Positions 1-64,000 of a DNA stretch of 64,000 nt are shown piece after piece (the stretch's first letter is position 1; each line of letters starts with the position of its first letter). Where the stretch lies: the NCBI GenBank assembly GCA_017441585.1, contig JAFRWW010000009.1:130456-194455 (forward strand), given 5' to 3'. Below the pieces are notes generated by a model. The model did not search any database. It saw nothing but the letters and a program-made list of their open reading frames with translations, and was not told where the DNA came from. A program made the translations under genes and the position numbers. The stretch is from Lachnospiraceae bacterium. GTDB lineage: Bacteria; Bacillota; Clostridia; Lachnospirales; Lachnospiraceae.

Positions 1-152
1 GTATTACGAGAGCAGAGACGTAAGTATCCTTACCTTTTTTAAATGATCAGATAATTTCAACCATCCAAACAATATAAAACTTTTTTCGATTTCCTTCCGA
101 ACAATATCGGTTATTGCACGGACGGTTCACACATGATCAACGAAAACTCCTA

Positions 153-1133
153 TCACCACTGAGGATGTATAATCGGCTTGAGGTTTTCATCATACAGAGC
201 ACGTACAAATGCCATCTGATCGTCCGTAAGAGCAGGAAGCTCTGATGCCCGGACATTTTCGATGACCTGTGACGCCCTGCTGGCGCCTGGGATGACCACG
301 CTCACCTCAGGATGCATCAGAACCCACCTGATAGCTGTACCGGCCAGATCCGCAGTTCCCAGTTTTTCCTTTAATTCTTCCGCCAGTTCTATTCCCAGAT
401 CATAAGGCACACCGGAGAAGGTCTCGCCCTTATCAAAAGCTGCGCCGTCCCTGTTATATGTTCTGTGATCCTTATCACCGAACATGGTATCCTTTTTAAA
501 CTTTCCGGTCAGTATACCGCTGGCAAGAGGTACTCTGGCTATGATGCCCACATTGTTTGCGGCCGCCTTCGGAAACAGCTCGTCGAGAGGCTTTAACCTA
601 AACATGTTAAATATGACTTCCATGGCGGCTATATCATATTCCATGGCCATGAGCCCTTCCTTCACCTTTTCTATGCTGACACCGTAATCGGCGATCTTGC
701 CGGCTTTCTTTAAAGCCTCCAGTTCTCCGAAGATATCGTCTCTGGCAAACACAGAGGTAGGAGGACAGTGAAGAAGGATCAGATCCAGTTTCTCAAGCCC
801 CAGCCTTTTAAGGCTGTCTTCCACAAAACCGCGCACCGCCGAAGGAGTATACATCTCATCTGTATGAGGATTCAGCTGCCTGCCGCATTTGGTCGTGATA
901 TAGAACTTATTCGGATGGGATTTGATATACTCACCTATAGCCTTTTCGCTCTCACCGCCATTATATACATCAGCCGTATCTATAAATGTGATCCCGCTCT
1001 CATCTGCAGCCTGCAGTATACGCATAGCCTCATCATGATTAAAGGGTTCACCCCACTTAGTCCCCAGCTGCCATGTCCCCAGGCCTATTTCAGATACGCT
1101 GCGTCCTGTTTTACCGAATATTCTCTCTTTCAT
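153..1133 (-). CDS. Aldo/keto reductase
   Basis: NAD(P)H-dependent cytosolic oxidoreductase of the aldo/keto reductase superfamily, acting on aldehyde or ketone groups; the substrate cannot be told. The 326-residue product has the family start (RIFGKTGRSVSEIGLGTW) and the catalytic tetrad near D52, Y57, K82 and H122 (DTADVYNGG, TTKCG, LLHCPP). A late VVIPGAS segment fits the cofactor pocket. An upstream in-frame ATG at 1163 is possible, but AAAGGAG lies just before the ATG at 1133, so that start is preferred. The gene is transcribed away from the HTH/kinase pair on the other strand and has no obvious partner. Family call is firm, role unknown. Confidence 0.9.
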   Translation of the reverse strand: MKERIFGKTGRSVSEIGLGTWQLGTKWGEPFNHDEAMRILQAADESGITFIDTADVYNGGESEKAIGEYIKSHPNKFYITTKCGRQLNPHTDEMYTPSAVRGFVEDSLKRLGLEKLDLILLHCPPTSVFARDDIFGELEALKKAGKIADYGVSIEKVKEGLMAMEYDIAAMEVIFNMFRLKPLDELFPKAAANNVGIIARVPLASGILTGKFKKDTMFGDKDHRTYNRDGAAFDKGETFSGVPYDLGIELAEELKEKLGTADLAGTAIRWVLMHPEVSVVIPGASRASQVIENVRASELPALTDDQMAFVRALYDENLKPIIHPQW

Positions 1134-1328
1134 CTTGTCTCTCCTTTTGTATGTATTGATCATTTTCCGCTTGAGTGTCAGTTCTTAAATTTCACGCTCT
1201 CAAAAGGTTCCTCCATACCATCCTGAAATTCATTAAACTTCCTTTTCAATTTACCACATCTTCCGCTTTTATTCCATGTCTTTTCGAGCTTTGGAAATGA
1301 TATTCTGCACTGTCTCCGGAGGAAATTC

Positions 1329-1388
1329 TAAAGACCTAAAGACCATTCCGAACAGCCAAAAAACGAAATAGTCTTACAGTAGTCTTAC
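1329..1388 (+). promoter_or_regulatory. Two sets of short direct repeats upstream of the HTH/kinase pair
   Basis: TAAAGACC occurs twice head to tail (1329-1336, 1337-1344), and AGTCTTAC occurs twice 11 bases apart (1370-1377, 1381-1388), about one helical turn. The second pair ends just before the GGAGG ribosome binding site. Such spacing suits a regulator bound to one face of the DNA, possibly the HTH protein encoded next. This is inference; no clear -35/-10 pair was found here. Confidence 0.3.
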
Positions 1389-1398
1389 GGAGGATAAT

Positions 1399-1842
1399 AT
1401 GGGACAGATCACAAAAAACAACAAGCGTGTTCTTGAAAGTTCAGACACCTATTCAGAAAAAGCCCTGACCGGACTTTTTGACAAATACACTTTCGCCAAA
1501 TATCTGTCCGAACTGATAGATTCCAAGCATATCAAAATAAAGGACATCATCCAGTTTTCCAACATCAGCAAGACATATATTTCAGATCTTCGCGATATGT
1601 CACAGAACAAACAGCCCGGCAGGAATAAACTGCTGGATCTGGCCCTGGGAATTCACGCCGATATGGATGAGACAAACCACCTTTTACGACTGGCAGGCTA
1701 TCATGAACTTGACTCCAGAGGAAGTACCCCGGACAGGATCATGATATGGGGACTGTCGCACAAAAAAACAGCCCTGGAAATACGCGAGGTTATCTGTGAA
1801 AACGGACACACGGAATTTGCCTTAAATACGGATGATGAATAA
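1399..1842 (+). CDS. Small HTH-like protein, partner of the downstream kinase
   Basis: A 147-residue soluble protein with no recognised family name. Residues about 32-70 read like an XRE-type helix-turn-helix: a helix, then IKDIIQFSNISKTYISDL as the turn and recognition helix, then a further helix (NKLLDLALGI). The C-terminal third is charged, without membrane segments. GGAGG six bases before the ATG supports the start. Its last codons overlap the kinase start by 11 bases, so the two are probably translationally coupled. A likely role is a DNA-binding regulator or adaptor that is a target of the kinase; this is inferred from context only. Confidence 0.7.
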   Translation: MGQITKNNKRVLESSDTYSEKALTGLFDKYTFAKYLSELIDSKHIKIKDIIQFSNISKTYISDLRDMSQNKQPGRNKLLDLALGIHADMDETNHLLRLAGYHELDSRGSTPDRIMIWGLSHKKTALEIREVICENGHTEFALNTDDE

Positions 1843-2965
1843 AACATACAGGATTTCCGAAAATACAGAATATGTGGTATCAGAAGATCTGACCAAAGAA
1901 TATCCTGAAAAGAAATACAGAACATATACTGCTACCACCGCCACAGATCCTAAACCCGTGATCATCAAGGAAATGGATGAAAAAAGGGCCGGGATCTATT
2001 TGGCCCTGGCAGGGATCAAAAACCGTCATATCGCCAAAACCCAAAGCGTCCACAAAATCGATGGTTCATCACAGGAGCCCTTGTATATTGCCATTACCGA
2101 ATGTGTGGGACACAGCGATGAGAACGGTGTTGCCCCCACACTCTCCCATTATGTTAAAAAGCATGGTCCCCTTGATACAAATACAGCGCTCAGATTTGCC
2201 CTGCAGATCTGTGACGCCCTGATATGCGTTCACAAAGAGAATATAATACACAGAGATCTGAAACCGGATAACATCATGGTATCCGAAGAAACAGATGACA
2301 GACTGGCCTGTCTTAAACTGATCGATTTCGGGGTATCCGACAGTGCCGAAGATCCGTATAAAAATACATTTATCAAAACGAGTATCGAAGATGTCGGCAC
2401 CGCCGGATATACACCCCATGACAGATGGATCACACCCAGATGGGACATTTACTCCCTGGGCTGCATCTTAAACTTCATGCTCACCGGGCATACACCCGAT
2501 ATGCATATTTATTCCGATTCATGGGAAATAAGAAATATCATAGAACATTGCACTGATGAATACTCGGCTAGGTACGCCGATGCAAAGAAACTTTACAAAG
2601 AAGTGTCCCATGCGGCGCGCATAGGGTTATGGGATCGCATACCGATTTTACGTTCAATTCCCGGATACCGCACGCACACATTTTGGAAAGCAGCCATCGC
2701 CACCATCTGTTACGCGCTCCTCATTTACCTAGGGCTCGATATCATCAGACATCGCGGCCTGGACGCACAGTTTTTTATTTTTACCCTCTGCTGGTTTTTC
2801 CTTCCCGTAATGATAGCCTTTGACCCTTTTTACTTAAGATACAGGATAAAACCGTTGCGCGCCATAAGACATAATACACGGCTCTTTATAATCCTTCAGG
2901 CCATAGGACTTATATTCAGCCTTTTCATCCTGCCGAATATATTATTAGCGTTACTCATTAACTAA
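1832..2965 (+). CDS. Membrane-anchored Ser/Thr protein kinase
   Basis: Hanks-type kinase with an N-terminal catalytic domain (about residues 10-280) and a C-terminal membrane part. Visible motifs are the ATP-anchoring lysine in VIIKEM (K46), the catalytic loop HRDLKPDN (140-147), DFG (165-167), the activation-segment GTAGYTPHDRW, and DIYSLGCIL. The glycine-rich loop before K46 is not recognisable. The last 95 residues hold about three hydrophobic segments joined by basic loops, so the kinase domain faces the cytoplasm. There are no PASTA repeats, so it is not the usual PrkC/PknB wall sensor. The start may be ATG 1832 or 1835. It forms a two-gene unit with the HTH protein. Confidence 0.88.
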   Translation: MMNKTYRISENTEYVVSEDLTKEYPEKKYRTYTATTATDPKPVIIKEMDEKRAGIYLALAGIKNRHIAKTQSVHKIDGSSQEPLYIAITECVGHSDENGVAPTLSHYVKKHGPLDTNTALRFALQICDALICVHKENIIHRDLKPDNIMVSEETDDRLACLKLIDFGVSDSAEDPYKNTFIKTSIEDVGTAGYTPHDRWITPRWDIYSLGCILNFMLTGHTPDMHIYSDSWEIRNIIEHCTDEYSARYADAKKLYKEVSHAARIGLWDRIPILRSIPGYRTHTFWKAAIATICYALLIYLGLDIIRHRGLDAQFFIFTLCWFFLPVMIAFDPFYLRYRIKPLRAIRHNTRLFIILQAIGLIFSLFILPNILLALLIN

Positions 2966-2977
2966 ATAGTTTCTTCG

Positions 2978-3023
2978 ACCATCATTTTGATTGCAAATAT
3001 CACAATTTTACCATCATTTTGAT
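2978..3023. repeat. 14-bp direct repeat between convergent genes
   Basis: ACCATCATTTTGAT is present at 2978-2991 and again at 3010-3023, in the gap between the convergent kinase gene and the exb-type operon. Each copy contains the small inverted repeat ATCATTTTGAT. It could weakly terminate transcription from either side; no strong GC stem is present. Confidence 0.4.
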
Positions 3024-3057
3024 GACTTCACTGAAATAACGCACTCACAATCGTTTG

Positions 3058-4020
3058 TCAGCGTATTGTCCTCAATACATTCATGATATCATCCAGATGC
3101 TTTTTATCCCTATACAGATACAGGACTACTACTATCCCGTCACCATGCTCCTGGAAAACGAACTCGGTAAGATATGTCTCTCCTGTGGAGCGCTTAAAAT
3201 TACTGCGGTAATATTTATATTTAGGGCCGTAAGCTGAAGTGATTTCCCGAAGTGGGAACTTTCCACTCACATCTTTTTTAAGAATATCCTTTACGATGGC
3301 CTTTTCGATACCCTTATTGTCATTTCTGTCATTGACATCCACCATCTTTGTCTTATCAAAATAAGTCACGAACAGGCATTCCGAGTAGGCCTCACCCTTT
3401 CCCAGTTTATTAAGCTTATACTGATAACCTTCGATGCTTCCCAGTTCATTTTCCCTGATATCGACTTCCACATTTTTCCAGCCATCGGGAATATTAAAGC
3501 TCACCTTGCCGTCACTTATCACACGCTTATTTTCTTCGCTGATGCGAAGGGTCCTGCCATTAGCCGTGGAATAGACAGTCCCCGTGACAGTCTTTATCCC
3601 GCTCCTCTCTATCCTGTCTATGTCAAGGCTCACCTTTCCCAGCATATTCTTGTTTATCCTGAAAAAAAGACGGACCTCATCATTTACCGAAAGACCGCCT
3701 GAATTCCTGCCATCATTTTTAAAATCAACCTTTGCACTTTCATCCTCCGGAGATGATATGGAAACAGTCTTCCCACCAAGATTTAACGCCCTGACAATTC
3801 CGTATGACCAGTAATACTTATTCCTGTATTTATCTGCGGCTCTGTCAGACCCGGCAGCAACAGACAGCTCACTCAAGTCTATGTACTCATAGGATGGATT
3901 TTCATCCGGATCCATATCCACGACGGGTGTGTTAAAGGCCAGACCGCAATTAACGATAAATGTTACCGCCAAAAGAAAAATACACAATATTCTTTTTACA
4001 AAAGCCTTACCTTTCCTCAT
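3058..4020 (-). CDS. Exported protein at the end of the exb-type operon
   Basis: About 320 residues. The N-terminus is basic then hydrophobic (MRKGKAFVKRILCIFLLAVT), a signal peptide or membrane anchor; the IVNCG that follows is a poor lipobox. Two regions can be inferred: residues about 55-140 are beta-rich and OB-like, and the C-terminal half (from FNIPDGWKNVEV to the final helix) is laid out like PsbP/LpqN-type beta-sandwich proteins. No enzyme motif is seen. An in-frame GTG at 4038 is an alternative start; the ATG at 4020 is preferred for the compact signal sequence. Either start overlaps the upstream gene, which implies coupling. Function unknown; probably an extracytoplasmic partner of the ExbB/ExbD-like pair. 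Confidence 0.75.
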   Translation of the reverse strand: MRKGKAFVKRILCIFLLAVTFIVNCGLAFNTPVVDMDPDENPSYEYIDLSELSVAAGSDRAADKYRNKYYWSYGIVRALNLGGKTVSISSPEDESAKVDFKNDGRNSGGLSVNDEVRLFFRINKNMLGKVSLDIDRIERSGIKTVTGTVYSTANGRTLRISEENKRVISDGKVSFNIPDGWKNVEVDIRENELGSIEGYQYKLNKLGKGEAYSECLFVTYFDKTKMVDVNDRNDNKGIEKAIVKDILKKDVSGKFPLREITSAYGPKYKYYRSNFKRSTGETYLTEFVFQEHGDGIVVVLYLYRDKKHLDDIMNVLRTIR

Positions 4021-4486
4021 AGTCAAACCCCAACTCACTCTTTAGATTTTCTATAAGGGCATCTGTCTCTCTATAAACTTTTGAATCGGCGTAGTCATCC
4101 ACCAGCACCACCGTCAGTTTTTCTGAGGTCACTTCACAGATCAAACTTTCAACGTCTGACGTCGATGTTTTTTTATTAAGGGTACGGCCGCTCGTATAAA
4201 ACAGTTCTTTTCCCCTTATGCGGAAAGTCACACGTGCGGGGATACTTTCACTGGCAGCAGCCGCATTTACAGCGTTGTCGTTTTTAGCGTTGTCGCTTTC
4301 AGTATCAGTCTCATCAACTTCGGCTACGCCTTCTTCACCTTCCTCATACTCATCTCCAAGCTGAGCAAATTCAACCGCCTTTTCGAGATCTATCAGATCG
4401 TGTTCCAACAGATCCACAGGCTTATCAAAGATTGAAGTCAGACTTCCCACTAATAAAATTGCGGCAATGAACTTGCTATTTATCAT
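4007..4486 (-). CDS. Single-span protein with ExbD-like C-terminal domain
   Basis: A 159-residue protein with one N-terminal hydrophobic segment (residues about 5-18), an acidic low-complexity linker (about 45-80, rich in E, D, N and A), and a folded C-terminal domain of about 75 residues. That domain ends in a strand-helix unit (LTVVLVDDYADSKVYRET, then a long helix) resembling the periplasmic domain of ExbD/TolR, but the proton-carrying transmembrane aspartate of true ExbD is missing. AGGTAATAAAT precedes the ATG. It lies fourth in the operon and overlaps the next gene. The ExbD-like reading is inference from pattern, not a scored match. Confidence 0.7.
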   Translation of the reverse strand: MINSKFIAAILLVGSLTSIFDKPVDLLEHDLIDLEKAVEFAQLGDEYEEGEEGVAEVDETDTESDNAKNDNAVNAAAASESIPARVTFRIRGKELFYTSGRTLNKKTSTSDVESLICEVTSEKLTVVLVDDYADSKVYRETDALIENLKSELGFDYEER

Positions 4487-4504
4487 ATTTATTACCTGTC
4501 AAAA

Positions 4505-4535
4505 ATTCTTCGTCACTTCGTTCCTCAGAATGACA
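4505..4535. repeat. Family A dispersed repeat (gap of exb-type operon)
   Basis: ATTCTTCG..TTCGTTCCTCAGAATGACA, one copy of the dispersed family A element, fills part of the 76-base gap between two operon genes. It is nearly the same as the copy at 47942-47974 (TCCTTCG..CTCAGGATGACA). Confidence 0.8.
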
Positions 4536-4562
4536 ATAATTAAGTGACTCATTCATCTGTCA

Positions 4563-5090
4563 TTAATCATACTCATACGTACAGCCCTTATCATTTATCA
4601 GTTTCAACAATTCATGATAAGTAGATGAAGCGGCAAAATCATCCTGAATGTATACCTTTACGATCTTTCCGCTGCTCATTTCCTTCTCCAGGATCTCATC
4701 CACATCCTCAGGCAGATTAAGTGCCTGTCCCTTATAATGCACATCCTTGCCATGCACCACAAAAAGGATATCGTATTTTTCTCCCGTAGCCTCGGATACA
4801 TATTCTCCGGGAGCAGTGTTCAAACCACGATCACCATAGGCCAGCCTGTATCCCGAATAAAAAAGGATCATGCCTACCGCAAAAAATACAAGCATATAAG
4901 CCCAGTATCTGCGCCGCTCTCTCTGAAGCATTTCAAGACCGGCAGGCGTATTAAAATGTGAATAATCGTCCTTGCGCTTTATTACGATCTGAAAGCTCCG
5001 ATACAAAGGCTCCAGAATATATAACAAAGCGCCTATAACTGAGACCGTTATACAGATCCCTCCGATTATCATTAAAACATAAGGCAGCAT
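4563..5090 (-). CDS. Two-span membrane protein with ExbD-like C-terminal domain
   Basis: A 175-residue protein. Hydrophobic spans lie near residues 5-30 and 68-85, separated by a charged cytoplasmic loop (FQIVIKRKDDYSHF). The last 75 residues form a small extracytoplasmic domain with a strand-helix ending (KVYIQDDFAASSTYHELLK) similar in pattern to the domain in the next gene and to ExbD/TolR. The start is one base after the ExbD stop, with AGAAGGAAC upstream, so translation is coupled. The exact role is unknown; it may widen or regulate the proton-channel complex. Confidence 0.75.
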   Translation of the reverse strand: MLPYVLMIIGGICITVSVIGALLYILEPLYRSFQIVIKRKDDYSHFNTPAGLEMLQRERRRYWAYMLVFFAVGMILFYSGYRLAYGDRGLNTAPGEYVSEATGEKYDILFVVHGKDVHYKGQALNLPEDVDEILEKEMSSGKIVKVYIQDDFAASSTYHELLKLINDKGCTYEYD

Positions 5091-5091
5091 T

Positions 5092-5616
5092 TCAGTTCCT
5101 TCTCTTCACATGCTCCGGATCGGAAGCAACCATTTCATCTATGATCTTATTGATACTGTTTTCATCACGATACAGAATATCTTCATCCCCTTCATTAAGG
5201 GATATTATCATGGTCTTTTCCGGATTGTTCTTTACGGCATCCTGCAGATAGGTACGAAGCGCATTCAGTCCTTCTTCCACATTTGTGCCCTTTAACTGTG
5301 CGATCTCATGCATCTGTGTATCCACGGAAGAATCCAACACCTCTATGTGTCTCGTGATCACATCACTGTCATAATGCGCATTTATTGAAATGAGAACCAC
5401 ATACTCGGACACGGCGGATATGGATTCCATCTGATCCTTGTAGAGTTTCTGTGAGCTCTGAGCCTCATTCATCATGGTCTGCGCCAGGGCTTCTTTTTCG
5501 GCGGCAGTCTCATCCATGGTCTGCAGCCTGCATATAACGATCAGCAGCACTATGAAGATCACGTCCAGAAGGGACGTGAGGTCTATCAATATATTTCCAA
5601 CCGATTTTTTTCTCAT
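5092..5616 (-). CDS. ExbD/TolR-family protein
   Basis: A 174-residue protein with a short cytoplasmic tail, one transmembrane helix (residues about 10-29, LIDLTSLLDVIFIVLLIVI) and an extracytoplasmic part. D18 in SLLDVIF matches the conserved aspartate that carries protons in ExbD, TolR and MotB-type stators; D12 is a second acid in the same helix. Residues 35-90 look like a coiled coil, and the C-terminal segment (MIISLNEGDEDILYRD, then a helix) fits the ExbD periplasmic fold. It should pair with the ExbB-like protein encoded just upstream. In diderms this pair powers TonB- or Tol-dependent work; in a monoderm the powered partner is unknown. Confidence 0.85.
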   Translation of the reverse strand: MRKKSVGNILIDLTSLLDVIFIVLLIVICRLQTMDETAAEKEALAQTMMNEAQSSQKLYKDQMESISAVSEYVVLISINAHYDSDVITRHIEVLDSSVDTQMHEIAQLKGTNVEEGLNALRTYLQDAVKNNPEKTMIISLNEGDEDILYRDENSINKIIDEMVASDPEHVKRRN

Positions 5617-5636
5617 ATCTTAAGTTCCTTATAAAA

Positions 5637-5785
5637 GATCCTTCGCTATGCTCAGGATGACAAAAAATCAGATCATTCTCTACGCTCAGGATGACAAAAA
5701 TCAGATCATTCTCTATGCCCAGGATGACAAAAATCAGATCATTCTCTATGCCCAGGATGACAAAAAACAGATCATTCTCTACGCT
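5637..5785. repeat. 33-bp tandem array of the family A repeat
   Basis: Units start with GATCATTCTC at 5671, 5704, 5737 and 5770, exactly 33 bases apart, and a diverged unit starts with GATCCTTCGC at 5637. Each carries the family A core CTCAGGATGACA or CCCAGGATGACA. The array fills nearly all of the 168-base gap between the ExbB-like and ExbD-like genes. The period of 33 keeps reading frames open on both strands, which creates false ORFs. Unlike a CRISPR, there are no distinct spacers. Confidence 0.93.
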
Positions 5786-6330
5786 CAATCTGCGATATTC
5801 CCAAGTTTCAGCGCATTGTTAAGTTTTTTCTCATAATTATCAAAGATTATCTCCATATCGGATATGGTCCTGGCAGGGAAGATGGCATCCATCGCCTTTA
5901 ACAAAATAGCAAATACCAGACCCCAGAAGGTGGAATTCATGGCCAGATTTAACGAGCCGATCACCATGTCTATATCGCCGGTACTAAGCTGTTCTATGAG
6001 ACCTGCAACGGTACCTAAAATTCCAAGCAGAGGAAAAATAGGGATGAGCTGCGCCAAAACCTCATGGATGGACCTTACCTTATTGAACTTAAGCTCCAGT
6101 TCCCTGATGGTATCGGGAGTCACCTTTTCCTCATTTTTTATATCTTCCACTTCACCGGTATTCTTGTTCACGAAGGTCCTGGTATTCTTCCAGTCCATAA
6201 GCGAATTAATGTAATTATTCTGGGTCCGCAGCTCCACGTAATTCCAGAACAGAAAACCGGTCACCAGCAATCCTGCTATGATGATAACCGCTATCATGTT
6301 TGATGAGATAAACTTATATATCTGACTCAT
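5785..6330 (-). CDS. ExbB/TolQ/MotA-family proton channel protein
   Basis: A 181-residue inner-membrane protein, first gene of the operon. It has one N-terminal helix (about 10-30), a cytoplasmic loop (35-92), and two closely spaced helices (about 95-114 and 127-148). PLLGILGTVAGLI (100-112) is the family signature, and the helix with SLNLAMNSTFWGLVFAI matches the last ExbB/TolQ helix. It is much shorter than MotA or the ZorA of Zorya defence, so a compact ExbB type is favoured. GAGGAGGGATT precedes the ATG. It would form the pentameric channel around the ExbD-like helix. The family is firm, the cellular task unknown. Confidence 0.88.
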   Translation of the reverse strand: MSQIYKFISSNMIAVIIIAGLLVTGFLFWNYVELRTQNNYINSLMDWKNTRTFVNKNTGEVEDIKNEEKVTPDTIRELELKFNKVRSIHEVLAQLIPIFPLLGILGTVAGLIEQLSTGDIDMVIGSLNLAMNSTFWGLVFAILLKAMDAIFPARTISDMEIIFDNYEKKLNNALKLGNIAD

Positions 6331-6404
6331 AATCCCTCCTCTGTAAACATCTATTTATATTTTACTGACTCTGCTTCATTTCGAGAAATATCTTCACTAT
6401 CATC

Positions 6405-6446
6405 AAAAAACAGTGCTGCCTTTTATTATACCAGACAGCACTGTTT
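6405..6446 (-). terminator. Terminator hairpin of the YbjN-like gene
   Basis: Arms AAACAGTGCTG (6408-6418) and CAGCACTGTTT (6436-6446) form an 11-bp perfect stem with a 17-base loop, followed on the minus strand by further T residues. It lies after the stop of the gene ending at 6490. The loop holds TATAAT, see the promoter entry. Confidence 0.75.
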
Positions 6447-6453
6447 TCGTTAA
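6425..6453 (-). promoter_or_regulatory. Possible promoter of the exb-type operon inside the terminator
   Basis: On the minus strand TTAACG (6448-6453) and TATAAT (6425-6430) are separated by 17 bases and point to the ExbB-like gene. The -10 lies in the loop of the terminator hairpin. The -35 is a 4 of 6 match, so this is a moderate call. Confidence 0.45.
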
Positions 6454-6489
6454 GTATTATATTTCTGCTTAATCCGATTCTCCCCCTCA

Positions 6490-7062
6490 TTACAGCCTGA
6501 TAAAAAATTTCATTGGCTTTAGCTTCTGCTCTTGTGCAAAGTTTCCTTCGCCATCACCTTCATCGCACTCCGTCGTCCTCTCCCATCTGTCTACAGCCGT
6601 CTCAAACTGCTCTTTCCCCGACACACCATATTTTGCGATGAGAAGCAGATCATCACTGCAATCGGCCAATGTCATAACCGGTTCCCATACCATGCGCTCC
6701 GCCAGATCCTCATCAAAAGACTGTTCACAGGTTATATCATGATGCCATGATGCCATTACCATTTTATGATCATAATCCAGCACTAAATGGACAAATGAGA
6801 GGCAACTGGAATTAATTCTGCCAATAAAATCCATTATATCGCCATACCTTTCCTCCTCTATTCTGACAGGATAAAAGGCCATTGACACCACTTCATCATC
6901 CATGACCGCAAACTGGGCACCTATACTGTCGATCACGCCTTCAGTCTTCACACCGTAATGATAAAGCATGCGATCGGTTTCCTCGTTGTACAATTTATGA
7001 TAATTCCAGTCATCGGTCTCGAAAAATGTTTCCAGTACGTCCTGAACTTCACTTTTTAACAT
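6490..7062 (-). CDS. YbjN-like protein
   Basis: About 190 residues, soluble and acidic, without membrane segments. The layout (VLETFFETDDWNYH near the start, the alternating-strand core AQFAVMDDEVVSMAFYP, then a FVHLVLDYD..MVMASWHHDI region) resembles the YbjN/type III chaperone-like fold, whose members are thought to bind partner proteins. AAGGAG before the ATG at 7062 favours this start over the upstream one at 7203, which would add an unlikely basic leader. It stands alone between the exb-type operon and the MATE gene, with its own terminator. The fold assignment is tentative. Confidence 0.65.
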   Translation of the reverse strand: MLKSEVQDVLETFFETDDWNYHKLYNEETDRMLYHYGVKTEGVIDSIGAQFAVMDDEVVSMAFYPVRIEEERYGDIMDFIGRINSSCLSFVHLVLDYDHKMVMASWHHDITCEQSFDEDLAERMVWEPVMTLADCSDDLLLIAKYGVSGKEQFETAVDRWERTTECDEGDGEGNFAQEQKLKPMKFFIRL

Positions 7063-7245
7063 AGCTTTTCTCCTTTTCATGACATTTATTATCGCATCTG
7101 TTACAACAAAATCCTCCCCCTTAAAAATCATCATATCAACCAAAAGTAACAAAATCTGTCTTCGATTCCAAAAAGAATTAACGCTACTCGTCACCGTTCG
7201 CAACCAAAACGGTAAAGATTATCATTAAAGTTAACACCACACGCA

Positions 7246-7274
7246 AACAAAAACGACCGCTCAAAGCGGTCGTT
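7246..7274 (-). terminator. Rho-independent terminator of the MATE gene
   Basis: Stem AACGACCGC / GCGGTCGTT (7252-7260, 7266-7274) with a five-base loop, followed on the minus strand by TTTTTGTTT. It lies 20 bases after the stop of the gene ending at 7294. Confidence 0.9.
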
Positions 7275-7293
7275 TCCATACACAATGGGAGCT

Positions 7294-8649
7294 TCAAATA
7301 TCCTTCAGCCTGCGGTATGTAAAAAATGCCAGGATAAACTGCGCCAGCGCCGTCAATATCCAGCTCACCGGATATGATATATATAAGGTCTCCAAGGTCG
7401 GATACATCTTAAACACTGTCATGATCCAAAGGATACGGAATCCGCAGGCTCCGATCAGCGACACTATCACAGGCAGCACGCCCCTGCCCATGCCTCGCAT
7501 GGTCCCCACGGGCACCTCCATGATGACACACAGGGCGTAAGTGGGCGCTATGATGGAAAGTCTCTTCATACCGTAGGCGATCACCTGTGCGTCCGAGGAA
7601 TATAATGACAGCAGCTTCGTGCCCAGAATAAAGTATGCAGGCATACCCATTATGATGCCCGTAAGAGCTCCCGTAAGCACGCATAAAAGCAGCACCTTTA
7701 ATATACGATCAAACTTCCTGGCTCCGAAATTCTGCCCTGTAAAGCTGACACAGGCCTGATAGGAAGCATTCATGGCGACATAGATAAAGCCCTCGATGTT
7801 TGATGCCGCCGTATTACCTGCCACGGCGATGGCACCGAAGCTGTTGACCGAGGACTGGATCAGGATATTGGATATGGAAAAGAGTACTCCCTGTACTCCC
7901 GCAGGCAGTCCCACGGCTATTATCTCCTTCAGCCGCTCAGGTGATACCTTAAGTTTTTCCTTCAGCATGAACAATCGCATGGATCCCCGCTCCAGCACCA
8001 GGCACCTGATAACCATTACCGTAGATGCACACTGGCTTATGATGGTGGCCAGAGCCACACCTGCCACGCTCATGTGGAACTGTATGACAAAAATAAGATT
8101 TAAGATCACATTGATCACACCTGCGATCAGCAGATAAACCAATGGCCTTTTGGTATCTCCCACCGCGCGCAAAAGGGAAGCGCCGAAATTATACAGCACC
8201 ATCACCGGCATGCCACAAAAATATATGCGAAGATATAAAACCGCCAGATCCAGTATCTCATCGGGAGTCTCCATAAAGGTCAGAATGGGACGGGCCAACA
8301 GGATACCCGCGACCATAATGGCCACTCCGGTGATAAAAGCCAGCACCACGGAGGTGTGTACAGTGTCCGATACCTCCACGGGCTTTTTCGCCCCCAGATA
8401 CTTGGCAGCGGTCACATTTGCTCCGATGGACAGCCCTATAAATATATTTACGAAGAAGTTGATGAGTGAAGAGTTGGCACCCACGGCGCCCAGCGCGTTC
8501 GAGCCCGCAAATTTCCCCACCACGATGATATCCGCAGCATTGAACAAGAGCTGCAGCATCCCGGATAAAATAAGGGGGAAGGCAAACACCAGTATCTGTG
8601 GCAGGAGCGCCCCCTGTGTCATATCAATTTTCTTTTCTTCTTTTCTCAT
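7294..8649 (-). CDS. MATE family efflux transporter
   Basis: A 451-residue polytopic membrane protein of the multidrug and toxin extrusion family, usually an Na+- or H+-coupled exporter of cationic compounds. About twelve hydrophobic helices form two similar halves. The N-terminal half shows LPQILVFAFPLILSGMLQ and the family-like ADIIVVGKFAGSNALGAVGA; the second half repeats the pattern with GLPAGVQGVLFSISNILIQ. The family member (NorM or DinF type) and substrate cannot be fixed. The start at 8649 lacks a strong ribosome binding site, and ATG 8622 is an alternative. It is a single gene between two terminators. Confidence 0.92.
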   Translation of the reverse strand: MRKEEKKIDMTQGALLPQILVFAFPLILSGMLQLLFNAADIIVVGKFAGSNALGAVGANSSLINFFVNIFIGLSIGANVTAAKYLGAKKPVEVSDTVHTSVVLAFITGVAIMVAGILLARPILTFMETPDEILDLAVLYLRIYFCGMPVMVLYNFGASLLRAVGDTKRPLVYLLIAGVINVILNLIFVIQFHMSVAGVALATIISQCASTVMVIRCLVLERGSMRLFMLKEKLKVSPERLKEIIAVGLPAGVQGVLFSISNILIQSSVNSFGAIAVAGNTAASNIEGFIYVAMNASYQACVSFTGQNFGARKFDRILKVLLLCVLTGALTGIIMGMPAYFILGTKLLSLYSSDAQVIAYGMKRLSIIAPTYALCVIMEVPVGTMRGMGRGVLPVIVSLIGACGFRILWIMTVFKMYPTLETLYISYPVSWILTALAQFILAFFTYRRLKDI

Positions 8650-8682
8650 GATAAATTATTTTTGAATTTCCCCGTATGAAGT

Positions 8683-8718
8683 AAAAACAAGGGCATGCCT
8701 TATTTTAGCATGCCCTTG
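8683..8718 (-). terminator. Rho-independent terminator of the phosphofructokinase gene
   Basis: Perfect 11-bp stem CAAGGGCATGC / GCATGCCCTTG (8688-8698, 8708-8718), followed on the minus strand by TTTTTA. It lies about 40 bases after the stop at 8761. Confidence 0.9.
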
Positions 8719-8760
8719 ACTTATCTTTCAATAATACAAAAGATCAATCCATCCAGCGGA

Positions 8761-9990
8761 TCACTTACGTACCAGGTGTCTGGGAAGACCGTTTACAAAT
8801 ATGGGTGTCAGCTCGCCCATGATAAGAGGTCTTGCATATTTCTCATAGCCGTCATTGAGGCCGTCACCGGTTTCGTTGATCCACTCATCGGGCACTGTCC
8901 TTTCCACGTTTGCGATGGCATGGATATCATAAGCCGAAGTACCGCACTGATAAGGATCGTCTCCATTGCGGTCAAGGGTGATCATCATGCCTGTCTTGCC
9001 GTCCTCTGCTGCCAACACTGCATCAAAGCCTACCTGGAATGCTTCGTTAATATCGGTAAGACTGGCCAAATGTGTAGCGGCTCTCTGCAGGGTGGAGAAC
9101 TCAACAGCTCTGGTCTTAAGACCTGTCTCCTTTGCTACCAGTGAGCAAAGGTAAGCTGCTGTACCAGACATCTGCTTGTGACCGAAAGCATCCACTGCCA
9201 CATTCTCATTTGCCAGCTCACATACATATCTGCCGTCGGCGATCTTTACGCCCTCTGATACGGCGATGACTACGGAAGCCTTCTTCTTTGCGGTCTCTTT
9301 AACCTTATCCATGAACTTGTCCACATCAAAGGTTCTCTCAGGCAGATAGATGGCGTCCACGCCCGTGCAGTCAGATCCCTTTGCAAGGGCTGCGGCTGCG
9401 GTGAGCCAGCCTGCGTTACGTCCCATGATCTCTACTACCACTACAGTCTGTCTGTCAAAACCGAAGGACTCATTGTCTCTCATGATCTCCTTGATGGAGG
9501 TAGCTATATACTTGGCTGCAGAACCGTATCCGGGACAATGATCGGTGATGGGAAGATCGTTATCTATGGTCTTGGGAACGCCCATGAAACGCTGGGGCTT
9601 GTTATGAGCTGCCGCATAGTCGGAAAGCATCTTAACGGTATCCATGGAATCGTTTCCGCCGCAATAGAACAGACATTCAATATCATATTTTTCCATGATC
9701 TCGAATACCTTCTCATAGGTATCCTCATGTCCCTCTATCTTGGGCATCTTAAATCTGCATGATCCAAGGAAAGCACTGGGAGTGCGCTTTAAGAGCTCGA
9801 TACCGGTCTCGTCGCCGATCTGCTCATCCAGATCACAAAGGTCGCCCTTCAAAAAGCCCTCGATACCATGTACCATTCCGTACACCTTGTTGATACCGAG
9901 CTTCTTTGCTGCAGCATAAACGCCTGCAACAGAAGAGTTGATTACGGCGGTGGGGCCGCCTGACTGTCCTACTACGATATTACCTTTCAT
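8761..9990 (-). CDS. pfp: Pyrophosphate-type 6-phosphofructokinase
   Basis: Interconverts fructose 6-phosphate and fructose 1,6-bisphosphate in the cytoplasm; the sequence favours pyrophosphate over ATP as phosphoryl donor. The 409-residue product has the donor loop GQSGGPTAVINSS (8-20), GGNDS (111-115) in place of the GGDGS of ATP enzymes, PKTIDND (139-145, with the lysine typical of PPi enzymes) and MGRNAG (189-194). The length is larger than the 320 residues of bacterial ATP-PFK. AAGGAG before the ATG at 9990 sets the start; an upstream ATG at 10026 is less likely. It may run reversibly, which bears on the separate FBPase gene at 18854. Donor specificity is inferred from motifs. Confidence 0.9.
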   Translation of the reverse strand: MKGNIVVGQSGGPTAVINSSVAGVYAAAKKLGINKVYGMVHGIEGFLKGDLCDLDEQIGDETGIELLKRTPSAFLGSCRFKMPKIEGHEDTYEKVFEIMEKYDIECLFYCGGNDSMDTVKMLSDYAAAHNKPQRFMGVPKTIDNDLPITDHCPGYGSAAKYIATSIKEIMRDNESFGFDRQTVVVVEIMGRNAGWLTAAAALAKGSDCTGVDAIYLPERTFDVDKFMDKVKETAKKKASVVIAVSEGVKIADGRYVCELANENVAVDAFGHKQMSGTAAYLCSLVAKETGLKTRAVEFSTLQRAATHLASLTDINEAFQVGFDAVLAAEDGKTGMMITLDRNGDDPYQCGTSAYDIHAIANVERTVPDEWINETGDGLNDGYEKYARPLIMGELTPIFVNGLPRHLVRK

Positions 9991-10016
9991 GTGTTTTCTC
10001 CTTTTCTTGATATTAA

Positions 10017-10088
10017 GATCCTTCACTTCGTTCAGGATGACAGATCAAAACAGATTTTCTTCATCACTCACTCCGCTCGGGATGATTC
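10017..10088. repeat. Family A repeat and a decayed second copy
   Basis: GATCCTTCACTTCG..CAGGATGACA at 10017-10041 is a family A copy, and CTTCATCACTCACTCCGC..GGGATGATTCC at 10058-10088 looks like a diverged second unit. Both lie between the ABC permease stop and the phosphofructokinase start. Confidence 0.7.
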
Positions 10089-10100
10089 CAGGTTACAGCA

Positions 10101-10967
10101 TTACTCCTTTACGCCGCCGAGGGATACTCCGCCCACAATGTACTTTGAAAGGATGAGGTAAACCACAATAACAGGCAAAATGGAAAATGCTATCATGCAA
10201 TAAACCTGACCCATATCAAACTTGAGGAAGTCTGCAGAACGCAGCTGAGCGATAAGTATGGGCAATGTCTTTTTCTTATCCGAATGAAGCACCAGTGCGG
10301 GAACGAAGTAATTATTCCAGCTGGCCACAAAGGTGAATATAGCCTGTACGGCTATGGCCGGCTTCATCAGCGGAAATGCTATGGTGTTAAAGATACGGAA
10401 CTCACCTGCACCGTCGATCCTGGCTGCCTCAATTAAAGAAAGAGACAATGTGGAATCCATATACTGCTTCATATAGAAGAAGGTAACCGGAGCAGCGATG
10501 GAAGGAACGATCAACGGTATAAATGTATCATCTATCTTCATCTTATTTATCAACTGCACAAAACCCAGAGCCGTCACCTGTGTAGGAATCATCATGACCA
10601 TCAGTATAAAGGTGAACATGGGCTTCTTCAGTTTAAAATCATACGCATGGATCGCATACGCGGTCATGGTTGAAAAATATGTACACAAGAACGCTGAAAG
10701 ACCGGCAACTATGATGGAATTGAGCATTCCGAAAAGCACAGGCTGCGTACCGTGTATCAGATTATTCCAGTTCTCAAACAGATGCGTGCTGGGTATAGGT
10801 GAAAAACCCGCCGTCAACTCACCGTTTGATCTGGTAGCATTTACAAAAAGTACATAAAACCAGCATAAGCACAGAAATGAAAGAATTATCAGAACCACAT
10901 TCGCAAGCACTCTTCTGGCGCCGAGGCTCATACCCTCATCAAGCTGTTGATTTTTACTGTTTCCCAT
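10101..10967 (-). CDS. Sugar ABC transporter permease (MalG type)
   Basis: Second inner-membrane subunit of a carbohydrate uptake ABC importer (CUT1 type). The 288-residue protein has six hydrophobic helices and the cytoplasmic EAA loop EAARIDGAGEFRIFNTIAFP near residue 190, where the ATPase docks. CGAGGTAATC precedes the ATG. It follows the MalF-type permease by five bases and ends the operon. No ATPase gene is present; in Firmicutes a shared MsmX/UgpC-type ATPase often serves such systems, which is the likely case here. Confidence 0.93.
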   Translation of the reverse strand: MGNSKNQQLDEGMSLGARRVLANVVLIILSFLCLCWFYVLFVNATRSNGELTAGFSPIPSTHLFENWNNLIHGTQPVLFGMLNSIIVAGLSAFLCTYFSTMTAYAIHAYDFKLKKPMFTFILMVMMIPTQVTALGFVQLINKMKIDDTFIPLIVPSIAAPVTFFYMKQYMDSTLSLSLIEAARIDGAGEFRIFNTIAFPLMKPAIAVQAIFTFVASWNNYFVPALVLHSDKKKTLPILIAQLRSADFLKFDMGQVYCMIAFSILPVIVVYLILSKYIVGGVSLGGVKE

Positions 10968-10972
10968 AATGA

Positions 10973-11959
10973 TTACCTCGCTTTCCTGTTGATTGCTTCC
11001 TTATTTCCGGAGAAGTTAAATATGATAAGGCTCAATATGCCGGTAATGATAAATAACAGCACAGATAGAGCTCCTGCCATACCGTAATTCTTCGAGAACA
11101 GGTGTTTATTGAGGTACATTATGAGGGTCATGGATGATCTCATGGGATCACCGGTACCATTTGTCAGGATCTGAGGCACATCGAACATCTGCAGACCACC
11201 GATAAGCGATGTAACCAGCACAAACAAAAGTATGGGTTTTAATATCGGCAGGGTGATGAGGAAAAACTTCTGAGTAGAAGTACATCCATCAATCTCAGCT
11301 GCCTCAAAAAGTCCGGGATCTATACCCAGCATACCTGCCATCAGAAGTATGGTGGTATTTCCGAACCACATGATAAAGTTCATAAAGCCCACCAGCGAAC
11401 GTACACTGGTCGCATTCGACATAAAGCTGAATGGCTCACTCAGGATACCCATCTGCATTAGAATGGAATTTACAGGACCCGAATCTGCAAACAATGTAAA
11501 GAACAGCATGGAAAATGCCGAAGCCATGATCAGGTTGGGAAGGTAGATCACCGTCTTAAAAAATCCTGCCGCCCTGAGCTTTAATCTGTTATCCGAAAAC
11601 CATGAGCCCAACAGTAATGAAAAGAAGATCTGAGGCAAAAAGCCCAAAATCCACATGATCATCGTATTCTTAAAATATATCCAGATATCTCCGGATACGA
11701 AAAGCTGCTTATAATTCTCAATCCCCACAAAATTAGGTCCTATCTGCTTGAGACCGGACATATAATTCTCATAAAAACTGTTGTAAACCGTAGACACCAG
11801 CGGAATCAGCTGGAAGATGATATAAACTACGATAAAAGGTATCAAAAAGAAATAACCCCACCTATTGTACTTCACAACATTTTTGTTGCCACGGCCATTG
11901 GCCGAATTGTAAGTTGCCTCCATTCGAGCCTGGCTTACTTCAGATGATTGATTTGACAA
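10973..11959 (-). CDS. Sugar ABC transporter permease (MalF type)
   Basis: First permease of the CUT1 importer. About 328 residues with six hydrophobic helices after a hydrophilic N-terminal tail, and the EAA loop EAAEIDGCTSTQKFFLITLP in the C-terminal half. The track of an open frame reaches 12031, but AAGGAGGAAAG lies directly upstream of a TTG at 11959, which is the best-supported start; no other codon nearby has such a site. It lies between the binding-protein gene and the MalG-type permease. The transported sugar is unknown. Confidence 0.9.
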   Translation of the reverse strand: MSNQSSEVSQARMEATYNSANGRGNKNVVKYNRWGYFFLIPFIVVYIIFQLIPLVSTVYNSFYENYMSGLKQIGPNFVGIENYKQLFVSGDIWIYFKNTMIMWILGFLPQIFFSLLLGSWFSDNRLKLRAAGFFKTVIYLPNLIMASAFSMLFFTLFADSGPVNSILMQMGILSEPFSFMSNATSVRSLVGFMNFIMWFGNTTILLMAGMLGIDPGLFEAAEIDGCTSTQKFFLITLPILKPILLFVLVTSLIGGLQMFDVPQILTNGTGDPMRSSMTLIMYLNKHLFSKNYGMAGALSVLLFIITGILSLIIFNFSGNKEAINRKAR

Positions 11960-12070
11960 AACACTTTCCTCCTTCTCCTTTATGTTTTCCTCAGAGATAA
12001 CCGGCTGCTGCGACCGATTACCTCTGCACAAAACACAAATCCCCGTTAAAACTTTAACTTACTACCCTCT

Positions 12071-12104
12071 AAAATTGCCCCGCCCCTCATAAAAGAGGCG
12101 GGGC
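12071..12104 (-). terminator. GC-rich hairpin between binding protein and permease genes
   Basis: GCCCCGCC pairs with GGCGGGGC within 12077-12104 and is followed on the minus strand by AATTTT. It probably stops part of the transcription after the solute-binding protein gene, giving the excess of binding protein over permeases that is usual in such operons. Confidence 0.75.
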
Positions 12105-12122
12105 TGTGATCTTATTATAGGA

Positions 12123-13622
12123 TTACTCTACTGTAAGCTCAGGATACTTCTCGGTAATAGCCTTCTTGAAGAGCTCAAGTGCATCCTCATAGGTAGCTGC
12201 ATTGCCATCGAAGTAATTCTTCATAGCATTCTGAAACTCCTCGTTGCAACCCTGATCATACTCGGAAAGGTTTGAAAGATCAATCTTCTCAGCGCCTTCC
12301 ATGTACATGGGAAGAGGATTCTGTCCGCCAAGGATACGGCTGGTGTAACCTGACTCAGCCATCTGTGCCATAGCGGTCTTATTGTTAGCAAAATCATCGT
12401 CCTTCTCAACGATGTCCTTCATGATATCAGCATTACATGTAAGCTGTCTCATGATATCGCCTACCAGCGCGGGGTTATCTGTGCCGTTAGCACCGCAGAT
12501 CCATGTGCCGCCCCAGAAGAATGACTGAGGTCCTACAACGCCGCCCCAACGTCCGTTGGTAGCTACAGATCCTTCCTCGCCGTCAGCCATACAGAAGTTT
12601 ACAAGCCAAGCGGGTCCGAAGTATGCAAATACATCACCATAGAAGCCCTTCTTCCAGTCATCTGACCAAAGCTCAGCAGTAGTGGTTTCCTTAGCGTCAA
12701 CCAGAACCTTTGAGTCGTCAACCCACTTCTTGATATTTTCATCAATGTGTACGGTATTACCATCAACCCACTTAGATGAAACATTGTTTGAATATACACG
12801 ATAGGTATCATTAGTGGTGGATGTTACATTGTAGCCAGCTTCCTTGATCTTGGTAGCTGTCTCATTGAAAGTAGCCCAATCCTTAACGAACTCCTGAACA
12901 TCATCGGGCTCCTCGCTTCCAAGAACCTCGGCAGCGATATCTCTGTTATAGAACATGATACCGGGGCAGCCCTGCCATGAAACGCCCTTAAGAACGCCGT
13001 TTGAATCGGTAACGATATCCTTGGTGTACTGATACTGATCAGCGGTGTCTGCATCTGTGATACCCAGATCAGCAACGGGAAGTGTGTAATCAGTATCCAC
13101 ATACTTCAGTGCGTAGTCAGCCTCAACCAGGAAAAGGTCGATCTTCTCATCCTCAGCTGCATCAGCCTGTGCAAGGAGATGCTCATCCAGATTATTCTGA
13201 TATGCATTGTCATCTGAAGGAGTGATATTCCATACTACATCAACATCACCGATCTTGCCATGTGTAGCATCTACCTCCTCATATCCGGGATAGTGATCGG
13301 TAAGACGTGACTTAAACTCCTCATTCCAGCAGTAAATGTTAAGAACTTTACCTGTGTCGGCAGAAAGATCAAGAGCCTCAGAAGCTGCGTCAGCTGCCTG
13401 CTGTGCTGTGTCTGCTGCTGCATCTGCTGTCTGTGTTGCCGCATCTGCTGTCTGTGTTGCCGCATCTGCTGCCTGCTGTGCTGTATCTGCCACTGCCTCT
13501 GTAGCCTGGCTTGCTGTGTCAGATGCTGCGTCGGTTGCCTGCTGTGCTGCACCCTGGCATCCTGCCAGCATGGAAGCAACCATAGTCGTGCAAAGAAAAG
13601 CACTTACAATTTTCTTCTTCAA
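12123..13622 (-). CDS. Sugar-binding lipoprotein of the ABC importer
   Basis: Extracellular solute-binding protein (family 1 type) that delivers a carbohydrate to the permeases. The start is a TTG at 13622 with AAGGAGG upstream, giving 499 residues. A type II signal peptide ends in the lipobox MLAGC with the lipid-bearing Cys22. Then comes an unusual Ala/Thr/Gln/Asp-rich stretch (about residues 25-78) built on 11- and 7-residue repeats (QQATDAASDTA, QQAADAATQTA), which probably forms a helical spacer from the membrane. The binding domain starts near VLNIYCWNEEFKSRL. The ligand is unknown. It has its own promoter upstream. Confidence 0.92.
   Translation of the reverse strand: MKKKIVSAFLCTTMVASMLAGCQGAAQQATDAASDTASQATEAVADTAQQAADAATQTADAATQTADAAADTAQQAADAASEALDLSADTGKVLNIYCWNEEFKSRLTDHYPGYEEVDATHGKIGDVDVVWNITPSDDNAYQNNLDEHLLAQADAAEDEKIDLFLVEADYALKYVDTDYTLPVADLGITDADTADQYQYTKDIVTDSNGVLKGVSWQGCPGIMFYNRDIAAEVLGSEEPDDVQEFVKDWATFNETATKIKEAGYNVTSTTNDTYRVYSNNVSSKWVDGNTVHIDENIKKWVDDSKVLVDAKETTTAELWSDDWKKGFYGDVFAYFGPAWLVNFCMADGEEGSVATNGRWGGVVGPQSFFWGGTWICGANGTDNPALVGDIMRQLTCNADIMKDIVEKDDDFANNKTAMAQMAESGYTSRILGGQNPLPMYMEGAEKIDLSNLSEYDQGCNEEFQNAMKNYFDGNAATYEDALELFKKAITEKYPELTVE
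13420..13461. repeat. Exact 21-bp tandem repeat inside the binding-protein gene
   Basis: Two identical 21-base units (13420-13440 and 13441-13461) encode two copies of a seven-residue unit (TADAATQ phase) in the Ala-rich spacer. Identity at DNA level points to recent duplication, so spacer length may vary between strains. Confidence 0.85.
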
Positions 13623-13687
13623 TTTCGTTTCCTCCTTAAAGAAATTAAAAATAATATAACAACTTGCCCGTCTAGGACGTAAAAATG

Positions 13688-13701
13688 TGAATGCACTTTC
13701 A
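13688..13701 (-). promoter_or_regulatory. cre-like operator in the leader of the sugar ABC operon
   Basis: TGAAAGTGCATTCA on the minus strand matches the catabolite-response consensus (TGWAARCGYTWNCW) with two mismatches and is a near palindrome. It lies downstream of the promoter, where CcpA or a LacI-family regulator could block transcription. Inference from motif and position only. Confidence 0.35.
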
Positions 13702-13742
13702 CACCCGGGGGACGAACAACCCCTAATTACCATCAACTCACA

Positions 13743-13771
13743 ATTATAATAGAAATGAAATAATTTAGCAA
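13743..13771 (-). promoter_or_regulatory. Promoter of the sugar ABC operon
   Basis: TTGCTA (13766-13771) and TATAAT (13743-13748) on the minus strand, exactly 17 bases apart, about 120 bases before the TTG start of the binding-protein gene. The long leader contains the cre-like site. Confidence 0.7.
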
Positions 13772-13784
13772 TACCCCATTTTTC

Positions 13785-15821
13785 TCATATTTTTTCCAGC
13801 GGCTCGTTCAAAACTTCACATCCGGGGACCACAAACCGGCCGTTTTGAATGATGTAATAAACCTTCCCTTCGCTGTCTGTCACACTCAGTTCTCCCAGTT
13901 CCTCATAAGGCATGGTTATATCCGTATGACAGTTGAAATATGCTGCTGCAGGATCCTCATTACGCTTTTTGCTGCATGAATTCTCCCGGGCCACGATCTC
14001 TTTCCCGTCCGGATTATATATCTTGAGATCCTCTGCATGGCTGTAACAGGTATCTCCCAGGGCAAAGTGAGGTCCGGTCTTTTCCGCGATCAGGATATTG
14101 AGCCTGTCAAAAATGGAATATTTTACCGCCATCGCATATGCTGTAGTGTTTGTGCCTACAGCAAACTCTCCCATGGGCAGCGTCTCATGATCATGAAGCA
14201 CATTCGTCCTTATATATTCCCGACCCTTTTGGGCGTCATCAAAATTGTCACAGGAATAATCCGTCACGAAACCATCCTTGAATACAAACCTGAGATTCCT
14301 GTATTCCAGCCCGTCCAGATAGACCTGCTTCACAAAAAGCACTCCGTTGGTCCCCTCAAGGACGGGAGATGTGAACACCTCACCCACAGGTATGTTCACG
14401 CTGGCCACGCAGTTTTCAAAAATGGTCTGGGATGAAGGATCCGTAAGGGGCCAGAGGGCCACCGTCAGGTCGGTCTCATTTCCGTTACAGCCTGCCACAT
14501 GAGCCGTGACGCCTTTATCCATCACGTCAATAAGCTTCTGCTGTATCCTTGAATACATGGCCGAATCCAGGGTATTCAGGGCGATCACATCATCAAAGAT
14601 CTTTTCAAAATCACCGCCGATGCGCGGAGTGGGAAAAGCTATGATGGTATAACTGGTCTCCTCCTCAGGCATATACTCTTCCACCAGACGCCCGATCCTC
14701 GAAGCCATTTCCACATTCAGTTTCTTCTGCTTTTCATCATAGACAAATCTGTCGGGAGATTTGTCGGGTATAAAGGGAGGTTCTCCGAAATCTTCCATTA
14801 CCGCAGGGCCTGACATGGCCGAAAGAAGCGACTCAAATTCCTTACAGGAGGCTTCATAAACCTCCAGATATCTTTCCGCAAGAGCCTTATCAAGGATCAG
14901 CGCCATATCCTCCTTATGATCGAAAAGGAACTGTCTGTTGGGCCTTGCGCCAAAATAGCCTGCCGATGATCTTTTATTCAGAAGATGTACGGGGCATCTG
15001 AATACCACACTTTCAAGCCCCTTTTCCCGGAATATTTCAATGGACGCCTTTATCACTCTCTCAAAGCCCACGGGATATCTGATGCCCACGGTTTTCTTTA
15101 CGGTATAATCCTTGCCTGCTTCCCTGAAGCCCTCGAAGAAACCCCCGGTAAAGGAATCGGCCATCTTACGGATCACGGCCTCATCCAAAGAAGCCAGATA
15201 AGCGGCAGTCCTTCTCGTATCCTCATCTATGCACTCACCGAAGCGATAAAGATAGGACAGGTCGGAAAAATCACTTTCTTCAATTATCTTTTTGGCAAAA
15301 TCAAGGGAGGGATCCACACTGTCGCGTATCCGGCCCCTGACGGTCACATCGGCGTAATCGCTCATGTGGGAATAAATTATCTGACGTAAGGCATCAAACG
15401 AGGGTATCTCCTCATCGGAGCAAAAACAGGAATAAACTTCCAGATATAATTCCAGAAGTATGGCCTCATCCTCGAGACGCATATCTCCATAAAAATTCTC
15501 ATGGGCAAAGGGAATAACCCCCCGCACGCAGGTATACAAAAGTGAAAGCACCCTTCCGTAAGGCGCCGTAAGCTTTTCGCAGGCATAGGAAGGATTCAGA
15601 TAGCTCCCGGCGTATTTTTCTTCTCCGAGTTCTTCAAAAAGCATTTCATTAAAGGCTTTAAGCCCTGCCTCATCCTTGTCATCAAAGTTTGCGATCCCGT
15701 CATACAGGAAACATAAAAAAGAGGCAGTACGCCTGAAATATTCGCCGAAAGGCTCACTCACGATGTTTTCAAAAGCGATCTCACGTATACGCCCCTTAGC
15801 CAGTTCAATTCTCTCTCTCAT
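13785..15821 (-). CDS. M29-type aminopeptidase with long N-terminal extension
   Basis: A 678-residue protein whose C-terminal part (about residues 370-678) resembles M29 metallo-aminopeptidases (AmpS/AmpT type), cytosolic enzymes that remove N-terminal amino acids. Visible family blocks are NIPVGEVFTSPVLEGTNGVL, LPMGEFAVGTNTTAYAMA and EKTGPHFALGDTCYSH, which hold the metal-binding Glu and His residues. The N-terminal 370 residues are helical, acidic and not recognised; M29 enzymes are usually about 400 residues in all. CGGAGAAG precedes the ATG. Single gene upstream of the ABC operon. Peptidase family fairly firm, role of the extension unknown. Confidence 0.82.
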   Translation of the reverse strand: MRERIELAKGRIREIAFENIVSEPFGEYFRRTASFLCFLYDGIANFDDKDEAGLKAFNEMLFEELGEEKYAGSYLNPSYACEKLTAPYGRVLSLLYTCVRGVIPFAHENFYGDMRLEDEAILLELYLEVYSCFCSDEEIPSFDALRQIIYSHMSDYADVTVRGRIRDSVDPSLDFAKKIIEESDFSDLSYLYRFGECIDEDTRRTAAYLASLDEAVIRKMADSFTGGFFEGFREAGKDYTVKKTVGIRYPVGFERVIKASIEIFREKGLESVVFRCPVHLLNKRSSAGYFGARPNRQFLFDHKEDMALILDKALAERYLEVYEASCKEFESLLSAMSGPAVMEDFGEPPFIPDKSPDRFVYDEKQKKLNVEMASRIGRLVEEYMPEEETSYTIIAFPTPRIGGDFEKIFDDVIALNTLDSAMYSRIQQKLIDVMDKGVTAHVAGCNGNETDLTVALWPLTDPSSQTIFENCVASVNIPVGEVFTSPVLEGTNGVLFVKQVYLDGLEYRNLRFVFKDGFVTDYSCDNFDDAQKGREYIRTNVLHDHETLPMGEFAVGTNTTAYAMAVKYSIFDRLNILIAEKTGPHFALGDTCYSHAEDLKIYNPDGKEIVARENSCSKKRNEDPAAAYFNCHTDITMPYEELGELSVTDSEGKVYYIIQNGRFVVPGCEVLNEPLEKI

Positions 15822-15853
15822 CTTCTCCGAATTCCTTTAAATAATCTGTTTGC

Positions 15854-16186
15854 TTAACCCAGCATCACATAGCCGGTGCCCACCAAAATGACCCATATCC
15901 AACACAAAAAGGACAGTACGCTCACCACCGTACCCAGTCTGGGAAACAGGGTAAAGACCTCCTGTTCCCCCAGGCTGATGATGCCGAGTACCAGTCCTAT
16001 AAATGAAAAGATCAAAGCCAGCAGTCCCACTGCCCCAAAGCGCATCCCCACATTACCCGCATTTCTGAAGGAATAGCTCATGGCGGCAAAAAAGGAGATG
16101 AAGCTTATGAACCCGAGCACAGTTGAAAGTATCCCGTTTTCGGACTGCTTCTTGCTGGTAAATTTATAATTGCCGCCCCTGCTCAA
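15854..16186 (-). CDS. Small membrane protein downstream of pyrE
   Basis: A 110-residue protein with a polar N-terminus (GGNYKFTSKKQSENG) and about three to four hydrophobic helices. It has the look of a small uncharacterised Lachnospiraceae membrane family (DUF6142-like), but this is from memory. It overlaps the end of pyrE by four bases (ATGA), so the two are co-translated. No functional motif is visible. Confidence 0.75.
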   Translation of the reverse strand: MSRGGNYKFTSKKQSENGILSTVLGFISFISFFAAMSYSFRNAGNVGMRFGAVGLLALIFSFIGLVLGIISLGEQEVFTLFPRLGTVVSVLSFLCWIWVILVGTGYVMLG

Positions 16187-16866
16187 TTACGTATCACCCC
16201 ATACGTCGCATAATATTCATCTATTGCGCGTTTTCTCTCATCATCGATATATATCCTGCCGCAGCACTCCTTATTGTAAAGGCGCTCCACCACGTCCTCC
16301 ATGGTGACTATGGCTCCTGTCTTTATACCGTAAGTCTGAGACACCTCGTCAAGGGCGCTCTTATCATCCTGCTTACCCTTTTCCATACGGTTTAAGGAAA
16401 CCATGAGTCCTACCACCTGCACATCCGCCTGAGCCTTTATGATGGGGAATGTCTCTTCGATGGACTTACCGGAGGTGGTGACATCTTCCACCATGACCAC
16501 CCGGTCACCGTCCTTTAAGGAACTGCCCAGAAGGATGCCCGTATCACCGTGATCCTTTACTTCCTTTCTGTTGGAGCAGTATCTGACCTGCTTACCAAAA
16601 AGCTCACTGTAGGCTATGGCAGTGATGACGCTCAGTGGAATACCCTTGTACGCCGGTCCGAATACCACGTCAAAATCATCACCGAAGGCATCATGAATGG
16701 CTCTGGCATAAAACTCTCCCAGACGCTTTAACTGAGAACCCGTCACATAGGCGCCGGCATTCATGAAAAAGGGAGACTTACGTCCGCTCTTCAAGGTGAA
16801 CTCACCGAATTTAAGTACCTCGGACTCCACCATAAACTCTATAAACTGCTCTTTATAATCACTCAT
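16183..16866 (-). CDS. pyrE: Orotate phosphoribosyltransferase
   Basis: Forms orotidine 5-phosphate from orotate and PRPP, the fifth step of pyrimidine synthesis, in the cytoplasm. The 227 residues include FTLKSGRKSPFFMNAG near the start, the KDHGDTG loop, and the PRPP motif VVMVEDVTTSGKS. AAAGGAGGAGAAA before the ATG fixes the start. It is not next to pyrF or other pyr genes here and is followed by the small membrane protein with a four-base overlap. A family A/B composite repeat sits just upstream. Confidence 0.95.
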   Translation of the reverse strand: MSDYKEQFIEFMVESEVLKFGEFTLKSGRKSPFFMNAGAYVTGSQLKRLGEFYARAIHDAFGDDFDVVFGPAYKGIPLSVITAIAYSELFGKQVRYCSNRKEVKDHGDTGILLGSSLKDGDRVVMVEDVTTSGKSIEETFPIIKAQADVQVVGLMVSLNRMEKGKQDDKSALDEVSQTYGIKTGAIVTMEDVVERLYNKECCGRIYIDDERKRAIDEYYATYGVIRN

Positions 16867-16882
16867 TTTCTCCTCCTTTAAG

Positions 16883-16952
16883 ATTCTTCGCTAATGTCCT
16901 AAGGCATCCACCACTTCGTGGTACTCCTTAGGACGAAGTTCGCTCAGAATGA
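16883..16952. repeat. Composite repeat: family B hairpin nested in a family A unit
   Basis: GATTCTTCGCTA begins and GTTCGCTCAGAATGACA ends a family A unit, but its middle is replaced by a 39-base family B unit (16896-16934) with GTCCTAAGG / CCTTAGGAC ends and an inner CCAC-TTC-GTGG hairpin. The 39 bases are the reverse complement, with three mismatches, of 38864-38902. Confidence 0.85.
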
Positions 16953-16964
16953 CAATAAAAAATA

Positions 16965-18074
16965 TTACACTATCTCCAGCAACGATACAGCGTAAAACTC
17001 AGCTTCGCTGCGGTTAAAGGCCTGAACCACCTGGGGATCGAACTGTGCCCCGGAGCCCTGGTTTATTATCTGGCATGCCTGCTCATGAGACTGCTTCTGT
17101 TTATAGGAACGCACCGAAACCAGCGCATCATATACATCACCCACCGTCAGTATCCTGGCCAGCTGCGGTATCGCAGTGCCTGAGAGTCTGTCGGGATAAC
17201 CGTTTCCTCCCCACTGTTCATGATGGGACCTGGCCATCTGGTATGCGTAGGACAAAAAGTGTGAATTGGGAAGAAGATGAGCATACTTCCTGATGGAATC
17301 AGCTCCATATATGGTATGCATCTTCATGGTCTCAAACTCTTCCGGTGTATATTTTCCCACCTTGGTCAGTATGTCGTCTGGCACGCCGATCTTGCCCATA
17401 TCATGCATCTGGGAAGCCATCAGAATCATCTCCAGCTCTCCGCTGGGGATCCTTATCATCTTCATCTCGGACATGGACCGAAGGAGTATCTCCAGATACT
17501 TGCTGACCCTCTTCACATGGACGCCAGTAAAGCCGTCCTTTCTGGCTATCAGGTCGGACACCATGCCTATGACGAAATACTCCAGCCTCTGGACTTTTTC
17601 CTTATTCTCATTTACATCCATCTGGAGCTGCTCATTGTAATCCTGAAGCTGTTCATTAAACTCCTGCAATGATTCATTGCGGCCCAGCAGCTTCCTCTTA
17701 TCATTGAGCACGCCCACATGCATAGCCACCTTTTTCTGGAGTATTTCCGACACAAAGGGTTTCCTCACAAAATCCACAGCCCCCAGGGTAAAGGCTTCCA
17801 GCTCGGTCTCCACCTCATGGTTTACAGTGACAAAAATAACCGGAATATCCTTGGTACGCTCATCCATCCTGAGCCTTGCGCATACTTCAAAACCGTTCAT
17901 GTCCGGCATATCCAGATCCAAAAGGATGATGGTGGGCAGAACCTTCGCATGCTCCAGGTAGGCAAAAGCCTCCCTGCCGCTGTTCATTATGATCACTCTG
18001 TACTCATCCTCCAGAGCAGCCCTAATTATGGCCAGTTCCGTATAGCTGTCATCGATTGCCATTACTGAATACAT
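16965..18074 (-). CDS. Response regulator with HD-GYP phosphodiesterase domain
   Basis: Cytoplasmic two-component output protein (369 residues). The receiver domain (1-120) has the acidic pair in AIDDS, phospho-acceptor D53 in LLDLDMP, and K105 in VRKPF. A coiled-coil linker (about 125-165) leads to an HD-GYP domain with HDMGKIGVPDD and HHEQWGGNGYPDRLSG, so the metal-binding and GYP residues are intact and c-di-GMP hydrolysis is expected. No histidine kinase gene is nearby, so the input is unknown. It overlaps hisA by 13 bases, an odd coupling of signalling and histidine synthesis. Confidence 0.92.
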   Translation of the reverse strand: MYSVMAIDDSYTELAIIRAALEDEYRVIIMNSGREAFAYLEHAKVLPTIILLDLDMPDMNGFEVCARLRMDERTKDIPVIFVTVNHEVETELEAFTLGAVDFVRKPFVSEILQKKVAMHVGVLNDKRKLLGRNESLQEFNEQLQDYNEQLQMDVNENKEKVQRLEYFVIGMVSDLIARKDGFTGVHVKRVSKYLEILLRSMSEMKMIRIPSGELEMILMASQMHDMGKIGVPDDILTKVGKYTPEEFETMKMHTIYGADSIRKYAHLLPNSHFLSYAYQMARSHHEQWGGNGYPDRLSGTAIPQLARILTVGDVYDALVSVRSYKQKQSHEQACQIINQGSGAQFDPQVVQAFNRSEAEFYAVSLLEIV

Positions 18075-18838
18075 ATTTCCTTCACCCTTTCGATCAAAAG
18101 CTTACCACCGAAAATATCAAGCGCACTTCCAACAGTCACATTTATCCTGTCATCCCCCAGTTCCTTAAGCCTTAATATGGCAGCCTCATCTGCTATGCCT
18201 CCCGCATAGGTCACCTCATGTCCTTTATAGGAAGCAAGGATGCGGATCAGATCTTCTTCAAAGCCTGATGACTTACCCTCGCAATCCACTCCGTGGATCA
18301 GGAATTCATCACAGAAAGCTCCCAGTTCTTCAAACAAAGTCACTTCCACTTCCACATCGGTGAACCTCTGCCATCTGTCGGTGACCACCATATATCTTCC
18401 ATCTTTTTTCCGGCAGCTTAAGTCCAGCACTATCCTTTTGCTGCCCACTGCCTTTTTCAATAGTTCCAGATTATCATAATCTATTTTACCGTCCCTGAAC
18501 ACAAAGGAAGTCACGATCACATGGGAAGCTCCCGCATCCAGAAACTGTTCGGCGTTTTCATCATTAATTCCGCCACCCACCTGTAAAAAACCGGGGGCAG
18601 CCTTAAGAGCCGATAAAGCCTGGGTCTTAGTGGCCTCATAATACTCCGATGAGGCGGCGTTTAACATTATCACATGACCGCCCTTAAGACCCATATCCCT
18701 ATACATGAGAGCATAGTAAGCGGCGTCCCTGTCGGAGACAAAATTTTCAAAGGCCTCATCACCCTTATCCTTAAGACTTCCTCCCACTATCTGTTTTACC
18801 CTGCCGTTATGTATGTCTATACAAGGTCTGAATTCCAT
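18062..18838 (-). CDS. hisA: HisA isomerase, eukaryotic-like type
   Basis: Isomerises ProFAR to PRFAR in histidine synthesis (Amadori rearrangement) on a TIM barrel. The 258 residues show FRPCIDIHNGRVKQIVGGSL, LQVGGGIND and VTYAGGIADE. The start with CIDIHNG and KQIVGG and the length match the HIS6/eukaryotic-type subfamily better than the usual bacterial HisA (about 240 residues, starting with PAIDL). The acid in the CIDIH strand and the one in LDLSCRKKDG are candidates for catalysis. GGAGGACGA precedes the ATG. There are no other his genes in the window. The subtype call is from pattern memory. Confidence 0.85.
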   Translation of the reverse strand: MEFRPCIDIHNGRVKQIVGGSLKDKGDEAFENFVSDRDAAYYALMYRDMGLKGGHVIMLNAASSEYYEATKTQALSALKAAPGFLQVGGGINDENAEQFLDAGASHVIVTSFVFRDGKIDYDNLELLKKAVGSKRIVLDLSCRKKDGRYMVVTDRWQRFTDVEVEVTLFEELGAFCDEFLIHGVDCEGKSSGFEEDLIRILASYKGHEVTYAGGIADEAAILRLKELGDDRINVTVGSALDIFGGKLLIERVKEICIQ

Positions 18839-18853
18839 TCGTCCTCCAAAATA

Positions 18854-20809
18854 TCACTTTTCCACCAGCACGCCTTCCTCGTATGCTTTGAGCAGTTTCA
18901 TAAGCTGGTCTATCTGGCTGCGTATCTCTCTTCCCGTATCGGTATCCGCCACCCGCAGGCGATTGAGATGCTGTTCCACCACCATATCATCCTCGGCTAT
19001 ATCAGTCTCATTTAAAATGGCCTCCCAGGTGGATTCAAAAGGCTCGTGAGCTACCAGACGCAGCCCTCTTGAATTTGATACGAGAGTATAACCGGCTATT
19101 CCGGTCTTTGACTGATAAGCCTTTGAAAAACCGCCGTCTATGATCAAAAGCTTCCCGTCACACATGATGGGGCTCTGTCCTCTCTTCCTCTCCACGGGCA
19201 CATGGCCGTTTATGATATGTGACTCATCTCCCGTAAGTCCGAACTCAGCCAGTATCTTTTCCACTATTTTTTTATCATCCCTGAAACCGTAATAAGGATT
19301 CTTTTTTTCTTTATGAGTTTCCTCATCCTCTATGAGATAGCGCTCAAAAGTAGCCATCTTATCCTTTCCGAAAACCGGCGAATCAGGACCGGTCCAAAGG
19401 TACCAGGTATAGTCCTGACCTTTCACACGCTCATGGGCGTCCTTGGAAAAATAACCTCTTCGCACATAGGTTTCCAGCGTATCATATAGATCTTTGCCAC
19501 AGTATTCTTCCGAATCGATGATCATACTGCGAAAACTGCCATCTTCATTCATGGGAACACAGCCATGGTACAAAAGATTGGAATTATAAACCTTATAAAG
19601 GCTGCCTTTTACATGCAGAAATCTCACATGGCGCTGAAGCTTTTCGGAATGTCTGAAGGCATGGTCAAGCCTCTTCATAAGGAGGAACTCACCCTCTGTA
19701 AGTTCGTAAGGGCGCTCCGGATTCACTGTGGGGAAATCGCAATCCTTAAGCGGATAAGTCTTTCCCTCCATAGTTATGGTCTTATTATCAAAATCTATCT
19801 TATCCAGCAAAAGCCGGCCTTCCATCTTAAACTCGGGATGCTTTAGTATGAGCTGACCCTCAAGTTTTTGCTGAAGGATGAACATGGCCTTATGCATACG
19901 GGTACTCAGCTCATATTCCGCCGGATGATGATCCTTGCTTATATTTACCTTGAAATGGCTGCAATCCACATCCTGATAAGCATTCATGGCAAAGGATACC
20001 AAAGGCACCAGGTTGATCCCGTAACCCTCTTCGACGGCATCCAGATTCGCATATCTAATGGACATGCGCAGCACGGTGGCTATACTGGCCCAGTGTCCTG
20101 CCGCGGCGCTCATCCAGATAACGTCATGATTGCCCCACTGAATATCTACAGAGTGATACTTCATCAGGGTATCCATTATCACCTGGGGGCCCGGACCCCT
20201 GTCAAAAATATCTCCCAGCACGTGAAGATGATCGATGACCAGACGCTGCACCAGATTTGACAGAGCAATGATAAAATCCGGCGCCCTGCCTGTTTCGATG
20301 ATTGTCTCTATGATGGCAGTATAGTATAATTCCTTATCCTGGACTTCTTCCTTTTCCGTGATAAGTTCTTCTATCACGTAAGCAAAGTCTGAAGGAAGTG
20401 CCTTCCTCACCTTGGACCTGGTATACTTTGAGGCCACCCTCTTTGTCATCTGCACCAGACGGTGAAGGGTGATCTTGTACCAGTCTTCGATATTCTCTTC
20501 TTCCTGTCTGACTATATCCAGTTTTTCGTTGGGATAATAGATCAGGGTCGCCAGACTCTTTTTATCCTTCTTCGAAAGTGTGTTGCCGAATTCCTCATCT
20601 ATCTTGCGTCTGACGGAACCGGAGCCGTTTTTAAGCACATGATTGAACTGCTCATACTCTCCGTGAATGTCCGTCAGAAAATGCTCCGTGCCCTTGGGCA
20701 GGTTCATTATGGACTGCAGATTGATTATCTCGGTGGAGGCCGATGCTATGGTGGGGAATTCCCTGGATAAAAGCTTTAATAAAGCCAGATCTTTTTCATC
20801 ATACTTCAT
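18854..20809 (-). CDS. fbp: Class III fructose-1,6-bisphosphatase
   Basis: Hydrolyses fructose 1,6-bisphosphate to fructose 6-phosphate in gluconeogenesis; a large Firmicutes-type cytoplasmic enzyme. The 651 residues carry metallophosphatase motifs LTDIHGEYEQF (D47, H49), GDIFDRGPGP near 200, WGNHDVIW near 222, and INGHVPV near 545. It lies eight bases downstream of dapB and just before hisA, so a run dapB-fbp-hisA-regulator is likely. It gives a one-way route that complements the reversible PPi-phosphofructokinase at 8761. Confidence 0.96.
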   Translation of the reverse strand: MKYDEKDLALLKLLSREFPTIASASTEIINLQSIMNLPKGTEHFLTDIHGEYEQFNHVLKNGSGSVRRKIDEEFGNTLSKKDKKSLATLIYYPNEKLDIVRQEEENIEDWYKITLHRLVQMTKRVASKYTRSKVRKALPSDFAYVIEELITEKEEVQDKELYYTAIIETIIETGRAPDFIIALSNLVQRLVIDHLHVLGDIFDRGPGPQVIMDTLMKYHSVDIQWGNHDVIWMSAAAGHWASIATVLRMSIRYANLDAVEEGYGINLVPLVSFAMNAYQDVDCSHFKVNISKDHHPAEYELSTRMHKAMFILQQKLEGQLILKHPEFKMEGRLLLDKIDFDNKTITMEGKTYPLKDCDFPTVNPERPYELTEGEFLLMKRLDHAFRHSEKLQRHVRFLHVKGSLYKVYNSNLLYHGCVPMNEDGSFRSMIIDSEEYCGKDLYDTLETYVRRGYFSKDAHERVKGQDYTWYLWTGPDSPVFGKDKMATFERYLIEDEETHKEKKNPYYGFRDDKKIVEKILAEFGLTGDESHIINGHVPVERKRGQSPIMCDGKLLIIDGGFSKAYQSKTGIAGYTLVSNSRGLRLVAHEPFESTWEAILNETDIAEDDMVVEQHLNRLRVADTDTGREIRSQIDQLMKLLKAYEEGVLVEK

Positions 20810-20817
20810 GGCTGATC

Positions 20818-21573
20818 CTATAATACTACATCCTTCATATCATACATTCCCGGGGCCTTTCCTGCCAGGAACTTGGCCGCCTGAATGGCGCCGTTTCCAA
20901 AGACTGCCTTTGAATAAGCCCTGTGGGAGAAGGTGATCACTTCATCCTCACCGGCAAAGATCACATCATGATCTCCCACGATGGTACCGCCTCTGACTGC
21001 AGATATGCCCAATTCCTTTGCATCCCTTCTCTGCCTTACGGAAGATCTGTCATATACGTAGGTGTAGGGCTCCTCAAACTCTTCATTAATGGCGTCTGCC
21101 AGAGCAATGGCTGTTCCGCTGGGAGCGTCCACCTTAAGGTTATGATGCTTTTCCACGATCTCTATATCAAAGCCCGCATCCGCCAGCTTCACACAGGCCT
21201 CCTTCAAAAGCTTCATCAGCATGTTGATGCCCATTGACATATTTGCGGACTTAAGAATGGGGATCTGCTTTGAGCATTCCTTTACCCTGTTTATCTGCTC
21301 TTCGGATAAGCCTGTGGTGCACAGTACCAGGGGGAGTTTTTTATCCACCGCATAGTCAAGGAGCGCATCCACGGCTGGGGCTGCGCAGAAGTCGATTATC
21401 ACATCGGCCTGTACGTCGCAGTCGGATATGTTTTCAAAAACGGGGTAGGTGTTTTTGACAGAGGTATTTTTGTCTATGCCTGCCACGATCTCTATGGCGG
21501 GGTCCTGGGCGATGAGGCGGGTTATGGTCTGTCCCATGTGGCCGTTGCAGCCGTGCATTATTGTTTTAATCAT
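20818..21573 (-). CDS. dapB: 4-hydroxy-tetrahydrodipicolinate reductase
   Basis: NAD(P)H-dependent second step of the diaminopimelate branch of lysine synthesis. The 251 residues have the nucleotide fold MHGCNGHMGQTI, CTTGLSEEQ, the ANMSMGIN loop, and the catalytic HHNLKVDAPSGTA. AGGAG before the ATG supports the start. dapA lies about 1.1 kb upstream, separated by the PfkB kinase gene, so the two DAP genes are close but probably in different units. Confidence 0.95.
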   Translation of the reverse strand: MIKTIMHGCNGHMGQTITRLIAQDPAIEIVAGIDKNTSVKNTYPVFENISDCDVQADVIIDFCAAPAVDALLDYAVDKKLPLVLCTTGLSEEQINRVKECSKQIPILKSANMSMGINMLMKLLKEACVKLADAGFDIEIVEKHHNLKVDAPSGTAIALADAINEEFEEPYTYVYDRSSVRQRRDAKELGISAVRGGTIVGDHDVIFAGEDEVITFSHRAYSKAVFGNGAIQAAKFLAGKAPGMYDMKDVVL

Positions 21574-21634
21574 TTTTGTTCTCCTGTTATTTTTTTATTA
21601 TTTAAATATAAATATTTTAATATCTTTCGCTAAA

Positions 21635-21658
21635 GAAAAAGCAGCCTCAAGCTGTGTT
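21635..21658 (-). terminator. Weak terminator after the PfkB kinase gene
   Basis: CAGCTTGAGGCTG forms a short four-base stem, followed on the minus strand by CTTTTTCTTT. The T-tract is good but the stem is short, so read-through into dapB is possible. Confidence 0.4.
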
Positions 21659-21662
21659 TAGA

Positions 21663-22583
21663 CTATAAACGTTCCTCAACAATAACCTGATCCAGGAGGG
21701 CGTACACTTCGTCGCGGGTTACAAAGCCTTCGGAGAAGGCTGTGGCGGAGCCTGCTGCCACCGAAAGTCTGAAGGCTTCCTTGACTTCCATCTTGTTGAT
21801 CATCGCGTATATGAAGGCGGCGAGCATGGAGTCGCCGGCGCCCACTGCGTTTATCTCTCTTCCCTTGGGAGCGAAGGCGCGGAGTTTTACGCCATCTTCA
21901 CCTACCCACAATGCCCCGTCCTGACCCATGGACAGGAGTACATTTCTGGTGCCCATCCTTATGATCCTCTCCATGCAGTCCAGCGCTTCCGCGGGAGAAT
22001 CTATGGATGTGTTTCCCAGATCCTCCAGTTCCCGCAGGTTAGGCTTTATCAGATAGGGACACTTGGGCAGGGCCAGTCTCAAGGCTTCACCCGATGAATC
22101 GATGATGACTTTAACATCTCTGTCGGCCACCAGATCCACCATACTTGCGTATGCCACATTTCTCATATCCGGTGTGCCCATACCGCAGATCACCAGTATA
22201 TCCCCGTCCTTAACCTGATTTATCATATCATATATGGCAGGCTTAAGCTCTGTGGGCACCAATGGTCCTCTGGCATTTATCTCGGTGTTTTCCACCCCGG
22301 TCAGCTTAACGTTTATTCTCGTCTCACCCTCTGCGAGCTCAACGCACTGCACATCTATGCCTTCAGACCTGACCATGTCCGTCCACCATTTTCCGGCATA
22401 ACCTGCAGTGACCGCCAGTACCTTGACGGGCACGTCAAAAGCCTTTAGCATACGGGCCACATTGAGGCCTTTACCGCCGGCTATGACCTTTTCCTCCAGA
22501 GAACGGTTCACAACGTCATGGGTGAGTCTCAACATCTTTATCATGTAGTCCAGTGAAGGATTGGGAGTAAAAGTATAAACCAT
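21663..22583 (-). CDS. PfkB-family sugar phosphate kinase (1-phosphofructokinase type)
   Basis: ATP-dependent kinase of 306 residues, of the FruK/LacC group that makes fructose 1,6- or tagatose 1,6-bisphosphate. Signatures are TFTPNPSLDYM at the start, the PfkB signature GGKGLNVARML, and the C-terminal NAVGAGDSMLAAFIYA with the catalytic Asp in GAGDS. No PTS or fruR-type gene is next to it, so 1-phosphofructokinase versus tagatose-6-phosphate kinase cannot be decided. AAAGGTAG precedes the ATG. It sits between dapA and dapB without an obvious link to lysine synthesis. Confidence 0.9.
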   Translation of the reverse strand: MVYTFTPNPSLDYMIKMLRLTHDVVNRSLEEKVIAGGKGLNVARMLKAFDVPVKVLAVTAGYAGKWWTDMVRSEGIDVQCVELAEGETRINVKLTGVENTEINARGPLVPTELKPAIYDMINQVKDGDILVICGMGTPDMRNVAYASMVDLVADRDVKVIIDSSGEALRLALPKCPYLIKPNLRELEDLGNTSIDSPAEALDCMERIIRMGTRNVLLSMGQDGALWVGEDGVKLRAFAPKGREINAVGAGDSMLAAFIYAMINKMEVKEAFRLSVAAGSATAFSEGFVTRDEVYALLDQVIVEERL

Positions 22584-22607
22584 GACAGATACTACCTTTC
22601 TGATAAT

Positions 22608-22637
22608 ATTTTACACATGATATGTCATAAAAGACAA
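22608..22637 (-). promoter_or_regulatory. Possible promoter of the PfkB kinase gene
   Basis: TTGTCT (22632-22637) and TAAAAT (22608-22613) on the minus strand, 18 bases apart, begin right after the dapA terminator stem. Moderate match only. Confidence 0.35.
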
Positions 22638-22664
22638 AACAAGCCTGATATGATATCAGGCTTG
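22631..22664 (-). terminator. Rho-independent terminator of dapA
   Basis: CAAGCCTGATA / TATCAGGCTTG arms (within 22640-22664) with a tiny loop, followed on the minus strand by TTTTGTCTTTT. It lies less than 20 bases after the dapA stop. Confidence 0.9.
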
Positions 22665-22681
22665 CAATGATCCAAAATTTA

Positions 22682-23569
22682 TTACTTTATAAGGCCATAA
22701 TTCTTCATGGCCTCCGAAAGGCGTGCCGCGTTGGCAGCCTCCATTTTAGTGAGAGGACGTCTCAGATTGGAATCATATATCCCGAGAAGCTCCATAGCCA
22801 TCTTTACGGGTATGGGATTCACTTCACAGAACAGGGCGTCAATGAGTTCCAGCGACTCCAGCTGGATCCTGCGGCTCTCCTGTACATTGCCGTCAAAGAA
22901 ATTCTGACACATATCGTGCACCTGACGGGGCGCTATGTTTGACAGTACCGAGATGACTCCCTTTCCGCCCAGAGCCAGAAGAGGAAGTACCTGATCGTCA
23001 TTACCCGAATATACATCCACCTGACCCTTCGCCAATCCGAAGAGTGTCATAATAAGTCCTAAATTACCGGTGGCATCCTTAACGCCGACTATGTTGGGTA
23101 CCTGTGTGCACAGATCCACCACCGTCTGGGGAGCTATGGTCACTCCCGTCCTGCCGGGGATATTGTAAAGGATCACGGGGATCTTTACTGACTCGGCTAT
23201 GATGGTGAAATGCTCCTTTAAGCCCTTCTGGGTAGCCTTGTTATAATAAGGTGAAACCACCAGCAGCGCGTCTGCTCCCAGCTTCTCAGCCTCGGTTGAC
23301 AGATAAACCGCCGTCTGGGTGCAGTTTGATCCGGTACCTGCGATAACGGGTATCCTGCCTGCCACCTTCTTTACACAGTATGCTATGGTATCCAGATGCT
23401 CCTCATGGGTCAGGGTGGAAGCCTCGCCTGTGGTACCGCAGACTACTATGGCGTCCGTTCCTCCCTCGATCTGCATCTCTATATGACGGCCGAAGCTGTC
23501 AAAATCTATTGAGCCATCAGCCTTGAATGGCGTGGTGATGGCAACCGCCGCTCCTTCAAATACAGACAT
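22682..23569 (-). CDS. dapA: 4-hydroxy-tetrahydrodipicolinate synthase
   Basis: Condenses pyruvate with aspartate semialdehyde, the first committed step to diaminopimelate and lysine. The 295-residue TIM barrel has AITTPF, CGTTGEASTLTHEEH, VVSPYYNK (catalytic Tyr), LYNIPGRTG and GVKDATG with the Schiff-base lysine. AAAGGAG precedes the ATG. It follows the corrinoid adenosyltransferase gene by 12 bases and ends in a clear terminator. Together with dapB it supplies wall precursor and lysine. Confidence 0.96.
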   Translation of the reverse strand: MSVFEGAAVAITTPFKADGSIDFDSFGRHIEMQIEGGTDAIVVCGTTGEASTLTHEEHLDTIAYCVKKVAGRIPVIAGTGSNCTQTAVYLSTEAEKLGADALLVVSPYYNKATQKGLKEHFTIIAESVKIPVILYNIPGRTGVTIAPQTVVDLCTQVPNIVGVKDATGNLGLIMTLFGLAKGQVDVYSGNDDQVLPLLALGGKGVISVLSNIAPRQVHDMCQNFFDGNVQESRRIQLESLELIDALFCEVNPIPVKMAMELLGIYDSNLRRPLTKMEAANAARLSEAMKNYGLIK

Positions 23570-23581
23570 ATCTTTTCTCCT

Positions 23582-24100
23582 TTATATGCTTTTTTTACGT
23601 CCCGACTGATTCATGTCTCCCGTGAGAAACAAGGTGACATCGTCAGCCAGTTCATATATTTCGGGACCTGCATTGATGCCGGTAAGGATGATCTCGGCCT
23701 GTTCCGGTTTGTTGTTGAGCAGGCTCACCAACTCGTCCACACAGATGATACCCGTGTCCACCAGTCCCAGAAACTCATCCAGTATCAGCACATCGCAACC
23801 TCCGGTGGTCAGAACCTTCCTGGCAAAATTGATGCCGTTCATGATATTCTGAACCTCCTCGGCACGCCGCTCTTCATCCAGATCCTTAAAACTCTCGCTG
23901 GACTTTTCAAAGGAAAAAACCTTGATCTCGGGTTCAAGACGTTTCATAAAAGCGTTCTCTCCCGTATCCTTTCCCTTTAAAAACTGTATAATGGCAACCT
24001 GTCGTCCGCGACCGGCCGCCCTGATCGCACATCCGACGGCTGCACTGGTCTTTCCGCGGCCCTCACCGCAGAAAATGCGGATCAATCCTCTTTGTTCCAT
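23582..24100 (-). CDS. Corrinoid adenosyltransferase (CobO/BtuR type)
   Basis: Transfers adenosyl from ATP to cob(I)alamin or a cobyrinic acid derivative, making the coenzyme form of B12. About 172 residues from the ATG at 24100, which has GGAGGAG upstream; an earlier ATG at 24157 has no such site. The P-loop GEGRGKTSAAVG and LILDEFLGL are the family hallmarks. No other cobalamin gene is near, so it may serve salvage of external corrinoids. It lies between typA and dapA. Confidence 0.92.
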   Translation of the reverse strand: MEQRGLIRIFCGEGRGKTSAAVGCAIRAAGRGRQVAIIQFLKGKDTGENAFMKRLEPEIKVFSFEKSSESFKDLDEERRAEEVQNIMNGINFARKVLTTGGCDVLILDEFLGLVDTGIICVDELVSLLNNKPEQAEIILTGINAGPEIYELADDVTLFLTGDMNQSGRKKSI

Positions 24101-24178
24101 AATCTCCTCCAAGCCGTAAACGCTAAAGCCCCGACTCTCAACAGTAAATTCTAACACAGCAGACCTAAAAAATCAATG

Positions 24179-26011
24179 TCACTGTTTTGCAAAGGAAGCC
24201 CTCTTTCTGAGAGTGGGATCCAGTATTTTTTTACGGATGCGCAGATTATCGGGAGTCACCTCCAGAAGTTCGTCCGTATCTATGAATTCAAGAGCCTGTT
24301 CCAGAGACAGTACCTTGGGAGGCACCAGACGAAGGGCCTCATCCGCCGATGATGATCTGGTATTGGTAAGCTGCTTCTTTTTGCATACGTTAAGCTCTAT
24401 ATCCTCGGCTTTTCCGTTCTGTCCGATGACCATTCCGGAATAAACCTTTTCGCCGGGTCCGATGAAAAGGGTACCGCGGTCCGGAGCATTGAACAGACCG
24501 TAGGTTATGGCCTCTCCCGCCTCAAAAGCGATGAGCGAGCCCTGCTTTCTGTACTGTATGTCACCCTTGTAAGGCGCATATCCGTCAAAAATGGTATTGA
24601 GGATACCGTTTCCTCTGGTGTCCGTCAAAAACTCACCCCTGTATCCGATGAGACCTCTTGAAGGAATGGAAAACTCAAGCCTGGTATAACCGCCGGATAT
24701 GGGATTCATGCCCAAAAGCTCACCCTTTCTCTGGGACAGCTTTTCTATTACATTACCGGTGAATTCATCGGGAACATCCACATAAGCTTTTTCCATGGGC
24801 TCCAGCTTGTGGCCCTTCTCATCCTCTTTATAAAGGACCTCAGCCTTTGACACCGCAAATTCATATCCCTCACGGCGCATATTTTCTATGAGGACGGAAA
24901 GATGGAGTTCGCCTCTTCCCGACACCTTGAAGGCATCGGTGCTGTCAGTCTCCTCCACACGAAGGGAAACATCCGTGTTAAGCTCTCTCATAAGCCTGTC
25001 CCTGATATGCCTTGAGGTCACATACTTGCCCTCCAGGCCTGCCAGGGGAGAATCATTAACTATGAAATTCATGGAGATGGTGGGCTCTGATATCTTCTGG
25101 AAGGGAATGGCCACGGGCTCCTCCGTATCACAGATGGTATCTCCTATCTTGAGATCCGCAATACCGGAAACCGCCACAATGGCTCCTATGCCTGCTTCCT
25201 TTACTTCTACTCTCTCCAGTCCGTCGAACTCATAGAGCTTGGATATCTTTACCTTAGCGCTCTTGTCAGGCTCATGATGGTTAACTATCAGAGCTTCCTG
25301 ATTTACCCTGATCACTCCGTTATCCACGCGGCCCACGCCTATGCGGCCCACATACTCATTATAATCTATGGTAGAAATAAGCATCTGAAGATGTCCCTCG
25401 GGATCACCCTCGGGAGCGGGAATATGCTCCAGTATGGTCTCAAAAAGAGGGATCATATCCTTGCCCTCTTCATTGGGATCAAGGCTTGCCACGCCGGTCT
25501 TGGCAGAGGCATATACAAAGGGGCAGTCCAGCTGCTCATCATCCGCATCAAGGTCCATCAGAAGTTCCAGCACTTCATCCACCACCTCATCACACCTTGC
25601 CTCGGGACGGTCGATCTTGTTGATGCACACGATGACGGGGAGCTTCAGATCCAGCGCCTTCATGAGCACGAACTTAGTCTGGGGCATAGCGCCCTCAAAA
25701 GCGTCCACCACCAGGACCACTCCGTTCACCATCTTAAGGATACGCTCCACCTCGCCGCCGAAATCGGCATGGCCGGGAGTATCGATTATATTTATCTTTG
25801 TGCCCTTATAATGTATGGCCGTATTTTTGGACAAAATAGTGATACCCCTCTCGCGCTCTATGTCATTTGAATCCATGACACGCTCGGATACCTCCTGATT
25901 TTCCCTGAAAATACCGCTCTGCTTTAAAAGTTCATCCACAAGGGTAGTCTTGCCATGATCGACGTGGGCGATTATGGCTATGTTTCTTACATCTTCTCTT
26001 TTCTGTATCAT
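24179..26011 (-). CDS. typA: Translational GTPase TypA/BipA
   Basis: Ribosome-associated GTPase of the elongation-factor class, linked to ribosome assembly and stress or cold growth. The 610 residues show G1 AHVDHGKTT, G2 region RERGITI, G3 DTPGHADFGGEVER and G4 NKIDRPEA, then EF-G-like domains III and V and the TypA C-terminal domain (HNVC-like region with LTNTRSSSADEALRL). Length matches the family. AAAAAGGTAG precedes the ATG. Monocistronic in appearance. Confidence 0.97.
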   Translation of the reverse strand: MIQKREDVRNIAIIAHVDHGKTTLVDELLKQSGIFRENQEVSERVMDSNDIERERGITILSKNTAIHYKGTKINIIDTPGHADFGGEVERILKMVNGVVLVVDAFEGAMPQTKFVLMKALDLKLPVIVCINKIDRPEARCDEVVDEVLELLMDLDADDEQLDCPFVYASAKTGVASLDPNEEGKDMIPLFETILEHIPAPEGDPEGHLQMLISTIDYNEYVGRIGVGRVDNGVIRVNQEALIVNHHEPDKSAKVKISKLYEFDGLERVEVKEAGIGAIVAVSGIADLKIGDTICDTEEPVAIPFQKISEPTISMNFIVNDSPLAGLEGKYVTSRHIRDRLMRELNTDVSLRVEETDSTDAFKVSGRGELHLSVLIENMRREGYEFAVSKAEVLYKEDEKGHKLEPMEKAYVDVPDEFTGNVIEKLSQRKGELLGMNPISGGYTRLEFSIPSRGLIGYRGEFLTDTRGNGILNTIFDGYAPYKGDIQYRKQGSLIAFEAGEAITYGLFNAPDRGTLFIGPGEKVYSGMVIGQNGKAEDIELNVCKKKQLTNTRSSSADEALRLVPPKVLSLEQALEFIDTDELLEVTPDNLRIRKKILDPTLRKRASFAKQ

Positions 26012-26092
26012 CTTTCTACCTTTTTATCAAAACTGCCTGCGTAACACAAAGAAAGATAATAGCACAGGGGGAGTTTTGTTGCAAGAACTAAT

Positions 26093-28027
26093 TCACTGTG
26101 GCTCTATCTGCGCCCCCGTCAGAGTCACTTCCTCATCTCCGGAATTGTAAACCCTCAGTTCAAAATCCTTTATATCCTGTGGCAGTTCAAAGATTATGCT
26201 GCCGTCTTCATCCGAAACAGTCCGCTGTGTAAAGGTCGTATCAAGCCGGTTTGAATAGATATCTATAACGATCGATCCGGGCATGTCGGTATTGACATGA
26301 GCCTTATAGATTCCCTTTTTAAGCTCAAAATACGGTCCCCAGACATATGCTCCGGGATTCAGGGTGATACTTTCGTCATGATAAACACATCCCTGGGATC
26401 TGTACCATTCCCACGGCATAAGATGACCTTCATCCAGTTTATAATCAAAATATCTGCTTATATCCTCATCATAAACCATAACCTTTAATGAATCATTCAC
26501 ATCCAGAACTTTTGCAGGTTCACCCATCACCGCAGCCACTCTGTCATAGGTAAGTCCATCCTTTTCAACAACCACATAATCTGCAGGAACTTCATACCAC
26601 TCATCCTTGGAAAACCAGGTATACCGATCCAGCCTGTTTGCAGATTCGCATATGGCGCGCACATGTACTCTTTCGTGTGAAAAGAGGGTAGTACTTGAAG
26701 CATACCAGAAGGGCCCGTATCCCTGATCCAGCCCGTTCTCCTCCAGCACCCTGTCCAGTTCCTTAACCCCTTCCAGCTCGGATCTCTGATGATCCAGGTC
26801 ATTGACATGTCCGCTTTTTATGGAAGAGATCATAAAGACCGCGCATAAGGCCATTATTCCGTAAAGAAGATATTTCGCCCCCCTTGAAGCTTTAAATTCA
26901 AAATTAATCTGTCTGATGCCCCTTATGATGAGCACACCGAAAAAGGCAGGATAAAATGAGATATATCTGGCCGACCAGACATCCACGGATATACTGGTTA
27001 TGATGAAAACCAGTGCAGGAAAGAAAATACCCAGACAAATGACCGCGCTGTCCCTGTCATACTTTCCGGGACCCAGCCATTTTACTATATTAAAGATGAT
27101 AAAAAAGAAACCGAGAAGAATAATTCCTGTCCTGATACAGAAAAAGAATGAACCGGCATTCATAAGGGGCTTATCCTGAAAATCAGCGTTAAAAAGCTTA
27201 AGCAGAACCTGAATGAGAAGCACCGCCTTGTCATGAAATTCACTAGCCTGCACAAAGCCCTTGGATTCCATATATGTATTCTTATCCGCCGTGCCCATGG
27301 CAAAATACAGCTTGTCCCAGACGCTTCCCAGGGCTATGGATAATACGGACGCCATCAGCAAAAATGTATTTTCAAAGCTGCCGCCTCTGTCATCCTGGGG
27401 GTCCTTTCTGAAATAAATATGTATCAGGTTCCAAAAGGAGACCAGGGCCACGGGACCCGTTACCGCCAGAACGGTATCCGCATCGGACATGGCGGATGCA
27501 GACCAGAGCAGCACAGCTATAACGGTAAATATGATCTTCTTTTTCCCTGTTTCCCTGACCGCCCTGTTTATAAGAAAATAGCCAAGCAGCGCTTCGGCGA
27601 TACCTGTGCTGTGATAGCGTACATTATCCATGAGAAATTCACAGGGAAAGGCAAAAAAGCCCATGAAAAACAGTAATGAAAGAAGCCGGCCTTTGACCGG
27701 ATCATCTTTTTTGAAGATGAACAAAAGACATGAGCAGGTCAAAAAAAAAGCTGCAAAGGTGGCACCCAGCGCGGATCCTTCGGGAGTGGCTCCCGCAAAG
27801 ATGACCCCCAGACCATGGGCGAAAAGATCGGTGGTGATAAAGGGCACCCCTGTCATATGCCAGCCGTCAAGGAAAAAATTGCCGCCTATGATATCTCTTG
27901 CCTCAAGAAGCAAGCCTGCGGAATCGGAATTGAAAATGCTGTTTGCGAATATCCCCCGCAGCAAAATAAAATACGCAACCAGTATGATGGCCGCAGCACC
28001 CGGGATTACATATTTTTTGTTCTTCAT
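26093..28027 (-). CDS. Large membrane protein with C-terminal beta-domain, GT-C-like
   Basis: About 644 residues. Roughly the first 410 hold a dozen hydrophobic helices; an early extracellular loop with NSDSAGLLLEARDI resembles the acidic first loop of GT-C lipid-linked glycosyltransferases. The last 230 residues are outside the membrane, and their end (from NPGAYVWGPYFEL on) reads as a beta-sandwich like a carbohydrate-binding module. GAGGGGG precedes the ATG at 28027. It is the third gene after mgtE. A role in adding sugars to surface polymers is inferred. Confidence 0.7.
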   Translation of the reverse strand: MKNKKYVIPGAAAIILVAYFILLRGIFANSIFNSDSAGLLLEARDIIGGNFFLDGWHMTGVPFITTDLFAHGLGVIFAGATPEGSALGATFAAFFLTCSCLLFIFKKDDPVKGRLLSLLFFMGFFAFPCEFLMDNVRYHSTGIAEALLGYFLINRAVRETGKKKIIFTVIAVLLWSASAMSDADTVLAVTGPVALVSFWNLIHIYFRKDPQDDRGGSFENTFLLMASVLSIALGSVWDKLYFAMGTADKNTYMESKGFVQASEFHDKAVLLIQVLLKLFNADFQDKPLMNAGSFFFCIRTGIILLGFFFIIFNIVKWLGPGKYDRDSAVICLGIFFPALVFIITSISVDVWSARYISFYPAFFGVLIIRGIRQINFEFKASRGAKYLLYGIMALCAVFMISSIKSGHVNDLDHQRSELEGVKELDRVLEENGLDQGYGPFWYASSTTLFSHERVHVRAICESANRLDRYTWFSKDEWYEVPADYVVVEKDGLTYDRVAAVMGEPAKVLDVNDSLKVMVYDEDISRYFDYKLDEGHLMPWEWYRSQGCVYHDESITLNPGAYVWGPYFELKKGIYKAHVNTDMPGSIVIDIYSNRLDTTFTQRTVSDEDGSIIFELPQDIKDFELRVYNSGDEEVTLTGAQIEPQ

Positions 28028-28049
28028 CAACTAAACCCCCTCGTATTAT

Positions 28050-29708
28050 TTATCTCGCCGGAAGAAGTATGATCTCGGACTCCGTAAATACATAATCCAC
28101 GCCCGAATATTTGACATACATATTTTCAAGATCCACATCCTCATAACGAAATACGTACATGGTATCAGGATCCGGGTGTCCTTCACAAAGCTGCTGTTCA
28201 CACTCGGCGATCCTGTCACGCAAGGCATCCATATCATCTCTTGAAAAATGGAAATTGCTGACATCCATTCCGTTATCTATGGCAAACATGGCGTAACCTA
28301 TCATCTGGTCCCTGACTTCATCACCATAATACTCACCGAAATAGTAATCATGCATAAACTGTATGTGTTTTATTCCTTCAAGATCCTGATCCTCTAATTC
28401 ATAGGCGGAAAAATATGCCTCCTTATAATCCTCATATTCCGAGGAGATATCCTCACGCTTCGGTGAGAATTCAAAGAATTGAAGTATCATGACCACAATT
28501 AAAAGCCCTGCAAAAAACCTGCCGGCTTCGCGCTTTGCATAATAAAGACAAAGCAGTATCACGGCATACATGACGGGCCACAGAAATCTTCCGGAAGCTC
28601 TGAAGATCCCCCATGCATCCAGGATGAACTGGGGATATTTTACATTTATGATCTCCCAGTCACCCAAAGTGATCCGGGGAGAAAGAGCGATGAACCATAA
28701 AAGCGCCGCGGTAAAGGTACAGGATATGATCCCGTTTTTGTAAACAGCCCATAAGTAGCGTCTTCTTCTTACCATATTAAACAGAGCAAAGGGTAACAGT
28801 ATAATGGCTGCGATCCCCACATATGCCAGCCCCTCATACTGATTTTCAATAAGAGGCAGCTCTCTGATAAAGGCTGAATAATCTATGGGATTGAACAGCG
28901 AATTTAGATTGGCACTGTAAGAGCCCAGTCCGTCGGAGGTACCGCTGACACCGCCATAGAAACCGCCGAACAGATAAAACACAAGAACTGTCGAAAAAAC
29001 ATATGTAACAATATACAGCAGTGCATTGATGATCTTTTTTGTATCCAGATACTCCCAAAGGGCAAAGCCCACCAGCATCACGGACACCATGCCATAGATG
29101 GTAAAGTGGATGCTGACACAGAGTATGCCCAAAAGGCACCAAAGGATCACCCTTTTATTGATGCTTTTGATACTGTCTTTGTACATAAACAGGCCTATGG
29201 CCAAAAGGATCAGAAAATGGGATGCCAGAGCCGTATGAAAATACATCCTCTGCCACAGCGGAGCACAGAATAAAAAAGGGATCACCGCGATATTCATCAT
29301 CCATCGTCTGTCCAGGATCCTCATGAGAAGTATCCTGGCCACGCCCCCCTGAAGCATAAAGCAAATAAGTCCGTAGATACCGAAGAACTGAAAGGTATCC
29401 GGCAGAAGGGGAGAAAGGATTTTTAAAAACAGGGATACCAAAGGGATGGAATCCGTATAGATCACCGATGCCAGATAAGGATAGAAACTTTTATCGCAAA
29501 GGCCAATGGGGAAATGCCATCCTGAAAGCCTGTAAAGTACCGAACCCACATAATGCTGTGACAGATCGTACCAGCCCGTGAGGAGCCATTCATCATAGGA
29601 AGGATCCAAAATATCCGTGCCATACAGACACAGAAATACCAGACTTCCGAAAAAAGTTCCGATCAAAAAAGAAAACAGATATTCTTTTTTTGCATATTGT
29701 TTACTCAT
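28050..29708 (-). CDS. Polytopic membrane protein, DUF6311/GT-C-like
   Basis: A 552-residue protein with about eleven hydrophobic helices and a hydrophilic C-terminal tail of some 120 residues. The first outer loop (RLSGWHFPIGLCDKSFYP, TDSIPLVSLFLKILSPLLP) recalls the DUF6311 family, thought to be GT-C-type membrane transferases; this is from memory. Its ATG overlaps the mgtE stop (ATGA), so it is co-translated with the magnesium transporter, and the next membrane protein follows after 22 bases. The paired membrane proteins probably act together on a surface glycan. Confidence 0.7.
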   Translation of the reverse strand: MSKQYAKKEYLFSFLIGTFFGSLVFLCLYGTDILDPSYDEWLLTGWYDLSQHYVGSVLYRLSGWHFPIGLCDKSFYPYLASVIYTDSIPLVSLFLKILSPLLPDTFQFFGIYGLICFMLQGGVARILLMRILDRRWMMNIAVIPFLFCAPLWQRMYFHTALASHFLILLAIGLFMYKDSIKSINKRVILWCLLGILCVSIHFTIYGMVSVMLVGFALWEYLDTKKIINALLYIVTYVFSTVLVFYLFGGFYGGVSGTSDGLGSYSANLNSLFNPIDYSAFIRELPLIENQYEGLAYVGIAAIILLPFALFNMVRRRRYLWAVYKNGIISCTFTAALLWFIALSPRITLGDWEIINVKYPQFILDAWGIFRASGRFLWPVMYAVILLCLYYAKREAGRFFAGLLIVVMILQFFEFSPKREDISSEYEDYKEAYFSAYELEDQDLEGIKHIQFMHDYYFGEYYGDEVRDQMIGYAMFAIDNGMDVSNFHFSRDDMDALRDRIAECEQQLCEGHPDPDTMYVFRYEDVDLENMYVKYSGVDYVFTESEIILLPAR

Positions 29709-31147
29709 ATATGAAGTACCGCAGTCGCAATGGAGAAATAGATCATCAGTGAAAGTGCGTCCACAATGGTGGTTATGAAAGGGGAAGCCATCACCGCAGG
29801 GTCAAAGCCGGCCTTCTGTGCCAGCATGGGAAGCATGCCGCCCACCAGTTTTGCGAAGAACACAGCGGCGATCAGCGTCAGACATACCACCAGGGCGATG
29901 CTGATGCCCACACGATCCACCAGCAAAAGCTTTGCGAAATTGCAAAGTGCCAGAGTACAGCCGCATAAAAGGGCCACCCTCATTTCCTTCCATATAACCT
30001 TAAAAAAGTCCGCAAATTCTATTTCATTAAGGGACAGACCTCTTATGACCGTAACGGAAACCTGTCCGCCCGCGTTTCCGCCGGTATCCATGAGCATGGG
30101 GATATAGGCCGTGAGCACCACATAGGCTCCCAGGGCTTTTTCATAGTGGGTGATGATACCACCCGTAAAAGTGGCGGAGACCATCAGCAGTAAAAGCCAG
30201 GGTATCCTCTTTTTCCAGGTCTCAAGTATGCCGATCTTAAGATAGGGCTTATCCGAAGGGATGATAGCCGCCATCTTTTCCATATCCTCCGTGGCCTCTT
30301 CACGGATGATGTCCACTACGTCATCGACGGTGATGATGCCCACCAGACGGTTTTCATTATCCACCACGGGCATGGCGGTAAAGTCATATTTCTGGAACAT
30401 GTTGGCAACCTCTTCCTGGTCCATCATTGTACTCAGGGCTATGACGTTGTCATTCATTATGTTCTCTATTTTCTCATCGGGATCATGTATCAAAAGATAT
30501 CTGAGTGCTGCGGTTCCCAAAAGATGTCTTTGCTCATCCAGCACATAACAGATATTTACGGTTTCCTTATCAAGACCGATCTTTCTGATGCGGTCGATAC
30601 ACTGGGCTACGGTCTGGTTCACCTTAAGATCCACAAACTCCACCGTCATGATGGAACCTGCGGAATCATCGGGATATCTGAGTAGATGGTTTATATCACG
30701 CCTGGTTTCGGCGCTGGCGTTTGCCAGCAGCTTTTTAACGATGGTGGCCGGCATCTCTTCCATCAGATCCGCCGCATCATCCGCCATCAGATTGTTCACA
30801 ATGTTGGCAGCCTCCCTGACTGACAGGGAGGTGATGATGGCCTGCTCCACCTCTATAGGCAGGTAGGCGAAGACATCCGCCGCCATATCCTTAGGCAGTA
30901 TCCTGAAAAGCTTAAGCTGATCGTTTTCCGGAAGTTCCTCCAGAACTTCTGCGATATCCGCTTCATTCAGGTCGTCAAGACGCTGCCTTACCTTGGAATA
31001 ATCCTTAGCATCAATAAGAGATCGGATCTCTGATCGCTCTTCCTCTATCCTGTCCGCCACGCTCACAGCCGCAAAATCTTCATCGGCCCCCGATAAAAGC
31101 ATGGCCTCGTTTACATCATTTTCCGGAGTCATTATCTTTTCTTCCAT
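29705..31147 (-). CDS. mgtE: Magnesium transporter MgtE
   Basis: Mg2+ channel gated by intracellular magnesium. The 480 residues run in the usual order: N domain of helical repeats (ADVFAYLPIEVEQAI, DDAADLMEEMP), two CBS domains (AGSIMTVEFVDL to VDDVVDIIREEA), a plug helix, and about five membrane helices with AYIPMLMDTGGNAGGQVSV in the pore. GGGAGGTACG lies before the ATG at 31147; an earlier ATG at 31177 has none. No M-box riboswitch fits in the 90-base gap upstream. First gene of a unit with the two membrane proteins. Confidence 0.95.
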   Translation of the reverse strand: MEEKIMTPENDVNEAMLLSGADEDFAAVSVADRIEEERSEIRSLIDAKDYSKVRQRLDDLNEADIAEVLEELPENDQLKLFRILPKDMAADVFAYLPIEVEQAIITSLSVREAANIVNNLMADDAADLMEEMPATIVKKLLANASAETRRDINHLLRYPDDSAGSIMTVEFVDLKVNQTVAQCIDRIRKIGLDKETVNICYVLDEQRHLLGTAALRYLLIHDPDEKIENIMNDNVIALSTMMDQEEVANMFQKYDFTAMPVVDNENRLVGIITVDDVVDIIREEATEDMEKMAAIIPSDKPYLKIGILETWKKRIPWLLLLMVSATFTGGIITHYEKALGAYVVLTAYIPMLMDTGGNAGGQVSVTVIRGLSLNEIEFADFFKVIWKEMRVALLCGCTLALCNFAKLLLVDRVGISIALVVCLTLIAAVFFAKLVGGMLPMLAQKAGFDPAVMASPFITTIVDALSLMIYFSIATAVLHI

Positions 31148-31236
31148 AACGTACCTCCCAGTCATAATATATTTCATATCCGGTCATCTTAGCCACCGTC
31201 ATTTTGAACATGGCGAAGAAAGGACCATCATCATTC

Positions 31237-31887
31237 CTAAAACAATATCACTTCATCCCCCGCAAGGGCGTATTCCAGTTCATCTCCGATCTGCGTACTT
31301 AAAGCTCCGGCACTGAGCTCCGTCAGTCTTTTTATCACATCATCGACCATGTGTGAGTCCACTATGGTCTCCATGGACACCACATTGGAATAGGTACAAA
31401 GCGTAAGGGGCAGCTCATTATCCTTAAAGAACCGGCGTATGAGCCCCTCGGATGAATAATCTCCCCTGACAGTAAGGATGGTTCCCCTTCTTTTTTCCAT
31501 TATGACACAGTTTTCAAGACCGGCCTTGACCGCAGCAGTATAGGCGCGGATAAGCCCGCCGGTCCCCAGCAGCACGCCTCCGAAATACCTGGTGACCACC
31601 ACACAGACTCCCGTCAGGCGCTCGGCTTTCAACAGCTCCAGCATGGGCTTGCCCGCAGTGCCGGAGGGTTCGCTGTCGTCCGAGGATCTGGTAAGCTCCC
31701 CCCGCTCACCTACTATAAAGGCAGAGCAGTTGTGTCTGGCGTCCCAATACTGTTTTTTAATGGAATTTATAAACGCGGCAGCCTCATCGGCATCCTTTAC
31801 GGGAGAGACATGAGCTATGAATCTTGATTTCTTTTCCTCATATTCGCCTTCGCCGCCTTTATATACGGTTCTAATATTCTCACACAT
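31237..31887 (-). CDS. YigZ/IMPACT-family protein
   Basis: A 216-residue protein with an N-terminal UPF0029/IMPACT domain (KKSRFIAHVSPV, WDARHNCSAFI, DDSEPSGTAGKPML, VVVTRYFGG) and a C-terminal ferredoxin-like DUF1949 domain. Members are conserved in bacteria and relate to the eukaryotic translation regulator IMPACT; the bacterial function is not settled. The start codon lacks a strong ribosome binding site. Confidence 0.9.
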   Translation of the reverse strand: MCENIRTVYKGGEGEYEEKKSRFIAHVSPVKDADEAAAFINSIKKQYWDARHNCSAFIVGERGELTRSSDDSEPSGTAGKPMLELLKAERLTGVCVVVTRYFGGVLLGTGGLIRAYTAAVKAGLENCVIMEKRRGTILTVRGDYSSEGLIRRFFKDNELPLTLCTYSNVVSMETIVDSHMVDDVIKRLTELSAGALSTQIGDELEYALAGDEVILF

Positions 31888-31974
31888 TTACGGGTTTTAT
31901 CTCAAATATATCAACAGGCTTATGAAGTCATAACTAATATAGGATAACACATTTTGATTGATTTAGCACCCATT

Positions 31975-32003
31975 TTGCATTATCCGTATTTTTTTGATAT
32001 AAT
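31975..32003 (+). promoter_or_regulatory. Promoter of the class A PBP gene
   Basis: TTGCAT (31975-31980) and a perfect TATAAT (31998-32003) are 17 bases apart, about 70 bases before the start codon. The AT-rich surroundings fit a vegetative sigma-A promoter. Confidence 0.8.
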
Positions 32004-32071
32004 ATTTTGATTGTCATGAACATTTACGATCATGAGGGATATGTATCCTACGACCGGATTTGGAGGATGTA

Positions 32072-34687
32072 ATGAATTACGGCAGACGCGGCGCCAACAG
32101 ACGCCGGAAATCATTATCCAGCACATGGAAGAAACTGGGCAAAATGTTCAGCGTCAACTTTTTTATGGCGTTGATCATCTTGTTTATAACCTTATGTGTC
32201 ATCGGCGTCTGTATGGGCGTGGGTATGTTTAAGGGTATCCTAAGCTCCGCTCCGGATATCTCCACTTTGGATGTGCGTCCTTCAGGTTATTCCAGCACGG
32301 TCTACGACTGTAAGGGTAATCAGATCACAAAACTCGTGGCAGAGAATTCAAACCGTGTATATCAGACCATAGATAAGATACCCGAGGATCTCCAGCACGC
32401 CTTCGTGGCCATCGAGGATGAGCGTTTCTATGAGCACAACGGTATCGATATAAAGGGTATCGTCCGTGCAGGCTACATAGCCGTCACCAGCAAGGATTTT
32501 TCGCAGGGTGCTTCCACCATCACACAGCAGCTTCTCAAAAATAACGTATTCACCAACTGGACCGGGGAATCTTCTCTGGCGGACAAGTTTATCCGTAAGA
32601 TCCAGGAGCAGTATCTGGCTGTGGAACTGGAAAAGGTGATGGAAAAGGACACCATCCTGGAATACTATATGAACACCATAAACTTAGGACAAAACACCCT
32701 GGGCGTACAGGCTGCTTCACAGCGGTATTTCGGCAAAAATGTATCCGACCTCAATCTGTCGGAGGCGGCGGTCATCGCTTCCATAACCCAGAATCCTGCC
32801 AGATGGAATCCCATAACCCATCCCGACAATAATGCGCAGCGCCGCAAGGTGGTACTGCAATATATGCTGAATCAGGGCTATATCACCGACGAAGAGTATG
32901 AAGAAGCCATAAATGACGACGTATATTCGAGGATAAAGACCCATAACGAAGAAAATGAATCCTCCACGATCTATTCATATTTTGTGGATGAAGTGACCAG
33001 TCAGGTAATGAACGATCTGGTGGAGAAAAAAGGCTACACCGACACCCAGGCGTACAACATGCTCTACGCCGGCGGTCTTTCCATATATACCACTCAGGAT
33101 CCTCATATCCAGGGAATCTGCGACAAGGTCACTTCCGATCCCGAGACCTATCCCGCAAACACCCGCTGGTATCTGGAATATCAGCTCTCCATAGAGCATT
33201 CAAACGGTGAAGTGGAAAACATCAGCACGGAGCTTTTTGAATCCTACTTCAAAAAACAGGACGCCGGTTTTTCCATGCTGTTTTCAGAGCAGGAAAAGGC
33301 GGACGAATACATCAACCGCTTCAAGGAAGAGTACTTAAAGGACAGCGACAATATAATCGGAGAGCATAAATCCCTTACCCCCCAGCCCCAGATTTCCGTC
33401 ACCGTGATGGACCAGTCCAACGGCTATGTAAAGGCCATCGTGGGCGGCCGCGGTAAGAAGGAAGCCTCCCTGACGCTGAACCGCGCCACAAACACCAAGA
33501 GGCAGCCCGGTTCCACCTTCAAGGTGGTATCCACCTATGCACCCGCCCTTGACGCCGCAGGCAAAACCCTGGCCGACGTGGAGGTGGATGCACCTTATTC
33601 CTATTCCAACGGACGTCCCGTATCGAACTGGTACTCCAGCGGTTACAAGGGCGTATGTACCCTGCGCTACGGCATAGAGCAGTCCCTTAACATAGTGACG
33701 GTAAAGCTTCTGACAGAAATCACTCCCCAGCTGGGCTTTGACTATCTGCAGAACTTCGGTTTCACCACTCTGGTAGACAGACAGACCAGATCCGACGGCA
33801 CCGTGGTATCCGATATCACACAGGCACTTGCTCTGGGCGGTATCACCTACGGTGTTAAGAATATCGAACTCAATGCAGCCTATGCCTGCATAGCCAATAA
33901 CGGGCAGTACATAAAGCCCGTGTATTACACAAAGATAGTAGACCATGACGGAAATACCATCATGGAATGCGACCCTGATACCAGACAGGTGTTAAAGCCC
34001 ACTACTGCTTACCTTCTGACTGACGCCATGGTAGACGTGGTACAAAAGGGAACCGGTGGCGCCGTGCGTTTTGACAACATGTCCATCGCGGGAAAGACAG
34101 GTACCACTTCGGATTACAACGATGTATGGTTTGCAGGCTACACTCCCTATTATACCTGCACTACCTGGGCAGGCTTTGACAATAATACAAAGCTTTCATC
34201 CTCTGAGGAAAAAGCCCTGGCAAAAACCATATGGAAAAAATGCATGCAGCAGATACATGAAGGGCTTGAAAACAAAGAATTCAAACAGCCTCCGGGAATA
34301 GTCAAGGAAACCATCTGCCGCCAGTCCGGCAAGCGCGCAGTCCCGGGCCTGTGTACTCTCGCAGGTACCTGTGTGACTGAGATCTTTGACGAGGAGTCCA
34401 TACCCGAGGGCAGCTGTACTTCCCATGTGATAGGAAACGTATGCGCACTGACAGGCCTTCGGGCTTCTGCCACCTGTCCTTATATCACCCAAGGCGTGAT
34501 AGCCATCTCACCTGAAGGCGACGGACACTCCGGCGGCACAGGCTGGTGTCCTCACAGTTTTGATGAATCCGGAAATCTTCTGTTCCACGGAGATCCCTCA
34601 TTGCTGAACCTGACGCCTCCGGCCGCTACCGAGGGCGCCGCCGACACTCCGGCCACGCCTTATGCGCCTCAGACCGCGCCCCCTTGA
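32072..34687 (+). CDS. Class A penicillin-binding protein (PBP1A type)
   Basis: Bifunctional peptidoglycan synthase: an outer-face enzyme that polymerises lipid II and cross-links stem peptides. The 871 residues contain a basic cytoplasmic tail, one membrane helix (about 25-55), a GT51 glycosyltransferase domain (AIEDERFYEH with catalytic Glu115, GASTITQQLLKN) and a transpeptidase domain (SxxK in PGSTFK, Ser481; SLN; KTGT at 675-678). The tail has several cysteines (CRQSGKRAVPGLC, CALTGLRASATCP), common in clostridial PBPs, then a Pro/Ala/Thr-rich end. GGAGG precedes the ATG at 32072. The only long plus-strand gene in mid-window, with its own promoter. Confidence 0.96.
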   Translation: MNYGRRGANRRRKSLSSTWKKLGKMFSVNFFMALIILFITLCVIGVCMGVGMFKGILSSAPDISTLDVRPSGYSSTVYDCKGNQITKLVAENSNRVYQTIDKIPEDLQHAFVAIEDERFYEHNGIDIKGIVRAGYIAVTSKDFSQGASTITQQLLKNNVFTNWTGESSLADKFIRKIQEQYLAVELEKVMEKDTILEYYMNTINLGQNTLGVQAASQRYFGKNVSDLNLSEAAVIASITQNPARWNPITHPDNNAQRRKVVLQYMLNQGYITDEEYEEAINDDVYSRIKTHNEENESSTIYSYFVDEVTSQVMNDLVEKKGYTDTQAYNMLYAGGLSIYTTQDPHIQGICDKVTSDPETYPANTRWYLEYQLSIEHSNGEVENISTELFESYFKKQDAGFSMLFSEQEKADEYINRFKEEYLKDSDNIIGEHKSLTPQPQISVTVMDQSNGYVKAIVGGRGKKEASLTLNRATNTKRQPGSTFKVVSTYAPALDAAGKTLADVEVDAPYSYSNGRPVSNWYSSGYKGVCTLRYGIEQSLNIVTVKLLTEITPQLGFDYLQNFGFTTLVDRQTRSDGTVVSDITQALALGGITYGVKNIELNAAYACIANNGQYIKPVYYTKIVDHDGNTIMECDPDTRQVLKPTTAYLLTDAMVDVVQKGTGGAVRFDNMSIAGKTGTTSDYNDVWFAGYTPYYTCTTWAGFDNNTKLSSSEEKALAKTIWKKCMQQIHEGLENKEFKQPPGIVKETICRQSGKRAVPGLCTLAGTCVTEIFDEESIPEGSCTSHVIGNVCALTGLRASATCPYITQGVIAISPEGDGHSGGTGWCPHSFDESGNLLFHGDPSLLNLTPPAATEGAADTPATPYAPQTAPP

Positions 34688-34731
34688 TGAGAGGTTTTAT
34701 TCTTTTGTCATCTTGAATTAAGATTTTGTTT

Positions 34732-34769
34732 TGTCATCCTGAAGAGCAGTAATACTGCGACGAAGGATC
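34732..34769. repeat. Family A repeat with an inner hairpin
   Basis: TGTCATCCTGA...GACGAAGGATC is a family A unit in the plus orientation of this text; its middle holds the small inverted repeat GCAGTAATACTGC. TGTCATCTTGAAT at about 34707 is a decayed partial copy. Confidence 0.8.
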
Positions 34770-34793
34770 TTTATCGAAAGGGATACTATCCAA

Positions 34794-35351
34794 ATGCCAT
34801 TAACAGATCTGCAAAAAAAGAACATAAACAAAACCGCACAGAAGATCCTGCACATCCCGGGAAATGCTCCCAAGGGCAATGTGCTGGAGATGGCTCTGGT
34901 GCTGGACTGTTCACTGGATCCCGAATATATCAGACAGACTGCCAAGGATGTTCTGGCATTTCTGCGTAAAGAAGGAGATCCCTTCCTTAACATCAGGCTC
35001 AATCTCATCAAGTGGAAGGGAGACGAGGATTTTGTAAAATATGTATCCTCCTATCCTGACGTGCTCATGGGACGCGAGATAGATGATGCCGATATCGCGG
35101 TAAACGAAAAACATCTAGACACCCTCTGTGCCCAGTTAAAAAAGTTCTATGCCAGATCGAAGATAGTACTTCTCATAACCGACAAAAAAAACTGCACCTG
35201 TCTCAATTTAGAGCAGGTGCAGGAAGAAATGAAACCATTTCTGCATAAAAAAATGATCTATATTTACGAGGATGATACCTTTGCATATCTGCCTCAGATA
35301 ATGCCGGCCGAAACATCCGACGAGCCCGACAGCGAACCCGGCGAAGAATAA
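34794..35351 (+). CDS. Unrecognised protein, possibly a degenerate VWA domain
   Basis: A 185-residue soluble protein not recognised as a named family. The core starts with a strand VLEMALVLDCSLD, followed by helix, a second strand (NIRLNLIKW), and later SKIVLLITDKK; this order and the DCSLD in place of DxSxS recall a von Willebrand factor A domain with a degraded metal site. A CTC motif (KKNCTCLN) and an acidic tail (SDEPDSEPGEE) follow. The ribosome binding site is weak. It lies after the PBP gene on the same strand, separated by a family A repeat. The VWA reading is inference. Confidence 0.6.
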   Translation: MPLTDLQKKNINKTAQKILHIPGNAPKGNVLEMALVLDCSLDPEYIRQTAKDVLAFLRKEGDPFLNIRLNLIKWKGDEDFVKYVSSYPDVLMGREIDDADIAVNEKHLDTLCAQLKKFYARSKIVLLITDKKNCTCLNLEQVQEEMKPFLHKKMIYIYEDDTFAYLPQIMPAETSDEPDSEPGEE

Positions 35352-35395
35352 AGGTCTGCATCACCGGCCATTCATCCATAGGTTTTATATTCATT

Positions 35396-36337
35396 CTAAG
35401 CGGCAGTATACTTCTTTATCACCATCGGCCATACGACGATGGCGAACATCACTATCAAAAATGCGGAGATTAAAAATCCCACATTTGCTCCAAAGGCCTG
35501 AACCATGATGGCCGCTTCAAAATATTTCTTCCACGAGAATATTATACCCAATCCTATGCCTGTCAGAAGAGCCAGATTCGGCGAAGCCTTCGGTATCTCA
35601 TAATGAGTATAATGCCGGTCGATATAAGTCCCTATGCAAAAGCCTATGACGCCTCCACAGCCGCCCATACAATCCTTCATCATCTTCTTGGGATCCACCA
35701 GCAAAACCCCATCCACATAATCCATGGGATAAGGCTTCACATGGATATATATTATAGCTAACACAGCCACACCTATACCCACAAAGGTCAGCATATCCTT
35801 AAACTTGTCATCCTTTGTATCAAGTATATCCATAACTTTTCCCACAACATATACAAGAACGACCGTTGCAAGAAATCCCACTATGACATCCTGAGGCGTA
35901 TGCACTCCAAGGAAATTACGGGAGAAGCCTGTCAGAAGGATCATTATCGCACAAAGTATGGACAGCCATTTTCTGCTCTTATACTGCCAGATAGCCACAG
36001 TACCGTACATGGCAGTCGCCTTGGTGGTATGGCCGCTGGGGAAAGAATACCCAGTGGCCGCTACCTTCGAGTCCCCTGCAGGTTCTATCTCGGAGGATCT
36101 GATCCATGGCCTGTATGCACAGGCAGTAAGCTTTATGACACCGTTTACCAGCTCTGCAAACCAGTCTGTGGCCAGAAATCTGTATCCCCATTTCTTATCA
36201 AAGCCCCAGAAGATCAGATAGGGCAGGAACACCATGATATCCACAGCCACCTTTGATATGGCGTTAAAAAACTCATCAAAGATCCCGCCGGTGGCATTTC
36301 TCAGTTCCTGAAGCATCAAAAGATATTTAATGTCCAT
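35396..36337 (-). CDS. PAP2-family membrane phosphatase
   Basis: A 313-residue integral membrane phosphatase of the phosphatidic acid phosphatase type 2 family. The three catalytic blocks are visible: KLTACAYRPW, FPSGHTTKATA and SRNFLGVHTPQDV. About eight hydrophobic helices. Likely substrates are undecaprenyl pyrophosphate or lipid phosphates on the outer face; the sequence does not decide. AAGGAG precedes the ATG. Convergent with the 185-residue gene and monocistronic. Confidence 0.92.
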   Translation of the reverse strand: MDIKYLLMLQELRNATGGIFDEFFNAISKVAVDIMVFLPYLIFWGFDKKWGYRFLATDWFAELVNGVIKLTACAYRPWIRSSEIEPAGDSKVAATGYSFPSGHTTKATAMYGTVAIWQYKSRKWLSILCAIMILLTGFSRNFLGVHTPQDVIVGFLATVVLVYVVGKVMDILDTKDDKFKDMLTFVGIGVAVLAIIYIHVKPYPMDYVDGVLLVDPKKMMKDCMGGCGGVIGFCIGTYIDRHYTHYEIPKASPNLALLTGIGLGIIFSWKKYFEAAIMVQAFGANVGFLISAFLIVMFAIVVWPMVIKKYTAA

Positions 36338-36489
36338 AATATAATCTCCTTATCTTATTGCCGATACATTTTGCCAATACATAAAAGACATCAATGTAAA
36401 ACGACTTTTTCGATACATGATAACTATATCGTAAATACCGAAAAAGCCGCAATTATCAAAATAATACTAACGATGGATCACACGTATTC

Positions 36490-37125
36490 TTACACGTACT
36501 TCTTGACCAGGGCTGCGATCTCATCATCCTTGCAGTCTGCAAAGAAAAGCTCACTGAACTTTGCGCCCGCAAAAGCACCCTTTACCAGTTCCTGATCAAG
36601 CTCCGGGATGATATCCGTAAGCTTCCTGTAGGTCACCTTCTTTACATCGTCCAGGATCCTCTTGTTTCTCTGCTCGGGAACTGCTCTCTCCCTGGGATAG
36701 CCCTGACCGCTCTCCTCGCAGTAAAGCTTCTCAAAGATATACTCCAGATTCAGATCTCCACCCCAGCCAAAACCTAAAGCAAAAGGAATGGCTATGGCGT
36801 TGCCGTCGTTGATCTGGGCAAAGGTGTAAGCGTCCAGAGGGCTCTCCACATGGCCGCAGATAACTCCGGGGAAAGAGTTGCAGGCAAGCATGGCGCCCTC
36901 ACCGGTACCGCAGCCTGTGATGACGTAATCAGCCGCGCCGGAATTCAAAAGAACCGCTGCCAGAATACCGATCTGCACATAGGTAAGCTGTGCCTCATCG
37001 TCTGCACTGTACATACCATAATTCACCACAGTATGTCCCATGGGCTCCACTACCTTTTTAAGTGCGGCCTCGATAATGGAATTCTTTGCCGCCTGGCTGT
37101 TTTCATTGATCAATGCGATTTTCAT
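36490..37125 (-). CDS. RpiB/LacA/LacB-family sugar phosphate isomerase
   Basis: Cytosolic aldose-ketose isomerase of 211 residues. The first 140 carry the family core: ALINENSQAAK, VNYGMYS, and the substrate loop GCGTGEGAMLACNSFPGV. Usual RpiB is about 150 residues; the extra 60-70 C-terminal residues (after LYCEESGQGYPRE) are typical of a longer subgroup. The substrate may be ribose 5-phosphate or another sugar phosphate. AAGGAGGGAAA precedes the ATG. It lies upstream of the two G3E GTPases but is separated from them by a repeat-rich gap. Confidence 0.88.
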   Translation of the reverse strand: MKIALINENSQAAKNSIIEAALKKVVEPMGHTVVNYGMYSADDEAQLTYVQIGILAAVLLNSGAADYVITGCGTGEGAMLACNSFPGVICGHVESPLDAYTFAQINDGNAIAIPFALGFGWGGDLNLEYIFEKLYCEESGQGYPRERAVPEQRNKRILDDVKKVTYRKLTDIIPELDQELVKGAFAGAKFSELFFADCKDDEIAALVKKYV

Positions 37126-37212
37126 TTTTCCCTCCTTCTTAGATAAACAGATTCACTATCGTTACTTTATTTTTTATTGATCATCCATAACAGATCATGT
37201 TTTTCTTTTAGC

Positions 37213-37239
37213 GTCCTCACTACATTCCTCAGAATGACA
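37213..37239. repeat. Family A repeat (decayed copy)
   Basis: TCCTCACTACATTCCTCAGAATGACA is a partial family A unit next to the inverted-repeat element at 37254. Confidence 0.65.
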
Positions 37240-37253
37240 ATTAATATCAGTTA

Positions 37254-37397
37254 CTGAAACTTCCCACATGTCATCCTGAGTGAAACAAAGGATCCTGAAA
37301 GAGTTAAAGGATTTAAAAAGGTCATCTTTATAAAGATTCTTCGCTGCGCTCAGAATGACATAAATTGCCTATTTTATCATCAAGTGGGAAGTTTTAG
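37254..37397. mobile_element. MITE-like element with terminal inverted repeats
   Basis: CTGAAACTTCCCAC (37254-37267) and GTGGGAAGTTTTAG (37384-37397) form 14-base terminal inverted repeats with one mismatch. Just inside each end are inverted family A halves: TGTCATCCTGAG (37269-) and CTCAGAATGACA (to 37360). The 144-base unit has no ORF and ends exactly at the stop codon of the GTPase gene. The same terminal sequence next to a family A unit recurs at 63119-63138. Classification as a non-autonomous element is inference. Confidence 0.55.
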
Positions 37398-38348
37398 TCA
37401 GTTAAATAATATCAGTTCTTCCTCCGGCTTATCCGCAGGCGCCACTTTTGTGGCAAAAAGCACAGGGGCCTCTCCGCCCATCTGCTTGCTGGGAGCGGAG
37501 CCTATCTTAGCGGTGACCATCACCCAGTCCTTATCCTTAAGGAAGGGGCTCTCTGCGTACTTGCAGGGGAAGCCCACAAAGGAGATATCCTCCACACAGC
37601 AGGTCATGGCGTTGCGCCCGGGAACGAACACGTCATCCCTGGCTCCCTTGGGATGATAAACCTGCCCCTTAAAGGTCACTGTCTTACCCTTAAAATCGTC
37701 AAGGTTCTCCAGCGCATCCAGATAGAATATGCCATAATCATCATCTCCCACCTCTATATGGGGAGCGCTCTTGTCATAGGGCGGATCCTCATGGGCGTCA
37801 TCGCTGACCTCTCCCTCCGTGGTCTCATAGAGCACCTGGGCGAAGCGGTTCACCGCCCTGACCATCCTTTTGAACATGGCTCTGTCATGCTCGGGCGCGC
37901 ACCTGTTAAAGAGCACCAGGTCGGCATCCAGAAACTGGTTGGTCATCATCATCTTCATGTTGTTGAGATATGATTCAAAAGTGGTACAATCCACTGTGGT
38001 GACCGTCTCTGCTATGAGCCAGTCCTCGGGCAGAGCCTCCAGGATCTCATTCACATCCCACATACCGTTGGACTCTATTATGACGCAGTCCGGCTTATAA
38101 GCCTTTTTATATGAGGCAAAAAGCTCGCTGCCCACCTCATCCTCATCTTCTATGGATACTGTCTTAAAGCCGTATTTGTCAAGGAGTGACTGCTCTATCT
38201 CGATCTCACCTTCCTCGCAGAAAATGATGAGATAATTCATCTTATCCTCGAACTGTCCCTCTTCTATGGTCTCTCTGATAAAAGAAGTCTTACCACTATC
38301 CAAAAAGCCCTTGAAGAGATATACGGGTACCTTTTTTTCTTTTGCCAT
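37398..38348 (-). CDS. G3E (COG0523-related) GTPase with C-terminal OB-like domain
   Basis: A 316-residue P-loop protein: GFLDSGKTSFI near residues 14-24, CEEGEIEIEQ, and CVIIESNGMWDV as the Walker B region. The C-terminal half (from FYLDALENLDDFKGKTVTFKG) resembles the TIGR03943/DUF1980 domain that often occurs with metal-handling G3E proteins. It lacks the CxCC motif of metallochaperones such as ZNG1/YciC. It lies 54 bases downstream of a second G3E gene with a histidine-rich loop, and the two probably cooperate in metal insertion or zinc balance. The metal is unknown. Confidence 0.82.
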   Translation of the reverse strand: MAKEKKVPVYLFKGFLDSGKTSFIRETIEEGQFEDKMNYLIIFCEEGEIEIEQSLLDKYGFKTVSIEDEDEVGSELFASYKKAYKPDCVIIESNGMWDVNEILEALPEDWLIAETVTTVDCTTFESYLNNMKMMMTNQFLDADLVLFNRCAPEHDRAMFKRMVRAVNRFAQVLYETTEGEVSDDAHEDPPYDKSAPHIEVGDDDYGIFYLDALENLDDFKGKTVTFKGQVYHPKGARDDVFVPGRNAMTCCVEDISFVGFPCKYAESPFLKDKDWVMVTAKIGSAPSKQMGGEAPVLFATKVAPADKPEEELILFN

Positions 38349-38402
38349 GATATGTAACTCCCTTAATACCTAACACATTCCGGGTTAACGGACGTCATAC
38401 AC

Positions 38403-39644
38403 TCAGACGCCGAAAAGATCCTTGAGATTATCCTCCTTAAGCTCGGAGCCGATCACACAGATACGTCCGGTATAATCTGCACCGCCCTCTCTCACTTCAG
38501 TCTCACCGGGAGTCATGTCAAAATGAAGCCACTTACCGTCACCGGCAGGTACGATTCCCTTGGATCTCAAGATGATGCCGTACTTTTCCTCATCAGCGAG
38601 AGAATTAAGTATATCCTCCAGTGCATCCTTTGTAAATGTATGAGGAGTCTCGACACCCCAACTGGTAAACACTTCATCCGCATCATGATCATGATCGTGA
38701 TCGTGGTGATGATGACCGCAGCTGCAGACTCCGTTCTCATCATAATGATGTTCATGATCGTGATGATGATGCTCATGGTCGTGGTCATGATCGTGATGGT
38801 GTTCATGCTCCTCGTGGTCATGACTGCCCCCGACCGCAGCGTCGGGGGAGCCCACCGATACTCGTCCTAAGGGGTACCACGAAGTGGTGGATTCCTTAGG
38901 ACTCTGCTTTGAGGCATCAGAGAAATCCGTTTCATGGATTTCTTCATCATGATGATGATGGTGTTCATGCTCGTGATGATGATGCTCATGCTCATGATGA
39001 TGCTCCATGGCCTTCTGCGCCATCATCAGTTCCCGCTCCAGTTTATCGGCGCCTTCCATGGCGCCCAAGATCTGTTCACCTGTGATATCATCCCAGGGTG
39101 TGGTTATGATAGGGGCCTTTTCATTATGCTCCCTGATCATGGACACTACCATGTCCAGTTTTTCCTGAGTCAGTTTCTGAGTCCTGGAGAGCACGATTAT
39201 ACGAGCGCTTTCTATCTGGTTATTAAAGAACTCACCGAAGTTCTTCATATATATCTTTGCCTTGGTGGAATCCACCACTGCCACAGAGGTAGCGATATCC
39301 ATCTCCGGGACCTCTCCCTCTATCTTCATCACTGCCGCTTCCACATCAGACAGCTTGCCTACGCCCGAAGGCTCTATGATGATCCTCTCAGGAGAGTACT
39401 TTTCGATGACTTCCTTAAGGGCGGTACCGAAATCTCCCACCAATGAGCAGCAGATGCAGCCGGAATTCATCTCCGTGATATTGATCCCTGCCTCCTTTAA
39501 GAATCCGCCGTCCACACCAATCTCGCCGAACTCATTCTCGATGAGCACGATCTGTGATCCTGCGAAGGCTTCCTTGATCAGTTTCTTGATAAGCGTCGTC
39601 TTTCCGGCTCCAAGAAAACCGGAAATAATATCTACCTTAACCAC
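38403..39644 (-). CDS. G3E (COG0523) GTPase with His-rich linker carrying a repeat insertion
   Basis: Metallochaperone-type GTPase of 413 residues. P-loop GFLGAGKTTL (9-18), the metal-binding CxCC motif in SGCICCSL (C63, C65, C66), and IIIEPSGVGKL. The middle has long His/Asp/Glu stretches (about 212-235 and 275-330) likely to bind zinc or nickel, plus CSCGHHHH. Residues about 239-274 (SDASKQSPKE to DAAVGG) lack histidine and come from a family B DNA repeat lying in frame. The start is a GTG at 39644 with AAAGGAG upstream; an ATG at 39659 overlaps that site. Likely zinc allocation, inferred from family. Confidence 0.88.
   Translation of the reverse strand: MVKVDIISGFLGAGKTTLIKKLIKEAFAGSQIVLIENEFGEIGVDGGFLKEAGINITEMNSGCICCSLVGDFGTALKEVIEKYSPERIIIEPSGVGKLSDVEAAVMKIEGEVPEMDIATSVAVVDSTKAKIYMKNFGEFFNNQIESARIIVLSRTQKLTQEKLDMVVSMIREHNEKAPIITTPWDDITGEQILGAMEGADKLERELMMAQKAMEHHHEHEHHHHEHEHHHHHDEEIHETDFSDASKQSPKESTTSWYPLGRVSVGSPDAAVGGSHDHEEHEHHHDHDHDHEHHHHDHEHHYDENGVCSCGHHHHDHDHDHDADEVFTSWGVETPHTFTKDALEDILNSLADEEKYGIILRSKGIVPAGDGKWLHFDMTPGETEVREGGADYTGRICVIGSELKEDNLKDLFGV
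38824..38930. repeat. Family B repeat inserted in a coding region
   Basis: The unit has a hairpin CCCCCGAC / GTCGGGGG (38827-38848) followed by AGCCC, then a 39-base palindromic unit (38864-38902) with GTCCTAAGG / CCTTAGGAC ends and CCACGAAGTGG inside, then CTCTGCTTTGAGG. Similar parts occur at 16896-16934, 44286-44420 and 59362-59391. Here it keeps the GTPase frame open, adding about 35 codons. Confidence 0.9.
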
Positions 39645-39661
39645 TTTTTCTCCTTTCATAT

Positions 39662-39695
39662 CAAAACGATACCCACCCGCTTACGGGTGGGTATC
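39662..39695 (-). terminator. Perfect 12-bp hairpin before the G3E GTPase gene
   Basis: GATACCCACCCG (39668-39679) pairs exactly with CGGGTGGGTATC (39684-39695) around a four-base loop, followed on the minus strand by GTTTTG. It probably terminates the flagellin-like gene; a leader attenuator of the GTPase gene is the alternative. Confidence 0.7.
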
Positions 39696-39736
39696 TGACC
39701 ACTCATGTTAAACGGGCCCTTAAAAGACCGTCAAAC

Positions 39737-40507
39737 TCAGCCACCCAGTGTCTTGGTGACTATGTTATTCTCCTCTTCTTCCTCGCGCTTCTTCTGCATC
39801 TGAATGGCTATGTCATCCAGAAGCTGCTGCTTTTTAAGATCCGAAACTGCCTTAGGGATGTCCAGATCCGCAAGACGTGAATCCGCCGAGCTCACCTGCT
39901 CCAGAGTACCTGCCGACTGCTCGTATGCAGCCTGAAGAGCATTGGTGTCTGCTCCCACCGCCGATCTCTTACTGCTGACATAAGATAATGCATCATCCAC
40001 CTTACTCATGTCAAAGTCACCGGTCACATCATAATCCTCAAGACCCAGAGCCTTTAAGGTAGCCTGGCCGATGCTGACATCCTTACCTGAGCCGTCAGGA
40101 TTATCCACTATCTCTACGCCATCAAAGGTACCGTCCAGAAGCTTCTTTGTATTATACTCGGAATTATTGACCGTGTCGGCTATGCCCTGCTTGTTCTGAT
40201 CGATCTCATCCTGTATGGCCTGTTTCTCAGCAGGTGTATACAGACCATTGGTGGCCTTTACACTCAGTTCCTTGATCCTCTGCAGATAATCCGTAATGGA
40301 AGAAAGAGAACCGTCTGCTACATTAAGCGCCGAAACACCGGAAGCGATATTCTCCATATTGGCATTTATCGCACCCTCCTGAGATTTCAGCTTTTCCGAT
40401 ATGGCACTGCCCGAAGCATCTACTGCCGCGCTGGTGATCCTGTTACCACTGGCTATGGCACCGTAATAATAACTGCCGGATGTGCCGCTTACCGCTGATA
40501 TCCCCAT
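39737..40507 (-). CDS. Short flagellin-like protein with altered C-terminus
   Basis: A 256-residue protein with a flagellin N-terminal D0/D1-like part: residues 20-110 include an Ala/Ser/Asn-rich helix and SALNVADGSLSSITDYLQRIKELSVKA split by the usual turn. Flagellin normally ends in a hydrophobic D0 helix with NNILLQAG-like sequence; here the last 35 residues are QQLLDDIAIQMQKKREEEEE then NNIVTKTLGG, charged and unlike a filament subunit. AAGGAGG precedes the ATG at 40507. No other flagellar gene is in the window. It could be a secreted flagellin paralogue, a cap-like part, or an adapted cytosolic protein. Confidence 0.72.
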   Translation of the reverse strand: MGISAVSGTSGSYYYGAIASGNRITSAAVDASGSAISEKLKSQEGAINANMENIASGVSALNVADGSLSSITDYLQRIKELSVKATNGLYTPAEKQAIQDEIDQNKQGIADTVNNSEYNTKKLLDGTFDGVEIVDNPDGSGKDVSIGQATLKALGLEDYDVTGDFDMSKVDDALSYVSSKRSAVGADTNALQAAYEQSAGTLEQVSSADSRLADLDIPKAVSDLKKQQLLDDIAIQMQKKREEEEENNIVTKTLGG

Positions 40508-40619
40508 AACATACCACCTCCTTATCACGCCGTTTTCGTTACGCCCCCATTCTACCACACTTAGAACGCAAATTCAACAGCCACATATTCAACTATAGGA
40601 GCACCGGTCAGGGTATGGC

Positions 40620-41666
40620 CTACCTGGTACTCAAAAATTTCTTTTCCTTTTCCTCGGCCTCTGTAAGGGAATAATGCTTTGCATATTCATCCATCTTGGC
40701 CCTGGCCTCATCAAACTCGCCGCATTTTTCCAAAGCCACGATGAGATTAAACTCCAGGTCCTGCCTCATACCGCCTCCCTTTACATCCAGAGCGTCTTCA
40801 AAGGCGTGTCTGGCTCCTTCAAAATCATTGATAGCCATGCGGCAGATACCCAGGCGGTTTAAGACAGCCACATCATCGGGATGCGCCTCTATATATGTCT
40901 TATACAGTGATTCGGCAAAGGATGCTGATCCCAAAGCCTCATAAGTCATGCCCAGATACAGGATCACATCGCCGTCATCCTGAAGCCTGGCTTTTTCCAG
41001 ATAATCCCTGGCAGCCTCATAATCGCCATGGTAATAGGCGATCCTGCCCTTCTGGTAATCCGTCAGCTTATAGTCAAGGGACGAGGCCTGACTCAGATAA
41101 TTCTGGGCCGCCTCATCATAGCCCTTTGAATTCAGATACTCATAGATACGAAGGTACATATCAGGTCCCTCGGGAGCATTATCCACAGCCCTGTTAAAAT
41201 CCCGAATACCGTCATCATAAAGGTCGCTCTCTATATTGAGCCTGCCCCTGATAAAATATCCCATATAATCTTTGGGGCGCATTCCCAGTATAGCGGAAAT
41301 GGTTTCTATGGCCCCCTGTCTGTCGCCGGTCTTTTCCTTGGCTGCCATCAGATAATATGAAATATCTATATCCTCTTCCTTCACATATCCGTTGCTCAAA
41401 GATATGGCCTTGTTAAAATGATCGATTGCGCCCTCGTAATTCCCCTGTGTCATATCATAGATGCCCTCGGCGCGCTCCAAAAGCTTCTCGTCCTCTTCCT
41501 TCTTTACGGCCTCGTCAAGGCTGGCTCTCGCATCATCCGTATTACCGTTTTCAAGGGCGGACAAAGCCTTTGATATATTGTCGGTCTCTCCCCTGCAGCC
41601 TGTAAGGCATACCGCCGTCAGCAGGCCAAAAAGAATAAGGCCGGATAAACTCTTGCATTTAAACAT
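40620..41666 (-). CDS. TPR lipoprotein
   Basis: A 348-residue protein with a lipobox (LTGC, Cys near residue 24), so it is anchored on the outer face of the membrane. After it come about seven tetratricopeptide repeats, for instance YEGAIDHFNKAISLSNG, YDDGIRDFNRAVDNAPEG and YEAARDYLEKARLQDDG, which make a protein-binding superhelix. Its start overlaps the stop of the diguanylate cyclase gene (TAATG), so they are coupled. It may link an outer signal to the cyclase sensor. Partner unknown. Confidence 0.88.
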   Translation of the reverse strand: MFKCKSLSGLILFGLLTAVCLTGCRGETDNISKALSALENGNTDDARASLDEAVKKEEDEKLLERAEGIYDMTQGNYEGAIDHFNKAISLSNGYVKEEDIDISYYLMAAKEKTGDRQGAIETISAILGMRPKDYMGYFIRGRLNIESDLYDDGIRDFNRAVDNAPEGPDMYLRIYEYLNSKGYDEAAQNYLSQASSLDYKLTDYQKGRIAYYHGDYEAARDYLEKARLQDDGDVILYLGMTYEALGSASFAESLYKTYIEAHPDDVAVLNRLGICRMAINDFEGARHAFEDALDVKGGGMRQDLEFNLIVALEKCGEFDEARAKMDEYAKHYSLTEAEEKEKKFLSTR

Positions 41667-43093
41667 TATGATTCTTTTCTCTTTCTGTTTCTCACATTAT
41701 TTCTCTTGGGAGCATCCACATCATCTCCCGCTCCTTTGGAAGCCTCGCCATATCTGTCATCATCAAATTCAATGCTTCCCTCATCTCCGGATATAAAGTC
41801 CGCCCGGATGATCCGGTCACGCCCGTGACTCTTGGCATAATACAGCGCATCGTCAGCCTTCTTTAACTGGACATCCATGTCACCGCCGGTCTCACCGGTA
41901 GCTATACCTATGGACATGGTGACTGAGATCACCACGTCAGAGCAGTCGATCTGTGTCTTTCTCAGCTCATCCAGAATCCCATACAGTACGGCGGTACTTT
42001 CCTCTATCTCCATGTTCTCAAAGATCATCAGGAATTCCTCACCGCCCCATCTGGCAGCAAATCCCCCCTTTCTCATAGTGTCGCTCAAAAGTCTGGCCAC
42101 ACACTTAAGCACCTCATCACCGGCGTCGTGACCGTAGGTGTCATTAACCTTTTTAAAATAGTCTATATCCGCCATAGCCACACAGTATGGCTGTCCGTCA
42201 TCAATGATCCTCTGCATGCGCATGGCGCCGCTTCGCCTGTTATATATTCCGGTGAGGGCGTCTCTTTCAATCAGTTTCCTCAAAGACCCCTGTACATGGA
42301 CAGTGAACCTGGCCATGTCACCGATCTCATCCTGCCTCGAAAATACCACATCATCAAGCTGTGTGCTCAGATTTCCTTCAGAGATATCTCCCAGGAAGCT
42401 GCTCATCTTACCCAGGACTCTCACGATATCCATGGTGCACCGTCTCATGATCACCACTACCAGGATGATACCGGCTATGATCAGCATGGTATTTGACAGG
42501 ACAGCGTTATTTACCAGCCTGGCCACTTCGTCCGAGGGCTTGGCCGCGGCTATCATGCCCAGGCATACGCCGGTCTCGGAAAAAAATGGAACATACTCCA
42601 CAAAGTATGAATTGCCTCCTACTATGACTCTGGAGAAAAAGGACTCAGTACCTCGCTTCAAAACCCTGTCTACCACCATATCATGAGCCAGGGTCATGGT
42701 CACCCTCTCGCCCTTCTCGTCGGTGATGGTAGTGAGCATTCTCATGTTGTAAAAGAAAATGGTTATATCTATACCGGTCTCCCGCTTTATCTCATCTATG
42801 AAAGCGGTATCATCCAGGATTACATCGCCCTTTCTAAGATATGCGACATTATTCTTTTCATCCGTAAGCAGATTATAATCTCCGGGGTAATTCATGTCAT
42901 AAGTGGCCAGCACGGTCCTGGCAACCGAGCCAAGGCCCCTTTCCACCTCGGTCTGAAGGCCGTGCATATACATGACATAGCCCAGAACCACTATGAATAT
43001 ACCAAGTATGATAAGAGGCAGCACCGTGTGAGATAAAAACAATCTCCCCAGACCACCTTTTCCTTTTCGGTTATGAATTCCCGAAGCTTCCAT
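41666..43093 (-). CDS. Membrane diguanylate cyclase with extracellular sensor
   Basis: Makes c-di-GMP from GTP. The 475 residues contain a first membrane helix (about 18-42), an extracellular Cache-like sensor domain (about 45-185), a second helix (about 190-215), a HAMP linker, and a GGDEF domain with RWGGEEFLMIF, so the catalytic loop is intact. The residues before it (MRKGGFAAR) lack the RxxD inhibitory site, so product inhibition through that site is not expected. A basic tail follows. First gene of a pair with the TPR lipoprotein. Ligand unknown. Confidence 0.93.
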   Translation of the reverse strand: MEASGIHNRKGKGGLGRLFLSHTVLPLIILGIFIVVLGYVMYMHGLQTEVERGLGSVARTVLATYDMNYPGDYNLLTDEKNNVAYLRKGDVILDDTAFIDEIKRETGIDITIFFYNMRMLTTITDEKGERVTMTLAHDMVVDRVLKRGTESFFSRVIVGGNSYFVEYVPFFSETGVCLGMIAAAKPSDEVARLVNNAVLSNTMLIIAGIILVVVIMRRCTMDIVRVLGKMSSFLGDISEGNLSTQLDDVVFSRQDEIGDMARFTVHVQGSLRKLIERDALTGIYNRRSGAMRMQRIIDDGQPYCVAMADIDYFKKVNDTYGHDAGDEVLKCVARLLSDTMRKGGFAARWGGEEFLMIFENMEIEESTAVLYGILDELRKTQIDCSDVVISVTMSIGIATGETGGDMDVQLKKADDALYYAKSHGRDRIIRADFISGDEGSIEFDDDRYGEASKGAGDDVDAPKRNNVRNRKRKES

Positions 43094-43129
43094 TTCCTGT
43101 TTCTTTACTCCCTGATAAGAACCTTCGTC

Positions 43130-44104
43130 TTAATCCTGAACCACCAGTTCCTTATAGAATTCAGCATAATCCTTTCTGCCCTCCTTGGTGAACTGGATGG
43201 CGTTTCTGGGATGCTGGTTCAATACGCCCGTCATGAGATACTGCAGATCGTAGCCCCATACAGCCCCCTGGCTTCTGAGTTTCTCAATATGATCCTCGAT
43301 GAAGCAGATCACGGGGTATACATTATACTTGGGATTCTTAAGGAAGGAGAGCAAAAGCTCCATGGGGCAGTTCCCCGCGCCTCTTCCCATACCTGCATAT
43401 GAAGCGTCCAGGATATCCACGCCGTCGCCCACCGCCTCGGCGGTATTGGCAAAGGCCATCTGCAGATTGTTATGTGCATGTATGCCCAGGGTCTTGCCGT
43501 ATTTGTCAGCCACTTCCTTATAGGATTCCACCAGTCTGGCCATCTCCTCGGGATACATGGAACCATAGCTGTCCACTATGTAGATCACATCCACATCGGT
43601 CTGTGCCACTATCTCAAGAGCCGCCCTCAGATCACCCTCACGGGCCGTGGATATGGCCATTATGTTACAGCAGGTCTCATAGCCCTTGTCATGGATGTTC
43701 TGGATCATCTCCACAGCCGCAGGCATCTGATGGATGTAGGTGGCTACCCTGTACATATCCACGGGACTCTCGGCCCTGTCCGGTATGTCGCGCTTAAAAT
43801 TGGTCCTGCCCACATCTGCCATGACGGCAATCTTCAGATCCGTGTCATTATCTCCCACTATGCTTCGGATATACTCATCCTTACTGAACTTTGCAGGGCC
43901 GTATTTACTTTCATCAAACATGTCCCTGTCAGCCTTGTAGCCGAACTCCATGTAATCTACTCCGGCCTTTATATTTGCAAGATAAAGAGCTTTGACAAAC
44001 TCATCGGAGAAATAGAAATCATTTACCAGTCCTCCGTCTCTCATAGTGACATCCAGCACACGTACGCTCTCCCTGTAGTTCATCAGTTTTGCTATTTCTT
44101 TCAT
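43130..44104 (-). CDS. DRE-TIM metallolyase (HMGL-like aldolase)
   Basis: A 324-residue TIM-barrel enzyme related to 4-hydroxy-2-oxovalerate aldolase and HMG-CoA lyase, using a divalent metal for C-C bond lysis or formation. VLDVTMRDGG is the substrate and metal-binding signature (DxTxRDG), and GIHAHNNLQMAFA supplies the metal-binding HxH pair. There is no partner dehydrogenase or CoA-transferase nearby, so it is not a classical catabolic MhpE. The reaction is unknown. AGAGGTAGGAAG precedes the ATG. Preceded by the hairpin-rich gap. Confidence 0.85.
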   Translation of the reverse strand: MKEIAKLMNYRESVRVLDVTMRDGGLVNDFYFSDEFVKALYLANIKAGVDYMEFGYKADRDMFDESKYGPAKFSKDEYIRSIVGDNDTDLKIAVMADVGRTNFKRDIPDRAESPVDMYRVATYIHQMPAAVEMIQNIHDKGYETCCNIMAISTAREGDLRAALEIVAQTDVDVIYIVDSYGSMYPEEMARLVESYKEVADKYGKTLGIHAHNNLQMAFANTAEAVGDGVDILDASYAGMGRGAGNCPMELLLSFLKNPKYNVYPVICFIEDHIEKLRSQGAVWGYDLQYLMTGVLNQHPRNAIQFTKEGRKDYAEFYKELVVQD

Positions 44105-44199
44105 TTCTTCCTACCTCTTCTTTCTGAAAAACAACTTACATTATAATACATTTTCGCGGGTTTATCCACGAATTTTTTACTGAAATATACCGTCCGGTT

Positions 44200-44235
44200 C
44201 AGTGCATCGCTTTAAAGCGATAAAGCGATGCACTG
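44200..44235. repeat. 36-bp palindrome
   Basis: CAGTGCATCGCTTTA (44200-44214) and TAAAGCGATGCACTG (44221-44235) are perfect inverted repeats around AAGCGA. The inner TCGCTTTAAAGCGA is itself palindromic, so alternative foldings exist. It follows the T-tract of the terminator at 44236 on the minus strand. Confidence 0.85.
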
Positions 44236-44269
44236 TAAAAAAAATCCCCCGGCATCCTGCCGGGGGATT
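44236..44269 (-). terminator. Strong rho-independent terminator after the DUF3048 gene
   Basis: AATCCCCCGGC / GCCGGGGGATT (44243-44253, 44259-44269) with a five-base loop, followed on the minus strand by eight T residues. Confidence 0.92.
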
Positions 44270-44285
44270 ATGATTCATATCATAT

Positions 44286-44453
44286 TCTGCTCCCGATTTT
44301 TAATCGGGAGAGCCCATCCTTCATCCTAAGGGGCGCTAAACGTCCGGTGGACGTTTGATCAGCGCGGACCGAAGCGAAGCGTAGACCCACGAAGTGGGGG
44401 ATTCCTTAGGATATTGCTTTGAGCGACTTCAAAGATTCTCCGTCAGGAGAATC
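44286..44453. repeat. Family B repeat, extended copy
   Basis: Contains hairpin CTCCCGAT / ATCGGGAG followed by AGCCC (44290-44315), then ATCCTAAGG (44323) and CCTTAGGAT (to 44412) flanking CCCACGAAGTGGG, then TATTGCTTTGAG. Compared with 38824-38930 an extra segment of about 50 bases lies in the middle, itself with the hairpin AAACGTCCGGTGGACGTTT. Base changes on both sides of the stems keep pairing. GATTCTCCGTCAGGAGAATC closes the unit. Confidence 0.85.
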
Positions 44454-44465
44454 CTACTTCGATCA

Positions 44466-45593
44466 TCACTCAATGACTGTGTTGGGATAATCATCCTCCG
44501 GGATTATTGCTATATAGGTATGTCCTGTATTGATCTTCAGCTCGTTACCATCGGTATCGTAATACTTAGTATAGCTGATATCATCCGTATTGGTCCAGGT
44601 AATGGGAATGCACTTTCCGTTGGTGCAGTAATATCCGTCTCTGTTGGTCACGGGTGAAGTCTTGAACATCATGTATCCGTTGCTGTCAAATACCTGCATC
44701 TCGGCAGACAGAAGGATGACATTCTTAAAAGAGGTCTGCTCCTTGGTCTTGCCGTCCACATGGGCTGAACCATACTCTGAATACAGATACTTCTCGCTGC
44801 CCGAATCATAGGTAAGCTTTGACTTATTATGCTCAAAGGGAAGGGCGATGGTCTCTGCGGTAACTGCCTTTGAGTTATCGGACAGATCCACGGGCTTCTT
44901 CTCAGAAGCGAACTTAAAGTGTGAACCGCCCTGATAATACTGATCATACTCGGTAGAAATACCGCTGTTCTTGAAGTTCTTATCCAGGTCGCCGGGCAGG
45001 ATATACTCGGTAAACTCTCTGGACTTTCCGTTATTTACACGTGAAAACGTACCTGAGAAATGCTTTACGAAATCATTCTTCAGGAAAATGTCAATATAGA
45101 AAGGACCTCCGTCATGACAAACCACTGCACCGTACTCGGGCGCGATCTGAAGGTTAGTGGGACGTACGGATCTGATGGATCCCAGCTGCTCTATGCTGCC
45201 CCAGTCCTTGATGATGCACATAAGTCTCGTGATACCGCCGTTTGCATGGGAGTTGGTCATCTCATACACGATATCGCAGTCATTTACTCCGAAATGGTCA
45301 AGAGCCTTTACCTCATTGTCAACCATGGCTGCAATGGGACGCTGGTTTTTGAGTTCCTCGGGTATCCACTCATTGGTCAGCTCGGAACGATAATATCCTT
45401 CCCTGACCTCTTCCTCTTCTTCCTCTTCTTTCACTTCGGGTTCGGGCTCTTCCTTAGTCTCGGGTTCCGGATCCTCCAATGTGATGACGGGAGTCTCGGC
45501 AGTCTCTACTACCGGCTCCTCCTTCTTACAGCCTGACAGAAGCACTGTAGTAAACAATGCAGCCGTCAAAAGCATAACTACAGATTTTTTCAT
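44466..45593 (-). CDS. DUF3048-domain lipoprotein (YerB-like)
   Basis: A 375-residue surface lipoprotein. The signal peptide ends in LLSGC (Cys21), followed by an acidic linker (about 25-65, rich in E, P and V). The rest matches the DUF3048 layout: RPIAAMVDNEVKALDHFG, VYEMTNSHANGGITRLMC, GSIRSVRPTNLQIA, CHDGGPFYID, and a C-terminal domain with YMMFKTSPVTNRDGYYCTNGK. The family occurs widely in Firmicutes; its function is not established. GGAGG precedes the ATG. Confidence 0.9.
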   Translation of the reverse strand: MKKSVVMLLTAALFTTVLLSGCKKEEPVVETAETPVITLEDPEPETKEEPEPEVKEEEEEEEVREGYYRSELTNEWIPEELKNQRPIAAMVDNEVKALDHFGVNDCDIVYEMTNSHANGGITRLMCIIKDWGSIEQLGSIRSVRPTNLQIAPEYGAVVCHDGGPFYIDIFLKNDFVKHFSGTFSRVNNGKSREFTEYILPGDLDKNFKNSGISTEYDQYYQGGSHFKFASEKKPVDLSDNSKAVTAETIALPFEHNKSKLTYDSGSEKYLYSEYGSAHVDGKTKEQTSFKNVILLSAEMQVFDSNGYMMFKTSPVTNRDGYYCTNGKCIPITWTNTDDISYTKYYDTDGNELKINTGHTYIAIIPEDDYPNTVIE

Positions 45594-45637
45594 TTAAACT
45601 ACCTCCAAATTCACCTGTTTGTGAACACATAACGAAT

Positions 45638-45666
45638 ATATTAACATAATGTTTTTTATTTTTCAA
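45638..45666 (-). promoter_or_regulatory. Probable promoter of the DUF3048 gene
   Basis: TTGAAA (45661-45666) and TAATAT (45638-45643) on the minus strand, 17 bases apart, lie about 45 bases before the start codon and overlap the last codons of the glycosyltransferase gene. Confidence 0.45.
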
Positions 45667-46765
45667 GTACAGATTGTTCACATCCGGATTCCACGGATTC
45701 TTCGGATTTTTTGTTTTCATCCCTTTTTTCATCCTGTGTTTTTTCCGGCTCATCAAAATTTAACCTTCTTTCCTCCACCACCAGAGGTCTGTTGATGACA
45801 CGGGTATTTATATTGAGGATATATTCACCCAGAAGACCGATGAAAAACAGCTGCAGAGAGCCCAAAACGAAAACGCCTATGACCATGGGGGCATAACCTG
45901 CCGTGAACTGATGCCAATGGGTGAGTTTTAAGATCAGATATATAAGAGCTATCAGCAGGCTGACACCGGAACTTATGAAGCCCAGGAAGGTAGCCAGGCG
46001 CAAAAGTACCTTCGTATATGAAGTAATGGACAGCATGGCCGCATCATAAAGGGAATAAAAATTGTTATGGGTCTTTCCCGCACGGCGTTTTTTCTGTTCA
46101 TATTCTATTTCTTTTTTATTAAATCCATGTCCGTACTCGGCCACAATCCCCCGAAGGAACGGAGTGTTGTCATTCAGATTTCGCAGAAGATCGATAAATG
46201 TTTTATCATAAAGGCCAAAGCCCGTGAAATGCTCGATCATCTCCACATCCGACATCCCCCGGATCATCTTATAATACACCGATCTCATGAAGTAGATAAT
46301 GGGATTTTCCTTTGAACTGGTCTTTACTCCGCTGACTATACGGTGACCGTTTTCCCACTCTTTCACGAATACGGGGATCAGCTCCACCGGGTCCTGAAAA
46401 TCACAGCACATGGAGATGGTACAATCTCCGTCAGTCCGGCACATTCCATAAAAAGGTGAATTGAACTGGCCAAAATTTGCCATATTCAGGATAGCCTTCA
46501 CCTTTTTGTTCTTTGCGCAGATCTCTTCCAGCTTTTTCCTGGTACCGTCGGTGGAACAGTTGTCTATGAACAACAGCTCATAATCATAGGCCGGCAGCTC
46601 TTTTTCCATCAGAGAGCACACAGCCTCGCTCATGGGCACCACATTTTCCACCTCGTTATAACAGGGGATCATCACAGATATCTTCTTCCCGTTCTTTTGT
46701 ACCGGAAGTTCTTTTGCGATCTTTGCCGTCCCCTTATCAATCTTATCATTTTTCTTTCTGCTCAT
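45656..46765 (-). CDS. Family 2 glycosyltransferase, polyprenyl-phosphate type
   Basis: A 369-residue GT2 enzyme of the DPM1/GtrB/ArnC group, which moves a sugar from a nucleotide onto undecaprenyl phosphate at the inner face of the membrane. Motifs: MIPCYNEVENV, FIDNCSTDGTRKK, and the DxD-like SMCCDFQDP. Two C-terminal helices (about 245-270 and 285-310) anchor it. A highly charged Lys/Glu-rich tail follows. GAGGTTTTTTC precedes the ATG. It lies directly downstream of a second glycosyltransferase gene; both probably serve surface polysaccharide. Confidence 0.92.
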   Translation of the reverse strand: MSRKKNDKIDKGTAKIAKELPVQKNGKKISVMIPCYNEVENVVPMSEAVCSLMEKELPAYDYELLFIDNCSTDGTRKKLEEICAKNKKVKAILNMANFGQFNSPFYGMCRTDGDCTISMCCDFQDPVELIPVFVKEWENGHRIVSGVKTSSKENPIIYFMRSVYYKMIRGMSDVEMIEHFTGFGLYDKTFIDLLRNLNDNTPFLRGIVAEYGHGFNKKEIEYEQKKRRAGKTHNNFYSLYDAAMLSITSYTKVLLRLATFLGFISSGVSLLIALIYLILKLTHWHQFTAGYAPMVIGVFVLGSLQLFFIGLLGEYILNINTRVINRPLVVEERRLNFDEPEKTQDEKRDENKKSEESVESGCEQSVLEK

Positions 46766-46788
46766 GAAAAAACCTCAAATATATAAGC

Positions 46789-47928
46789 TTACTTAAAAAG
46801 CCTGCGTTTAATAATACTGACACCATACTTTGCCTTAAATGCTCTGTAGTTATATAAATACTTATCCGTCTCGTCGGGGATCACAGGGGATGATCCTCCG
46901 CCGGTGACATCCATATCTATGAGAAAAAAATCATTTCCGCTTATATCCTCTGAGATATTTGCATCTATGGGCCTTAATGATCTGCCGTAGGTCTTTAAAA
47001 GCTTTCCCTTGCCATCATAGCGGCAGGTCAGATACAGACCGCTCTCGGGAGCTCCCTTTGCCCCGTACAGATCGATGCGGATGTCCCTGTCAAAAAGCGA
47101 TGGCAGATATGCATTTTCAAAAAAGGCATCATACACACTCACTGAATCCGAGAGAGATGAAAAATCATAAGAATCCCCTACCGGTCCCCGGTAAAGGGGA
47201 ACCTGCAGGTCACAGCACTGTCCCACGGCGTGGGTGCCCTCATCACCGAAATTGGTGGTGCGGCTCACTCTCGGATAGAGAAAGTATTTATCCTCCTGTA
47301 CCACATATCTGATAAAATATTTAAGCCAGGATTTTTCATCCGACCAGGACCTGACAAAAGCCGGCACCGAATCGGGAAAAGGCGTATTGTCATTTTTGTC
47401 AAACCATTCCTTAAACGCGCTCCACTGGGATGCGGTATATGCCTGCCCCCAGGAGGAGGCAAACTGGAAATACCAGTTGTCGGCTCCGTCGTCTACAGCC
47501 TCAAAGGGCTCTCTCACATGGACGTTCAAAAGGTGGTTATATAAGGAAACACCTGCGATCCGTCCTGCATCCTCTCCCTTCTCACTATGTTCAATGGCCG
47601 CCATGGCAAAATAATAAAAATCCCGGGCCACATACAGGTCATCCTCCAAAATTATGGCACTGCCATATTCCATGGCATAAGAAGAACAAAGAAGCACGTG
47701 TTTTTTAAGCCCCAGTGGTTCGGGGCGATGTATCACTTTCTTTTCTCCGTGCTTCCAGTCAAAGTCATCGGCCACCGTTTTAACCTCTTTTGCTCCTCCT
47801 GCGTCTATGCTGATGATGAGGGTCACCCCTTCATCAGGGTATGAGGCGCGTTCAATTGATTTAAGAAGGCGTTTTAACGGCTCGGCTCTGTTGTATGCGA
47901 TTATTACTATTGCGGGGTGTATCGCCAT
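46789..47928 (-). CDS. Glycosyltransferase family 2-like protein
   Basis: About 379 residues, soluble. The N-terminal GT-A fold shows PAIVIIAYNRAEPLKRLLKS, a strand ending in SIDAGG, and the metal-binding AIILEDDLYVARDF near residue 95 (EDD). The C-terminal half (DKYFLYPRVSRTTNFGDEGTHA onwards) is typical of GT-A enzymes that act on surface glycans; the pattern also recalls the GnT-I group (GT13). The start at 47928 has AAAGAG upstream; an earlier ATG at 47955 is less likely. Acceptor and donor unknown. Confidence 0.83.
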   Translation of the reverse strand: MAIHPAIVIIAYNRAEPLKRLLKSIERASYPDEGVTLIISIDAGGAKEVKTVADDFDWKHGEKKVIHRPEPLGLKKHVLLCSSYAMEYGSAIILEDDLYVARDFYYFAMAAIEHSEKGEDAGRIAGVSLYNHLLNVHVREPFEAVDDGADNWYFQFASSWGQAYTASQWSAFKEWFDKNDNTPFPDSVPAFVRSWSDEKSWLKYFIRYVVQEDKYFLYPRVSRTTNFGDEGTHAVGQCCDLQVPLYRGPVGDSYDFSSLSDSVSVYDAFFENAYLPSLFDRDIRIDLYGAKGAPESGLYLTCRYDGKGKLLKTYGRSLRPIDANISEDISGNDFFLIDMDVTGGGSSPVIPDETDKYLYNYRAFKAKYGVSIIKRRLFK

Positions 47929-47941
47929 TTTTACTCTTTCA

Positions 47942-47974
47942 AGATCCTTCGTCACTTCGTTCCTCAGGATGACA
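47942..47974. repeat. Family A repeat, well-preserved copy
   Basis: AGATCCTTCG..TTCCTCAGGATGACA lies in the gap between the exporter gene pair and the glycosyltransferase gene; almost identical to 4505-4535. Confidence 0.85.
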
Positions 47975-48016
47975 TTCTTTCAACATTCCATTATTTCAGA
48001 TCATCAGTCAGCCGGC

Positions 48017-50206
48017 TCAAGCCGTCTGCTCCACCATCTGGCGCCTGACCAGTTCTGCGAAGAGCCCGTTCTTTTCCATCAGTTCTTCATAGGTTCCGTT
48101 TTCCACTATATGGCCCTTTTCCATCACCACTATCCTGTTGCAGTTTTTGATGGTGGACAGCCTGTGGGCTATGACTATCCTGGTACACTTAAGGGAATCC
48201 AGGGAGTCGGACACTATCTTCTGGGTGATATTGTCAAGGGCACTGGTGGCCTCATCAAACATGAGGATCTTGGGCTTGGGAGCTATGGCGCGGGCTATCA
48301 TGATGCGTTGCTTTTGACCGCCGGAGAATCCGCCCTGGCCCTCGGATATGATAGTCTGCATACCCATGGGCATACGCCTGATATCCTCTGCCATGCCCGC
48401 CATCTCGGCGGCCTCCCAGGCATCTTCCTCCGTGAGCTGGGGAGCGGATATCACTATGTTTGAATATATGTTTCCGGCGAAGAGCTTGCCGTCCTGCATC
48501 ACGGTTCCTATCTTTTGTCTCACGCTCCTGGCGTCCAGCGACTGCAGATCCTTGCCGTCATAGTATACGCTTCCGTGCTGGGGCTTTTCGAATCCCAGCA
48601 TCAGTCTCATGAGAGTGGATTTGCCGCAGCCAGTCTCACCTACTATGGCCACATACTCGCCGGGTCTTATCTTAAGACTCAGATCATTGAGCACGAGAGG
48701 CAGATCCGGACCGTAGGCAAAAGTCACATTATTAAGCTCCACGGCGCCTGATATGGATCTGACCAGTTCCCTGTCTTCGGAGATCTCGGGAGCGGCATTC
48801 AGTATAGGCTGGGTGATATCCAGCGTAGGCTTTATGGAAGCTATCATGGTAGCCATCAGAGCCGCCGATGAAAAAGTGGATGTCAATATGGCGTAGGCTG
48901 CATTAAATGCAAAATACTGTCCCACCGAAATCCCGTTCTTTATGGCCAGGAAATACATCACCAACGTTCCCACCAGTGAAATGGCCAGTATGATGGTGGC
49001 GTTGAGCTTTACAAAAAGAGGCGGATTATAGCGCTTCTGCGCCTCGGTCTTATAAAGCTTTGCCCATCTGGCAAAGGCCCTGTGTTCTGCTCCCGCCAGC
49101 CTGATCTTCCTGATACCGGATATGAGGGCATAGGTCATACCGCTTTCCTTAGCCTCGGTAAACATGATCTCCCTGGATCTGCGCATATTAAATATGATAG
49201 TGGCCACCGACACCACCACTGTGAGGGTGGTGGTACACAGCGCAGGCACCAGAAGGGGACCGGCGTTCTCCGCGATCTGGGATATATACATCAGCGAAAA
49301 GACAGAAGTGGAAAAAAGGGAAAGAGCCACATCCACTATATTGGACACCAGATCATCCACCTGCTGCACTCTGTCCGATAGTTCGCCGGCACTGTATTGC
49401 TTAAAAAATGACGGAGGAAGGGATAACATCCTCATCATGGCTGCCGAGGACACGTTAAATCTCATCTGAGTTTCTATACGTCCCTCAATCCAGTTATATA
49501 TAAGTCCCCAAGTGGTCTTGAAGATGATGGCCACCACAGTGAATACGCCAAGAGCTATCACCGCCACTTCCGACCAGTCAACAGTCAACAGTTCTTCAGA
49601 GAACAGTGCTTCCACTACATCTACCAAAAGCACTCCGAGACTGGTTTCCATGGAAAGGAACAGAAAATACATTAGAAGGTCTATTATCCTTATGTTTTCA
49701 AGTATATATCTGATCAGACTCTTAAGAGTCACAGGACCCACGGGAAAGGGTTTGTAAAAAGCCACCGCCTCGCTGTCTATCTTTTTTTCATTAAAACGGT
49801 TTACCCTCACATATTTGCCGGTGACGGAATCATAGTACTTATATCCGAAAGGGACGGCGGGGATCAGGGCCACCACCCTGTCGCCGATCTTTGAGAGCAT
49901 CACCACGTTCTCTTTTTTGCGCCACTTTTCACCCAGGGTGATGGTACGGCTCATGATCCCATGGGGCCTTAACTGATAGTCCAGCACATGTTCCATATCG
50001 GACAATCCCTCAGGTAGTTCTCTGGCCTTGATATGAAAATAGCGCAATATCTGGCTTATGGCGTCATTAGCCATCTCCAGGGAGTCTCTCTCCTTGGTGA
50101 TACTTCCCCTACCTACTACAGCCTCGGCCAGATCCAGAAAGGAATCCTCGAAATCCTCTCTGTCCTTGTTTTTTCTCTGTTTTATCTGTTCGTCAAACCA
50201 ACCCAT
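48017..50206 (-). CDS. NHLP-type bacteriocin export ABC transporter, permease/ATPase
   Basis: About 729 residues. The N-terminal 170 residues form a non-peptidase cytoplasmic domain (IMSRTITLGEKWRKKENVV region), then about six helices, then an ATPase with Walker A VGETGCGKST, signature FSGGQKQR and Walker B ILMFDEATSALD. The arrangement matches the second subunit of NHLP systems, which export peptides with nitrile-hydratase-like leaders. The start is GTG 50212 or ATG 50206; either overlaps or abuts the peptidase partner (GTGA). No precursor or modifying enzyme is in the window. Confidence 0.9.
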   Translation of the reverse strand: MGWFDEQIKQRKNKDREDFEDSFLDLAEAVVGRGSITKERDSLEMANDAISQILRYFHIKARELPEGLSDMEHVLDYQLRPHGIMSRTITLGEKWRKKENVVMLSKIGDRVVALIPAVPFGYKYYDSVTGKYVRVNRFNEKKIDSEAVAFYKPFPVGPVTLKSLIRYILENIRIIDLLMYFLFLSMETSLGVLLVDVVEALFSEELLTVDWSEVAVIALGVFTVVAIIFKTTWGLIYNWIEGRIETQMRFNVSSAAMMRMLSLPPSFFKQYSAGELSDRVQQVDDLVSNIVDVALSLFSTSVFSLMYISQIAENAGPLLVPALCTTTLTVVVSVATIIFNMRRSREIMFTEAKESGMTYALISGIRKIRLAGAEHRAFARWAKLYKTEAQKRYNPPLFVKLNATIILAISLVGTLVMYFLAIKNGISVGQYFAFNAAYAILTSTFSSAALMATMIASIKPTLDITQPILNAAPEISEDRELVRSISGAVELNNVTFAYGPDLPLVLNDLSLKIRPGEYVAIVGETGCGKSTLMRLMLGFEKPQHGSVYYDGKDLQSLDARSVRQKIGTVMQDGKLFAGNIYSNIVISAPQLTEEDAWEAAEMAGMAEDIRRMPMGMQTIISEGQGGFSGGQKQRIMIARAIAPKPKILMFDEATSALDNITQKIVSDSLDSLKCTRIVIAHRLSTIKNCNRIVVMEKGHIVENGTYEELMEKNGLFAELVRRQMVEQTA

Positions 50207-50208
50207 GA

Positions 50209-52395
50209 TCACTCACTGCTAACCAATTCATTATAATATTCACAACTCTTCATCAATTCCTCGTGGGTGCCTCTGGCCACCACTTCTCCATCATCCAGGA
50301 CTATGATCTCATCGCAGTCCCTGATGGTGGACAGCCTGTGGGCCACCACTATACAGGTTACGCCCCTGTCCCTGATGGACTTCATGACTCTGTACTCTGT
50401 CTTAGCGTCCAGGGCACTGGTGGCTTCATCCATGATCACTATGGTGGGATCCTGTGCCAGTACCCTGGCGATCTCCAGCCTCTGTCTCTGGCCTCCGGAA
50501 AGGTTTTTGCCATTCTCCGACAGTTTATGGTTATAGCCGCCGTCACGTTTCATGATATCCTCATGTATGGACGCATCCCTGGCAGCCATTATCATTTCAA
50601 AATCCGCGATGGTGGAATCCCACATCTTTATATTATTGGCTATGGTGTCCTCAAAGATTATGATCTCCTGGTCCACCACACTGACTGAACCGGTGAAGAC
50701 GCCGTGGTCTATCTCATCTATGCTCTTACCGTCAAAGAGTATCTCACCGCTCCAGGGCCTGTACAGACCCGAAATAAGATTGGTAAGTGTGCTCTTGCCA
50801 CAGCCCGAAGCGCCCACGAAGGCCACGGAAGATCCGGGTTTTAACTCCATAGAAAAATCACTGATCAGTGGTCTTGCAAACTTTGAATAACCGAATGTAA
50901 CGTTCTTAAGCGAGACCTGACCCGAAAGCTTCTCATATTCCGTATTATCATCGCTCAATTCAAGTCTTTCACAGGACTTATCGATGGGATATTTCATCAC
51001 GTCTTCTATCCTCTCCATCTGAGAGCGCATTTCCTGTATGTCCGTGCCCGCGCCTATGAGGGAGTTAAGGGGTGACATGAAGGAAGACAGATAACCCTGG
51101 AAGGCAAAGATCATACCTGCCGTGAACTGTCCCCGGATCATAAGACCCACGCCCACAAAGAGGACGGCGTAGCTTGATATATCGGTTATTATCTTGGGAA
51201 TGGCACTATAGCGCAGTTCCAGGGAAAGAGCCTTGAGGTTCTGGGAATTCACCGAGTCATGATAGAAGGCCCATCTCTGAAAAAAACCGTTTTCGGCACC
51301 GCTGGCTTTGATGGTCTCTATCATCTCTATGCCCGATACGGTGGTGGAGTCCAAAAGACCCTCATCCCTGAGCATTACACGGCTCACATTCAGTTTTCTC
51401 TCAGCAGCTATTCTGGCGGCGATAAAATTGATAAATATGCCGCCTACGCCCACTGCCGTCAAAAAGGGGGAATACCTTAACATGACCACCAGATAGAAAA
51501 TAGTCATGCACACATTAAGTACTATGGGAGCCAGTTTTCCCATCAACTGATTGGCGATTGTAGTATGAAGCATCTGCCTCTGCTGTATATCACCGGCCAG
51601 ACGCTGTGAGAAAAAGCTCATGGGCAGACGGAGCACCCTCCAGATATAGGAACTGGAACCATACACCGTCATCTTGCCCTCAAGCCTGAGCATGTATATA
51701 TCCTTAAGATAGGAGCATACCAGCTGAATAGCTATGATGAGCAGCATGGTCATGCAAAAATCATATAACAGGGAATCATTTTTGCCCGGCAGCATATAAT
51801 CCATAAAAAATCTGGATACACCGTTATTCATGATGCCGGCCAGGGAAATGATGCCCGTTATGATCACAGAAAATACAGCAGCCGGAATGGCTCCCTTCAT
51901 AGTCTTTTTGATATATCCCGTCATGCCTGCTCTCTTGCCGCCGGGTTCGAAATTCTCACCGGGCACCAGGCGCAGACATATACCGGAATAGCCTTCTTTA
52001 AACTCATTCCGGCTCATGACCACCAAGCCTCTGGCAGGGTCGTTTATGTATACTTTGTTCCCCTTGAATCCGTCCACCACCACAAAGTGGTTATACTCCC
52101 AATGGGCAATGCAAGGGAGATCAAACTCTCCCGTGAAGATAGCATCCGCTTCCATACGAAAGCCCGAGGCTTCCATACCATAGCCCCTGGCCGCACGCAG
52201 CACATTGCGGGCGTTGGAGCCGTCCCTGGATACGCCGCAGTCCTCTCTGGCCTGCTCCAGTGGTATCCATCTGCCGTAATATGAAAGGATCATGGCCATG
52301 GAAGCGGCGCCGCACTCCAGCGCCTCCATCTGCATGATCACAGGCACCTTTGCGACACCTTTTTTTACAGGTTTTTTAATCTTAACAGAACTCAT
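50209..52395 (-). CDS. NHLP-type bacteriocin export ABC transporter with C39 peptidase
   Basis: A 728-residue exporter that cuts the leader of a peptide and pumps out the core. The N-terminal C39 domain (about 15-145) has the catalytic Cys28 in MEALECGAAS, His103 in YNHFVVVDGF and the Asp in INDPARG, so it should be active. Six membrane helices follow, then an ATPase: VGASGCGKST, LSGGQRQRLEIARV, VIMDEATSALD. It forms an overlapping pair with the permease/ATPase gene and overlaps rarA by four bases. The HlyD-like third component usual in these systems is absent. Confidence 0.92.
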   Translation of the reverse strand: MSSVKIKKPVKKGVAKVPVIMQMEALECGAASMAMILSYYGRWIPLEQAREDCGVSRDGSNARNVLRAARGYGMEASGFRMEADAIFTGEFDLPCIAHWEYNHFVVVDGFKGNKVYINDPARGLVVMSRNEFKEGYSGICLRLVPGENFEPGGKRAGMTGYIKKTMKGAIPAAVFSVIITGIISLAGIMNNGVSRFFMDYMLPGKNDSLLYDFCMTMLLIIAIQLVCSYLKDIYMLRLEGKMTVYGSSSYIWRVLRLPMSFFSQRLAGDIQQRQMLHTTIANQLMGKLAPIVLNVCMTIFYLVVMLRYSPFLTAVGVGGIFINFIAARIAAERKLNVSRVMLRDEGLLDSTTVSGIEMIETIKASGAENGFFQRWAFYHDSVNSQNLKALSLELRYSAIPKIITDISSYAVLFVGVGLMIRGQFTAGMIFAFQGYLSSFMSPLNSLIGAGTDIQEMRSQMERIEDVMKYPIDKSCERLELSDDNTEYEKLSGQVSLKNVTFGYSKFARPLISDFSMELKPGSSVAFVGASGCGKSTLTNLISGLYRPWSGEILFDGKSIDEIDHGVFTGSVSVVDQEIIIFEDTIANNIKMWDSTIADFEMIMAARDASIHEDIMKRDGGYNHKLSENGKNLSGGQRQRLEIARVLAQDPTIVIMDEATSALDAKTEYRVMKSIRDRGVTCIVVAHRLSTIRDCDEIIVLDDGEVVARGTHEELMKSCEYYNELVSSE

Positions 52396-53714
52396 TTACC
52401 GTGTTTTTGTTTCCAATCCTTTATATATTCGTATCTCTTTTTAAAGTCCGCCTCGCTGCCCTGATCAGTTGGTTCATAGTACTGACGTCCCAGCATGGAA
52501 TCAGGCAGGCAGCTCATGGCGGTCATCTTTTCCTCATAATCGTGGGAATACTCATAGCCCTTCCCGTAATCCAGTTCCTTCATAAGGCGGGTGGGTGCAT
52601 TCCTGATGTGCAAAGGCACGGGCTCTGCCATGGTGGAATTCGCATCATGTGCCGCTGCCATATAAGCCTTTTCCATGGCGTTTGACTTCGGTGCCAGGGC
52701 CATGTATACCACCGCGTGGGTCAGGTGCACCGAGCACTCCGGCATGCCTATGAGCCTGCAGGCTTCAAAGGCCGCCACCGCCACCTTAAGGGCGTTTGAA
52801 TCCGCCAGTCCCACATCCTCGCTGGCAAATCTGGTGACCCGTCGTGCGATATAGATGGGGTCCTCTCCCGCCTCCAGCATCCTGGCCAGCCAGTACACCG
52901 CCGCATCCGCATCCGAATTCCTCATGGATTTATGAAGAGCGGATATCAGATTGTAATGCTCTTCGCCGTTTTTATCATAGAGCAGGGACTTTTTGGAAGT
53001 ACACTGCTCCAGTGTCTCATTGGTCACGGTCACGCTGCCGTCGGGGGCTATGTCGGAATTGAGCACCACCATTTCCAGTGTGGAGAGGGCTCCTCTGGCA
53101 TCCCCGTTTGAAAAGACTGCTATCTTTTCCAGTATGTCATCGCTTATCTCTATCTTCTGCCCCGCAAACCCTCTGTCATCGGTAAAGGCTCGCTTCATGA
53201 GCCACACTAAATCCTCCACTGTCAGAGCCTTTAACACAAAGACCTTGCACCGGGACAAAAGAGCCGCATTAACCTCAAAGGAAGGATTCTCGGTAGTGGC
53301 GCCTATCAGGATGATGCTGCCCTTTTCCACATAGGGCAGGAAGGCGTCCTGCTGGGCCTTGTTGAAGCGATGGATCTCGTCCACGAACACTATGGTTCGT
53401 ATTCCCAGACCCCTGGCATCCTCGGCCTTTTTCATCACGTCCTTTATATCCTTGATACCGCTGGTAACCGCAGAAAAATTTATAAATTCGGATTTAGTCT
53501 GTTTAGCTATGATCTGCGCCAGAGTGGTCTTGCCCACTCCCGGAGGTCCCCAGAAGATCATGGAAGAGATGCTGTCACTTTCGATGATGCGCCTTAATAT
53601 CTTACCCTCGCCGATGAGGTGCTTTTGCCCCGCGAAATCATCCAGCTTCTCAGGCCTGAGTCTGGCCGCTAAAGGTCTCGGTATCTCATTTGTAAAAAGT
53701 GAAAGCTGTTCCAT
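52392..53714 (-). CDS. rarA: Replication-associated recombination protein RarA (MgsA)
   Basis: Clamp-loader-like AAA+ ATPase acting at stalled forks. The 440 residues show LRPEKLDDFAGQKHLIG, Walker A FWGPPGVGKTTL, Walker B IVFVDEIHRFNKAQQD, sensor 1 GATTENPSFEVN, and the C-terminal tetramer domain (SDADAAVYWLARMLEAGEDP, THAVVYMALAPKSNA). CGGAG precedes the ATG. Its stop overlaps the start of the C39 exporter gene (ATGA), a link of DNA maintenance and peptide export that is probably only transcriptional. Confidence 0.95.
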   Translation of the reverse strand: MEQLSLFTNEIPRPLAARLRPEKLDDFAGQKHLIGEGKILRRIIESDSISSMIFWGPPGVGKTTLAQIIAKQTKSEFINFSAVTSGIKDIKDVMKKAEDARGLGIRTIVFVDEIHRFNKAQQDAFLPYVEKGSIILIGATTENPSFEVNAALLSRCKVFVLKALTVEDLVWLMKRAFTDDRGFAGQKIEISDDILEKIAVFSNGDARGALSTLEMVVLNSDIAPDGSVTVTNETLEQCTSKKSLLYDKNGEEHYNLISALHKSMRNSDADAAVYWLARMLEAGEDPIYIARRVTRFASEDVGLADSNALKVAVAAFEACRLIGMPECSVHLTHAVVYMALAPKSNAMEKAYMAAAHDANSTMAEPVPLHIRNAPTRLMKELDYGKGYEYSHDYEEKMTAMSCLPDSMLGRQYYEPTDQGSEADFKKRYEYIKDWKQKHGK

Positions 53715-53736
53715 TTAAAACTCCGAAAGCTGTCCT

Positions 53737-53764
53737 AAAAAAGGGGGAGCTTAAGTCCCCCTTT
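53737..53764 (-). terminator. Rho-independent terminator of the secreted repeat protein gene
   Basis: AAAGGGGGA / TCCCCCTTT stem with a seven-base loop, followed on the minus strand by further T residues, immediately after the stop at 53768. Confidence 0.9.
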
Positions 53765-53767
53765 GTG

Positions 53768-54694
53768 TCATCGATACGCCTCTACCCATTTTCTCCAGTC
53801 ATATTTATGACTGTGATTATCGTCATCTCCGTAATAGTCATTATGATCCGGATCCGGATCCGCTATCAGCACCACCTTATCGTCGCTCACCCAATGCTGA
53901 TCCCACTCACCGGGCCACTTACGTCCGTCCATATTTATGCTCTTGGCTGAAAGCAGCAGATCATCGGTGATCCTCAGATTCTTAGTGGCCAGCAAAGCTC
54001 CGTCATCCGCATGAACATAAAGAACCTTATAGGTGCGATAGAAGCAGGCGATTATATTCCGGTCCTCGGTTATATTTGTCCAGGAACCGTCCCAGCCCAC
54101 GAATTCAAGGCCGGTGATGCAGGGATTCTCGGGCGCCGGAAGGGTGCTGCCGTAAGCCACCACATCCGTGTACCAGAGCTGTCCGCTGGAACCGTTATAC
54201 CATCTTACCACACAGGTCTTGCCGGGGACTCCCACGGGATTCATCCTGATGGAATCCTCAGCACCTATCCTGCCCACCGTAGCCACGGGAGTGGCGGGAT
54301 AAGGAGAAGTAACAAGGTTCGTGCCCTCGCTCATGCTGTGGGCGCCTGCAGTGGAATAACTGAGTATTCCATTCGGCAGGGTGCGTACCGTGTTGCATAC
54401 ATCCACAGACTGTCCCGCACTGCCTATGGGCAGATATACCGCGGTGGCCACCGTATCTGCCATCACCGGTGAAAGGGGCACGTCCCAGCCGCAGAAAGCA
54501 TATCCCGGAACATTTATATCAGTGGGGCCCGAATATATGGCCGTACCGCCCTGCTCCACGGGATATACATAGTTACCATAAGGAGTCACAAAGGTGACAT
54601 TGACCGTAGCAGCATGTGAGGGAAAAGCAAACCCCAAAACTCCGACAGCTGTAAGTGTCAAAGTGACAAGCGTCTTTAATATTCTTTTTTTCAT
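53768..54694 (-). CDS. Secreted protein with InlB-B-like repeats
   Basis: A 308-residue exported protein. A type I signal peptide (KKRILKTLVTLTLTAVGVLG, likely cut after PSHA) is followed by two segments of the Listeria-Bacteroides (InlB B-repeat) type: VPGYAFCGWDVPLSPVMAD near residue 60 and ITGLEFVGWDGSWTNITEDR near 200. Between them is a unique region with four cysteines in the protein overall. The tail (DPDPDHNDYYGDDDNHSHKY) is rich in Asp and His and could bind metal. No LPXTG anchor is present. Ligand or partner unknown. Confidence 0.82.
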   Translation of the reverse strand: MKKRILKTLVTLTLTAVGVLGFAFPSHAATVNVTFVTPYGNYVYPVEQGGTAIYSGPTDINVPGYAFCGWDVPLSPVMADTVATAVYLPIGSAGQSVDVCNTVRTLPNGILSYSTAGAHSMSEGTNLVTSPYPATPVATVGRIGAEDSIRMNPVGVPGKTCVVRWYNGSSGQLWYTDVVAYGSTLPAPENPCITGLEFVGWDGSWTNITEDRNIIACFYRTYKVLYVHADDGALLATKNLRITDDLLLSAKSINMDGRKWPGEWDQHWVSDDKVVLIADPDPDHNDYYGDDDNHSHKYDWRKWVEAYR

Positions 54695-54730
54695 ACCAAT
54701 ATCCCCCGTTTAATCACAATCTATATAAAT

Positions 54731-54766
54731 GACGAAGGATCTTTCAAGATTCTTCGCTTCGCTCCA
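54731..54766. repeat. Inverted pair of family A halves
   Basis: GAAGGATC (54734-54741) and GATTCTTC (54748-54755) face each other around TTTCAA, followed by GCTTCGCTCC. It lies between the divergent secreted-protein and azlC genes. Confidence 0.65.
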
Positions 54767-54787
54767 AAGGAACATATCCTTATATCT

Positions 54788-54816
54788 TTGACACGGCTCA
54801 AATATTATAGTAAAAT
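54788..54816 (+). promoter_or_regulatory. Promoter of azlCD
   Basis: A perfect -35 TTGACA (54788-54793) and TAAAAT (54811-54816), 17 bases apart, about 80 bases before azlC. Confidence 0.7.
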
Positions 54817-54833
54817 AACTCTTCGTGCCGTCC

Positions 54834-54850
54834 GTGTGCAAAACGCACAC
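54834..54850 (+). promoter_or_regulatory. Palindrome in the azlC leader, possible operator
   Basis: GTGTGC-AAAAC-GCACAC, a perfect six-base inverted repeat 17 bases downstream of the -10. It could be a repressor site (AzlB/Lrp-type control of azlCD is known elsewhere) or an RNA hairpin. Inference from position. Confidence 0.4.
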
Positions 54851-54897
54851 AACCACACTATATTATATCAATCTAAGCGGTTTAAGTAAAGTAAATT

Positions 54898-55596
54898 ATG
54901 AGCACGCAAAAGCTGTTGAAAACTGTATTTTTAAAATCCCTTCCGGTCATGGGCGGATATATCTGTCTGGGCATCGGTTTCGGTGTGCTGCTGCAAAAGG
55001 CAGGCTACGGTCCCCTGTGGGCCTTTGTCATGAGCCTTACGATCTACGGCGGCACCATGCAGTATGTGGGCGCGGCCCTCATCGCCTCCGGAGCGGATTT
55101 TCTGACAGCCATGATAACCACCCTTGCGGTATCGGCCAGGCAGCTGTTTTACGCGGTTTCCATGCTGCCCATATATAAAGGAGCCGGCTGGAAAAAGCCC
55201 TATCTCATCTTCTCCCTGACGGATGAGACCTACGCCCTCACCGTGGACGGAAGCTATCCCGAAGGGGCCGACGAGCATCTGTACAGATTCCTGCTTTCCG
55301 TCTTTAACCAGTCCTACTGGATAATCGGCGGGATCATAGGCACCATAATAGGAGCACGTCTTCCCTTTAACACCGACGGAGTGGACTACTCCATGACCGC
55401 GCTTTTCATCACGGTATTCGTATCCCAGTGGGCAGGGGCAAAAACCCATCTGCCTGCACTTTGCGGACTTTTATGCACACTGATCTGCCTGATAATCTTT
55501 GGACAGGATGCTTTTCTGATACCCTCCATGGTATCCATCACCCTTTGTCTGACACTGCTGAGAAAACAGATTGAAATAACGGAAGAAAAGAAATGA
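54898..55596 (+). CDS. azlC: AzlC-family amino acid exporter, large subunit
   Basis: A 232-residue membrane protein with about six to eight helices. AzlC with AzlD exports branched-chain amino acids or their analogues. FLKSLPVMGGYICLGIGFGVLL and YGGTMQYVGAALIASGADFL are characteristic of the N-terminal part. The gene overlaps azlD by four bases. The ribosome binding site is weak. Confidence 0.93.
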   Translation: MSTQKLLKTVFLKSLPVMGGYICLGIGFGVLLQKAGYGPLWAFVMSLTIYGGTMQYVGAALIASGADFLTAMITTLAVSARQLFYAVSMLPIYKGAGWKKPYLIFSLTDETYALTVDGSYPEGADEHLYRFLLSVFNQSYWIIGGIIGTIIGARLPFNTDGVDYSMTALFITVFVSQWAGAKTHLPALCGLLCTLICLIIFGQDAFLIPSMVSITLCLTLLRKQIEITEEKK

Positions 55597-55922
55597 CAAG
55601 AGATATTCACACAGCGATACTGATCCTTATATTTGCACTGGGAATCTTTTTTATGAGAGCCCTTCCCTTTCTGATCTTTAAAGACGGGAAAACACCCGCA
55701 TACATAACCTATCTGGGAGAGGTGCTTCCGCCTGCGGCCATTGCCATGCTGGTGGTCTACTGCTTTAAGGGCGTATCCTTAACCTCATACCCCTTCGGCG
55801 GCCCTGAATTCCTCGCCGCCCTCATCACCGTCTTAAGCTTCATCCTGAAAAAGAATACACTCCTTAGCATCATCGTGGGCACAGCCTGCTACATGATACT
55901 GCTCCAGAAAGTGTTTATCTGA
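55593..55922 (+). CDS. azlD: AzlD-family amino acid exporter, small subunit
   Basis: A 109-residue protein with four short membrane helices and the family features MRALPFLIF, YLGEVLPPAAIAMLVVYC. Works with AzlC. It is co-translated with azlC (ATGA overlap) and its last bases overlap the convergent membrane-protein gene by eight bases. Confidence 0.93.
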   Translation: MTRDIHTAILILIFALGIFFMRALPFLIFKDGKTPAYITYLGEVLPPAAIAMLVVYCFKGVSLTSYPFGGPEFLAALITVLSFILKKNTLLSIIVGTACYMILLQKVFI

Positions 55923-57405
55923 CCAGCCTGTATACCTGATTCAGATTTCCTTTGGCATACAGCTTATAATCTTCCTGTACGACCTTTCTGACTCCGGAAA
56001 GAGATATCTCTTCCATATTCGCACAGATTATCCACTTCGGCTTATTATCACTCTCCAGCTTTTCCATCAGTTCATCATAATACTTAGGCTCCAGTTCCAT
56101 TATATATTCCATATTATTGGGATATTTGGTCTCGGGCACTATGCCGTTAGCCTCAAAGAACATGGCCCCGGGAGAAAGAAACAGGATCTCATCCCTCTCA
56201 TCCTCGGGTACAACGCCGTATATGTCCTGAACCTGCTGATAAAGGAGCTGTGATACATTGGTGGTAACCATGTATTTATAAATGGGTATGTTGTTGAGAT
56301 AATACCTGGCAAAGACCACACAGCTGATGATGAAGGTCACTATGATGAACCTGGATCTCAGCCACCTGAGCACATCCTTTCCGCCGTCCTTAAGATCCGA
56401 GGGCAGCACCGACGCACACACGGCCACCAGCGGCATCTCTATGATGTAATAATAGATATATGAGGTGCCAAAGCACAGCGTGACAAGGGTGAATACGGAC
56501 ATCAGCACCAAAAGCAGACCCTTATTCTTTTCCGTATCGGAGCCTGTCAGCTCCTCGGTATGCCGTCCGGTGACATAGCTTACGATACCGGTAAAAAGCC
56601 CTGCATAAATAGGACACATGTACAGAAGCTTCTTAGACAGGGACACGTCATTAAACTCATTTCCCTGTGTATCATAACTAAAATCGACAGCCCTTGAAAA
56701 GGCCTTGACATAGGCCCAGTCGATCATGTCCGAAAGGGCATTGTTTACCCGGTAATAAACGAATACCGGAACCGCAATGAGCGCCGCTCCCAAAAAAAAG
56801 ATCCCCACACACTTTATGATATCGGCACTCCTTTTTTTCTTTATGAGAACAACGAGGACGCACACCATCATGGCCCCCAGAGGCGCCGCAATGGTAGCCT
56901 TGGACATCACAAAGCAGGCAAAGGAGATGCCGAATAAAAAGGGCTGATACCACTTCAAAATACCATCCCTCAAAAAAACAAGGGTCAGATACAGACAGAC
57001 CATCAATAGGGGAAGGCAGTATTCCTCGCAGGTATTGCCGCCCCACAAAGCCCCCAGGTAGATGAGATAAAACACCGCATGGACAAAGATAATGGTCTTT
57101 TTGTTAAGCTCATAAAACCTGCAGATCTTATACAAAAAGGCAGCCGTCACCAGCATGCAGATGCACTCTATCACAAATATGCCGCCCCGGCCCTTTATGA
57201 AAAGCTGGCCGAAAGCCTCCCAGAAAAAAAAGACCGGACCCTTTACGTCCAGATAGTCCCGGTACATCACCTTACCATCCAGGATGAGCCTTCCCATCAG
57301 TGAAAAAAAGGCTGAATCCGCGCCATAGGCGCCGGCAAACACAGGTGAGCCCCAAATAGACGCCACCAGTAAAAACAATATGGAAAATGACATGGCTTTT
57401 TTCAT
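55915..57405 (-). CDS. GT-C-like membrane glycosyltransferase
   Basis: A 496-residue polytopic protein. The first outer loop, ADSAFFSLMGRLILDGKVMY then RDYLDVKGPVFFFWEAFGQ, is typical of GT39/ArnT-like transferases, in which an early acid is catalytic and a polyprenyl-phosphate sugar is the donor. About eleven helices and a C-terminal extracellular tail of some 90 residues follow. It starts one base into the stop of the EAL gene (TAATG), so c-di-GMP hydrolysis and surface glycosylation are co-expressed. The acceptor is unknown. Confidence 0.8.
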   Translation of the reverse strand: MKKAMSFSILFLLVASIWGSPVFAGAYGADSAFFSLMGRLILDGKVMYRDYLDVKGPVFFFWEAFGQLFIKGRGGIFVIECICMLVTAAFLYKICRFYELNKKTIIFVHAVFYLIYLGALWGGNTCEEYCLPLLMVCLYLTLVFLRDGILKWYQPFLFGISFACFVMSKATIAAPLGAMMVCVLVVLIKKKRSADIIKCVGIFFLGAALIAVPVFVYYRVNNALSDMIDWAYVKAFSRAVDFSYDTQGNEFNDVSLSKKLLYMCPIYAGLFTGIVSYVTGRHTEELTGSDTEKNKGLLLVLMSVFTLVTLCFGTSYIYYYIIEMPLVAVCASVLPSDLKDGGKDVLRWLRSRFIIVTFIISCVVFARYYLNNIPIYKYMVTTNVSQLLYQQVQDIYGVVPEDERDEILFLSPGAMFFEANGIVPETKYPNNMEYIMELEPKYYDELMEKLESDNKPKWIICANMEEISLSGVRKVVQEDYKLYAKGNLNQVYRLVR

Positions 57406-59345
57406 TATACCGCTGTCTCCTCTTCATTTCTTCGATTGAAATCCCACAGGTATGCGATGAACTCACGCTGTGGCAAGGGCTTTGAAAAATAGAAGCCCTG
57501 AATATGCGAACACTTCATATGGGAAAGGGCATTGACCATCTCCTTGGTCTCCACTCCCTCCGCGATAAGCCTAAGGCCCTGATTCATGAACATGGTGATG
57601 AGATCCGGAAGGATGGTGGACTTCTTTTGAAAATATGACCACACCACGGATTTGTCTATCTTTACGCTGGAAAAAGGCATCTGAATGATGGTGGCGGTAT
57701 TGGAAAAGCCCGTCCCGTAATCATCCAGAGAAAAAGTAAAGTGGGCTGCGATCAGCTTTTCCATATTCCTGCGTATGGATTCGCTCCCCTCCACCGCCGC
57801 GGTCTCAGTGATCTCCAGCACTATCATGCTCCGATCCACCTCATACCGGTTGGTGATATCTATGAGCTCCTCCACCAAGGTCTCCTGCTTAAACTGCATG
57901 GGAGAAAGGTTCACATGGATATGACTAAGGCCGTACTGCCTGGGCCTGTGCTCCTTTATGAATATACATACCTTTTCAAATATCTGGGTTCCCAGATTCA
58001 GTATGCTGCCGTTACGCTCCGCCTTCCTGATGAACTCATCGGGAGATATGAAGCCTATGTCGTCGTCAAACAGTCTGGCCAAGGCCTCACAGGAGGTGAT
58101 CCTGTTTTCCTCCACGCTGTAGATGGGCTGGAAATACACCTGGACTGATCTGTTGGTAATGGCGTTTTCGATAGCGTGCTCCACTGCACGCTCATGCTGC
58201 ATTGTCCTTATCACTTCATCATCCACTACCACCACATTACGCCCCAGGGGATTCTCCTGAAGGGAAAGGGTCACAAAACTGTAGATATTGTTGATGCTCT
58301 GGAAATTCTTGGGCATGTTCCAGTAAGGAATAGCCACTATCTGAGTCTCCAGGACTATGGCCATATTGCCCACATAAAAGGGCTTCTCAAAACGTCCTTT
58401 AAGGGCCCTGACTGTCTTTTCATAATCCCCCTCCAAGTTTTCCTTTATCACAAAGGACAGATTCTTCAGCATAAAAAGGTCAAAGGGCTTGAACACGGTT
58501 CTCATATATCTGATGACTTCTTCCCTCACCAGATTCACGTTTTCCGTGCCGTAAATGGCATCCAGATTCCTGTAATCCGCGACAGTCACAAAAACACAGG
58601 AAAAAGCCCTGCCCTCCCTGAAGTATTCATTACACATGAGCGTAAAGGCGTCGGCGTTAAAGATACCCGAAACCCTGTCTATGTACTCATCGGGATTTTC
58701 AATGGTTATATAAAAGATCACCAGCGCCAGGGTGATAAGAAAATTTGAAATCAGGATATTCTGAAAAAAGAAGGCCTGGATCAGCATCCCCACTATGATG
58801 ACGGAGCAAAAGAGATATACGCTCACCCTTTGCTTTTTGTCCACCTTCTTCCCGCCGGCCATCACACAGCCAAAGGAAAGGAAGATATAAAAACATCCCA
58901 CCACCATATTCGCGGCGTAGGCAGGTCCATGAAAATAATTAAGATCTTTATCCACCACAAAGACAAATCCCGTCAGGGGTGTAGTCAGGATCAAAAGATC
59001 GGTGATGATGGCAGGGAGCAAAAAGACGGTAAACATGGGATTGGACATAAAGTTCCCATGCCCTGCCACGCTCAGGATGTAACAGAAAAAGGAAAGTGCG
59101 ATGGAAGTGACCAGGATAAAATAGATCACATTTGACCACACCATAACCTGCCAGCCCACATACCGGGGGTAAGAATTGGTCCAGGCGGTGAACACGTCCA
59201 TCACCGTAGCGAAAAAAGCGATGACCACTGTCACCAGATAAGCGGTCTTCTGTCTGGTGGGAAGCTGCTTTTTGATCACAAAAAAACAGAAGAACGCCAG
59301 CATGTAAACTATTGATGCTAATTCGTAGTCAATATTCCACTGCAT
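57405..59345 (-). CDS. Membrane c-di-GMP phosphodiesterase (degenerate GGDEF plus EAL)
   Basis: About 646 residues. Some seven helices (about 1-220) form an input domain like the 7TM sensors of histidine kinases. Next comes a GGDEF-like domain lacking the GGDEF loop (residues about 235-385, YRNLDAIYGTENV), so it should not make c-di-GMP but may bind GTP. The EAL domain has FQPIYSVEENRITSCEALARL, the DDYGTGFSN loop and LIAEGVETKE, with catalytic acids kept. AGGAG precedes the ATG at 59345. Coupled to the GT-C-like gene and preceded by a family B hairpin. Confidence 0.92.
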   Translation of the reverse strand: MQWNIDYELASIVYMLAFFCFFVIKKQLPTRQKTAYLVTVVIAFFATVMDVFTAWTNSYPRYVGWQVMVWSNVIYFILVTSIALSFFCYILSVAGHGNFMSNPMFTVFLLPAIITDLLILTTPLTGFVFVVDKDLNYFHGPAYAANMVVGCFYIFLSFGCVMAGGKKVDKKQRVSVYLFCSVIIVGMLIQAFFFQNILISNFLITLALVIFYITIENPDEYIDRVSGIFNADAFTLMCNEYFREGRAFSCVFVTVADYRNLDAIYGTENVNLVREEVIRYMRTVFKPFDLFMLKNLSFVIKENLEGDYEKTVRALKGRFEKPFYVGNMAIVLETQIVAIPYWNMPKNFQSINNIYSFVTLSLQENPLGRNVVVVDDEVIRTMQHERAVEHAIENAITNRSVQVYFQPIYSVEENRITSCEALARLFDDDIGFISPDEFIRKAERNGSILNLGTQIFEKVCIFIKEHRPRQYGLSHIHVNLSPMQFKQETLVEELIDITNRYEVDRSMIVLEITETAAVEGSESIRRNMEKLIAAHFTFSLDDYGTGFSNTATIIQMPFSSVKIDKSVVWSYFQKKSTILPDLITMFMNQGLRLIAEGVETKEMVNALSHMKCSHIQGFYFSKPLPQREFIAYLWDFNRRNEEETAV

Positions 59346-59361
59346 TAAACGTTCTCCTGTC

Positions 59362-59391
59362 ACTGCCCCCGATTTCACATCGGGGGAGCCC
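59362..59391. repeat. Family B hairpin between thrS and the EAL gene
   Basis: ACTG-CCCCCGAT-TTCAC-ATCGGGGG-AGCCC, the same plan as 38824-38852 and 44287-44315 with paired base changes in the stem. No T-tract follows on either strand, so it is a structural repeat and not an ordinary terminator. Confidence 0.85.
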
Positions 59392-59393
59392 CT

Positions 59394-61361
59394 TTACACT
59401 TGTTTTTCTTCTCTGATGGTCTTGGTCCTGATCTCCTCGGTTATCTGTGCCACGAAGTCACCAAGGCTCTTAATTCCCTCATCTCCCTCAAATCTGCTGC
59501 GGACTGAAACGGTACCGTTTGCCTCTTCATCGGCGCCCACTACCAGCATGTAGGGAAGTCTGTCCATTCTGGCCTCACGGATCTTGAAGCCGATCTTTTC
59601 GGATCGGTTATCCACGGTCACATCCACATCGGCAGCTGCCAGGGTCTTGCGTACCTTTTCCGCATAGTCGGCATACTTTTCGGAGATGGGCAGGACTCTT
59701 ACCTGCTCGGGACACAGCCATGTGGGAAACTTGCCCGCATAATGCTCGATGAGCCATGCCAGAGTCCTCTCATAGCATCCCATGGAGGTACGATGGATGA
59801 TGAAAGGTCTCACCTTATCACCGTTTTCATCGATATAATACGTGCCGAACTTCTCGGCTATCATCTCATCCCACTGGATGGTGATCATGGTATCTTCCTT
59901 GCCGTAGACATTCTTGGCATTGATATCTATCTTTGGACCATAGAATGCGGCCTCTCCCACATCCTCGGTGTATTCCACACCCACTTCATTTAAGATATCG
60001 CGCAGATGCTGCTCCACCTGATTCCATTTCTCCAGAGTGTCGATATACTTGCGCTCTCCTTCAGGCTTATCCCAGTCAGCGGGATCACACTTTGAAAGAT
60101 GGTAAGTCACCTCACTCTCCACGCCCAGAACAGTGAGACAATGCTTAGCAAGCGCCAGGCATCTCTTCACTTCCTCAACCATCTGGTCGGGGCGTACCAC
60201 CAGGTGACCCTCGGTAATAGTAAACTGGCGCACTCTGGTAAGTCCGTGCATCTCGCCGGAATCCTCATTTCTGAAAAGAGTGGATGTCTCGGACATCCTC
60301 ACGGGCAGATCCCTGTAGGAATGCTGCTCATTCATATATACATAATACTGGAAAGGACAGGTCATGGGACGAAGAGCCAGACATTCCGGATCTTCGGGAT
60401 CCCCCAGCAAAAACATACCGTCCAGATAATGATCCCAGTGTCCTGATATCTTATAGAGATCTGACTTAGCCATGAGAGGGGTCCTGGTCCTGACATAGCC
60501 CCACTCCTTATCCTCCAGATCTTCTATCCACCGTTGGAGCTTCAGGATCATCTTAGTACCCCTGGGCATCAGAAGAGGCAGTCCCTGTCCGATGACATCC
60601 ACGGTGGTAAAGAGTTTCATCTCCCTGCCCAGCCTGTTATGATCCCTGAGCTTTATATCCTCCAGATGCTGAAGGTAAGCCTCCAGCTCATCCTTTTTAT
60701 TAAAAGCAGTATCATAGATCCTGGTGAGCCTTGCCTTCTTCGCATCACCTCTCCAGTAAGCCATGGAGGATGATATCAGCTTATAGGCCTTGATATTCTT
60801 GGTGCTCATGAGATGAGGACCGGCACAAAGGTCCACAAAGCCGCCCTGATCATAGAAGGATATCTCCGCTCCTTCAGGCAGATCCTCAATGAGCTCTACC
60901 TTATAAGGCTCATTGCGCTCCTGCATATATTTGATGGCCTCATCCCTGGGAAGGGTAAAGCGCGTGAGCTCATGGCCTTCCTTTATGATCTTTTTCATCT
61001 CAGCCTCTATGGCGTCCAGATCATCCCTGGAAAATGACTGTGAGTCAAAGTCATAGTAAAATCCCTCGTCGATGGCAGGTCCTATGGTCACCTTAGCCTC
61101 AGGAAAAAGATTCTTTACTGCCTGAGCCATAACATGGGATGCGGTATGTCTGATCACACGCAGACCGTCGGGCTCTGTGGCAGTGACGATCTCCAGCTCA
61201 TGGTCGCCGTCTAGAACGGTTCGCAGATCCTTTATCTCACCATCCACTCTGCCGGCGCATGCCACTCTTGCCAGGCCTTCGCTTATATCTTTTGCTATGT
61301 CTATAATGCTCATTGCGGATGCGTATTCCTTTACGCTTCCATCCTTAAGTGTGATCTTCAT
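59394..61361 (-). CDS. thrS: Threonyl-tRNA synthetase
   Basis: Charges tRNA-Thr in the cytoplasm. The 655 residues contain a TGS domain (MKITLKDGSVKEYASAMSI), an editing domain with HTASHVMAQA and the SSMAYWRGD block, the class II core (motif 2 region MSETSTLFRNEDSGEMHGLTRVRQFT), HRTSMGCYERTLAWLIEHY, and the anticodon-binding domain. AGGAG lies before the ATG at 61361; an in-frame ATG at 61394 has no such site. The gap upstream is too short for a T-box leader. Confidence 0.97.
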   Translation of the reverse strand: MKITLKDGSVKEYASAMSIIDIAKDISEGLARVACAGRVDGEIKDLRTVLDGDHELEIVTATEPDGLRVIRHTASHVMAQAVKNLFPEAKVTIGPAIDEGFYYDFDSQSFSRDDLDAIEAEMKKIIKEGHELTRFTLPRDEAIKYMQERNEPYKVELIEDLPEGAEISFYDQGGFVDLCAGPHLMSTKNIKAYKLISSSMAYWRGDAKKARLTRIYDTAFNKKDELEAYLQHLEDIKLRDHNRLGREMKLFTTVDVIGQGLPLLMPRGTKMILKLQRWIEDLEDKEWGYVRTRTPLMAKSDLYKISGHWDHYLDGMFLLGDPEDPECLALRPMTCPFQYYVYMNEQHSYRDLPVRMSETSTLFRNEDSGEMHGLTRVRQFTITEGHLVVRPDQMVEEVKRCLALAKHCLTVLGVESEVTYHLSKCDPADWDKPEGERKYIDTLEKWNQVEQHLRDILNEVGVEYTEDVGEAAFYGPKIDINAKNVYGKEDTMITIQWDEMIAEKFGTYYIDENGDKVRPFIIHRTSMGCYERTLAWLIEHYAGKFPTWLCPEQVRVLPISEKYADYAEKVRKTLAAADVDVTVDNRSEKIGFKIREARMDRLPYMLVVGADEEANGTVSVRSRFEGDEGIKSLGDFVAQITEEIRTKTIREEKQV

Positions 61362-61430
61362 CTTCGTTCTCCTATATAATAAAGGTTCTTTCATTCTCCC
61401 GGAATGATAAATCTCAAAGTATCAATGTGC

Positions 61431-61946
61431 TCATGCATTAGCTCCGCAGCACTTCTTATACTTCTTACCCGAACCGCAGGGACAGGGATCGTTACGTCCC
61501 ACCTTTTTGCCCTCGCGCACATAGGTGGTGGAACTCTTCTGCTCCTTATACAGACGCTTCCTGGTTTCCTCATCGTAGATATCCTCCCACTGGGGCAGAT
61601 TATAAAGCCAGTCAGCCTGTGCAGCCACCATATTCTTATAGAGCTTTTCCTTGTCGAATTCCAGTGACACCTGGGAATCCTCGGTCATCTCCTCAATGTT
61701 ATTATCCACGCCGTCCTTAAGGGACTCATCGATACCATCCAGGAAACCTGTCATCACTTCCACGGTCTCACCATACTTCTCGGCCAGTTCCTTTACGGTA
61801 CCCTTTACCACCTCGTCGGGATTGGTCAGAAGCTGCTCATAAATATTCTTTTCCTTTAAAAAATACACCTGCCAGAAACGCTGCAGGTCGTTTTTGTTTG
61901 CTGTTTCGGAGTAAGCTTTCGCCCTCCAGTCCTGTAATAATGGCAT
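61431..61946 (-). CDS. SEC-C zinc-motif protein
   Basis: A 171-residue acidic, helical protein that ends in the zinc-binding SEC-C motif ([19 protein letters not shown]), as found at the end of SecA and in YecA/YchJ-like proteins. The first 130 residues include a tract ([20 protein letters not shown]) with no known domain that can be named. SecA-like motifs often bind ribosomes or SecB; a role in protein handling is inferred. GAGGAG precedes the ATG. It is the first gene of the run leading into thrS. Confidence 0.88.
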
Positions 61947-62022
61947 TTTTGCATCTCCTCTGTGATCATATTCCGTATATGACTGACTTTTTTATTATTC
62001 AGTCCATTTTGCACGTTATTGT

Positions 62023-62051
62023 ATTGTAGTACATTTTGGTTTTTATTTCAA
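62023..62051 (-). promoter_or_regulatory. Promoter of the SEC-C gene and possibly thrS
   Basis: TTGAAA (62046-62051) and TACAAT (62023-62028) on the minus strand, 17 bases apart, about 75 bases before the SEC-C start. Confidence 0.6.
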
Positions 62052-62097
62052 GTTGTGTAAATAATTTGACCGGAGAAAAATCTTTGTGATATGCATT

Positions 62098-62133
62098 CAA
62101 AAAGGGCATTTCCTTTTTGTAGAAAATGCCCTC
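62098..62133 (-). terminator. Rho-independent terminator of the HAD gene
   Basis: AGGGCATTT / AAATGCCCT stem (62103-62111, 62124-62132) followed on the minus strand by TTTTTGAA, 30 bases after the stop at 62161. Confidence 0.88.
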
Positions 62134-62160
62134 TTGACTGTATATTATGTGAACAATTCA

Positions 62161-62766
62161 TTATATTGTCAAAAGCAATGTATCAAGCTCACGGCTCGCC
62201 TGCTCATAATTCTCAAAAACTATACCGTGAAGCCCCACTTTAAGAGCCATATCTATGTTCCTTGGGGTATCGTCGATAAATACCGCCTGTGCCGGCTCGA
62301 TGAAATAGCGCTCTATGAGGCGGTCATATATTTCCCTTTCGGGTTTTATGACGCCCTCCATGTAGGACAGGATCCCCCCGTCCACATAATTCATGAAGTG
62401 AAGACAGCGATGACATTCATGAACTGTTTTAGATGAAAGATTGGATAATATCAGTACCCTGAAGCCTTTTTTCTTAAGCTCCATTATCCAGGGTATGGCA
62501 TAATCCACAGGATTTAAGGTAGGGCCTATGTTCTTAAACATAAGACGGATCTGCTCTTCCACTCCGGGATCCCTTTCAATGAAGCCCTTAAGCACTTCAT
62601 TATCATCGCACCCCCGATCAAACTCACCCCATAAAGGACTCCTGACCGTGGCATCGGCCACCCTTTCAAAGATCTCACCTTCAAATCCCAACTGTCTGAA
62701 ATGCCTTTCCCATGAAAACTCAGTCAGGACGTTGCCTATATCAAAGATTACTGTTTTTATTGCCAT
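62161..62766 (-). CDS. HAD-family phosphatase (YihX-like)
   Basis: Cytosolic HAD hydrolase of about 201 residues. VIFDIGNVL is the nucleophile motif of the YihX-like group, where glycine replaces the second acid; LILSNLSS (motif 2), IKPEREIYD (motif 3 lysine) and FIDDTPRNI (motif 4) follow. YihX dephosphorylates glucose 1-phosphate; other sugar phosphates are possible here. The ATG at 62766 has AAAGGA upstream. Confidence 0.9.
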   Translation of the reverse strand: MAIKTVIFDIGNVLTEFSWERHFRQLGFEGEIFERVADATVRSPLWGEFDRGCDDNEVLKGFIERDPGVEEQIRLMFKNIGPTLNPVDYAIPWIMELKKKGFRVLILSNLSSKTVHECHRCLHFMNYVDGGILSYMEGVIKPEREIYDRLIERYFIEPAQAVFIDDTPRNIDMALKVGLHGIVFENYEQASRELDTLLLTI

Positions 62767-62814
62767 ATCTTTTTTCCTTTTTTCAATCAATGAGATCAGC
62801 TTATGGCCGACGAT

Positions 62815-63102
62815 TTATGATTCTTTGTTCTCAAGGTCAGACTTACTTTCATCGTTTCCCCCGGAATTTTCGTCTGAGGGTGCTTTTCTGTAGGAGTAAG
62901 GATTGTCAAAAACAGATCCCCCGTCCCTGACATTTTTCATCACCAAAAACAGATGGATGATGACGGGAACTGCCACAGTGGCCACCAGGCAGGCCTGCAG
63001 CATGGGCAGGAAATTCGGACCGCCGTCTATGGCCACCACCAGGGTAGCTACATATAAACCCAGCAATATGATGATCCCGATGATCGCAAGTACACGTTTC
63101 AT
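62815..63102 (-). CDS. Small two-helix membrane protein
   Basis: A 95-residue protein with hydrophobic helices near 3-24 and 34-52 and a charged, disordered C-terminal tail (PSDENSGGNDESKSDLENKE). No family recognised. AAAGGGATTTG precedes the ATG. It lies after the CorC-like gene and before the HAD gene on the same strand. Confidence 0.65.
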   Translation of the reverse strand: MKRVLAIIGIIILLGLYVATLVVAIDGGPNFLPMLQACLVATVAVPVIIHLFLVMKNVRDGGSVFDNPYSYRKAPSDENSGGNDESKSDLENKES

Positions 63103-63118
63103 GTTTCAAATCCCTTTA

Positions 63119-63165
63119 CTAAAACTTCCCACCTGTCATCCGGAAGAACGAAGAGACGAAGGATC
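63119..63165. repeat. Family A unit with CTAAAACTTCCCAC end, overlapping a gene end
   Basis: CTAAAACTTCCCAC (63119-63132) matches the terminal repeats of the element at 37254-37397, followed by TGTCATCCGG..GACGAAGGATC (63135-63165), a family A unit. The unit supplies the stop codon (63136-63138) and the final codons of the CorC-like gene. Confidence 0.8.
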
Positions 63166-64000
63166 TTGATTATTCATAAACAGATGCACCTTCTCGATCC
63201 TGTTCCTTCGCACCAGCACAGCCACTATCCTGGTACCGTCCTCAAGGATTATCTCCTCGCCGCTCTTGGGCAGACGGTCCAGATACTCCAAGATATATCC
63301 CGCTATGGAGTCATATTCCTCACTGTTAAGAGACAGGCCCAGAGTTTCATTTACATCATCCAGATTTGTGGTGCCGTCTATCAGATACTCTCCCTCACCC
63401 TTGAGTTTGATGATGGGATCCTTCTCATCATGGTCGAACTCATCCCTGATCTCGCCCACGATTTCCTCCAGGATATCCTCCAGAGTGACCATTCCGGATA
63501 TGGAACCGTACTCATCCAGCACATATATGATGCTGAGTGCTTCCTGCCGCATCTCGATGAGAAGAGTACCCACTTCTTTATGTTCAAAGGTAAAATGAGG
63601 CTCTCTCATGATCTGTCCCACATGGAAGGGATCGTCATCCTCCAAAGAGAGAATATCCTTTACATTTATGGTTCCGATAACGGTATCCTTGTCATCATTA
63701 AATACAGGATATCTGGTGTAATTATACTCTCTGTATATGGACAGCACCTCGTCTTTGTCAGCGTCGAGAGGTACATATACCATATCTATCCTGGGGATCA
63801 TTATATCCTTTGCCAGAGAATCGTCCAGACTGAACACATTTGTGATCATCTTAAACTCATCATCCTCTATGGCGCCTTCCTCCAGGCCCACATCCACCAG
63901 TGACTTAAGCTCATCTTCGGTCATGGCATTGAGTTTTTTCGCCGCATCCACACCCATTATATTAAAGACGCCGGACCTTACGACCTCGACTATCTTTATA
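63136..64000 (-). CDS. CorC/CNNM-family CBS protein, 5-prime end outside the window
   Basis: Minus-strand gene whose frame stays open past the ATG at 63957 to the window edge (residues such as VEVVRSGVFNI precede it), so the N-terminal DUF21 membrane domain is probably cut off. The visible part has the usual connector (KKLNAMTEDELKSLVDVGLEEGAI), MIPRIDMVYVPLD, two CBS domains (about 45-165 from the internal Met) and the C-terminal CorC_HlyC domain (EGEYLIDGTTNLDDVNE, SIAGYILEYLDRLP). Linked to magnesium or other divalent ion export. The last residues NNQDPSSLRSSG derive from a family A repeat. Confidence 0.9.
   Translation of the reverse strand, partial: IKIVEVVRSGVFNIMGVDAAKKLNAMTEDELKSLVDVGLEEGAIEDDEFKMITNVFSLDDSLAKDIMIPRIDMVYVPLDADKDEVLSIYREYNYTRYPVFNDDKDTVIGTINVKDILSLEDDDPFHVGQIMREPHFTFEHKEVGTLLIEMRQEALSIIYVLDEYGSISGMVTLEDILEEIVGEIRDEFDHDEKDPIIKLKGEGEYLIDGTTNLDDVNETLGLSLNSEEYDSIAGYILEYLDRLPKSGEEIILEDGTRIVAVLVRRNRIEKVHLFMNNQDPSSLRSSG

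Follow-up and report, generated by a model that had tools for sequence, protein, structure and literature searches.

A conserved ExbBD-related operon with ExbD-like partner genes in Lachnospiraceae, a candidate ion-driven machine of the single-membrane envelope

Five same-direction genes, designated B, D, C1, C2 and E, lie on the minus strand at 6330-3058 of the 64,000-nucleotide stretch of Lachnospiraceae DNA analyzed here (the window), and they are best explained, with fair probability, as encoding a member of the ExbBD/TolQR/MotAB superfamily of ion-driven motors that has become adapted to a cell with only one membrane. That B and D belong to the MotA/TolQ/ExbB and ExbD/TolR motor superfamily has good support. 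B-D-C makes up a conserved core, with one C sufficing in most other lineages, and ExbD-fold proteins on the outside of the single membrane are probably what the motor moves, against the wall. The ExbBD-type motor and its dedicated partners are conserved in many one-membrane gut and rumen bacteria and extend to Hutsoniella of the Lactobacillales. Should the motor be functional, it would bring proton power to a thick-walled envelope by a route of which no description was found; a literature search, in which few subscription papers were covered, returned no paper on the operon. In one review ExbBD counts as a Gram-negative trait (PMC9389320), and a recent survey holds the Ton genes of one-membrane Clostridia to be likely non-functional (PMC12204202); the conservation described below argues that the present system is functional.

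The earlier note on this DNA had proposed an ExbBD-type motor operon, and this identification is supported by the match of B above the Pfam cut-off, the invariance of the channel residues, and the homology of the D transmembrane (TM) segment taken with the structural match of the D head. B (5785..6330, minus strand; 181 aa) is a compact ExbB/TolQ-like channel protein that matches Pfam MotA_ExbB at E 7.2e-12 (45.6 bits vs a cut-off of 22.9) and carries the conserved motifs FPLLGxLGT and ALxSTxxG. Its Thr107 and Thr134, in TM2 and TM3, are invariant in 123/123 homologues; we take these to be the channel-lining threonines of ExbB and TolQ. In a tree with few outgroups, 93 B proteins form one clade (support 0.77) apart from 43 other ExbB/MotA proteins. 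D (5092..5616, minus strand; 174 aa) is an ExbD/TolR-like protein whose TM residue Asp18, in the motif LTSLLDV, is invariant in 120/120 sequences. The window D itself scores under the Pfam ExbD cut-off (E 5.5e-4; 20.4 bits vs 25.4), and Pfam ExbD matches 52 of 73 D family members at E<=0.01. Comparison of D with diderm ExbD by hhalign gave 93% (P 3.2e-7), a match carried by the TM segment, which also matches TolR at E 0.0025; the D head alone gave no match to ExbD by hhalign (P 0.012).

The AlphaFold2 (AF2) model of D (pLDDT 89.5) has a single continuous helix at residues 13-70 followed by an outer domain at 71-174. Among 998 chains compared, the best structural match of this head is E. coli TolR 5by4 (Z 8.1, rmsd 3.0, 81 residues aligned), and ExbD 8vgd matches at Z 7.2 over 70/72 residues. 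The fold match of the head is weak on its own, because unrelated RNase-H-like chains come nearly as close (Z 7.3), and has to be taken along with the homology of the TM segment; on this model an ExbD/TolR fold is assigned to the D head with moderate confidence. An alternative in which ExbD function is split and the D head is unrelated was dropped after the D structure was modelled.

C1 (4563..5090; 175 aa) and C2 (4007..4486; 159 aa), both on the minus strand, had been described as ending in ExbD-like domains that lack the channel aspartate, a description borne out by profile-profile comparison and family matches. Judged by sequence comparison, the likeness of C1 and C2 to ExbD is above chance: hhalign of the C family against 37 ExbD heads gave 95% probability (P 2.6e-8), and the profile-profile score against ExbD was 36.9, compared with 13.1 for the best of 60 column-shuffled or reversed decoys. 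NCBIfam ExbD_2 matches 2 of 13 C family members (best 2.3e-6), single-sequence Pfam matches of C domains are weak (6/68, best 9.4e-4), and a C-domain profile run against the PDB retrieved ExbD 8pek at E 0.083 only, among chance matches. The fold proposed for C rests on these sequence comparisons. Acidic residues occur in C TM segments in only 7 of 246 cases. C1 is predicted to have two TM helices with a cytoplasmic loop between them, and C2 a single N-terminal helix; the two helices of C1 are predicted in 41/42 loci of the five-gene form, and in the short form, with its one C, a single helix is usual. A post-helix motif of C2 (LLEHDLIDL) is found in 39 of 41 distinct five-gene loci (shuffled mean 3.7, maximum 9) and may correspond to the site of the intermolecular strand in ExbD (PMC10771500). 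No C domain was found elsewhere in the host genome. Orphan C-type proteins beside AddAB-like genes, with no B or D nearby, were seen at two other loci (L225:3990-4520 and L226:4221-4628).

E (3058..4020, minus strand; 320 aa), an exported or anchored protein with one predicted N-terminal TM helix, is modelled as an OB fold plus a Mog1/PsbP-like domain. Its start is best placed at the ATG at 4020, a position at which Met is almost invariant in the alignment of the family. Pfam tRNA_anti-like OB matches 27 of 51 E members, and the AF2 model (pLDDT 91.7) matches PsbP 2xb3 with Z 10.2 and rmsd 3.4 over 134 aligned residues; other fold matches include the envelope proteins LpqN and DcrB, and also BT_1490. 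No catalytic signature was recognised in E.

All five genes lie at the positions first reported for them. The accompanying claim of overlapping or near-zero spacing holds for D-C1 (1 bp) and C2-E (overlap of 14 bp) and fails for B-D (168 bp) and C1-C2 (76 bp). The B-D gap is occupied by a 33-bp tandem repeat of 4.6 copies (5636..5787), whose core CTCAGGATGACAAA is dispersed in the genome; the core searched as CYCAGGATGACAAA has 25 genome copies on both strands and 0 in the reversed control. Upstream of B, an extended -10 promoter-like site (6425..6453, minus strand) with 10/12 consensus matches is a consensus match only, the number of such sites being not above that in shuffles. An Rfam search gave no match. 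Domain searches of the operon agree with the earlier note that it contains no TonB, OmpA domain, helicase or nuclease. Convergent with the operon, at 1399-2965, are an HTH-like gene and a Ser/Thr kinase gene (1832-2965) with C-terminal membrane helices; this pair did not recur at other loci and was therefore left out of the system.

Relatives were collected by a protein search followed by a profile search of 392 Lachnospirales genomes, a full-length compact B being defined as one scoring >67 bits; 44 of the 392 genomes have one. A phylum-wide sample of 398 genomes held nothing above 53 bits for B except the host genome, and 80 further loci, mostly from rumen and gut Lachnospiraceae, came from scanning named genomes. 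Other holders are Ruminococcus, Defluviitaleaceae, Erysipelotrichaceae and Hutsoniella sourekii (Lactobacillales; strain ATCC 700629 has the three-gene form); the family is thus centred on Lachnospirales, yet not limited to it. No relatives were found on viral contigs. A relative of the same genus (UBA1753, Lachnospiraceae) has its locus at L006/L020, on the contig of L134. Removal of near-identical B (>85%) left 93 distinct loci across Bacillota, and nearly all keep the order B-D-C, the exceptions being contig ends and one locus (L024) whose C is found on a separate contig of that genome; genome G143 retains C although it lies on a different contig from B-D. The full B-D-C1-C2-E set is present in about 40-42 distinct loci (from a tally of 94 rows in which the window is counted twice), 23 of them with an AIM24-family gene upstream, and more than half of the distinct loci have no E. 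Median intergenic gaps are 2.5, 3, -4 and -4 bp, with approximate starts because the genes were called with a simple ORF script.

As these locus counts start from B, the reverse search from C matters. The C domain is present in 42 of the 392 genomes, and 40 of the 42 have B; counted the other way, C is found in 40/44 genomes with B vs 2/348 without (G109 and G122; Fisher p 1.4e-47), a p-value that overstates independence because the genomes are related, although the pattern still spans several families. Strong matches to E (>140 bits; full-length or C-terminal) occur in 8 of the 392 genomes, 8/8 with B, and weaker ones cover the generic OB domain only. Unrelated folds in the accessory domains combined with a failure of the genes to co-occur had been named in advance as fatal to the idea of a single machine; in both the neighbourhood search (93 loci) and the co-occurrence search (392 genomes) the genes stay together. 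The conservation argues that the system is under selection and likely to be working. Its contexts are stable housekeeping ones, such as topA-BDC-ilvN-ilvC and mgtE-BDC-degV. In the neighbourhood search for a telling partner AIM24 alone recurs, lying immediately upstream of B in roughly one distinct locus in four; this family (PF01987) is absent from the window operon, and the host copy is on contig C42. ABC ATPases, MATE, DegV and topA/ilv were rejected as partners, being general or lineage context.

The window lies on contig C52 of a 2.7-Mb host genome that is 85% complete. Searches of this genome for Omp85, TonB-dependent receptors and TonB_C found none, controls being positive, and the host does look one-membraned, as had been supposed; this reading is slightly weakened because the assembly is incomplete, and taxonomy agrees with one membrane. 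The host has a separate flagellar MotAB (L033). Beside glycosyltransferase genes at L034:1493-4205 (genome G000, contig C57) lies the gene for a second, non-flagellar MotA-like protein of 525 aa, and next after it one for a MotB-like protein of 325 aa.

The system has most of the motor-superfamily features examined, and lacks those looked for that would mark it as Ton, Tol-Pal, Zorya or MotAB. With the Tol-Pal stator TolQ-TolR it shares a B of the MotA/TolQ/ExbB family and a D with a TM Asp and a predicted TolR-like head; unlike Tol-Pal, it has no TolA, TolB or Pal in the operon and no Omp85 in the genome, and unlike TolQ-TolR it has extra ExbD-related proteins, E, and a longer stiff D stalk. 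With ExbB-ExbD it shares the conserved channel Thr and Asp, and matches of the C domains include the periplasmic domain of ExbD and NCBIfam ExbD_2, whereas the host genome is without TonB or a TonB-dependent receptor and ExbD-type heads are found on two or three proteins. MotAB and Zorya ZorAB belong to the same channel superfamily; unlike MotAB, the partner subunit here has no Pfam match to an OmpA-type peptidoglycan-binding domain, and unlike Zorya there is no long ZorA tail, ZorB OmpA-type domain, ZorC or ZorD, the PADLOC result being a weak ZorA similarity.

By analogy with the 5:2 motor model (PMC9389320), the mechanism proposed is that B would form a pentameric ring around an axle of two D TM helices, with D Asp18 and B Thr107/Thr134 as the path taken by protons (or sodium ions). 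Above the membrane D would extend as a stiff helical stalk, some 35-40 residues long, bearing the ExbD/TolR-fold head. Because the channel residue is absent from C, the membrane-anchored C proteins are best regarded as partnering the D head, and may pair with it or relay from it; in the extended form C1 and C2 would pass movement on to the exported OB/Mog1-fold E. The surface worked on is likely to be the wall's inner side, or else a client attached to wall or membrane. ExbD/TolR heads are known as strand-swapped dimers that switch conformation and bind peptidoglycan (PMC4646322, PMC10771500), the TolR head doing so once opened (PMC4646322), and since such heads switch shape and bind peptidoglycan the wall is the most economical target; it is a guess, because no wall-binding signature or recurrent wall-related neighbour was found. 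That the operon represents a new class of envelope machine, with movement carried outward via three ExbD-type heads (D, C1, C2) to E and exerted on the wall from within, is put forward tentatively, at somewhat less than even chances.

Other explanations rank in the order transport, sensing, defence and dead remnant. The motor could be a one-membrane counterpart of Ton that drives loading or release of E as a secreted binding protein, with a macromolecule or ligand moving through the thick wall. The likeness of E to LpqN and DcrB is in keeping with this, as is the fact that the ExbBD family otherwise energises transport; it is nevertheless unlikely, since over half of the distinct loci dispense with E and no transporter or receptor neighbour recurs. 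A gated ion path that reports the state of the wall or membrane and does no work would fit the cytoplasmic loop of C1, and regulatory genes do adjoin single loci: a two-component system follows L021, and FIST/MCP-like genes precede L019. These neighbours are not recurrent, however, and a long stiff axle with up to three ExbD-type heads suits force transfer better, which makes sensing quite doubtful. Kinship with Zorya anti-phage systems, suggested by weak ZorA matches (PADLOC 7.8e-5) and by the nearby Ser/Thr kinase gene (1832-2965), is improbable given that the ZorB peptidoglycan domain, ZorC, ZorD and any other effector are missing, the contexts are stable housekeeping ones and the kinase does not recur. 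A non-functional Ton remnant, as stated for one-membrane Clostridia in PMC12204202, is hardly credible for a system with invariant channel residues, a multi-gene order kept over 93 distinct loci and a B that forms its own clade.

For the ion-driven motor, the three-gene form is simple, so that the system is directly testable. Compact ExbB loci of a different arrangement (L126-L133, phylum sample) were excluded from the family; in these an ExbB of ~150 aa and an ExbD are preceded by genes of ~320 and ~600 aa. At L019:5921-8771 the FIST-domain-like and MCP-like genes lie directly upstream of AIM24 and the operon.
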